DNA of 36,454 bases from a virus: the IMG/VR virus record IMGVR_UViG_3300044491_003445, positions 1-36,454 of that record; one strand, written 5' to 3'. The notes beneath the pieces are model-generated. The model was not told where the DNA came from, made no database searches, and saw only the letters and a list, made by a program, of their open reading frames with translations. Below are positions 1 through 36,454 of this stretch, piece after piece; within the stretch, counting starts at the first letter, position 1; every line of letters begins with the position of its first letter. The position numbers and the translations under genes were made by a program.

Positions 1-366
1 GTCGGTAATATTTAAGATCTGACCATCATCAATGACCAGATCTTGAGAAAGTGTATTAAAATATTGATCATCTCCGTGATGAACACCACCTAAATCAGTG
101 AACCCTATCTCAGTTTCATAGTATTGTAAGGCTGTTCCTAGACCAACAGTGGCAAAACCAATCGTTGTTGATTTATTGACGTGCTGTTGTTGTGCAACAA
201 AACCACCATAAGCAGTGAGTGTTGCAACTCCAGTAACATTAAAGTCACCTTTTAATGCACCAACAACATCTAACTTTGTATTTGCTGCTGCGAATGTTGT
301 CCCAATACCAACTCCATTGGAGTTGATTGAGAAGTCTGAACCGTAACCAATACGAATAGTAGGCAT
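1..366 (-). CDS. Tail-fibre-like virion protein, N-terminal part (runs off the window)
   Basis: The reading frame starts with ATG at 366 and stays open for 122 codons to the window edge, so the C-terminus is missing. The protein begins MPTIRIGYGSDFSINSNGVG and contains the VGIGTT-type and LDVVGALKGDFNVTGVATLT-type short beta repeats that also fill the 1099-aa protein immediately upstream in transcription order. This indicates a fibre or fibre-associated virion protein of the same architecture. A good Shine-Dalgarno sequence (GGGGAG) lies about 7 nt before the ATG, in the 14-nt gap after the upstream stop codon, so the two genes are probably co-transcribed from the late promoter near 3720. The exact role (shaft, adaptor or tip) cannot be decided from the fragment. 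Confidence 0.75.
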   Translation of the reverse strand, partial: MPTIRIGYGSDFSINSNGVGIGTTFAAANTKLDVVGALKGDFNVTGVATLTAYGGFVAQQQHVNKSTTIGFATVGLGTALQYYETEIGFTDLGGVHHGDDQYFNTLSQDLVIDDGQILNITD

Positions 367-380
367 CTATTTACTCCCCA

Positions 381-3300
381 TCAAACTGTAATCTTATCAA
401 TGATCGTTGTGACTGTCGCAGATGATGCACTATTCATCGTAACCTTAACTTCTACGTTAGATCCGCTAATTGCACCACTTATACTTCCTAACATATCTCC
501 AGTTGCGATTGCTGATTCCTCAACGACCGTCACAGTTGTGCCATCATGTATCAGTAAGTATTTACCTACTTGATATGAGGAACCTTGAGTTATCTGTATT
601 CTCAGAGAGGCAGAACGGTAAGATGCATGTGCGAATGTTGTTATATTGGTAGCACTTGTTGATGAAACTGCGGTATCAATCTCTGTACCACCACCAAGGC
701 CACCCCATGCACCATTTCCATACCCCTCATAACTGTTAAGATCGGTATTATATCTTATATCTCCATTAACAGGAGATCCATTTCTCTGTGCTGTTGTACC
801 TACTGGAAGTTTAATTCCACCTGTTCCACTGAAATCTGCACCATCAGTTGTGGTCTCTAATCTTAGACTGTTATCGTAATAGAGTTCTACTGCACCATCA
901 TTAAGGAATTTTGCACAGTTTTCAGTTGAACCAGCATTTTTGATTTGTACTTGACTTGCATCAAGAATAAGAATTCCAGTTCCAGCATCTTTAATATATG
1001 AATTACTACCATCATGATAAATCTGTAAGTCGTCACCAGCACCAGCAGTGAACTTGCCGTTATCAGGAACTCTGACTTTACCATCAGAAGTTATACGAAG
1101 TCTTTCAGCAAAACTACCACCAGTTGTTTGAGTGGCAAATTGGATATAGGCATCATCTGCGGCAGACTCACGTTTTACAGAGATTTGTGCAACACTATCT
1201 GTATGATTTTCAAATAACAACTGACCAATAACACCATCATTGGTTCCTTGAGCGGGTTCTCTATTGAATGTGACATCTGCTTCTTTACTACTCGTACCTT
1301 GTAGTTCAAGAAGAGTTCCTGGAGTTGTGTTGATACCAACGCTACCACTAGAAGTTATACGAGCTGCTTCTGCATTGTTCGTAGAAAATGATATAAAGCC
1401 ACTTTCTCTAAGGTAAAGTAATGCGTTATTGCCGTTCTGAATAATATTGAAACCATTAGACGCACCATTACTTCCAGTGGTACTATTAGTCAGTGATAAA
1501 TGAGTTACTGTTGCAGAAGCGGAGTGAATTTCTAATGAAGTTCTGTCAGTTCCAAAATCAGAGGGTGATATTCCAAGACCCATCCTACCAGCAGAATCTA
1601 TCCTAACTCTCTCACTACCATCAGTGTAAACTGTAAATGTATCATTGGCAGGGAATCCAAATGATGAGTTAAGGTCTCCAGTATGGAAGACAGAACTTGC
1701 AATAGAAACATTATTTGTTACCGTTAAGTCATTTCCAATGGTGACATCATTAGGAAGTCCAACTGTGAGTGTTTGACCTGAACTTGATGTCTCAATCTCA
1801 TTTGTTGTACCAGCAATGGTAAACGTTTGACTATCAAGGTCAACACTTTGAGCACCACCACTATCACCTTGGAAATCTAAATCAGATGCTGTTACTTGAG
1901 CATCAACATATGCCTTAATTGATTGCTGAGTAGCCAGTGCAGCTGCACTGTTGGATGCCATATTATCTTCATCAAGTATGGTAGTGATACCAACTAAGGA
2001 TTGTCCTGCAAGTTGAGTACCAACTCGAAGATCGGTGATTGTATGAATACCAGTAGTGACCTGACCGCCACCAACATAAAGGTTCTTAGCAACTCCTACA
2101 CCACCGGCAAACTGAGCTGCGCCAGTAGTAGAACTTGAAGATTGAGTGGCATCATTAGAGTCAAAGACAGCATTAACTGCTAATGTTGTTCCATCAAAAG
2201 TTAGATCAGCACTATCTTCCAGTTCACCAGAAGAACCAGCAATAACAACTCTATTATCTGTTAAGTCTCCAATTGCTGCAGTATCAGCAGAAAGACTATC
2301 AATGTTTGCAGTTCCATCAATATATAAGTCTTTCCATTCTTTTCCAGAGGCACCTAAATCTCTAGTTCCATCTGCTTCGGGCAGTAAATTTCCAGCAACA
2401 GTTAATCCAGCACCAACACTTGCACCTGCACCAACATATAGTTGCTTCTCAACACCAAGACCACCCTGAAGAACTAATGAACCAGTGTCTTTACTTGTGG
2501 ACTGAACTGTGCTATCAATCGTGTTGATACCACTAGTGCTACTGAGATTAAGACTTCCAATTGTCGCAATACCAAGAATAGTAAGGTTGGTGTCAAGAAT
2601 AATATCTTCATTGATAAAGAGGTCTCCGCCAACATAAAGGTCACCACCAGTGGTTGTGATACCACCAGCACCAGCAAGAGTTACTGCAACACCAGTTGCA
2701 GAACCACGAACAGAAAGACCAGTTCCAACAACAACAGAATTAGTGAGATTTGGTCCGCGAAGTTCTCCATCAAATGTAGAGATACCTGTGACGTGAATTG
2801 AACCAACAGTTGCAATACCAAGAATTTCTAGGTTAGTGTCAAGAACAATATCTTCATTGATAAAGAGGTCTCCGCCAACATAAAGGTCACCACCAGTGGT
2901 TGTGATACCACCAGAAGAAGCCAGAGTTGTGATACCAGTAGATTGGAGAGTTCCAGAAACCTCAACACCTATGGCATTGGTATTAAATCTCTTACCATTA
3001 TCATGGTAAAGTTCTACTGAACCATTTTCAGTGAATACTGCTTGAGTTTCATTAAGTGCCGCATTCTTAATGGTTAATGAATTAGAACCAACGATTAAAC
3101 CACCAGTTCCAGTATCGCTAATATATGAATTACTTCCATCATGATAGACTTTTAGGTCTTCTCCATCACCAAAGATTGCCTTGGCATGGTCCTTAAAGTA
3201 TGCGGTGCTACCAAATCCTACAGTGGCACCAGTTCCAATGAGTATATTTCCTACAAACGTCGAAATACCAGAGACGTTTAAGTCACCAATACTGATATCA

Positions 3301-3680
3301 TCAATATTGATATCACCAGTGACAACCATGTCACCTCTAACATATAATGCTGTTTGTCCAGTAGTGACAGGAGAGTGAACTTCAAGTAAGTATCCTGGAG
3401 CGTCGGTTCCTACACCTACTGAACCTGCAATACCAGCATTAACATTTGAAATTGCTGTTAATGTTGTTCCAGCAAGACCAACATTGAGTTCTTCTAAGAA
3501 GGTTCCAACGCCAGTTACATTAATTGTGGTCGCACCAATACCAGTACCCTGGAAAACATGAAGGGTATACTCTGGTACGGTGGTGCCTATACCAACCTTA
3601 TTACTATCAGTGTCCGCAACAATAAGATTGGTGTTGACTTCTATGCCATTCTTGACGACAAAATTCTTATTAATTGCCAT
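381..3680 (-). CDS. Large repetitive tail-fibre protein (1099 aa)
   Basis: The N-terminus MAINKNFVVKNGIEVNTNLI and the many short beta repeats (VGIGT, LYVGGDLFINEDI, GDLTVTNNV, LRITSDGKV) are typical of trimeric phage fibre shafts, particularly in T4-like cyanophages. A YHDGSNSYI..GTG..L/ELYHDN module of about 60 aa occurs twice, near residues 180-240 and 885-950. An 82-residue unit around GGDLYVGGDLFINEDI is also repeated in tandem, as a nearly identical 103-bp DNA repeat. No catalytic or chaperone (peptidase S74) motif is visible at the C-terminus. A perfect T4-type late promoter (TATAAATA, 3723-3716) and a GGGGGAG ribosome-binding site precede the ATG. The role of the product as a distal host-recognition fibre is inferred from composition and repeats; the host receptor is unknown. 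Confidence 0.8.
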   Translation of the reverse strand: MAINKNFVVKNGIEVNTNLIVADTDSNKVGIGTTVPEYTLHVFQGTGIGATTINVTGVGTFLEELNVGLAGTTLTAISNVNAGIAGSVGVGTDAPGYLLEVHSPVTTGQTALYVRGDMVVTGDINIDDISIGDLNVSGISTFVGNILIGTGATVGFGSTAYFKDHAKAIFGDGEDLKVYHDGSNSYISDTGTGGLIVGSNSLTIKNAALNETQAVFTENGSVELYHDNGKRFNTNAIGVEVSGTLQSTGITTLASSGGITTTGGDLYVGGDLFINEDIVLDTNLEILGIATVGSIHVTGISTFDGELRGPNLTNSVVVGTGLSVRGSATGVAVTLAGAGGITTTGGDLYVGGDLFINEDIILDTNLTILGIATIGSLNLSSTSGINTIDSTVQSTSKDTGSLVLQGGLGVEKQLYVGAGASVGAGLTVAGNLLPEADGTRDLGASGKEWKDLYIDGTANIDSLSADTAAIGDLTDNRVVIAGSSGELEDSADLTFDGTTLAVNAVFDSNDATQSSSSTTGAAQFAGGVGVAKNLYVGGGQVTTGIHTITDLRVGTQLAGQSLVGITTILDEDNMASNSAAALATQQSIKAYVDAQVTASDLDFQGDSGGAQSVDLDSQTFTIAGTTNEIETSSSGQTLTVGLPNDVTIGNDLTVTNNVSIASSVFHTGDLNSSFGFPANDTFTVYTDGSERVRIDSAGRMGLGISPSDFGTDRTSLEIHSASATVTHLSLTNSTTGSNGASNGFNIIQNGNNALLYLRESGFISFSTNNAEAARITSSGSVGINTTPGTLLELQGTSSKEADVTFNREPAQGTNDGVIGQLLFENHTDSVAQISVKRESAADDAYIQFATQTTGGSFAERLRITSDGKVRVPDNGKFTAGAGDDLQIYHDGSNSYIKDAGTGILILDASQVQIKNAGSTENCAKFLNDGAVELYYDNSLRLETTTDGADFSGTGGIKLPVGTTAQRNGSPVNGDIRYNTDLNSYEGYGNGAWGGLGGGTEIDTAVSSTSATNITTFAHASYRSASLRIQITQGSSYQVGKYLLIHDGTTVTVVEESAIATGDMLGSISGAISGSNVEVKVTMNSASSATVTTIIDKITV
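2566..2668. repeat. 103-bp direct repeat, copy 1, in the fibre gene
   Basis: Nearly identical to 2812-2914, offset by 246 bp (82 codons). It encodes the GGDLYVGGDLFINEDI unit plus flanks of the 1099-aa fibre. The copies differ at only a few positions, which suggests recent duplication or gene conversion. Confidence 0.85.
2812..2914. repeat. 103-bp direct repeat, copy 2, in the fibre gene
   Basis: Second copy of the unit at 2566-2668. The spacing is a whole number of codons, so recombination between copies would delete or add 82 residues without a frameshift. Confidence 0.85.
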
Positions 3681-3715
3681 TCGGGTTCACTCTCCCCCTA
3701 CTTATTTCTTTTTAT

Positions 3716-3723
3716 TATTTATA
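3716..3723 (-). promoter_or_regulatory. T4-type late promoter (TATAAATA)
   Basis: On the minus strand the sequence reads AGTATAAATAATAAAAAG, a perfect match to the T4 late -10 element recognised through gp55, gp33 and the sliding clamp. It lies about 36 nt before the ATG of the 1099-aa fibre gene, with a GGGGGAG ribosome-binding site between them. It sits in the 67-nt gap after the 866-aa gene, so it probably gives the distal fibre genes their own late transcript. Confidence 0.75.
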
Positions 3724-3747
3724 CTATTTGGAAGTAAAGCAAATGAT

Positions 3748-6348
3748 TTAACTTAAATCTAGTCTCATAATTACTTTGGCTTTGTCTGAACTACCTCCTC
3801 CAAGTTGAGTATCAACGACCTGCACAGACCCATCTGTATATCCCGATCCTCCACCACCACCAGCACGAGAAAAACCTCCAGTGCCACCAGTTGCTCCATT
3901 GCCTCCAGAAGGATATTCTGGTGGACCAACAGCAGATTCTCTAGTATTATCTGCTCTACCTAAACCACCAGTATATTGAATTGCATAACCATCTTTATAT
4001 CCTCTGGTTATAGAACCAGTGTTTGATACCTCAGATCCATCAGCCATTCTAAATTTACTGGTAGCATCAATACCAGGAACGACATCACAAGGAGAATATC
4101 CTTGTCTTGCCCAATAATCTCCTTTGGTACATTTTATTGTTCGTCCGCCTGCTGTGGGAAAGAGTTGTGAAACTTGAGTATCTCCAACATAAACTCCAGT
4201 AGGAGGGTCTATTAATTGACTCCATACACCGTTAGAACCTAATGTACCGTCAGGAATTCTAGGACCACCGACACCACCGGTGCCACCTCTACCTGCTAAT
4301 CCAATTCCACCACCTTTACCGCCATTACCTAAATTACCACCTCCACCCTGTCCAACTACAGCAATTAGACTTGCTCTTCTATAAATGAATGGAGTATTGA
4401 TACTATTAGTTAATCCCGCAATAATGTATTCCGTATTTCTCTCCAAAGTAAATCTAATTCTTGAATATCCACCGTCTCCTCCAGCACCACCATAGGATCC
4501 AGATATACCTTTACCACCATAAAGATCCATTTCTATATCAACATCTCTATCTGGTGCGTATATGCTATAAAGATATCCACCATCACCAGTATTTCTACTT
4601 GATGCTCCAGCAACAAACTCTTGTTCTCCATTTGAGAGATCTGTTTCTTGAATATTAGCAGTTCCATCAGCAGATATTGTTTCAATAATAACTCTCTTTT
4701 GTTGTTGAATATCAACAACATTCGATATTACCGTATCACTTGTCAATGGAGAATTTGATGCAGAAGCAGAAACTACGCAATATACTTTTCTATCCGTATT
4801 AAATGATGTCTCATCAACTGTAATTGATAAAGTGTCTGATCCTTGACCACTAATTACTGCATTCTGATAGATTACTTTATCAACTACAATATCTCTTGGT
4901 GTTTTAACTGGCCTTGTAGAAGTTGTTGTATAATTGTATGCAATATAACCATTTCCATTACCACCATTACCTCCACTGCGACTAAGATTTACTATGTCAC
5001 TTCTATAATCGGAGTTTCCTCCGCCACCGCCACCGCCACCATAAGCGTTGTCAAATCCAGCATGGCCGCCACCAGCAGGTCCACCTGATCCACCACCGCC
5101 GCCACCGCCGCCACCGCCATCAGAAGGACAGTCACCACCAGTGCCACCACTATAGGTTCTAATAGTTCCTCCATTATATGGAAACCAATTATTTGCACTA
5201 TATCCACCACTTGCTGGTCTATTCCAAGAACCTCCGCCACCACCGCCTCCGCCGCCAGCAGATGCTATAAGAGTGCTTCCACGAACAACACCAGAGGCAC
5301 CACCTCCACCGCCGCCACCACCAGACCAACCACGAGGACCAGCACCACCTCCACGACCACCAGGTGCAATATTACTGCCACCAGCGCCACCAAACGACCA
5401 GAATGTTCCCCTTCCTCCACCACCACCTTGACTTCCTATTCTAAAAGAAAAAGGTTGTCCCTGTGCTTGTCCATTAGGTATTGTAAATGAACCATATCTT
5501 CCATTACCACCACCGCCACCGGCACCACCTGAATCGCTACCACCACTACCACCTTGAGCACCAGAAATACTAAAAGATACATTATACCCTGTTGGAGGAA
5601 TATTTACATTATAATTACCGGGTCCAAAACTTTTACTTTCAGAATAATAATTTGTGTCAGTAACAGTATCATCAATAATGACTGTAATTGTTTCTTGTTC
5701 AATATTTTGAGTGGTATAAGTCTTGTTTTCTACTAAAATAGGAGTCGCATTTCCAACACCAACATACCAATTATAAGTGACTGCACCAGAATTATCGGTT
5801 AGTTTAGCACTAATAGTATGTTTTGCTGCATTATTTTTGGTAACAACAACACTTGAGGGTTGTGAAACAATTTCAAGTAATGGATTTATAGTAAGAGTTG
5901 CTGTGGAAGACTGAAGTGGTGCATTAAGAGCAGTTCCTGTCCCTTTATCAGCAGAATCATACTCATCTCCTACATTATATGATATCTCACAAACAAAGGT
6001 TCTTGCATTGTCACCAGGAGTGTCTAAATTACTGATAGTAAGAGATGCTGATGTTGCACCACTAATATTACCACCGTTTGTTAAGTTTCGCAGAGCTCCA
6101 CCTGGTAATGGAGTGCCTGGTATAATTCTATATTGTCTGGTATCAACTTCAGACCACTGAAAAGTAATTGTACCAGCATCATTGTCATTTGCAGCAGTGT
6201 TACCTGGAAATTCTGTGGTTGCTGCAACGGTAAAAGTTACAGAATCACCTTTATTTTTAGTGACATCACTTGGTTGTGTCGTATATGACAGAATTGGACC
6301 ATTAAGGTCCAAATCTGTCTGGATCCGTCTATTAAAATTATTTTCCAT
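3748..6348 (-). CDS. Ig-like / glycine-rich tail adhesin-like protein (866 aa)
   Basis: The N-terminal ~250 residues look like two immunoglobulin-like beta-sandwich repeats (PSDVTKNKGDSVTFTVAA and PSSVVVTKNNAAKHTISA set-ups with TFQWSEV and TYNWYV core strands). Next comes a strongly glycine-rich block at about residues 262-470 with GGGGG runs, another Ig-like stretch near 475-545, and a second glycine-rich block at about 570-860. Long glycine-rich blocks in virion proteins resemble the polyglycine receptor-binding region of gp38-type adhesins of T-even phages and the generic Gly-rich domains of cyanophage fibres. The gene starts 6 nt after the stop codon of the ~1970-aa gene, so it is in the same operon; no clear Shine-Dalgarno sequence is seen. 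The adhesin role is inferred; a structural fibre subunit is the alternative. Confidence 0.7.
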   Translation of the reverse strand: MENNFNRRIQTDLDLNGPILSYTTQPSDVTKNKGDSVTFTVAATTEFPGNTAANDNDAGTITFQWSEVDTRQYRIIPGTPLPGGALRNLTNGGNISGATSASLTISNLDTPGDNARTFVCEISYNVGDEYDSADKGTGTALNAPLQSSTATLTINPLLEIVSQPSSVVVTKNNAAKHTISAKLTDNSGAVTYNWYVGVGNATPILVENKTYTTQNIEQETITVIIDDTVTDTNYYSESKSFGPGNYNVNIPPTGYNVSFSISGAQGGSGGSDSGGAGGGGGNGRYGSFTIPNGQAQGQPFSFRIGSQGGGGGRGTFWSFGGAGGSNIAPGGRGGGAGPRGWSGGGGGGGGASGVVRGSTLIASAGGGGGGGGGSWNRPASGGYSANNWFPYNGGTIRTYSGGTGGDCPSDGGGGGGGGGGSGGPAGGGHAGFDNAYGGGGGGGGNSDYRSDIVNLSRSGGNGGNGNGYIAYNYTTTSTRPVKTPRDIVVDKVIYQNAVISGQGSDTLSITVDETSFNTDRKVYCVVSASASNSPLTSDTVISNVVDIQQQKRVIIETISADGTANIQETDLSNGEQEFVAGASSRNTGDGGYLYSIYAPDRDVDIEMDLYGGKGISGSYGGAGGDGGYSRIRFTLERNTEYIIAGLTNSINTPFIYRRASLIAVVGQGGGGNLGNGGKGGGIGLAGRGGTGGVGGPRIPDGTLGSNGVWSQLIDPPTGVYVGDTQVSQLFPTAGGRTIKCTKGDYWARQGYSPCDVVPGIDATSKFRMADGSEVSNTGSITRGYKDGYAIQYTGGLGRADNTRESAVGPPEYPSGGNGATGGTGGFSRAGGGGGSGYTDGSVQVVDTQLGGGSSDKAKVIMRLDLS

Positions 6349-6354
6349 GTTCTA

Positions 6355-9300
6355 TCAGTTCTGGAAGTTTTGACCACCTACGACTCCGTAGAGACCAGAT
6401 GATGTTGGTGTGTCACCATTAAATATTTTAAAGGAGTAGATATCAGTTCTACTTGCCGTTGTTGTTGGAGTTGGAACCACTCCACCAGGCCAGTAGACAG
6501 GAATAACAACTCCACCAGTTGTTCGGAAGTCATCTATATCTATACTCCGATTTCCGGTAGAATCTTGCTCAACTTTAAGAGAGAATGAAGTTGATCCAGA
6601 AGGAGCATTTTTCAGAGTGAAGTGTGTGATATTTGAGGTTGCAGTACAAATAAATGTCTGTGCTGTTGAGAGGTCAACAGTAGCAACTTGAGCAGCAATG
6701 GTTGCATTACCAACTCTCTCAGAGTATGTCTTAAAGAATACTCTTCCGTCAATATCAAGTGTTGCTTGTGGAGCAGTAGAGTTAATACCAACTGAACTGA
6801 TACCAGAGGCAGACTGAGCAAGCAGTACTGTTGCTCCTGTGCCAACATTTAAAGTTTCAAGTGTAGCAATACCTGCACGAATTCTACCATTCGTACTAGT
6901 GCCACTATCAAAGTCAAATGATGTTGCAGTAATAACACCGACTGGGATGAAATCTCTACAGGTAACAAGACCTGCGAATACTGAGTTTCCATGGACAAGG
7001 AAACTTAGACTTAAACCTGCACCTACATTTTCATGTCTATCACCGACCGTTAGGTTGATACTACTTACAGAAGTTCCAATACCAATAGATCCAAGATCTG
7101 TATTATAAAGGACACCAGAATCATTCGTCCATCCAGCAGCAGATATGTTGACATTTGTTATTGCCGACCCGTCACCATGAAGGAATGTACCTGTGACAAT
7201 TCCAGCATTGACATTACCACCAATATTGGTATCACCTAGAACATGTAGATCATATCCATTTGCTGTGGTTCCAATACCAACACCATCACCATCAACTACA
7301 AGTTGAGTAGTTCCAGCACCAACTTTAAATGTAGCAGCACCTGGTGTGGTTGTTCCAACCCCAACCTGGTCAAATATCATAACATTTTGATTGGTGAAGA
7401 GACTAGTTGCACCAAAACGACGCCAATCATTCTGAACACTATAAATCCAACCAACATATCCACCCTCACTTGGGTTAGCATTATAAACTAAATCTCCTGG
7501 GTTTCCTGCAAGACTTGGAGTTGCAATTCCAACTGTATAGTTTCTAGAAACAGTTGCATCACCTTGAAGGAATAGGTTGTTAGATTCAAGAGCCGCATTT
7601 ACTGTCAATTTATTGTTGACAATAACAGGACCATTGAATTGAGATGATACTTTATTATTTGCGCCGCCCTCAACACGAATTGAGCGAGCAAATCTACCCT
7701 CAACAGGAGTAACAACGTTAAGACTTGGAAGGGTACTGATGTCCTCACCCTCAATCGTCTGGAATGGAGTATCAAAGATTTCTTCACGACCAGTAATCGT
7801 GCTAAGTTTCTTATTGCCTGAGTAGGAAATTCCCCGGTCATTCATACCAGTGTAGAAATTAATTCCACCCTGACGCTTAAGTGACTGTGCAAGTAGTTCT
7901 TCTTCTCCTGAAATAGAACGATCTTGTCTATCAGGTAATGCAGTTGAATAGTTACCAGGACCATAACCAACATACTCAAAGGTATGTCCAGATGCTCTGT
8001 TAATAGAGTGTCTTCTAAGTTCAACTGGATTAGATTTAATTCTTCTAACTACAGAATTAACTGAGTGTATTGTTGGTCTTGTTCCAAGAACGCCACGGAA
8101 TACGTTAATTGGGTTTCCAGTTACAGTAGTTTTAACTCTAACAATTTCATCGTCAATTAATAGGAAGTCACCAATTTTTATATCTAGATTAGAAATTTGA
8201 GTTATATTAACCTCATCACTCGTAGCATTAATAATTGCTGCAGATAATGTAGTAGTAATTCCAGCATAAGTTGGAATCATTCTACCATTTAGATTTTCAC
8301 TATCATTAGTAATAACGCCATCGTTGGCAGATAGACCTTCATGAAGTGCAAATATTGATGATGAGGATTCAGTAAGTATGTTAGTTGCAATACCAACATT
8401 TACCTCAAACTGTGTTAACGAATTAACTTTAGATACAACAAATGATCCATTATACCTAGCATTTGTTGCTCCGGTAACTTTTATTCTTTGTCCTGCAGCA
8501 AATACATGTTTTTGACCAGAAGTGGTTAAGGTTGCAATTCCAACATTGTTGTTATATACAAAAGTATTAATTGATACTGCTTCACCAGTTAATTGTGCGA
8601 ATGATCCAGTCGCATCAGTTGCACCAATACCAGTGGTTGTAAACCCACCAACAGATCTAACAGAGGCAACTGTAATTGAGGTTGCACCACCAACGGGAAC
8701 ATCAGTAATTCTATAAAGTTGATTATAATCAGCAAATCCCTCAGAGTTGACACCACTAATTCTTAAAGTATCTCCAACATTATTATAGATACCTGTTACA
8801 GTTACAATAGCAGAACTAAACCCAGTGTATGTAGAGACACCAGTAACAAACATAGAGTTACCAATACCATATGCACTACCACCATCCATGACAGTGATTG
8901 CAGTAATCTCTCCACTTGATCCAGTTGTAATTTTAGCAGTAGCATGATTACCTACATCAGTTGTAGTATGACCAGTTCCTGCTAACGTAGCATTATAAAG
9001 AGTAGTATTGGCAGATCCATAACCTGCACCAGCACTGGTAATACCAAGAGTGACGATTCTGTTTAGACCGTGATCAAGTGTGCTGGTTACATTATGTGAC
9101 AATGCACTTGAGGATACAATTTCAGTAATACCAATACCAATTTCATTAGCCTTGAAGTATCTGTTGGCCGCCTCTTTTGTAAGACTCTTTCTTGGGTCAT
9201 TAATTACAACCTCACCAATTAAAGATGACCTCGCAAAACTGCGGGATTCCATTGGATCTGCTTCGGGATTATCTCTTTGAGTTTGTGGGAAGAGTGACTT

Positions 9301-12267
9301 AACTGGTTGAGAATACTTTTCGTTTGAGAATGGAGAAACTGTTGGTTTTTCATTTGCTGTTACAATAGTAAGATAGTAAACACCATCTTGATCACCACTT
9401 ACATACTTTTGTGCTTCCTCAACTCTATAGACATATAGTGTGTCATCATATTCTTTCTTTCTAAAGAATGGAAGTGAAGTATTTCTTGTAGTAGTATCAT
9501 TAGTGAATAATCCTGGATTAGTTCCAAGACCAACAGTAAACATCTTAGAACTAGAAATACCTGTAACCACTGAAGTGTGGTTAAATCCAGAATTACCTGC
9601 TCCTGTAGTATTATTTGCACTAGTTACATTATTAATTTGAACTTTTGACCCGACTGTTAAATCATGAGGAAGTTCAGTTGTGAAACTTGCAGACTTTGCC
9701 CCATCTGAGAACGTGGCACCTGCAATAAATCTAAAGTTTCTCTGTTGATTGATATTAGAAATAGAACCAGATCCAAAGTATGTCTGGATTTCTGCGTTAG
9801 TGGATCCTATAGATGTATTAGATTCCTGAATAATAAACCCTTCAACAGGAGGTCTTGCTACTTTACCCCCAGAAGAAGCAGGAATAACATATCTCATTCT
9901 ATAGAGAGTGTCATTAGCATTTCTATTATCATTTCTTCTAGTAATGAAGGTTCTTGGAGTTGCTACTCCAAAACCAGTTGATCCAAGACCAACTACGATT
10001 GGGGAGAGTGTGTTGTCAGTTGCTGCTGTTGATACCTTAATATACCACTGACTATTAGTATCATCATACTGAATTGGGTGTCCAACATCACCAGCATTTT
10101 TATCACTAACTCTACTAGTAACTTTTAAGATACCACCCTTTTCATTGATTGTAATTGCGTTTCCATTGACAGCATCATTAAATGTCTTTGCAAGTTTCAA
10201 ATTAGATGCATCAAGACCAGATGTAATCGCGTGATAAACCTCATTTGACTCAAGTCCATCAGGAAGTTGTCCACTATCACTGATAACACGAACGGTTTCA
10301 CCAGTTAAGAAGGTATGATTTGCAGTCAGAGTGATGACATTAGTTGCACCACCATCACTAAACACACCAATACTATTGATACCCGTTGCGCTTCTGTTTA
10401 CAAGGAATATTTTCTCCGCACTTGACTGAGAATTAGGCATCACAATACGTGCGCCATACTCAGTTACAGATCCAGCAGCAGATACAAGAACTTTTAAAGT
10501 ATCGTTAGTTTTTGCGCCAACCCTAAATCCATCAATAACATTTTCTGGAGGGGCATCTTTATTAGTTTTATCATAAAGGTAAAGATTGCCAGTAGATCCT
10601 ATACCTACATTTGGAACTCTACCTGTTTTGTGAACATCAATTGCATCAAATTCAATTGCAGTTTCAGTCAGTGGTATTTCTTTTGGTGGAATAGCATGAG
10701 TGAAATATCCAACATCATCTTGAGCAAATGCTTGCTCTCTAAATCCGTCCGCAATTAGAGCTTTGGCACCAAAGTTGGAGTTAGAGTTAGTAATTGATTG
10801 GTCACCACCACTTTCAGATACAAAGTGTTCTGCATATCCAATAGCAAAGATAGAAACTGCCTGAATAACTGAGTTATTGGAACACTTGATATGGAAGTTT
10901 TTATAATTTGGTTTATAGACTGCCCTTGAATCTGTACTTAGAGTTTCATTACCGGCTACGGTATTGTCCTCATAATTTCCTGTCGTAGTATTATATTTTA
11001 CAAATGCATTGTCGTCCTTCTGCAGTCCAATTCCAGTAAATTGAGCCACAACCATTGACTTGAATCCAGTTGCTTTGGATCCGTCTGCATGCATACCACA
11101 CATGCCAAAAACAGATCTTAAAGACAAGTTAAAAATATATGGTGATGCAGATGTAACAGTATCAGATTGTAATTGTAATGATGATCCCGTTACTGATGGA
11201 AGTGGATTTACTGGGTCATTTTGAACTTGATATTTAATATTAGTACTATCTACTTTCTCAGATACAACAAACTGTCCGCTATATCCACCAGCAGTGATAC
11301 CACTAATACGGAATGGAGTGTCAACATCTAAACCAGGAACAGCAGTTGCGGTAGTAACTGTAATTGTGGTTGAGGATGTGGTGCCATCACCTGCTTTAAT
11401 ACTTGTAATTCCAACAGATGCACCAGTTGAACCAACAATACGGTGTTCATCAATTTTTGCTTGAATATCAAGACCAGCACTTGGATAATCTGGTGAAATT
11501 GCACGACCAGAGGACTGCCCATAAACAAGGCTGACCTTTTCATAATACATATCCAGATCAGTACGATTTGTGGAGTACTCTTGGAATGTATCGCTGATAT
11601 TTACATTATTTGTGCCGTCTGCATACTCAAAGCAAGTCAGTTTATGGTGAGAAAAGTTGGGGACAAATTCGTTCTTGGTATAATCCTTATAGCAAACACC
11701 ATTAGGATCTGCATCAAACATGGTAAACTGCCAAAAATAGCAAGCACCAGTAATTTTGAATAGTGCAGATCTCTCAATATTATCGTTTTCTGGATCTGGA
11801 ACATACTTAGGTCTAACCTTAGTTTTACGAAGATCTAAACCTACGATAGAAGTACCACGGGGAACAATTACACCACCATGAATACTATTGAGTTTATATA
11901 GTTCGTTTTCTGGAGATTCTAGACTTAAATTAGATACAAGATCATATGGAGGTAAGTCATTGGTTATTGCACCACTTCTTGTCCTATAAAGATTTACGCC
12001 ATCTGGAATATATCCCGGTCTATTATCTACGGTATGATCGCCTGGATATAGTAAGATTGTGGTCTTACCAAATCTGTCATTATTCAACCCTCTTTGATAC
12101 GAAAATCTTGACGCCTCAATGAGAGCACGCTGAATAGTTTTAAAGGGGCGTGTCAGCGAATTACCTTGATTTTCTATACTATCAGTCGCATCCAAATCAT
12201 TTGGATTCACATAAAGAATCGTTCCTCTGGAAGACTTAAGAAAATTATCTAATCTGGAAAGACCCAT
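6355..12267 (-). CDS. Very large tail/baseplate virion protein (~1970 aa)
   Basis: The frame stays open to a TTG at 12321, but I place the start at the ATG at 12267 (MGLSRLDNFLKSSRGTILYV). The TTG lies inside a terminator hairpin and upstream of a late promoter. The N-terminal region (SLTRPFKTIQRALIEASRFS, then an LLYPGDHTVDN stretch) resembles a pectate-lyase-like beta-helix set-up common in cyanophage virion proteins. The middle carries repeated small beta modules of the form FRISGI..GGYSGQFVVS and RIKVTGATNARYNGSFVVS. The last ~400 residues turn into VGIGTT fibre repeats and end in a tip-like domain with VYWPGGVVPTPTTTASRTDI and GLYGVVGGQNF, seen at the ends of many cyanophage fibre proteins. 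It is probably a baseplate-attached fibre or wedge-fibre connector; no enzymatic residues are recognisable. Confidence 0.75.
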   Translation of the reverse strand: MGLSRLDNFLKSSRGTILYVNPNDLDATDSIENQGNSLTRPFKTIQRALIEASRFSYQRGLNNDRFGKTTILLYPGDHTVDNRPGYIPDGVNLYRTRSGAITNDLPPYDLVSNLSLESPENELYKLNSIHGGVIVPRGTSIVGLDLRKTKVRPKYVPDPENDNIERSALFKITGACYFWQFTMFDADPNGVCYKDYTKNEFVPNFSHHKLTCFEYADGTNNVNISDTFQEYSTNRTDLDMYYEKVSLVYGQSSGRAISPDYPSAGLDIQAKIDEHRIVGSTGASVGITSIKAGDGTTSSTTITVTTATAVPGLDVDTPFRISGITAGGYSGQFVVSEKVDSTNIKYQVQNDPVNPLPSVTGSSLQLQSDTVTSASPYIFNLSLRSVFGMCGMHADGSKATGFKSMVVAQFTGIGLQKDDNAFVKYNTTTGNYEDNTVAGNETLSTDSRAVYKPNYKNFHIKCSNNSVIQAVSIFAIGYAEHFVSESGGDQSITNSNSNFGAKALIADGFREQAFAQDDVGYFTHAIPPKEIPLTETAIEFDAIDVHKTGRVPNVGIGSTGNLYLYDKTNKDAPPENVIDGFRVGAKTNDTLKVLVSAAGSVTEYGARIVMPNSQSSAEKIFLVNRSATGINSIGVFSDGGATNVITLTANHTFLTGETVRVISDSGQLPDGLESNEVYHAITSGLDASNLKLAKTFNDAVNGNAITINEKGGILKVTSRVSDKNAGDVGHPIQYDDTNSQWYIKVSTAATDNTLSPIVVGLGSTGFGVATPRTFITRRNDNRNANDTLYRMRYVIPASSGGKVARPPVEGFIIQESNTSIGSTNAEIQTYFGSGSISNINQQRNFRFIAGATFSDGAKSASFTTELPHDLTVGSKVQINNVTSANNTTGAGNSGFNHTSVVTGISSSKMFTVGLGTNPGLFTNDTTTRNTSLPFFRKKEYDDTLYVYRVEEAQKYVSGDQDGVYYLTIVTANEKPTVSPFSNEKYSQPVKSLFPQTQRDNPEADPMESRSFARSSLIGEVVINDPRKSLTKEAANRYFKANEIGIGITEIVSSSALSHNVTSTLDHGLNRIVTLGITSAGAGYGSANTTLYNATLAGTGHTTTDVGNHATAKITTGSSGEITAITVMDGGSAYGIGNSMFVTGVSTYTGFSSAIVTVTGIYNNVGDTLRISGVNSEGFADYNQLYRITDVPVGGATSITVASVRSVGGFTTTGIGATDATGSFAQLTGEAVSINTFVYNNNVGIATLTTSGQKHVFAAGQRIKVTGATNARYNGSFVVSKVNSLTQFEVNVGIATNILTESSSSIFALHEGLSANDGVITNDSENLNGRMIPTYAGITTTLSAAIINATSDEVNITQISNLDIKIGDFLLIDDEIVRVKTTVTGNPINVFRGVLGTRPTIHSVNSVVRRIKSNPVELRRHSINRASGHTFEYVGYGPGNYSTALPDRQDRSISGEEELLAQSLKRQGGINFYTGMNDRGISYSGNKKLSTITGREEIFDTPFQTIEGEDISTLPSLNVVTPVEGRFARSIRVEGGANNKVSSQFNGPVIVNNKLTVNAALESNNLFLQGDATVSRNYTVGIATPSLAGNPGDLVYNANPSEGGYVGWIYSVQNDWRRFGATSLFTNQNVMIFDQVGVGTTTPGAATFKVGAGTTQLVVDGDGVGIGTTANGYDLHVLGDTNIGGNVNAGIVTGTFLHGDGSAITNVNISAAGWTNDSGVLYNTDLGSIGIGTSVSSINLTVGDRHENVGAGLSLSFLVHGNSVFAGLVTCRDFIPVGVITATSFDFDSGTSTNGRIRAGIATLETLNVGTGATVLLAQSASGISSVGINSTAPQATLDIDGRVFFKTYSERVGNATIAAQVATVDLSTAQTFICTATSNITHFTLKNAPSGSTSFSLKVEQDSTGNRSIDIDDFRTTGGVVIPVYWPGGVVPTPTTTASRTDIYSFKIFNGDTPTSSGLYGVVGGQNFQN

Positions 12268-12296
12268 CTTATTTGCACTATAAGTTCTGTTAGGAT

Positions 12297-12304
12297 TATT
12301 TATC
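12297..12304 (-). promoter_or_regulatory. Late promoter (GATAAATA)
   Basis: The minus strand reads TTTGATAAATAATCC, matching the NATAAATA late consensus of T4-like cyanophages. It is 30 nt before the ATG at 12267 and directly follows a terminator, giving a clean transcription-unit boundary. Confidence 0.7.
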
Positions 12305-12309
12305 AAACG

Positions 12310-12341
12310 AAAAAAGGGCAACCCTATATAGGGTCACCCTT
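12310..12341 (-). terminator. Rho-independent terminator
   Basis: On the minus strand, AAGGGTGACCCT / AGGGTTGCCCTT form a 12-bp stem (two G-T pairs) around a 4-nt ATAT loop, followed at once by six T residues. It closes the accessory-gene transcript (oxygenases and small ORFs) and insulates it from the late fibre operon that starts at 12304. Confidence 0.85.
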
Positions 12342-12370
12342 AACGCATTCCTTCACACGGAACTTATATA

Positions 12371-12511
12371 TTACTCTTCTTTTAATTCGTTGTCAAGTAT
12401 ATATTCTACTGTTGTTGCAACGTCATTCATAGCATCACGGAGATCTTCTTGTTTACCAGAATGCTGTGACATTAGACCAGTTTCGGTAAGAGACCAACGC
12501 CACTCTTTCAT
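12371..12511 (-). CDS. Small hypothetical protein (46 aa)
   Basis: An ATG at 12511 opens a 46-codon frame beginning MKEWRWSLTETGLMSQ and ending in an acidic tail, ILDNELKEE. It lies between the oxygenase gene and the terminator, at the natural end of that transcript, with about 30 nt between its stop and the hairpin. The composition looks protein-like (amphipathic helix DLRDAMNDVATTVEYIL), but there is no clear Shine-Dalgarno sequence and I recognise no family. It may be a real phage micro-protein or a chance frame. Confidence 0.45.
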   Translation of the reverse strand: MKEWRWSLTETGLMSQHSGKQEDLRDAMNDVATTVEYILDNELKEE

Positions 12512-12574
12512 TGATTTATTATACCACAAATTTATAATCATACCAATTAATAACGTATTGTTTGTATTTAGAAT

Positions 12575-13270
12575 TTATTTTGATCTGTCCCATGCATAAT
12601 GTGCTCTTTGTCCATCTTGCAAAACATAATGAAAAAAGATTTGATGATAATAAGTATGTATACCTTTACCTGGCATTGATTCTCTCCAATGGGGTCTTTC
12701 ACATCCTTTATATACCATCGCATCACCCGGTTTTAGAACAACAGAGTGATTATCGCCCATACTGATGGTTGTTTTTTTAGTTTTATCCAAATATTCATCT
12801 GGTGTTTTGATCCAGATAGGCCAACTAGCATCATCTCCCTCTAAATTAGTCCCAACATGAACTGTTACTGATATTTCACAAGCATCTCTATCAACATGTT
12901 TTTCTAATTCTTGTCCAGAGAAATAATATCTATCATAATAATAGGTATTATAAAGTTTGCGACCTAACTCTTTTTCAACTTTCATACGGATACCAGAGTG
13001 AATAGATCGGTATTGTGGATGCCAATATCGTGCTACTGAACCCTCTACTTGTTTTTCTAATGGTTCATAATCATAATCATCCAAGTGTTTACTATGATAA
13101 TTGAATTGTCCTCTTCTCATGGGAACAGGATGACAGAGTTCTTCAGGATTCCAAAGATTTCTGATAACCAGATATCCATGCTTTTCCATAAAATCATTAT
13201 ACGTCCAAGTTGTACCAGTATTATACATTTCCTGCAGAATTATCTGCTCTGGTGTCATTGATTCTGCCAT
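12575..13270 (-). CDS. 2OG-Fe(II) oxygenase family protein (231 aa)
   Basis: I choose the ATG at 13270 (MAESMTPEQII) because it overlaps the upstream stop codon as TAATG; a longer in-frame ATG at 13297 would overlap the preceding gene by 28 nt. The iron-binding facial triad of the 2-oxoglutarate/Fe(II) dioxygenase fold is visible: H125-x-D127 in EKHVDRDACEIS and H194 in CERPHWRES, with R196 a candidate 2OG-carboxylate ligand. KPGDAMVYKG before the distal His is the usual strand motif. Family members hydroxylate protein residues, nucleobases or small molecules and are frequent in T4-like cyanophages; the substrate here is unknown. It follows a second, unrelated-looking oxygenase by translational coupling, so the two may act on the same target or sequentially. 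Confidence 0.8.
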   Translation of the reverse strand: MAESMTPEQIILQEMYNTGTTWTYNDFMEKHGYLVIRNLWNPEELCHPVPMRRGQFNYHSKHLDDYDYEPLEKQVEGSVARYWHPQYRSIHSGIRMKVEKELGRKLYNTYYYDRYYFSGQELEKHVDRDACEISVTVHVGTNLEGDDASWPIWIKTPDEYLDKTKKTTISMGDNHSVVLKPGDAMVYKGCERPHWRESMPGKGIHTYYHQIFFHYVLQDGQRAHYAWDRSK

Positions 13271-13833
13271 TATTTCCAACGTGGACCAACTGTCCATCCA
13301 ACTAAACTTTTACGACATCCTTTAGTAACTTTTAGCACCCTGTGCTGGGTGCGAGCATCAAATAAAATCATGGTTCCTCTTTGGCGAGGTGCAATATAAG
13401 ATTGCCCAGTTTCATCCAAAAGTTGAAGATTTCCTCCCTCATAATCATCTGGATCGGACAATTGTAGTACGAAAGATAGTTTTCTTATCGCGTTATTATC
13501 ATGCATACATGATAATCCAGCATCATTATGCCATGTATAAAACTGACCCGTTTCATATTGAGTGTACTGAATTGCTCCATTGTCAATACTAGTTAAGTCA
13601 TACAAAAAATTCTCATTATTTGCCTTTGTCACATAATGCCAGATAAAACCAGAAATCCAATGATTTGTTGAAATCCAAGAATTCTTAGAATTTCTTTTTT
13701 CTTTATTATGATCAGGACCCTGAATTCTAGAGTCTACCATTTTACTATCAAAATTTTCAGAAAGGTCTTCTTGAATAATATCTACTACTTTTTTTGGTAA
13801 ATCTGTAAAATACCAAACTGATTGAAATGCCAT
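13270..13833 (-). CDS. 2OG-Fe(II) oxygenase, PKHD/prolyl-hydroxylase-like (187 aa)
   Basis: A compact, full-length P4Hc-type dioxygenase. H102-x-D104 lies in FYTWHNDAG, the typical YEGGNLQL strand follows at 131-138, and the distal H164 (RTQHRVLKV) with R174 (GCRKSLVGW) completes the Fe(II) and 2-oxoglutarate site. This is the common phage 2OG-Fe(II) oxygenase architecture. The family hydroxylates proline or other residues; no phage substrate is evident here, although abundant virion proteins such as fibres are plausible targets. The gene is the upstream partner of a TAATG-coupled pair of oxygenases and starts about 30 nt after a 91-aa ORF. No Shine-Dalgarno sequence is obvious before the ATG. 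Confidence 0.87.
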   Translation of the reverse strand: MAFQSVWYFTDLPKKVVDIIQEDLSENFDSKMVDSRIQGPDHNKEKRNSKNSWISTNHWISGFIWHYVTKANNENFLYDLTSIDNGAIQYTQYETGQFYTWHNDAGLSCMHDNNAIRKLSFVLQLSDPDDYEGGNLQLLDETGQSYIAPRQRGTMILFDARTQHRVLKVTKGCRKSLVGWTVGPRWK

Positions 13834-13863
13834 TTTTATATAATAAAGTAATTGTGAGATAAA

Positions 13864-14139
13864 TTAATCCACGGGCATGAGTTCTGGATTTTCCAATTCT
13901 AATTCATACATCATGGGATGACATTCTTCTAGCATCAAATATGATGATGCTTTGTATAATTTTTCTGGAGTCCATCGTTTCCCATCATTAGCTAATTTTA
14001 TAACTTCTGGATGTGACTTGGCAATCTCTGGAAGTTCATCAAAGGTGAATGGAACATTTTGAATAAAATATAGCAATATCAATACACTTCCGTCGTGATG
14101 ATCATACCAGGCATACGTTGTGTCTATGTGGTATTTCAT
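13864..14139 (-). CDS. Hypothetical protein (91 aa)
   Basis: A small soluble, acidic protein starting MKYHIDTTYAWYDHHDGSVL, with a central helical segment FDELPEIAKSHPEVIKLAND and an acidic C-terminus. I recognise no domain; three His residues near the N-terminus (positions 4, 14 and 15) are notable but not diagnostic. It precedes the oxygenase pair on the same strand with a 30-nt gap, consistent with one accessory transcript ending at the terminator at 12310-12341. No Shine-Dalgarno sequence is visible before the ATG. Confidence 0.6.
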   Translation of the reverse strand: MKYHIDTTYAWYDHHDGSVLILLYFIQNVPFTFDELPEIAKSHPEVIKLANDGKRWTPEKLYKASSYLMLEECHPMMYELELENPELMPVD

Positions 14140-14248
14140 GGGTTTAAATTTACCCTGAAAATATTTAGGGATATGCGAGTAGGGACTACTTTTTATTCTT
14201 ACCCCGATATGTTTCTGTTTGAGCGTGGCAGTTAAGTTTGCCTTTTAA

Positions 14249-14323
14249 TACCCGTGATCGGACTCGAACCGATACTGTCGAAATTTTAAGTTTCGTGTCT
14301 ACTGCCAATTGGACTACACGGGC
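14249..14323 (-). tRNA. tRNA-Leu (anticodon UAA), short variable region
   Basis: The minus strand folds into a complete 75-nt cloverleaf. The acceptor is GCCCGTG/CACGGGT, with one G-U at the first pair. The D stem is GTCC/AGAC with one mismatch. The anticodon stem is CGAAA/TTTCG, perfect, with loop CTTAAAA (anticodon TAA). The T stem is ATCGG/CCGAT with loop TTCGAGT. The discriminator is A and no CCA is encoded. The anticodon would read UUA, a leucine codon favoured by AT-rich genomes. The variable region is only about 5 nt, whereas leucine tRNAs are normally class II with a long variable arm. Confidence 0.85.
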
Positions 14324-14326
14324 ATA

Positions 14327-14401
14327 TGCTTCCTGAGAGGATCGAACTCTCCTTAAGGCAAATTATGAGTTCGGTGCGTCTACCGATTCCGCCACACTCC
14401 C
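14327..14401 (-). other. tRNA-like sequence with non-matching acceptor strands (possible decayed or chimeric tRNA)
   Basis: Immediately upstream of tRNA-Leu (3-nt gap), the minus strand carries a Leu-like D arm (TGGCGGAATCGGTAGACGC), an anticodon-like arm CCGAA-CTCATAA-TTTGC (CAU in the anticodon position, one mismatched pair) and a perfect T arm GAGAG-TTCGATC-CTCTC. However, the 5' GGGAGTG and 3' AGGAAGC ends cannot form an acceptor stem. Its 5' half overlaps the end of the 74-aa ORF. It could be a degenerate tRNA or a fusion of halves of two tRNAs; function is doubtful. Confidence 0.5.
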
Positions 14402-14587
14402 ATTGATATGGAGTACACCAATTTGTTTGGTGTTAGCAACTTCCCAAGTAGGGGGGTGAAAAGCACAATACTCATTGAATGTGATTTTCATTTCTTTTTC
14501 TGTTAGTCCACAATTCTTTGCGGCTTTTGGAAGGTTCCATTTTGCTGAAAATAACATTTCCATAGACTGTCGGGTTTCTGGTCTCAT
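14363..14587 (-). CDS. Small HTH-like hypothetical protein (74 aa)
   Basis: The first ~50 residues look like a genuine conserved phage protein. MRPETRQSMEMLFSAKWNLP is followed by KAAKNCGLTEKEMKITFNEY, which has the spacing of a helix-turn-helix (hydrophobic AAKNCGL turn, then a second amphipathic helix), so a small DNA-binding or regulatory role is possible. The C-terminal ~13 residues (GSVAESVDAPNS) are the translation of the tRNA-like sequence beneath them, a typical tRNA-translation pattern. The frame therefore appears to have been extended into, or truncated by, the tRNA-like element. No Shine-Dalgarno sequence is visible. It lies in the accessory island near the tRNA genes. Confidence 0.55.
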   Translation of the reverse strand: MRPETRQSMEMLFSAKWNLPKAAKNCGLTEKEMKITFNEYCAFHPPTWEVANTKQIGVLHINGSVAESVDAPNS

Positions 14588-14712
14588 AATTGCAACAAAG
14601 TAGTATCTCTTCGTAAAAAGATGGTGGATAAGACATTTTGAAAAAGGTAATGGGACAAATTTTTGCCGGGATTTTTTTGCCCCCTTTTTTGGAATTAAAA
14701 GTTCATTTTCCC

Positions 14713-14895
14713 TCAGATAGGGTCAGCATATGCCAATGCATCTTCAGGGCAACGGTCACGGACTAGTTCCAACACGGACATGAACTGGTCAACGGTATCA
14801 CAATCTACAACACGCTCATCACCTTGCTCAGAGTACAGGTAGAACTTACGTGCTACCGGGTCAACAACGCAACGGGAAAGGAAATCGTCTTTCAT
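14713..14895 (-). CDS. Conserved-looking small hypothetical protein (60 aa)
   Basis: A 60-codon frame beginning MKDDFLSRCVVDPVARKFYL, acidic overall, with an amphipathic helix TVDQFMSVLELVRDRCPEDA and ending AYADPI. I recognise no named family, but the sequence has the feel of a conserved T4-like cyanophage small protein. Its DNA is clearly more GC-rich than the neighbouring structural genes. It is followed by about 125 nt without a gene (14588-14712), which contains runs of T and C but no convincing hairpin terminator. No function is proposed. Confidence 0.6.
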   Translation of the reverse strand: MKDDFLSRCVVDPVARKFYLYSEQGDERVVDCDTVDQFMSVLELVRDRCPEDALAYADPI

Positions 14896-14930
14896 AGGGG
14901 TCGTTTGATTACTTAGATATTGTAGGGCAT

Positions 14931-15698
14931 TCAGGCACCCTTGTCAAGGTTTACAGAGTCAATTTCGTCTTCTGGACGCCTCCACTTGGTTTCACGGCGG
15001 TCATAGTCCCATCCTCCAATTAAGAAGTTATCATTGCCACCTGGATAATCATCAGGACTATCTCCTTCATATACAACAAGAAGTTTTTCGTCATGGTCCA
15101 TTGGATTTAACCATCTTGCAGCCCAAACCTCATAAAAACAATTGATACTTGCCCCAGCACCAGATCTTACCTTTACGTATTTGCCCCAATCAATTGAGTC
15201 AACAATTAAATCCTGGGAGTATCCAATTTGAGTAAGAGTTACAGTAATACTATCAGGATCAATCAATCCGTCCCAATATTCAGGTAGTGTAATGGTATTT
15301 GAGTCTTTTAATTTACCCCGGATATAAATTCCTGGTTCTGGTCCTTCAGCAACGATATGACGAATTCTTTTTTTGTCATCATTAATATGGGGAATATCAA
15401 ACTGAGCAAGGGTTTTGTTTCCACTCGCTACTCCCGTCACATTTGGGATAGTTGCTTTTGGTGCTGTAAGATTAGTATTTACCTGAAAATTATCAATCTG
15501 TGCTGCTCTATGATAATAGGGAGTGCAAGCATCTTCTGGATAATCAGCTTCACCTTTGTTTGCGTACCAAATATATTCAAAGTCGGTCATTGGGACTCCC
15601 CAACCACCTGCTTTTTTACTACAGTCTTGGCTGGTAGGAGATGGGATAAATTCTCCTGGGAATTCAAAATCTTCGGGTTGTCCTGGTGAGTTTGCCAT
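14931..15698 (-). CDS. Virion structural protein, paralogue B (255 aa)
   Basis: The second half (QFDIPHINDDKKRIRHIVAE, IYIRGKLKDSNTITLPEYWD, GLIDPDSITVTLTQIGYSQD, then an INCFYEVWAARW strand and a YEGDSPDDYPGG end) aligns motif by motif with the 253-aa product encoded just upstream. Tandem duplication is therefore likely. The LPEYW..L..I.V.L..IG module is widespread at the ends of phage tail-fibre and spike-associated proteins. The N-terminal third differs and is Pro/Asp-rich. The ribosome-binding site AGGAAAAG lies within the end of the upstream gene (3-nt gap). It is the last gene of the hub operon; a baseplate-attached fibre or tip role is inferred. Confidence 0.65.
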   Translation of the reverse strand: MANSPGQPEDFEFPGEFIPSPTSQDCSKKAGGWGVPMTDFEYIWYANKGEADYPEDACTPYYHRAAQIDNFQVNTNLTAPKATIPNVTGVASGNKTLAQFDIPHINDDKKRIRHIVAEGPEPGIYIRGKLKDSNTITLPEYWDGLIDPDSITVTLTQIGYSQDLIVDSIDWGKYVKVRSGAGASINCFYEVWAARWLNPMDHDEKLLVVYEGDSPDDYPGGNDNFLIGGWDYDRRETKWRRPEDEIDSVNLDKGA

Positions 15699-15701
15699 AA
15701 T

Positions 15702-16463
15702 TTAAACTTTTCCTGATTGTAAGTATTGTGTATTGTCTCCTGGATAATCCTCAGGAGATGTGCCTTCGTATTCTGCTATGTTTCTTTCACAATCTTGCCT
15801 CTCAGCATAAACATGATAGAAACAATCAATTGGTAAACCTCCGTTTGACTGAAGGTAAACTTTTTCCTCATCAAATCTTTTTACAATAACGTCTTGATGA
15901 GATCCAACCGGTGTTAAGTTGACTGTAATTGTAGTCCAATCAACTAAACCTTTCCAGTATTCAGGTAGAAAAATCTCTTTTTTATTTGTTACTCTCCCTC
16001 TAACATATACATCTGCTGTCGGTGCCTCTGGTGCAACGTGTCTCAATCTCCAATCATCTTTGGTTGGGTGGGGAATATCAAAATCTTTTTTTGCTGCTAA
16101 AATATTACCCCTGTAATCTGCAACAGATAGACCAAAAATTGGACCACCTGACTGAATTCTAAAGTTTACATCAAGATTGCCCATTACACCTAAGTTTGGA
16201 GAAACCATAGCAGAGTATGGATTACTCAATCCAAGTGGTAATGCACCTGGTGCAAATGCAGGAGGAGAATCTGAGTTCGTAAGGGGTCCAATATTGAGTG
16301 TCGCATAAGGGGTTGGAAAATGAGTTGGTTGTCCAGTAACAACCGGGCCCTCAAGCATTCCAGACCCATTAATCTTTAGAGGACCCTCACCAGTGGCAGG
16401 GCAGATACCTGACCCATCTTTCATTTGTCCACCAATAACTAAATCATCTACGTGAAATGCCAT
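15702..16463 (-). CDS. Virion structural protein, paralogue A (253 aa)
   Basis: The N-terminal 110 residues are Gly/Pro-rich beta-type sequence (GPLKINGSGMLEGPVVTGQP). From about residue 125 it carries the module KDFDIPHPTKDDWRLRHVAP, DVYVRGRVTNKKEIFLPEYW, GLVDWTTITVNLTPVGSHQD and the ending YEGTSPEDYPGDN that it shares with the next gene. A good ribosome-binding site (AGGAG, 6 nt before ATG) lies inside the 3' end of the preceding spike-like gene, so expression is coupled. Shared module and position suggest a hub- or spike-associated virion component; I cannot assign a T4 counterpart. Confidence 0.68.
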   Translation of the reverse strand: MAFHVDDLVIGGQMKDGSGICPATGEGPLKINGSGMLEGPVVTGQPTHFPTPYATLNIGPLTNSDSPPAFAPGALPLGLSNPYSAMVSPNLGVMGNLDVNFRIQSGGPIFGLSVADYRGNILAAKKDFDIPHPTKDDWRLRHVAPEAPTADVYVRGRVTNKKEIFLPEYWKGLVDWTTITVNLTPVGSHQDVIVKRFDEEKVYLQSNGGLPIDCFYHVYAERQDCERNIAEYEGTSPEDYPGDNTQYLQSGKV

Positions 16464-16465
16464 TT

Positions 16466-17161
16466 TTACTCCTGATTTTGTTTTTGAATTCTTTGCAAAT
16501 TGTTTTTTGAGTCTTTAAGCGCACAACCATCAGTGACTGCACGAATAATAGAAGAATACAATTTCATCTGCGAATTTGCAATGAGTTCTGCAGATCCAGA
16601 TGATACTATTTTATATAAACTTTTTGTATTTGCAATAAGTTTTTTACTGTCAAGGCTAATGGTCTCTGTGGCAACCATTTTAATGTTACCTTTTGATCCA
16701 CCCTCGCCAACTGCAACCAATTCAATATCAGTTGCTTGCAATCTTAATTTTCCATTTGTCGCAAGAATAACAATGTTACCATTACTGGCATGAAAAAACA
16801 TAGAGTCTTGTGCTTCTTCATTATCCTCACCACAACTAACCTGATAGTTTCCAGGACTTACAGTTGATGTCCAACCTTTCCGCTGACCATCATTATCCAT
16901 AAAGAAACTGTGCCGCCCATCTTTTGCCTGAAGCAAAACTCCTGCAGTCACATCACCTGGTTTATGAATATGTCCAAAGGAACAAGACCCGTGATCATTT
17001 CCATAACGAATACCAGTATAGTTATTTTTTGCACTATCTGTCGGATTTGCCTGATTGCTAAAAGACTTAGCTTCCTCAGCACTGATGACGCCATCATTAT
17101 TGGCATCAACATTGCGATTTAACCTATCATTAACTTTATTTTGTGAGGTAGGTACTCCCAT
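16466..17161 (-). CDS. Beta-helix spike-like baseplate protein with an EF-hand-type loop (231 aa)
   Basis: Residues ~100-205 consist of short repeats such as GNIVILATNGKLRLQATDIE, GNIKMVATETISLDSKKLI and SAELIANSQMKLYSS. This is the pattern of the triple-stranded beta-helix of T4 gp5 C-terminus, gpV and VgrG spikes. Near the N-terminus, D19-x-N21-x-D23-G24-x-I26-x-x-x-E30 is a canonical calcium-binding EF-hand loop. The segment around residue 50-70 (GNDHGSCSFGHIHKPG) may be a metal-binding loop. In T4 the equivalent helix is fused to gp5, but here gp5 lacks it, so this gene probably supplies the membrane-piercing needle separately. The start has an upstream AGGAAATG. Confidence 0.65.
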   Translation of the reverse strand: MGVPTSQNKVNDRLNRNVDANNDGVISAEEAKSFSNQANPTDSAKNNYTGIRYGNDHGSCSFGHIHKPGDVTAGVLLQAKDGRHSFFMDNDGQRKGWTSTVSPGNYQVSCGEDNEEAQDSMFFHASNGNIVILATNGKLRLQATDIELVAVGEGGSKGNIKMVATETISLDSKKLIANTKSLYKIVSSGSAELIANSQMKLYSSIIRAVTDGCALKDSKNNLQRIQKQNQE

Positions 17162-17187
17162 TTACATTTCCTATATGATAATACTAT

Positions 17188-20100
17188 TTAAGATAAACTA
17201 TCGGGAGTTCCAGGAATATTAAGTCTTGGATCATTACTAGAGATATCAGTACCCTGTCTGAGGATTGCGGATGGAGGTGTAGTAACCTCAGCATCAATAC
17301 TCTCCTTCAGTGTATCATAGACTGGTATGAGTTGTCCAGGTGTCTCGTATATACCTGCATAACGAACTCCTTCTTTATAGAAGACCTGTCCATAGTATGG
17401 TCTTCCATCTATGTATCCAGTCTGTTTCAATCCAACTAAATCTGTTACCTGCAGAATTTGCTCTGGTAAAATCTCAGGATCAACTGGGTCTCTAACTACA
17501 CTGAATCTTGGAACTGCTTGGAAATTAATTCCAGTATCAGTGATCATTCTAATTTCTGGTTGTCTTGTAAATCCTCTTCCAAAGAATGGAGAACCTCCCA
17601 ATGCTGGTGTTTCTGGTAAAACATTGACCTTAGTAATTCTACCAAATGTATCACACTCATATGTGAGTTTAACTCCATTGCTTGGTTCCATTACAAGTTG
17701 ATCTACTCCACAATTATAATTAATGCCAGAATTTATAACCTCAACATCCTCCAATACAATAGCAACTGGATATGTAGAATCTCCTGTTCCACTATCAGGT
17801 GGTTTGGGAAATCCATTTCCTGGATCATCAACAACAACCTGACATATTTTACCTTTTCCAACAATTCTTAATGGACAAGGTGGTGGTATTAGTATAGCAG
17901 AAATTCCTACGGGGTTAGTTGTCCATGGTCTACTTCTTCCAGTAGATACATTGAGATCAGTTGTTATTTTCATATCAACAACTGTTGGATTCTGTTGGAA
18001 ACTTGTGTCGGGTATACGAATGTTACTAAGTCTTATCTCAACAGTTTTCTTTCCCTTTGTAGTGGTAAATTCATTATACGTCTTAGAGTCACCGGCAAAT
18101 GTTTTTCTTTTAAAAAGCACTGTTTGAATTTTTACTCCGTCAACAAAAATCTCAGCTTTATCATCTGCCTCCGCTGAAATTTTATATCTCCCATCAACAG
18201 GAAAATCTACGTTTTCCCAACGCATAACCCAAGTCTTTCCTTGAATTTCCTCCGTTGGTTCGTTTATTTCTTGGAAAAGTGGTGAGAGGAATCCCTTGCT
18301 ATAACTTGCTAGTTCCGTTGGACCAGCATACGTCGTACCATTTTTTGATCCAGTAGAACCAGACTTTAATCCTGATGAAGTAGGTTTTTCAAGAGTAACA
18401 CTTTGTTTTTGTTTTCCTTTTCTACCCGATTGAGTCCAAGTGACACCTTTGATTTTAATCTTTTCTACCGCAACTCCAGCATTATTAGGATCATCACTCC
18501 AATCTAATTTAATATCAACTTTACCATCACCCTCAATACTTGTACCGTCCTGAGAGAACTTAGCATTTCCAGAGACAATCTCAAAAGAAGCGTTGGTATC
18601 ATCTCCATCACCATCTTTCAATGAAATTTTCTTTCCATTTGATGACACTCTTACTCCACCACCTTTTGAGTTCAATCCAATGTAAGTGACTTTAGTTTCA
18701 CCACCACCAGTTGATTTTGGTTTTGACAACCAATCTTTAGTATCAAAAACTTTCTTCTTGACAGATTTAAAAGTTTCAGTTGTCTGATTTATAACTTCTA
18801 CATCAATTGTATGCTTCCCTTCTTCTAGAAAGACTTTCTTGGTTGGAGGGTTATTTTCCTTAAATCCTCTTACTCCAGGATTACTACCCTTTAGCAGACC
18901 ACCAGAAATTTGTTCTACACCATCAATTAATATTCTTCCACCATTATCTGCAGTTGCTTTTAGACCATAGAAACCATCATATGGTGCATCAATAACCCAA
19001 GAAGTTCTAAACACTTGTCCACCATTGTCAGAATCTGGTGTACTTAATGGTAATACGGGTGACATTGCATAACGATTGGTAAATCCACTCCATGCAGGAT
19101 GAGTTACAGGAAACCATCTCTGTTTAGATCCAGGAAATCTAGTTGTCCAATATGGATTGCGAGGACATCTTCCCTCTTGTGGTGGAGGAAGTTCTTGTGG
19201 TGCGGGTGGTAAAGGTGCATTAATTGATAATGCAACACCCATTGGATTTTCATTCCAAGACTTTGCAGATACAACTTTCTTTTCTTTGGCTGTAGTTTTT
19301 ATCCTCATAGCAAATGCCATGGGATTACCTTCGGCAAGAGGTTTACCTCTAATCTGTTTTAATTCCACACGAATTCTATATTTTCCTGCTTCAAAAAATC
19401 TTGTTTCAAAACTCTTACCAGTGCTTCTACCTGGAGCATTAAATCCCTTCTTTCTAATGATTGTCTCATCACCACCATTATTGATATCGCGAAGTCCATT
19501 ACCAATTCCTTTTTGACCTCCACCAGAACGATTGCCAATATAAATCTCTGCGGAATCATCAACCATAATCTCAAAATTATAGTTTCCCGTGATAGGGAAG
19601 TCTACATATTGCCATCTAATAACATGAGTTCCACTAAAATCATCTGTTGTTGCCTTCTTGCTTTGAGGATTAAATGGAAGAACTCCGAAGCGAGATAGGA
19701 AATCACCATCTCTACCTGCTTCAGGATTTATTCTCCAAAGTTTTCTATCTGCATCATTGATAGATTTCTTAGTATTAAAAACTTCCTCCATTTCAAAACC
19801 AGAACTAGAGGAACTTGATCCTCCCGATTCTGTTCTGGCATTCACTCTAAAAGTTAAATCAAAAGTTCCTCTTTTTTGACTCCCTTGTGGACCAACACCC
19901 CTTATGATCTTTTTATTTGATGCAGTAAAAGTTCCTCTATTAACTCTAACCTGCATATCATCATTATCATTAGCCGATCCAACATAATCAGCAAAAATAA
20001 CTTTACTTGGTTTATTACCCCTCTCTTTATCTCTAACTCCAAAGCTTTGCATAGTGCCTTGTTCTATAACACCAGAATTTGATTTAGTGTTTGAGATTTT

Positions 20101-21858
20101 ATTAATGTTTATAGTTTTTGTTACACCACCTTTCTGTCCACTTTGAGTCCATGTTGCATCTCCAATAGTAACTGACCCTACAGCAATTCCAGATGTTTGA
20201 GGGTTATCATTCCATTCCAATCTAATAGTAACATCACCCTTGTTTTGACCTTTTACAATTAATTTCGTACCATCATCAGAGAACTTTGCAGAAAGTCCAG
20301 GAGAACTAGACTTAATTTTTAAAGTTGCATTAACATCAAATCCATTACCAGCGTTATCATCAAACTCTATCTCTCTTCCTTTATTGACAACTTTTTTTCC
20401 TGATGTTGATGAAGCACTACCATATTGAATTTTAAATTCTCTTTGTCCTACCTGTGGTTCTTCCCTAGCAGAATCTGCAACAGCAACTACCTTATAGTTT
20501 GTATTTCTAAGAACTCTTATATCTTTTTTATAAGACTTACTACTTCTCTGAACATTATCTAAAACAAAAGAATGTGCTCCTCCCTCAGATGTAAAACTAA
20601 ATTTTATTGCACGATGTTTCTGAGATCCTTGTCCATAAACTTCAAACTCAGTGTTAATATATTTTTTCTCATCTTTTTGTTTTGTTATTGTTTTGAGAAT
20701 GGGAATATTCTCCAGGTCAACTCTAATCCTATGGACTCCAGCAGTAACAAATTTCTTTAACTTATCTGGAGAATCTTTAAATCTAGTTGTTCTACCAACT
20801 AATATATTGTCTAAGTAGATATCAGCAACGTTGTCCGCAGCATATCTAAAATTATAATCACCATCATATGGAAAGTCTTCTTCCCACTCTAATGTATGTT
20901 CTATTCCAGCAAAATCACTACCAGGAACATTTGATGGTGGGACTGGAGAAACAGCATACCTATTCATAAACTCACTCCATGCCGGATGAGTTACCTTATG
21001 AATAATTCTAGATTTTTTATTGAGAGCAGTAACTCTTAACGGTTTTTCTCTCTGCGTCGTCCACCAGTTACGAATAGTATTATCCTGAAGATTTACTCGT
21101 GTTCCACCTCTTAAAGACTCTAAGAAATCTTGGTATCTTCTTTGCTCAATCGCTGCAGGATTTGACGTAAGAGTTGCATAAGTAGTTGGATCCCATACAC
21201 CAACTTCATTTCCATCTGCATCATATTTTTTACCAAACGTTAATATTTCTGATGGACCACAAGTATTTAAATCATACTCCTCAAAGTCTTCTTCATTCTC
21301 AAAAGTTTGAACGGTCTCAATAAATGCACATTTAGAATATGCAGGGTCTCCAACCATAATAGATCGGACTACTGCCCCCGCACCAATACCGTACTCATCT
21401 ATTACTTCTGTGACTGGTGCGTATGCATATCCCCATCCACCATCAACCAAATCTACTGCAAGAAGACTACCATCAATTCCAAATATGGGATTGGCCTTTG
21501 CTCCAATCCCATTACCACCAGAGAAAACAACATAAGGATCTACTTCATTAAAAGCATCTGATCTTATTCCACCTTCATCATCGTAAATATCAAGTCCAGT
21601 AACACCAGAACATCCTCTATCTCCTCCAGCAGAATTTTCTGGTAAAAGGTCTTTTGGTTCTAGATTATTAACTCCATTAATATTCATGAACTGAATTTTG
21701 TCTCTTCTTCTGAGGACAAATTGAGTTCCTGGATTTAACTTTGCATACTTATTGGCATCATGTCTACTGACATTATCCACGTAACCTCTTGTGGTTGAAA
21801 TATATCCAACCTTAATATCACATTTATCTGCTGGTCCGAAGAGGTTAAAAAACGACAT
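17188..21858 (-). CDS. Giant multi-domain baseplate virion protein with four PA14-like domains (1556 aa)
   Basis: Four copies of a PA14-like beta-barrel signature are readable: around residues 289-390 (HPAWSEFMNRYAV ... YDGDYNFRYAADNVADIYLD), 713-830 (GNYNFEIMVDDSAEIYIG), 916-1030 (HPAWSGFTNRYAM ... YDGFYGLKATADNGGRILID) and 1176-1310 (VDGRYKISAEADDKAEIFVD). A second ~100-aa module ending in ATWTQSGQKG / VTWTQSGRKG occurs at ~472-587 and ~1055-1152. PA14 domains bind carbohydrate in many adhesins and enzymes, so binding to host surface glycans is plausible. The N-terminus (MSFFNLFGPADKCDIKVGYI) and the last ~250 residues are non-PA14 and probably anchor the protein. It lies between gp5 and the spike-like gene, which points to a baseplate location. 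No enzyme motif seen. Confidence 0.75.
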   Translation of the reverse strand: MSFFNLFGPADKCDIKVGYISTTRGYVDNVSRHDANKYAKLNPGTQFVLRRRDKIQFMNINGVNNLEPKDLLPENSAGGDRGCSGVTGLDIYDDEGGIRSDAFNEVDPYVVFSGGNGIGAKANPIFGIDGSLLAVDLVDGGWGYAYAPVTEVIDEYGIGAGAVVRSIMVGDPAYSKCAFIETVQTFENEEDFEEYDLNTCGPSEILTFGKKYDADGNEVGVWDPTTYATLTSNPAAIEQRRYQDFLESLRGGTRVNLQDNTIRNWWTTQREKPLRVTALNKKSRIIHKVTHPAWSEFMNRYAVSPVPPSNVPGSDFAGIEHTLEWEEDFPYDGDYNFRYAADNVADIYLDNILVGRTTRFKDSPDKLKKFVTAGVHRIRVDLENIPILKTITKQKDEKKYINTEFEVYGQGSQKHRAIKFSFTSEGGAHSFVLDNVQRSSKSYKKDIRVLRNTNYKVVAVADSAREEPQVGQREFKIQYGSASSTSGKKVVNKGREIEFDDNAGNGFDVNATLKIKSSSPGLSAKFSDDGTKLIVKGQNKGDVTIRLEWNDNPQTSGIAVGSVTIGDATWTQSGQKGGVTKTININKISNTKSNSGVIEQGTMQSFGVRDKERGNKPSKVIFADYVGSANDNDDMQVRVNRGTFTASNKKIIRGVGPQGSQKRGTFDLTFRVNARTESGGSSSSSSGFEMEEVFNTKKSINDADRKLWRINPEAGRDGDFLSRFGVLPFNPQSKKATTDDFSGTHVIRWQYVDFPITGNYNFEIMVDDSAEIYIGNRSGGGQKGIGNGLRDINNGGDETIIRKKGFNAPGRSTGKSFETRFFEAGKYRIRVELKQIRGKPLAEGNPMAFAMRIKTTAKEKKVVSAKSWNENPMGVALSINAPLPPAPQELPPPQEGRCPRNPYWTTRFPGSKQRWFPVTHPAWSGFTNRYAMSPVLPLSTPDSDNGGQVFRTSWVIDAPYDGFYGLKATADNGGRILIDGVEQISGGLLKGSNPGVRGFKENNPPTKKVFLEEGKHTIDVEVINQTTETFKSVKKKVFDTKDWLSKPKSTGGGETKVTYIGLNSKGGGVRVSSNGKKISLKDGDGDDTNASFEIVSGNAKFSQDGTSIEGDGKVDIKLDWSDDPNNAGVAVEKIKIKGVTWTQSGRKGKQKQSVTLEKPTSSGLKSGSTGSKNGTTYAGPTELASYSKGFLSPLFQEINEPTEEIQGKTWVMRWENVDFPVDGRYKISAEADDKAEIFVDGVKIQTVLFKRKTFAGDSKTYNEFTTTKGKKTVEIRLSNIRIPDTSFQQNPTVVDMKITTDLNVSTGRSRPWTTNPVGISAILIPPPCPLRIVGKGKICQVVVDDPGNGFPKPPDSGTGDSTYPVAIVLEDVEVINSGINYNCGVDQLVMEPSNGVKLTYECDTFGRITKVNVLPETPALGGSPFFGRGFTRQPEIRMITDTGINFQAVPRFSVVRDPVDPEILPEQILQVTDLVGLKQTGYIDGRPYYGQVFYKEGVRYAGIYETPGQLIPVYDTLKESIDAEVTTPPSAILRQGTDISSNDPRLNIPGTPDSLS

Positions 21859-21897
21859 GTTTATTTATTAACTACCTATTATTTGTCGTAAAGATAT

Positions 21898-23667
21898 TTA
21901 GTTACCCGTTAAAAGGTTAATAGCAGCAGTTCCTGCTGGAGGTGGTGCAAATGCCTCTGGTGGTGGGGGAAGAACTTTATCAATTCCATTAGATACAGAA
22001 TCCTCAATGGATTTGAGACTTGGGAAATTAGTGTCTGGTTGTGCAGATCCACCGTGTGCCATACAATACTTGTCAGATACTGCTACGTTTGGTTTAAGTT
22101 CACAACCAAAAATGTTAAGTCTAATATTCGTAAATGATAATGCAGAACTAATGCTTCCCGAAACTTCTGTGATTTGGTTTAAGATATCAGATATTGATCC
22201 ACTCACACCTGCAAGTTCACTTTGAATATCTTTAACAAATTCATTTACATTATCTAAAATATTTTTGTTGGCATCATCAATTTGGGTTTGATTTGAATAT
22301 AAAATACTTGAAATGACATCCTCAGCATAACATGTTGGCACTATTGGTCTTCTTTTTAAATCATCAGCATCATTGTTTTCATAATTCCTTCTTGCCTTTG
22401 CTTCAGCATTATCCATATCTAAGGCATCGGATAGAAGACCCTCAATTTGACCACAAACATTTTCTGTTAATTTTCCATACAAACATAAAATTAATTCTAC
22501 AATTTTCTCCTTTAAGTCTGCAAACATTGCTCGCATATGTGTAGGTAATGCTGCTACCGCAGCAGTCATTGCCTTATTCAGTTGCTTTATAACATACTCC
22601 ATAATCTTATCAAAGATGATCTTCATATACTTTGCAATTTCACATGCAGCATCAGCGATTAATTTCTGTATATTTGAAATTGTGCTTGATACTGCATCAA
22701 TATAACTTGATATCGCAGCAAGATATGAATTTAATCTCTCTGTCAATTTAGTAATAATTGTTTGAATTGATGATATTGCTGACTGAATAAACTGATCGGG
22801 ATCAGGTTTCATTATAACATTACATTCCCTAATTTTAGTCTCACGTTTTACATCAGCAGCAGAGAGTTGATGCATCGCATCAGGGTTTTCCTTTGTTGGA
22901 TTACCTTGACTTGGTGTTGATGGAGATTCTTGTTGTGTTCTTAATTTTTTAACATGATCTGCTACCGCTTGCATTGCGGCATCTTCTACTTCCTGAACTG
23001 ACTTACCTTCGCTTCTTGCTTGCTCTCTAGCAGCGTTTGCGACTTGTAAACCATCCGGAATTGCACTGAGAGGTTGATCTGGTCTCAGTCCAAACTTATT
23101 AAGTTTAGTTCCAGGAGGTGCTGGTGCAAGTGCTTTTCCTAATGCCGAATTTGTTGGTTTCTTTGTAACTAAACCTTCATCAGGAGCTGTTGGTTTTGCA
23201 CTTCCTGCTGGAGGATTTTTACCCTCCGCATATCCACTGGTAGCAGCAAAATTGGATGCACTCTTACCAATTTTTGTTGCCATTAAAGTCTGAGCATTGT
23301 TGCCCAGAATACCCATAATGATAGGAACCTGTTGGTCCGTACCATCCATGAAGAATCCAAATACAAAATTACCCTGTCGAATTGCAGGAGTTGTGCTTGC
23401 GTTTGCTTGTCCACCACCAGCAGTGATTGGGTACATAACAGTTGCCCAAGGCAACTGATCTGATGGAATAGATTCCTCTTCTTTATCATGGAGACCCATG
23501 ATACGAACTTTATATCTTCGTCCCCATCCGGGAATACTATTCTGATCTTCAAATTTTCCAGACAGTGAATTATTTCTCCATTCAGAATCATCGGCAACTT
23601 GACCGATCCACCAATTGAAGATTCCTCCTAGAAAACCAGGATCAAATAGTGCTCCTGTTTCTGCCAT
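21898..23667 (-). CDS. 5: Baseplate hub protein gp5-like, OB-fold, without lysozyme domain (589 aa)
   Basis: Residues ~48-135 match the gp5 N-terminal OB-fold: YKVRIMGLHD, IPSDQLPWATVMYPIT and VFGFFMDGTDQQVPIIMGIL parallel T4 gp5 RVRVVGLHP, IPTEKLPWMSVIQPIT and VYGHFLD..IVLGTYG. Residues ~140-270 are a Pro/Ala/Gln-rich linker. Residues ~275-500 are long helical segments (SAISSIQTIITKLTERLNSY and following) of coiled-coil character, followed by a short Pro-rich tail. The T4 lysozyme-like domain (catalytic Glu-Asp-Thr) and the C-terminal beta-helix repeats are not present. The ATG shares one base with the stop of the upstream 76-aa gene (TAATG). The role as hub ring partner of gp27 follows from homology; cell-wall cleavage must come from other proteins. 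Confidence 0.8.
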   Translation of the reverse strand: MAETGALFDPGFLGGIFNWWIGQVADDSEWRNNSLSGKFEDQNSIPGWGRRYKVRIMGLHDKEEESIPSDQLPWATVMYPITAGGGQANASTTPAIRQGNFVFGFFMDGTDQQVPIIMGILGNNAQTLMATKIGKSASNFAATSGYAEGKNPPAGSAKPTAPDEGLVTKKPTNSALGKALAPAPPGTKLNKFGLRPDQPLSAIPDGLQVANAAREQARSEGKSVQEVEDAAMQAVADHVKKLRTQQESPSTPSQGNPTKENPDAMHQLSAADVKRETKIRECNVIMKPDPDQFIQSAISSIQTIITKLTERLNSYLAAISSYIDAVSSTISNIQKLIADAACEIAKYMKIIFDKIMEYVIKQLNKAMTAAVAALPTHMRAMFADLKEKIVELILCLYGKLTENVCGQIEGLLSDALDMDNAEAKARRNYENNDADDLKRRPIVPTCYAEDVISSILYSNQTQIDDANKNILDNVNEFVKDIQSELAGVSGSISDILNQITEVSGSISSALSFTNIRLNIFGCELKPNVAVSDKYCMAHGGSAQPDTNFPSLKSIEDSVSNGIDKVLPPPPEAFAPPPAGTAAINLLTGN

Positions 23668-23897
23668 TAATCCTCGTAAATCCTACATTCATCTGCTTCT
23701 GGATTCTCATCGCAATACATTTCAAATGCAGTGGGGTCATGATGATCTCCTGCCTCAATATCTTTAGCATGCTCCTTTGCATAACGCTCTAAGTGCTCCA
23801 ACTCATCTGCAGCATGACGCCGCATTTGTGGAGAAATAGTTGGATCTTCAAGAATTTGCTTATCCTTTTCGATATGGGTCTCGATATTTTTTTCCAT
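23667..23897 (-). CDS. Small acidic hypothetical protein between gp27 and gp5 (76 aa)
   Basis: A highly charged, predominantly helical small protein (MEKNIETHIEKDKQILEDPT, then RRHAADELEHLERYAKEHAK) with an acidic Cys-containing C-terminus (YCDENPEADECRIYED). It starts 6 nt after the gp27 stop and its own stop overlaps the gp5 ATG (TAATG), so it is translationally coupled to two hub proteins. Position and charge suggest an assembly chaperone or minor hub component, but no family is recognised. Confidence 0.65.
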   Translation of the reverse strand: MEKNIETHIEKDKQILEDPTISPQMRRHAADELEHLERYAKEHAKDIEAGDHHDPTAFEMYCDENPEADECRIYED

Positions 23898-23903
23898 AAT
23901 TTT

Positions 23904-25349
23904 TTAGAAAGTAGTTGTAGTATCGTATGCTGCAGTTGATACACTTCTTTGATATGAAGGTTGTGTACCAGGAATTTTTGTTTCAGTGGCTGGTTTACCA
24001 GTTTGAGGTTCCCTCCCTGCTCTACCAAAAGAATCTCTTACCAAATTTAACTTTGTATAAGTTCCTTGTGCATTAATTAAATGACATAATGCTGATATAA
24101 TATATAGTCCGCCAACTTGACGGTCAACATCATCATTCTTTGTATCCTTTTGAGATGATGGTGCATCAAAATAGACCGCATCTCCTGCATGTAGTGAAAA
24201 ATCTCCTGCTATAGTGACTTCAACTTTAGAAGCATACAGTTGATTATAGCGCATAATTGCCTGATTTTTAATTTCACCTACCTTAAAGTTTTCATCCCTT
24301 GACTTTTCGATTTGCTGTTGGGTACTACCTGCAGGTAAGGTTCCAGTATCCAGAATACAATATGTTGTTCTTGAGAATTTTAATTTACCAGAACTAATCT
24401 CATCACTCATTTTAGGCAATTCTTTTCCTGCCTTTGTCAAAGATTCTTCTGTTCCACCATCACCAACCGCCTTTGGATTTGTTACTTGATAATCACAATC
24501 TCGCACATTAAAAGAAATCAATCTAGTCGATTGAAATCCCATCTCTAATTTTTTCTGGACATCTACTCGGTTATCTTTGGAGTATGATAATGCTTTTACA
24601 TCATATCCTTCTGGAATATTTTGACCTCTATTGTCAGGTGTATCATTGTAGATAATAGATTTTTTCTTTTCTTGACCTAATAAAGAATCAATTGATTTAA
24701 AATGATATCCCTCAGAGGTTTCGTAAAAGAAAAATCCTGCTGTTGTTCCTGGTTTTTTATCTACAGGCGCACATCGTGTAGATAACCAATTCATAGCATA
24801 AAATGGTTTCTTTTGTGCCGGTATTGACCCACACACAGTTGACTCTTCAATATCAGTTATATCTTTTTCAGTTTTTAAAAAATTTGTTAGTATTTCTTTA
24901 ATAGCTTCAGATGGTTTACCGTCAAATCTTTTGTTAATTCTAACTTCCTCATTAAGTTCACACTCCTCAGATACTAACTTTAATGCGACAACAGACTTTG
25001 TGGTCTCATCTGATATTGGATTGACATTGTTTATCCGGAAAGTATACTCAATTTTATTTTCATTATTATCTTTCATTTTAAACTTTACTCTCTCTGATCC
25101 TACAATTGGAAGACCTTCAAGGGCACTCTTTACCTTACCAGTTTTATCATCAGCAATAGTATTACCAGAATCACTAAACATAACAGTTGCCATCACAGAA
25201 TCTTGTAAGATACTTTCATAATACCTAAACTCAATCAAACCATTTAAAATAGATACAGTTTTCCCTTGAGTTTTGGTTGAAAAAATATCTATCGTTTCTA
25301 CTGATGTTGGAGTTGCTTGAGCAGTAGTGACTTTCTGTGATTCTGCCAT
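23904..25349 (-). CDS. 27: Baseplate hub subunit gp27-like (481 aa)
   Basis: The N-terminal half (TIDIFSTKTQGKTVSILNGL, YYESILQDSVMATVMFSDSG) and the later SYSKDNRVDVQKKLEMGFQS, AGDFSLHAGDAVYFDAPSS and GGLYIISALCHLI stretches correspond to the two tube-like domains and linker of the gp27/gpD hub family. The family forms the trimeric pseudo-hexameric ring joining gp5 to the tail tube. The length exceeds T4 gp27 (391 aa), as usual for cyanophages. Its position next to gp5, after the tape-measure genes, fits the T4 hub order. A good ribosome-binding site (GAGGTAAT) precedes the ATG. Confidence 0.78.
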   Translation of the reverse strand: MAESQKVTTAQATPTSVETIDIFSTKTQGKTVSILNGLIEFRYYESILQDSVMATVMFSDSGNTIADDKTGKVKSALEGLPIVGSERVKFKMKDNNENKIEYTFRINNVNPISDETTKSVVALKLVSEECELNEEVRINKRFDGKPSEAIKEILTNFLKTEKDITDIEESTVCGSIPAQKKPFYAMNWLSTRCAPVDKKPGTTAGFFFYETSEGYHFKSIDSLLGQEKKKSIIYNDTPDNRGQNIPEGYDVKALSYSKDNRVDVQKKLEMGFQSTRLISFNVRDCDYQVTNPKAVGDGGTEESLTKAGKELPKMSDEISSGKLKFSRTTYCILDTGTLPAGSTQQQIEKSRDENFKVGEIKNQAIMRYNQLYASKVEVTIAGDFSLHAGDAVYFDAPSSQKDTKNDDVDRQVGGLYIISALCHLINAQGTYTKLNLVRDSFGRAGREPQTGKPATETKIPGTQPSYQRSVSTAAYDTTTTF

Positions 25350-25371
25350 ATGTATTACCTCTTATTTCTAT

Positions 25372-27942
25372 TTAACCACCTTTGTAAAGCACATCTTGGA
25401 AAGATCCTCCACCAGAAGCAACTAAACTTGGTTGATTAAATGACTGCTTACTTTTACCCATTGGCATTGGAACTGGAACAGGTTGTGAAATAACAATAGG
25501 AATGACCTCTGCCATATCATATGATGCGTATTGACTAAGAACCTTTGAAGCATCTTTTCCTTCTGCCTTATTGAGTGCTTTCAGCAATCCAGGGAAAGTT
25601 CCTTGCAATGCTCTGGTGGAATCTGCATCAATGACATATTCTTTTCCTTCTTCACCCATTTCATAGAGACCTCTTCCTTTTGTAGGTCCACCCATTCTCA
25701 TCTTACCTTTAATCATATCACGAAGTTTATCACCACCAACACCTTTCTGTGCGTTGTAGTCTGCTTTATTAATATCTACAAAGTCAGATCTTTCACCATC
25801 ACCACCCCAACCTGGCCATGAAGGACCATGATTATCAGGTGCTGGTGGGGGAGTTCTTGTGTTTCCACTATAAGGTGGATTTTTTTGTCCGTCTCTCATT
25901 GATCCCACCTCAGCATGGGTTGCAACATTTCTTACATTAATCATAGATTTACTATAACCCATATCTTTTGCAACTGTTGCTGCTTCAGTAGTAAAAGCAT
26001 CAAGTTGTTTTGGTTTAATTGTAGACCAATTCCAACCTTGCATGGCCGCAACTGCAAGTCCAACACCTTGACGATTTCTATACTGAGTATGTCCTCCAGG
26101 TGTTTTGAATTGAGTATACGGGACTTTTTGAACTTTACTACCATCAGCAAGAATTGTACTGTGATATCTACTGGGATGTCCAGTCATCCCTGCTCCAGCA
26201 GACCAGTGTAAGTATATTTTTCCTTTCTTACTTGCCTCCATACCTTCAACATTTGCTGGTGTTGTTATTCCACGCGGTGTGTTGTTACTACCCGTAGACT
26301 TTGTAGAGGAATCCCCATCAACTCCATCTGGTTCGAAAGTACCTGATCCACCAAACGCAGTTCCACCTTTCCCAAATATTGCTGGGAAGAATGATGCTGC
26401 TGCGTGTGGAATTAACTTAGTGTAAAAACCAAAAGAGAATGGATTAAATGGATTTAATATTGAAAAATCTGGCAACTTTTTAACCTCTCCGTCCTTATCC
26501 GCATCTAAGAATGGGAATAATTTAGCGATTGCTTTCCTCAGTGTAAACGGACCAAATCTAATTTCAGACACATTCATGGTTGGGAAGTCCTTAATGAATC
26601 TACCAAATCCTTCCTTGAAAAAATTAACGATAAGACCACCCACGTCCATGGCAGTCTTGATTGCTTTGGATAATTTCTCTCCTGCTTCTTTAATCCCACC
26701 ACCAAGGATTAGTGAGTAGAGTAAATCACCAAAAAATGTTCCTAATGTTTCGCCCAACATCGTGCCAAGGATGGGGATAGGAATGAAACTTCCAAGCAAT
26801 CCACCAATAGCGGCACCCAAACCTTTAAATACTGCCTGACCTATTGGTTCACCTGCAAGTAAAGAAGCAACAGCAACAACGATAGGACCTAAGATAGGAA
26901 TTCTACCAAAGATACCCTTTGCTGCCTTCATTCCTGCTTTACCAAGTATCTTTGTTGCAAGTCTTCCAGGTGCTTTCTTTATCCCACCCTTCATGACACT
27001 TCCTTTAGCAGTGCCAACATTACCTCTCAGTGTTCCTTTCTGGGGTTTGGAAATAATATCTCCCTTTCTTAGTGCTCTATTGACTGCTGCCTTTGCTTGA
27101 GAAATACTCTTACCATTTGCTCTTGCATTATCATAAATCTGTCTTGCTTCAGGTCCGTGCAGTCTCTGCATTGCCCTTGATGCACCTCGTGGACCTGTTG
27201 GTTTCATACCTGGTCTACTACCAGGTTTTGTCCCTGGTTTTTGTCCGGGTTTTTGACCTGGTTTCTGTCCAGGTTTTCTTCCACCATTTATCCTTGCCGT
27301 AGTCATGCCAACAATAAGTATGGCATTAAACAAGTTTCCTAAAGCATCACCTAGAGCACTAAACCTTTCTACTGCTTCATCACCACCCCATTCTTTTAGT
27401 TTTTTCTCACTATTTTCCCATGCAGTAAATCCCCAGTTTAAGAATGTACCTAGTCCATCAACAATACCTACAACAACATTACTTACAAAATCAGCAACAG
27501 TTCCAATAAGAGGTAATATTTTCTTTAGGATAGGTGCAAACTTTATAAGTCTAACAATAACAAATCCAAGAATAATATTCTTGATGAAGTTCTTCATCCT
27601 ATCAAAGAAACTTAACTTAGGTACTTTAAGTCCGCCTCCTTTTTTTTCTTCTTTACTAGGTTTTGATTCTAGTTTACTTTCTCTTCCTCCCCTTTGTGCT
27701 TTTTGGTTTTCTTTTCTTTCTTTCTCAATTTTTTTCTTTTCAGTTACAACAGATCCTTTTAAAAGTTTATCAATCTCTATAACTTTTGTTTTTATTACTA
27801 CTGTCTTTTTGTCCGATGTTTTTGCACCAGCAGTTTCAGTGCCAGAAATTGGACTGATTCTGGATAATGAACTGATTTTTATTGGTCTAATTGCTCCACC
27901 AACAGATGAACCAGGGAGTAATTTTTGAGATGAGATTGCCAT
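25372..27942 (-). CDS. Tape-measure-like protein with C-terminal N-acetylmuramoyl-L-alanine amidase domain (856 aa)
   Basis: Residues ~60-110 are Lys/Glu-rich helix, then a hydrophobic segment FIKNIILGFVIVRLIKF (~116-134). Next come a six-fold PGQK-type repeat (~220-245) and a long hydrophobic glycine-rich region (~335-440, IPILGPIVVAVASLLAGEP). Hydrophobic membrane-inserting stretches are typical of tape measures, as is the C-terminal MGEEGKEYVIDADSTRALQG ... LLKALN motif (~790-830). Residues ~570-720 form an amidase_2/PGRP-like domain: IYLHWSAGAG with H579, RYHSTILADGSKVQKV, then ATHAEVGSMRDGQ with H676 and a DNHGPS...GGDGER end. H579 and H676 are likely zinc ligands. An incomplete EF-hand (DADKDGEVKKLP) lies near 480. 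It is 3 nt after the upstream paralogue. It probably sets tail length and opens the peptidoglycan. Confidence 0.72.
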   Translation of the reverse strand: MAISSQKLLPGSSVGGAIRPIKISSLSRISPISGTETAGAKTSDKKTVVIKTKVIEIDKLLKGSVVTEKKKIEKERKENQKAQRGGRESKLESKPSKEEKKGGGLKVPKLSFFDRMKNFIKNIILGFVIVRLIKFAPILKKILPLIGTVADFVSNVVVGIVDGLGTFLNWGFTAWENSEKKLKEWGGDEAVERFSALGDALGNLFNAILIVGMTTARINGGRKPGQKPGQKPGQKPGTKPGSRPGMKPTGPRGASRAMQRLHGPEARQIYDNARANGKSISQAKAAVNRALRKGDIISKPQKGTLRGNVGTAKGSVMKGGIKKAPGRLATKILGKAGMKAAKGIFGRIPILGPIVVAVASLLAGEPIGQAVFKGLGAAIGGLLGSFIPIPILGTMLGETLGTFFGDLLYSLILGGGIKEAGEKLSKAIKTAMDVGGLIVNFFKEGFGRFIKDFPTMNVSEIRFGPFTLRKAIAKLFPFLDADKDGEVKKLPDFSILNPFNPFSFGFYTKLIPHAAASFFPAIFGKGGTAFGGSGTFEPDGVDGDSSTKSTGSNNTPRGITTPANVEGMEASKKGKIYLHWSAGAGMTGHPSRYHSTILADGSKVQKVPYTQFKTPGGHTQYRNRQGVGLAVAAMQGWNWSTIKPKQLDAFTTEAATVAKDMGYSKSMINVRNVATHAEVGSMRDGQKNPPYSGNTRTPPPAPDNHGPSWPGWGGDGERSDFVDINKADYNAQKGVGGDKLRDMIKGKMRMGGPTKGRGLYEMGEEGKEYVIDADSTRALQGTFPGLLKALNKAEGKDASKVLSQYASYDMAEVIPIVISQPVPVPMPMGKSKQSFNQPSLVASGGGSFQDVLYKGG
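27196..27281. repeat. 12-bp tandem repeat encoding PGQK-type units
   Basis: Encodes about six consecutive P-G-x-K/R tetrapeptides (PGQK three times, PGTK, PGSR, PGMK) in the 856-aa tape-measure-like protein. It probably forms an extended, basic, flexible linker between the N-terminal hydrophobic segment and the downstream helical region, and copy number could vary by slippage. Confidence 0.8.
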
Positions 27943-27945
27943 TGA

Positions 27946-30285
27946 TTATACCACTATCCCAAGAACCTGAATTTTTTGTGATGAAATCATTGCGTCAGCA
28001 TCAATTTGTGGAACATCCTTACCAGTTTTTTCATCTGAGTAACTTGGTTGACCTTGTTGTGATTGTAGTTGCTGTTGATATGCTGCTGTGGATGAAGGTC
28101 TTGATGATCTAGAAACAGAGGAAGTTTTTGTTCCAATCTGTTCTCTAATTTTATTATAATCAAATGCTCCTTTATCACCCCTAGCATATGCAATTTGATC
28201 TGCGGCACTCATCTTCGGTTTTTCTGTGGCACCACCACCGCCAGAACTATCTGAAACATCATAGTCTCCATGGAAACCACCCTTAGAAATTCCACCACCA
28301 ATACCAAAATCTTTTCTCAGTTTAGCCAGTCTTTTACCCAATTCAAAAATTTGAATCCTTCCGTCACTATCAAAATCTAAACCTTTATTACCTGCATACC
28401 AATCCGCACTTTCTGGGCGTCCTTTTGGTAAACTTCCATCTCTGGATGCAAGCACAAAGTCTTCCTTCTCTTTTACAAAAGCAGGTAAAAATGTAGCAGT
28501 ATATAAATGCCCTGGTGATACTGGTCTTTTCACTCCACTTAAACTCTTCTTCAAAAACTTTTCAATGAAAGGTAGTTGTTCAGCACGAGACATTCCTTTC
28601 AAAGCTTCTACTGTTGTACCTTGTGCTCGTGCTGTGCTTGGAATCATTTGAATTAGTCCAGTAGCAAGAGTATCAGGATGCTGTGCATTAGGCATCAAAG
28701 AAGATTCAGATGCCATCTTTGCCAACATATCTCCAGGATTAACGCCAAGTCTCTTAGACATCTCAACCAGACCTTCTAAGAATGCGGTATCACTACCTAC
28801 CTTTTGTTTTGCAGTTCCTGATAATTGTAAAGGAATATCTTTTTCTGATTTTTTCTCACCTGATTGAGTAGGACCCGTTATCATTGGTGTAGTTACTGCT
28901 GTATCAGGAACTTTAACATCTGGATATTTCTTTGAGAGTGCTGCACTAATGGCCGCTGCATCAAACTTTTTCTCAGGATCTATATCAGCATTTTCCGTTT
29001 CTTGATCACCCGGTCTGGATTCACCTTTATGAATATCTCCACCACCTGATGCATAAACAGTTCCACTTAACATTTTGGGCCTGTTAGTTCCACCACCAGC
29101 AGCATTCATTGATGCAAGTGTACCCGATCCATATTTTTGAACTGCCCCACGAGACATCACAAACTCACCAGGAGTTAGCATTGCAGGAACAGTGTCAGTT
29201 CCATGTGCCATGGCATGACCACCACCAGAAAATCCTTGAACCAAACCACCACCAGAGTACGCAGCAGTCTTTCCAGTCTCTAAGAATTTTATTTGCTCAT
29301 CAATTTCTGCACCAACTCCCTGCATCCTCTCAAGGAAGTTTAATTTTGATTTCTGCTCTTCAAGTTTTTTAATTTTTTCTTCGGCAGTTCCGGGTTCAGC
29401 AGCAGTTTTTCTCTCTTGTTCATCAACTGTTCCCGGCATTAATTTGGGAATGACTGCACCTGCAACAAATAATCCAGCACCAGCGATTGCAGCAGCCGCT
29501 AACGGGTGAGCAGCTGCAAGTTTTGCAATAGTCATCGCGATCTTGGGGATGAACTTTAAGGTCATCAAGATCATCTTGGTAATAAATCTACCCAGACCAT
29601 TACCAAATGCAAGGTAAGCAAAGAGAATTGCAGGCCAGGTCTTACTTAAGAACTTACCAATAGCAGTTAATTTTTTCCGGTTATCAGAATTGCCCATCCA
29701 ATCAAGAAGTTTGACTATAACTCTACCAAGAATAACAGTCTTGATAAAATCAAATACCCTCTCAAATAATCCTTTGACTGGTGCCAGAACTTTATCGGTT
29801 GCTTTTATTAGTCCTTTAAATATTCCCCCTTCTAACTTACCCTCAGATGCTTTTCTCTTCTGCTTTTCAGTAGTCCGTCTTTGTAATTTGAGTTGTTTTT
29901 CCTTTATATTTTCTTGTTCTCTTAAACTATTGAGGATAGAATCAATTCCTTTCAGAATTTCATCCATATTTTCTTTAGTCTCCTCACCTACTTGTTGAGG
30001 AACAATTTTTCCAGGATTAATTTTCTGCGTTTTTACAATAGCACCACCACGGCCGCCGAGAGATGCCTTTTGACCAGACATAGATGGTCCGGCAGATTTC
30101 TTTTTACTTAAAACTTTTTCAACAAAATCTTCAAATCCTATCTTATCGTTTCTCTTTTTAAATCCTTCTTTTCTTTCAGTAGGAGATAATTTTTCACCAT
30201 CTATGGTTCCTTCAGCAGTAAGTTCATCAACATACTGCTGGTATCTTTCACCGAAAAACTTAGAACCGAATTTACTAGATGGCAT
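27946..30285 (-). CDS. Tape-measure-like protein with SLT/lysozyme-like domain (779 aa)
   Basis: After a charged N-terminal ~150 residues with a basic coiled-coil-like stretch (NIKEKQLKLQRRTTEKQKRK), it has the segment FDFIKTVILGRVIVKLLDW (~173-195). This is clearly related to the 856-aa neighbour, and a hydrophobic region follows (~240-290, AAAAIAGAGLFVAGAVIPKL). HGTDTVPAMLTPGEFVMSRG (~360-390) is a motif widespread in phage tape measures. Residues ~495-630 form a lytic-transglycosylase-like fold: MLAKMASESSLMP with E527 as presumed catalytic acid, then ATGLIQMIPSTARAQGT. A canonical EF-hand loop (DFDSDGRIQIFE, 637-648) follows. The ATG overlaps the end of gp51. It likely spans the tail lumen and cleaves glycan during injection. 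Confidence 0.75.
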   Translation of the reverse strand: MPSSKFGSKFFGERYQQYVDELTAEGTIDGEKLSPTERKEGFKKRNDKIGFEDFVEKVLSKKKSAGPSMSGQKASLGGRGGAIVKTQKINPGKIVPQQVGEETKENMDEILKGIDSILNSLREQENIKEKQLKLQRRTTEKQKRKASEGKLEGGIFKGLIKATDKVLAPVKGLFERVFDFIKTVILGRVIVKLLDWMGNSDNRKKLTAIGKFLSKTWPAILFAYLAFGNGLGRFITKMILMTLKFIPKIAMTIAKLAAAHPLAAAAIAGAGLFVAGAVIPKLMPGTVDEQERKTAAEPGTAEEKIKKLEEQKSKLNFLERMQGVGAEIDEQIKFLETGKTAAYSGGGLVQGFSGGGHAMAHGTDTVPAMLTPGEFVMSRGAVQKYGSGTLASMNAAGGGTNRPKMLSGTVYASGGGDIHKGESRPGDQETENADIDPEKKFDAAAISAALSKKYPDVKVPDTAVTTPMITGPTQSGEKKSEKDIPLQLSGTAKQKVGSDTAFLEGLVEMSKRLGVNPGDMLAKMASESSLMPNAQHPDTLATGLIQMIPSTARAQGTTVEALKGMSRAEQLPFIEKFLKKSLSGVKRPVSPGHLYTATFLPAFVKEKEDFVLASRDGSLPKGRPESADWYAGNKGLDFDSDGRIQIFELGKRLAKLRKDFGIGGGISKGGFHGDYDVSDSSGGGGATEKPKMSAADQIAYARGDKGAFDYNKIREQIGTKTSSVSRSSRPSSTAAYQQQLQSQQGQPSYSDEKTGKDVPQIDADAMISSQKIQVLGIVV

Positions 30286-30454
30286 TCCTTTGCTTTTGCT
30301 TTAATTCCTCTTCCTCAAGATGCTGTTGCAATAATGCAACATAGATGTCTCGTTCCCAAGGCATCAAGTTTTCAATCTCAGTTAATGAATATTTATGATA
30401 CTGCATCAAGGCAAAGTTAAGTTTATAGTAGTTCTCCAGATCCATATGGATCAT
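30275..30454 (-). CDS. 51: gp51-like baseplate hub assembly chaperone (59 aa), probable -1 frameshift extension of gp26
   Basis: A 59-codon frame beginning MIHMDLENYYKLNFALMQYH, with the signature IENLMPWERDIYVALLQQHL and a charged EEEELKQKQRNAI tail. This resembles the short gp51-type hub assembly proteins of T4-like cyanophages and the C-terminal part of tail assembly chaperones. It starts 2 nt after the gp26 stop (an alternative ATG, MDLENYY, is at 30445) and has no Shine-Dalgarno sequence. It overlaps the start of the 779-aa tape-measure-like gene by 11 nt. Its frame is -1 to gp26 and open upstream through a GGGTTTT slippery site, so it is probably made largely as a gp26-gp51 fusion of about 300 aa. 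Confidence 0.75.
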   Translation of the reverse strand: MIHMDLENYYKLNFALMQYHKYSLTEIENLMPWERDIYVALLQQHLEEEELKQKQRNAI

Positions 30455-30456
30455 GG
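30436..30456 (-). promoter_or_regulatory. Hairpin downstream of the slippery site
   Basis: On the minus strand, CCA-T-GATCC-ATAT-GGATC-TGG folds into an 8-bp stem with one bulged T and a 4-nt loop. It begins 9 nt after the GGGTTTT heptamer (6 nt after the overlapping TTTTTTC), the spacing at which stimulatory structures promote -1 ribosomal frameshifting. It also covers the first codons of gp51, which would hinder independent initiation there. Confidence 0.6.
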
Positions 30457-31176
30457 CTACGCGAAAAAACCCGCTAATCCCTCAATTACAACCTCATTTT
30501 CCTTTTTGGTATTTGGATTCTTAACCTTAACCGTATGGGAAAGTTTTGGCATTGTCTCAAAGAACTTTTCAATCTCCTTAAACTGAGAAGAATTCATCTG
30601 TTCTAAGAACTCAACAATTTCTTTCTTAGTACAATCTTCAGTTGCCCACACCTCATCTTCAGTATAGATTTTATCAATACAACTTGCAATCAAATCAAAA
30701 GATTGCTCCATTGCATTACCATCATCAAAATTAAAGTTGTTCTTAATGAACTGATCAAGAGATGGATATTTCATTTCCATCATAATAGTATCATCTAACT
30801 TAATCTTATTGGTATGCTCATCATTTCTTTGAACTTCAATATCATCAAGATTAATTTTATGTTGTACCTGAGTTTCTTCATCATCAGGACAGGTTACAGT
30901 AACCTCAATTTCCTCACCAACAGACTTACCTCGAATGTTTAAGAACAAGAATTCAATATCAAAAGTTGGAAGAGTTTCTACTTTGATACCTTTTGTTTGA
31001 ATACAGTTCTTAATTACATTCTTGATAGCATTTGTGATTTGCTTTGTATCTTCACTCTCTAAAGCAATCACAAGAACCTTTTCTTCTTTTACAAGGAAAG
31101 GTCTGTATTGAATTGTCTCACCTGTAGATGGCAATTCAAGTTCATATACCGGTGTGGCAATCTTTGGTAAAGGCAT
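30457..31176 (-). CDS. 26: gp26-like baseplate hub subunit / tail assembly chaperone (239 aa)
   Basis: The protein starts MPLPKIATPVYELELPSTGE and continues with IQYRPFLVKEEKVLVIALES, NAIKNVIKNCIQTKGIKVET and an acidic C2-like middle (VTVTCPDDEETQVQHKINLD). This is the T4 base-plate hub family (gp26 type) that in cyanophages is about 200-250 aa. The C-terminal third (TKKEIVEFLEQMNSSQFKEI, KFFETMPKLSHTV) is helical. It precedes gp51 and the two tape-measure-like genes in the T4 order 26-51-(27/29). Its 3' end carries the slippery site described separately, so the 239-aa form would be the non-frameshifted product, comparable to lambda gpG. Confidence 0.75.
   Translation of the reverse strand: MPLPKIATPVYELELPSTGETIQYRPFLVKEEKVLVIALESEDTKQITNAIKNVIKNCIQTKGIKVETLPTFDIEFLFLNIRGKSVGEEIEVTVTCPDDEETQVQHKINLDDIEVQRNDEHTNKIKLDDTIMMEMKYPSLDQFIKNNFNFDDGNAMEQSFDLIASCIDKIYTEDEVWATEDCTKKEIVEFLEQMNSSQFKEIEKFFETMPKLSHTVKVKNPNTKKENEVVIEGLAGFFA
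30466..30472 (-). promoter_or_regulatory. Candidate -1 ribosomal frameshift slippery heptamer (GGGTTTT)
   Basis: In the gp26 frame the codons are GCG GGT TTT TTC GCG TAG. G-GGT-TTT fits the X-XXY-YYZ heptamer, and T-TTT-TTC three bases later fits it too. A -1 slip at either gives the same product, ...GFFRVAMIHMDL..., joining gp26 to gp51 in frame. Confidence 0.65.
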
Positions 31177-31217
31177 AATGTCCTATAGAGTTTCAGTAAT
31201 TTTATTTAGAGGGGTTA

Positions 31218-32048
31218 TCAAGCAAGGTTTGCTCCAAACCCTGCAGAGAATGGAATACTTCCTGCTCCAATATCATTGAAGTTAACGCCATTTGGTGTAT
31301 TTAATCGGGGTAGATTTAAATTTAAATCAAGATCTGGATCAAAGAAGAATTTATTATTTTGTTGTACTTGTTCTGGAATAGTGGGTGTTGGTGGTCTAGA
31401 TGGTGTTGTAGGAATAATTGATCTACCAAGATAGTATCTAATATAACTCATTGACACAGTTATTTTTAATAATGAAGAAGCATCATAAGAAAGTGGCATC
31501 GCACTAACAGAAAGTGGGAAGGCTCTTACAAAATTATAGGTTAAAGAATTTTGATAGTTTCTTTCAAACTTTGTGACTTTCAGTCCTTGATCCATAATAT
31601 ATTCATTTGGATATCTTGCTCTATAATGATATGCTCTTGATGCAATATTTGGTTGTTGCTCAGTTAATGCAGTTCCTCCTTGAATACCACCTTGATCTTC
31701 ATTCATAATGAATGATATCCATCTCTCAAAGAAACGAATTGACGTATACCTCTCTGCATCAACATAGAATGTAAGATCAATTCTGTCGTCAAACTGTCTT
31801 CTATATGCATGTTTTTCAGTTACACCTGTGCGATCATTATTATTTTCAAAAGTCGTTAATTGAGATCCGGGAAGACTTGCTTCACTACATGATAAATTAA
31901 ACGATCTTTGATTAACACCAAGAAGTGATCTCAATGCAGAAGGAAAAGGAACCTCAACATCAAAGTGTGATGATAAAGCAGGATTTAATAATGATGATTT
32001 AATCTCGGCAATTGTTTTAGATTTACCAAGTCTATCGGTGAGTGCCAT
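31218..32048 (-). CDS. 54: gp54-like baseplate-tail tube initiator (276 aa)
   Basis: The tail-tube-like fold is visible as HFDVEVPFPSALRSLLG, LSCSEASLPGSQLTTFENNN, IDLTFYVDAERYTSIRFFER and SYDASSLLKITVSMSYIRYY. This order of strands and the Arg/Phe-rich centre is found in the tube/initiator family of T4 (gp19/gp54) and in cyanophage gp54. The C-terminal ~60 residues are Pro/Asn-rich and probably extended. It initiates tail tube polymerisation on the completed baseplate together with gp48. It is the first gene of the minus-strand hub cluster and is divergent from gp4 (31-nt gap). No perfect late promoter is seen for it on the minus strand. Confidence 0.7.
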   Translation of the reverse strand: MALTDRLGKSKTIAEIKSSLLNPALSSHFDVEVPFPSALRSLLGVNQRSFNLSCSEASLPGSQLTTFENNNDRTGVTEKHAYRRQFDDRIDLTFYVDAERYTSIRFFERWISFIMNEDQGGIQGGTALTEQQPNIASRAYHYRARYPNEYIMDQGLKVTKFERNYQNSLTYNFVRAFPLSVSAMPLSYDASSLLKITVSMSYIRYYLGRSIIPTTPSRPPTPTIPEQVQQNNKFFFDPDLDLNLNLPRLNTPNGVNFNDIGAGSIPFSAGFGANLA

Positions 32049-32049
32049 C

Positions 32050-32057
32050 TATAAATA
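32050..32057 (+). promoter_or_regulatory. T4-type late promoter (TATAAATA)
   Basis: Perfect TATAAATA on the plus strand, 22 nt before the gp4 ATG, in the 31-nt divergent gap between gp54 and gp4. It should drive the gp4-hypothetical-gp48-gp53 transcript. Confidence 0.75.
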
Positions 32058-32079
32058 GTTTTTACCTTATATATTATGT

Positions 32080-32523
32080 ATGGCAGAAAGTATCAAGAGT
32101 AAATACAGACCGTCATATCCCAGCAAATATAAAGGCGATCATACTAATATTATATGTCGCTCTTCATGGGAGCGTAAAATGTGCCGTTGGTGTGATCTAA
32201 ATGAGAACATTCTTCAGTGGGGAAGTGAAGAGTTTCATATCCCATATGTTTCTCCTGTTGATAATAGAGTTCATAAGTATTTTCCTGACTTCATTATAAA
32301 GGTAAAAGAAAGTACTGGCGAAATTAAAACATATGTCATTGAGGTAAAACCAAAAAAGCAAACAAAACCTCCAGCAAAAAGAAAGAAGGTGACTAAATCA
32401 TACATCTATGAATGTACTACCTGGGAGGTCAATAAGGCAAAGTGGAGAGCTGCTCATGAGTTTTGTGCTGACAGAAGAATTGAATTTAAGATTATCACCG
32501 AGGACGAATTAGGTATCAAATGA
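32080..32523 (+). CDS. 4: gp4-like head completion protein (147 aa)
   Basis: Length and sequence match the T4 gp4 (gp50/65) head-completion family. Near the N-terminus is SSWERKMCRWCDLNENILQW, then FHIPYVSPVDNRVHKYFPDF and TYVIEVKPKKQT. The FPDF and EVK pieces supply D70, E88 and K90, and with E31 they form the TnsA/PD-(D/E)XK-type nuclease core. In T4 the protein acts after DNA packaging to complete heads for tail joining. It is the first gene behind the late promoter at 32050 and overlaps the next gene by ATGA. No oddities in the catalytic set. Confidence 0.85.
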   Translation: MAESIKSKYRPSYPSKYKGDHTNIICRSSWERKMCRWCDLNENILQWGSEEFHIPYVSPVDNRVHKYFPDFIIKVKESTGEIKTYVIEVKPKKQTKPPAKRKKVTKSYIYECTTWEVNKAKWRAAHEFCADRRIEFKIITEDELGIK

Positions 32524-32870
32524 ACCGTATCGAATCTGTCATTAGCGAAATTAAATCTGAGAGTAGTGTTGATGATCGGATGACATTAATTGTCTATGCA
32601 CTAAATGATACGGTAACTCCCATACCTGAAGTAGGTAACATATGTACCTTCTATTATTATGCAAAAACTCCTAATCTTGAATACGATCAACATCCATTGG
32701 TTGCTGTAACCGAATTATTCAACTGGGGATTTCGTGGTATAAATTTTCACCATAGAGAGTACAGACAGTATACCTGGGAAGAGTTAGGAAGTCAAGTATA
32801 CATAGTACAACAAGATGAACTTGATGACTTAATGTCATTACAATATGGAAAATTCGTACTAAATAAGTAA
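32520..32870 (+). CDS. Hypothetical protein coupled to gp4 (116 aa)
   Basis: Starts MNRIESVISEIKSESSVDDR at an ATGA overlap with gp4, so it is translationally coupled. The central and C-terminal parts (GNICTFYYYAKTPNLEYDQH, FRGINFHHREYRQYTWEELG) are rich in Tyr/His and suggest a small compact alpha/beta protein. No transmembrane segment or catalytic motif is recognised. It sits between head completion (gp4) and tube cap (gp48) genes, so a head-tail joining or assembly role is plausible but unproven. Confidence 0.75.
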   Translation: MNRIESVISEIKSESSVDDRMTLIVYALNDTVTPIPEVGNICTFYYYAKTPNLEYDQHPLVAVTELFNWGFRGINFHHREYRQYTWEELGSQVYIVQQDELDDLMSLQYGKFVLNK

Positions 32871-32884
32871 AAAGCATTTTTTTA

Positions 32885-34402
32885 ATGGCACCCGCATTTA
32901 GAGAAGGATCGAAACAAGACGTAAAAGATGGTAAGGCAGAATACTGGGTGCCCAAAAATACAGAAACTAATGCTGTTATTGCTACAAAAAATCAGACGAC
33001 AAAAAATATTGGTGGGACGGTTAAACCTGGTGCAATGGGATCTCAATATGTCTCAGGTGGTAATGATATAACTCACCAAGCAGTTACATACTTAACTAAA
33101 GATTCTAGTGGTGCTATAACTGGAGCAACGAGAGTACTTTATATTGAAAATGATAAAAGTCAATGGAGACCTGCAGCGATATCAAAAGATGGTGGAAAAA
33201 CATATCAATTTAGTGATCCCGATTACCCACTAATGGCTACTGGTGGACCTAAAGGTGGTCCTGTTGCTGGAGCAGCTCTTCAGAATGACTTAAATAGCAC
33301 TGATAGTGATATACATAAAAATCTTGATACACAAGTTAATAAATCATTTGTAAGAGTTGGTGCAGATAAACTTAAAGGTAGAGGTCTTGCAATAGATTCA
33401 ATTAAAAATAATGCTGATGTGCAAGAAATAGAAGAGGCAAGTGATGATGCTAATACCCCATTAAATGATGATCAACAAATAGATGCTGCAAGTAGTCCAT
33501 CTGCAATTAAAGACCTAAAGATTGGTGAAAGGGGAGGAACTAGATCTGCATCAGGTTCATTCCGTAATCATGTATATCCATTAGACCTTGGTGTTACAGG
33601 ACAAGATGTTCTTAAATTTACAATGCTAAAATATGTTCCATCTGATATTAATATGAGTGGTGGTTCCCTTGGTGTTGATACTAGTGCAAGAAATTCTGGT
33701 GATAGAGAAATATTAGGGACTGTAATTCTACCAATACCTGGTGGGATATCTGACAACAATCAAGTCAGTTGGGGATCTCAAAATATGAATCCTGCCGAAG
33801 TTGCAGCTGCTAACTTTGCACTCAATACTATCATGAAAGGTCCAGATGGAGCAGCATTAGCAACTGAGAATCTTGTTAAGTCAGTTACAGGTAGTAGTGA
33901 TGTAAAAAATGCAGCTGGTGTAGTAATTGCTGGGGCAGCTGCTGGAGTTGGACAGCAATTAATAACAAGAACAACTGGAGCAGTTATTAATCCAAGTATG
34001 GAGTTGTTGTTCAGTGGTCCATCACTTAGGCAGTTCTCTTTTAAATTTACATTCACTGCAAGAGAATCGGCAGAGAGTAAAGAAATCGTAAAAATTCTTA
34101 GGTTTTTTAAACAAGGATCTGCTGTCCAAAGAACAGCATCAAATTTATTTTTAAAATCTCCTCATACATTTAAAATACAATACTTGTATCGTGGACCAGA
34201 AGGCGGTGAGAATCCCTTTATGGGTAAGATAAAAGAATGTGCTTGCACTGGAGTTAATGTTAATTATACTCCACAGAATAACTATTCCACATTCTCAGAT
34301 GGTGCAATGACATCATATGAGATGTCATTAAACTTTAATGAACTTGAACCTGTATTTAATGACGAATATGCTAACGATGGCGACACTTCAATAGGTTTCT
34401 AA
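32885..34402 (+). CDS. 48: gp48-like baseplate tail tube cap (505 aa)
   Basis: The C-terminal domain contains LRQFSFKFTFTARESAESKE, IVKILRFFKQGSAVQ, SPHTFKIQYLYRGPEGGENP and the end TSYEMSLNFNELEPVFNDEY. This matches the tube-like C-terminal domain of gp48, the protein that caps the baseplate and lets the tail tube grow. A central YPLDLG...DVLKFTMLKYVP segment begins the conserved part. The N-terminal ~200 residues are longer than in T4 (364 aa total there) and low in conservation, as in other cyanophages. It starts 14 nt after the preceding stop and its stop is separated by one base from gp53. Confidence 0.78.
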   Translation: MAPAFREGSKQDVKDGKAEYWVPKNTETNAVIATKNQTTKNIGGTVKPGAMGSQYVSGGNDITHQAVTYLTKDSSGAITGATRVLYIENDKSQWRPAAISKDGGKTYQFSDPDYPLMATGGPKGGPVAGAALQNDLNSTDSDIHKNLDTQVNKSFVRVGADKLKGRGLAIDSIKNNADVQEIEEASDDANTPLNDDQQIDAASSPSAIKDLKIGERGGTRSASGSFRNHVYPLDLGVTGQDVLKFTMLKYVPSDINMSGGSLGVDTSARNSGDREILGTVILPIPGGISDNNQVSWGSQNMNPAEVAAANFALNTIMKGPDGAALATENLVKSVTGSSDVKNAAGVVIAGAAAGVGQQLITRTTGAVINPSMELLFSGPSLRQFSFKFTFTARESAESKEIVKILRFFKQGSAVQRTASNLFLKSPHTFKIQYLYRGPEGGENPFMGKIKECACTGVNVNYTPQNNYSTFSDGAMTSYEMSLNFNELEPVFNDEYANDGDTSIGF

Positions 34403-34403
34403 A

Positions 34404-35072
34404 ATGTCAAATTACTTCAGACAACTCCCAGATATTAATTACGTTAGCAGACTTCCTGATGCGAAGATCTCCGATTATATTAAAGTTAAAAATTTATTTA
34501 AAAAAGGAGCACTCCGGGAAGACATCTTCCAAAATGTTTCTTTCTTCACAAAGTACAAAATTATGGGAGACAAAAGACCCGATAATGTTGCATTTGATTT
34601 TTATGAAGACTCAAGATTAGATTGGTTAGTTCTTACTTGCAATAACATCATAAACGTATTTACAGAGTGGCCATTGCAACAATCAGATTTTGATAGAGCG
34701 ATGTTGGAAAAATATGACACTTATGATAATCTCTTCAATGGAGTTCATCATTATGAGACAACTGAAGTAAAAGATAGCAATGGTATTGTATTTGTAAAGG
34801 CTGGTCTTAAAACAGATGCAACCTTCCCATTTAAATATGCAGACACAAGGAGTGAAACATTAGTGGATTTGGATAACATATCAATTTCAGTTACCAACTA
34901 TGAATATGAAGTTGAAATAGAAGACGCAAAGAGAAATATATTTTTACTTAAACCACAATACCTTAGTGTTGTTCGTGATGATCTTGAAGAGATGATGACA
35001 TACAAAAAAGGTTCCACTCAATATGAGAGTGAAACCCTTAAGACTGCTGATAATATCAGAATTTATAACTGA
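34404..35072 (+). CDS. 53: gp53-like baseplate wedge subunit (222 aa)
   Basis: Begins MSNYFRQLPDINYVSRLPDA and continues with YIKVKNLFKKGALREDIFQN, FTKYKIMGDKRPDNVAFDFY and LDWLVLTCNNIINVFTEWPL, the conserved N-terminal part of T4 gp53. The C-terminal part (KNIFLLKPQYLSVVRDDLEE) is the LysM-like end. Length is close to T4 (196 aa). gp53 clamps neighbouring wedges during baseplate assembly. The stop codon TGA abuts, base to base, the stop of convergent gp32 in a TGATCA palindrome. Confidence 0.85.
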   Translation: MSNYFRQLPDINYVSRLPDAKISDYIKVKNLFKKGALREDIFQNVSFFTKYKIMGDKRPDNVAFDFYEDSRLDWLVLTCNNIINVFTEWPLQQSDFDRAMLEKYDTYDNLFNGVHHYETTEVKDSNGIVFVKAGLKTDATFPFKYADTRSETLVDLDNISISVTNYEYEVEIEDAKRNIFLLKPQYLSVVRDDLEEMMTYKKGSTQYESETLKTADNIRIYN

Positions 35073-35999
35073 TCATTCTTCAGCAAGTTTTTGGAAGTAT
35101 GACAGAGCATCATCTTCATCAGAGTCGGCAGACTTTGTGGGAGTGATGTCTGGTGCATTGAAATCAGCAGCAGGTGGTTTGCTTGACTCAAAGTTTGGAG
35201 TGAAAGATCCGCGACCATCACTCTCATCTTCCAGTTCTTCATCAAAACGAGGACGGGAAGACTTCTGCCCCAGGACCATCTTCAAGCGTGTTTGTAGTTG
35301 CTCGTAGGATTTGAATTGGTCTGTTGCGGTCAAGGCAGTCAACGAGTATTCTTTTTTCCAGAGGGCTTCAAGAGCATCGTCATCATCCAAGAGTGGTGCA
35401 GTGCGGTCAAATTCTGACGAGTCATAATTCCAATATCCTTGAACCTTTTTAATCTTCAGTTTGAAGTTAGCACCTTGCCAGAAGTCAAAGGGATTGATTG
35501 CTTCCTCATCTTCAAACTCAGGTTGCATTGCTTCCATAATCTTGTCAAAGATCTTCTTGCCAAACTTATACAGGAAGACTTTACCTTCGTTCTGAGGATT
35601 TGCTTTGTCCTGCACAACATAGATGTTGGCATAGTAGGACAGTTTGCGCTTCTGCTTACGAACAGTGTCCTTATCAGTGTCACTACCACTGTTCCAGAGT
35701 TCACGATTATACTCACCAAGGGGATCCTTTTGACCGATAGTGGTCAGTGAGTTCTCAATGTACCAACCACCAGGACCTTGGAAGGCATGGGAGTACATCT
35801 TTGCCCAAGGAAGTTCTTCCTCGTTAGGGGCAGGGAGGAAACGGATGACTGCATAACCGTTGCCGGTCTTGTCCATTTCGGGTTTCCAGAGACGGTCATC
35901 TCCACCGCCACCAGTATTGTTCATCTTCTCAACTTCCTTGACCAGTTTAGAGGTCAGAGATCCAAGAGAAGATTGCTTTTTAAGATTTGCGAAAGACAT
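35073..35999 (-). CDS. 32: gp32-like single-stranded DNA-binding protein (308 aa)
   Basis: The N-terminus (FANLKKQSSLGSL) has the basic LAST-type cooperativity motif. The core follows T4 gp32: GYAVIRFLPAPNEEELPWAK, GPGGWYIENS, RKQKRKLSYYANIYVVQDKA and NEGKVFLYKFGKKIFDKIME, with FKSYEQLQTRLKMVLG closing the OB fold. The C-terminal 60 residues are acidic (SDEDDALSYFQKLAEE), the site for partner replication proteins. The protein has no cysteine at all: H71 is kept, but the three Cys zinc ligands of T4 gp32 are absent. The 48-nt leader after gp33 is A-rich without a Shine-Dalgarno sequence, which would suit the unstructured operator used for gp32 autoregulation in T4. Convergent with gp53. Confidence 0.92.
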   Translation of the reverse strand: MSFANLKKQSSLGSLTSKLVKEVEKMNNTGGGGDDRLWKPEMDKTGNGYAVIRFLPAPNEEELPWAKMYSHAFQGPGGWYIENSLTTIGQKDPLGEYNRELWNSGSDTDKDTVRKQKRKLSYYANIYVVQDKANPQNEGKVFLYKFGKKIFDKIMEAMQPEFEDEEAINPFDFWQGANFKLKIKKVQGYWNYDSSEFDRTAPLLDDDDALEALWKKEYSLTALTATDQFKSYEQLQTRLKMVLGQKSSRPRFDEELEDESDGRGSFTPNFESSKPPAADFNAPDITPTKSADSDEDDALSYFQKLAEE

Positions 36000-36047
36000 A
36001 GGATTCGTTTTGTTTGTACGTATTTGGCTTGTGTGTACCCGTTCATT

Positions 36048-36392
36048 CTACAGGTCGGTTTCGTTTTTGTCAATCTGTTTCCTCATCACATTAAGCATTT
36101 TTTCCATATTAGAAAAAACAACATTCATATCAACATCAGATGAGAGTCCCATCATTTGTGCAGAGTCAACAATATTTTGTTTCATCAGTTTTGCTTCTGG
36201 ATCATCAGATAAACTCAAACGAGTATAGAGAATTTTTTGTTTCTCTATTAATTTCTCTAGAAGTCCAACATGAAAAAGTTGTTCTTCTCTATTCATTTTT
36301 GAAAATTCAAAGACGTTACGGTAAACATCTTCTTGCAATTCACTAATTTCAGTCATCTCAGCACGGACGACTTCCGAATCAAAGAAACTCAT
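36048..36392 (-). CDS. 33: gp33-like late transcription co-activator (114 aa)
   Basis: A small, acidic, helical protein of the length of T4 gp33 (112 aa). Key pieces are ELQEDVYRNVFEFSKMNREE, LFHVGLLEKLIEKQKILYTR and DMNVVFSNMEKMLNVMRKQI. gp33 bridges the sliding clamp gp45 and RNA polymerase (with gp55) at late promoters, three of which are visible in this window. It precedes gp32, as gene 33 lies upstream of gene 32 in T4. A GGAGG sequence lies 13 nt before the ATG, somewhat far for a ribosome-binding site. Upstream 36393-36454 is non-coding and contains a GATATAAAAAAA stretch but no clear promoter. Confidence 0.82.
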   Translation of the reverse strand: MSFFDSEVVRAEMTEISELQEDVYRNVFEFSKMNREEQLFHVGLLEKLIEKQKILYTRLSLSDDPEAKLMKQNIVDSAQMMGLSSDVDMNVVFSNMEKMLNVMRKQIDKNETDL

Positions 36393-36454
36393 TACTGTAA
36401 CACGACCTCCTTCAAAATTTTTTTATATCGGAATACATCGATATTTAGGAATGG

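Follow-up and report, generated by a model that had tools for sequence, protein, structure and literature searches.

The slip heptamer of the phage lambda tail chaperone pair, G and GT, is G GGA AAG. In lambda, G coats the tape measure protein and T recruits the tube subunits (PMC5009743). T4 was still excepted from the G/GT rule in 2016 (Atkins et al. 2016, PMC5009743). Its gp26 and gp51 are listed as hub assembly chaperones; gp51 is essential, but is not found in the particle (PMC3004832). The cyanophage and vibriophage gp51 proteins were found to be short by ~200 residues, which was left unexplained (Sullivan et al. 2010, PMC3037559).

Tail chaperone genes of T4-like phages were identified by Vladimirov, Gautam and Davidson (2022, Virology 566:9-15, doi 10.1016/j.virol.2021.11.003). 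According to papers citing this study, some T4-like phages carry two chaperone genes, a short one and a long, fused one (PMC10885494), and poly-T −1 frameshift signals are present in T4-like TAC-N genes (PMC12846349). Going by these citing passages, the chaperone frameshift of T4-like phages was, as a general idea, apparently already in print in 2022, and the original prediction for the locus studied here appears wrong in taking it as undescribed for this group. A further similar system is found in the Vandenendeviridae (Pseudomonas phage Adele), where a GTTTTT motif is invariant and the −1 ORF stays open in every case as far as the tape measure gene (PMC12846349). It belongs to another phage family and is likened here by description.

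We analyzed a window (the whole stretch of 36,454 nt) of IMG/VR virus record IMGVR_UViG_3300044491_003445, from a T4-like marine phage, by directly reading its minus strand. The gp26 ORF (30457-31176, minus strand) encoded 239 aa and was assigned as the putative short, G-like tail assembly chaperone by PF12322 (E=6e-78), phrog_150 and an AlphaFold2 model. Its last codons were GCG GGT TTT TTC GCG TAG. Two overlapping in-frame heptamers were present at the predicted positions: T TTT TTC (30463-30469, minus strand), separated from the gp26 stop by a single codon, and G GGT TTT (30466-30472, minus strand). In-frame T TTT TTC occurred twice in the 11,354 codons of the window’s 22 main ORFs, and only at gp26 was it near a gene end.

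An open −1 frame spanned the slip site; it started 22 nt ahead of the gp26 stop and ended at a TAG at 30277-30275, in line with the prediction of no stop between the slip site and the gp51 ATG. It encoded a “T” extension (30275-30463, minus strand), which would be translated only following a shift, consisting of R-V-A and the 59 aa, counted from an ATG at 30454, that are called gp51 in relatives. The extension matched phrog_634 (E=2e-28), positions 241-281 of the phrog_150 profile, and the C-terminus of T4 gp51. A shift at TTT TTC is predicted to join 238 gp26 residues, R-V-A and the 59-aa “gp51” into 300 aa, so that the computed 239 and 300 aa agree with the expected 239 and ~300. Judged from the sequence, a programmed −1 frameshift at the gp26/“gp51” junction is very likely. 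The arrangement resembles lambda G/GT, in which a single gene immediately ahead of the tape measure gene gives a short and a −1-extended product, by a slip near the first-frame stop (PMC5009743). The window differs from lambda in its slip heptamer, T TTT TTC, and in belonging to a myovirus of the T4-like group; the likeness is one of arrangement, with no sequence similarity shown.

The close, cyanophage-like set comprised 79 of the best 80 IMG/VR matches to gp26, plus the window; one match (L078) ends inside gp26 and was left out. T TTT TTC was found in the same register in 78/78 distinct junctions, and the gp51 segment was in the −1 frame in all 78; these are related sequences, and therefore not 78 independent events. 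The comparison of cyanophage junctions proposed with the original prediction thus showed the slip site and −1 phasing to be conserved, and no relative in this set had the heptamer broken at synonymous sites. The two slip Phe codons were TTT TTC in 79/79, while Phe elsewhere in the relatives’ gp26 had a TTT:TTC ratio of 673:234, and the Gly, Leu and Ala/Ser codons flanking the slip site varied, with four to eight different codons each and, for Gly, Leu and Ala, four to six synonymous forms. This contrast with the neighboring synonymous sites is internal to the set. The codon preceding TTT TTC was always NNT (AGT, TCT, GGT or GAT), mostly AGT or TCT, and G GGT TTT was therefore rejected as a working heptamer. 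Of the two heptamers predicted, T TTT TTC was universal in the close relatives, but G GGT TTT was not conserved.

A homopolymer run of 6–7 T at the site could also suggest transcriptional slippage, in which the RNA polymerase would slip on the run and the resulting mixed mRNAs would give the fusion. Polymerase slippage runs usually have 8–9 or more bases, and the run here is short for it. In all 78 cyanophage junctions there were exactly six T followed by a C, never more. The run also kept to the X XXY YYZ register, and a Shine-Dalgarno (SD)-like element lies upstream. We regard polymerase slippage as very improbable.

The −1 phase was followed into more distant relatives. Junctions were read in Caulobacter phage Cr30, Pseudomonas phage Astolliot, Stenotrophomonas phage Yut2, Cronobacter phage LPCS28, Aeromonas phage phiAS5, Vibrio phages nt-1 and D495, Agrobacterium phage OLIVR5, Pseudoalteromonas phage XG4 and Salmonella phage Vi01, and in further viral contigs (80 + 18 of the single-copy type and 10 T-even). 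A T-domain profile search, with a profile seeded partly from the same loci that were scanned, placed the T segment in −1 for ~185 of the 188 single-copy loci; in none of them was it in +1 or fused. Among single-copy loci with a detectable gp51 domain, another phase, which would contradict the frameshift, was thus not encountered. The −1 T segment was present in cyanophages, Cr30, Astolliot, Yut2, LPCS28, phiAS5, nt-1, OLIVR5 and the Ackermannviridae, and the phase held down to ~20–30% gp26 identity. The single-copy loci without a profile match were two with little sequence past the stop or none scored, plus D495. The latter had a similar −1 ORF by eye, below the reach of the T profile, and no relatives of it were found in viral contigs. 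A −1 score was also obtained for one T-even locus (L198), which is not single-copy; it is explained by an upstream break of the gp51 ORF in this contig.

Outside the Ackermannviridae, T TTT TT(C/T/A) was found in 65/66 distinct non-cyanophage junctions (46 with C, 14 with T and 5 with A), the sole exception being D495, with CTT TTC. The slip signal is almost certainly real and kept across T4-like phages. Gene decay or a sequencing error could in principle have split a once-fused gene, and a fused form does exist in T4. However, ~185 single-copy loci, taken from isolates as well as independent assemblies, all have the −1 break at one and the same codon. This contradicts the explanation, and we give it practically no weight. 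In the Ackermannviridae the junction reads GAR ATT TTC ATT TAA, keeping the −1 phase and TTTC in a non-canonical heptamer. These phages and D495, with the −1 phase but no canonical heptamer, were counted against the frameshift.

Databases annotate gp51 as a gene of its own. A separate 59-aa gp51 would have to be produced by termination-reinitiation (translational coupling), at an ATG overlapping or just past the gp26 stop, with the T run being incidental. The window junction, TAG CC ATG, would allow it, and many cyanophages have an ATG in frame at +5 or +14, so that some independent gp51 is possible in these close relatives. We scanned for start codons from the opening of the −1 ORF to 20 nt beyond the gp26 stop. 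Of the usable non-cyanophage junctions, Ackermannviridae apart, 48/64 had no ATG in this stretch, and 35 of the same 64 had no ATG, GTG or TTG. In the Ackermannviridae, 10/13 junctions had no start in the scanned −1 ORF. Usable starts were lacking in complete isolates as well: in ACG-2014d, ACG-2014b, S-MbCM25 and S-CAM4, no ATG precedes the middle of the conserved domain, the first start codon being inside this domain, and GenBank gives no annotation for the segment in any of the four phages.

With start codons missing in many relatives, a free-standing gp51 cannot be the conserved product. This argument is weaker in the close group of the window, because an ATG is usually available there. 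Also speaking against reinitiation, Shine-Dalgarno sequences were almost absent, the −1 frame was always open across the slip site, the slip codons were invariant at synonymous positions, and T4 has a natural fusion at the same residue. The gp51 ATG, not being conserved, is probably not a gene start, and we consider reinitiation improbable, if somewhat less so than polymerase slippage.

Two potential stimulators of the frameshift were recognized around the slip heptamer. Upstream, an SD-like GAGGG with the core AGGG (30479-30483, minus strand) ends 9 nt before it. In the cyanophage set, the Glu-Gly pair at this position was encoded by GAG-GGN or, if by GAA, always by GAA-GGG (15/15). The predicted anti-SD pairing was stronger than in synonymous controls, with −7.0 vs −5.9 kcal/mol in cyanophages and −6.5 vs −4.8 kcal/mol in the others. 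In Escherichia coli dnaX, an SD-like element upstream stimulates −1 shifting, at a similar spacing. From its codon choice and pairing, AGGG is a probable stimulator upstream of the slip site.

Downstream, a hairpin, CCA-t-GATCC(ATAT)GGATC-TGG (30436-30456, minus strand), begins 6 nt after the slip heptamer. The predicted 8-bp stem folded as described; for the window alone it was unexceptional, the 72-nt segment having an MFE of −13.8 kcal/mol and a z of −1.1. It was supported in the cyanophage set, with a mean z of −1.7, a z < −1 in 81% and a pairing above all slid registers. Covariation was found at two stem pairs, with 63/77 paired (0/2000 shuffles as high) and 61/77 paired (7/2000), which we take as only moderate evidence, because the shuffles ignore relatedness and the stem lies partly in conserved His-Met codons. 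A universal downstream hairpin was rejected: the structure is limited to the cyanophage group, and the distant relatives had a mean z of −0.6. The lack of hairpin conservation beyond the cyanophages and the z of the window hairpin were also counted against the frameshift.

T4 encodes the two forms in another way. Its gp26 and gp51 are paralogs, both PF12322 (E 9e-64 and 4e-52). While gp26 is PF12322 only, gp51 has the PF12322 domain (1-201) followed in frame by a C-terminal T domain. The latter matched the cyanophage 59-aa gp51 segment and phrog_634, and in the alignment the extension starts directly after the invariant Phe encoded by the slip codon. The window gp26 is homologous to the T4 proteins over its length, and the T4 pair corresponds to the short and long products predicted here; the difference is that in T4 they are encoded by separate, divergent neighboring genes, without the slip site. 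The paralogy and the in-frame fusion exactly at the slip position indicate that the roles of gp26 and gp26-gp51 would be those of G and GT. The frameshift scheme proposed for the T4-like group fits the relatives, but not T4 itself, where there are two genes and no shift at this locus.

In whole-record searches, PF12322 was found twice in T4 and once in each of 11 single-copy phages, all of which had a single T segment. We also looked for another gp26 copy, both in the window itself and among complete relatives, and rejected the possibility, none being found outside the T-evens. A tree of 48 domains had one well-supported group for T-even gp26 and another for T-even gp51, the single-copy proteins forming the rest. 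A single duplication among the T-evens would fit this topology; the tree has no fixed root, and is compatible with either direction of change.

The neighboring genes agree with a tail chaperone function. The preceding gene (31218-32048, minus strand) has a tail-tube fold, gp54-like, recognized by phrog_45 and PF23849. Directly after T, as predicted, follows a tape-measure-like gene of 779 aa (27946-30285, minus strand), with a central hydrophobic segment, a match to phrog_35029, a sub-threshold transglycosylase (SLT) match and weak similarity to a tape measure PHROG. PF25671, the T4 tape measure family, gave no match in the downstream genes of the relatives, and the identification as a probable tape measure protein is thus based on position, size and architecture. 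The gene order, tail tube, chaperone (gp26/T) and tape measure-like, was the same in Vibrio phage nt-1.

No solved structure of the gp26 family was found by sequence search. The AlphaFold2 model of gp26, with an input alignment of the window and retrieved-locus rows only, had a mean pLDDT of 87. Its best PDB match was the HK97 tail assembly chaperone 2OB9, a weak match (probability 0.90, E 0.64, TM by target 0.44–0.52), which was likewise counted against the frameshift.

Together, the conserved slip site and −1 phase, the missing starts, the natural fusion in T4 and the tail-chaperone-like fold, despite its weak match, support a −1 frameshift of the G/GT type, with gp26 and gp26-gp51 as G and GT, as originally predicted. 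We hold with high confidence that gene 26 makes a short and a frameshifted long tail chaperone of this type. Most ribosomes would stop at the TAG, giving the 239-aa, G-like gp26. A minority, we infer, would move back by one base at T TTT TTC, at an efficiency likewise inferred, probably aided by the upstream AGGG and, in cyanophages, by the downstream hairpin. Slipped ribosomes would continue in the −1 “gp51” segment and produce the 300-aa, GT-like gp26-gp51. The position of the chaperone gene, the T4 hub-chaperone record and the weak HK97 match make the lambda mechanism the best working model for what follows. By analogy with lambda, the gp26 part would coat the tape measure protein encoded next, the C-terminal addition would recruit the tail-tube subunits, and both forms would leave before the virion is completed. 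T-even phages such as T4 would obtain the same two products from two genes.

What may be added here to the findings of 2022 is the upstream SD-like element, the covariation in the hairpin stem, the loss of start codons and the variant site of the Ackermannviridae. For a wider scenario we see the chances as evenly balanced: a three-part signal, consisting of the AGGG at 9 nt before the heptamer, T TTT TTN itself and a covarying hairpin limited to cyanophages, would be the usual, possibly ancestral, route to the chaperone pair in T4-like myoviruses, replaced once in the T-evens by duplication and in-frame fusion, with the Ackermannviridae keeping the −1 phase at a non-canonical site.

The frameshift would account for the “truncated” gp51 of cyanophages and vibriophages, the missing ~200 residues being gp26, and indicates that in annotations the gp26 and “gp51” ORFs should be joined. 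It would also offer a natural pair of systems for studying swaps between recoding and gene duplication in phages, and it would place the long-puzzling hub chaperones of T4, gp26 and gp51, in one scheme with lambda G and GT.

In the Ackermannviridae, a T-like ORF was retained 3' of gp26 in the -1 frame (Salmonella phage Vi01, locus L090, 4780-4970, where it is unannotated, and loci L172-L189). The junction in these phages read GAR ATT TTC ATT TAA, with a non-canonical heptamer, and most of the loci lacked a start codon for the T-like ORF. Vibrio phage D495 (L087, 4640-4850) had the same -1 arrangement of gp26 and T-like ORF as other relatives, with CTT TTC AAG TAA at the junction in place of T TTT TTC. 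No relatives of this phage were found among the viral contigs. The gp51 ORF of the T-even contig L198 was broken around position 2860, probably through an assembly error or a mutation.

Downstream of the T segment, the window carried two adjoining large genes on the minus strand, of 779 aa (27946-30285) and 856 aa (25372-27942), both with similarity to phrog_35029. An SLT-like region was present in one of them and an endolysin-like region in the other. The two products may both be proteins of the tape-measure type, and the pair perhaps originated by duplication.

The T segment, the -1 frame extension after gp26, was conserved but without an annotated gene in cyanophage GenBank records (e.g., KJ019036, KJ019161, KF156339, KU686202 and KU686196), because an early start codon is absent. 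For records such as these, a joined CDS is a possible annotation correction.
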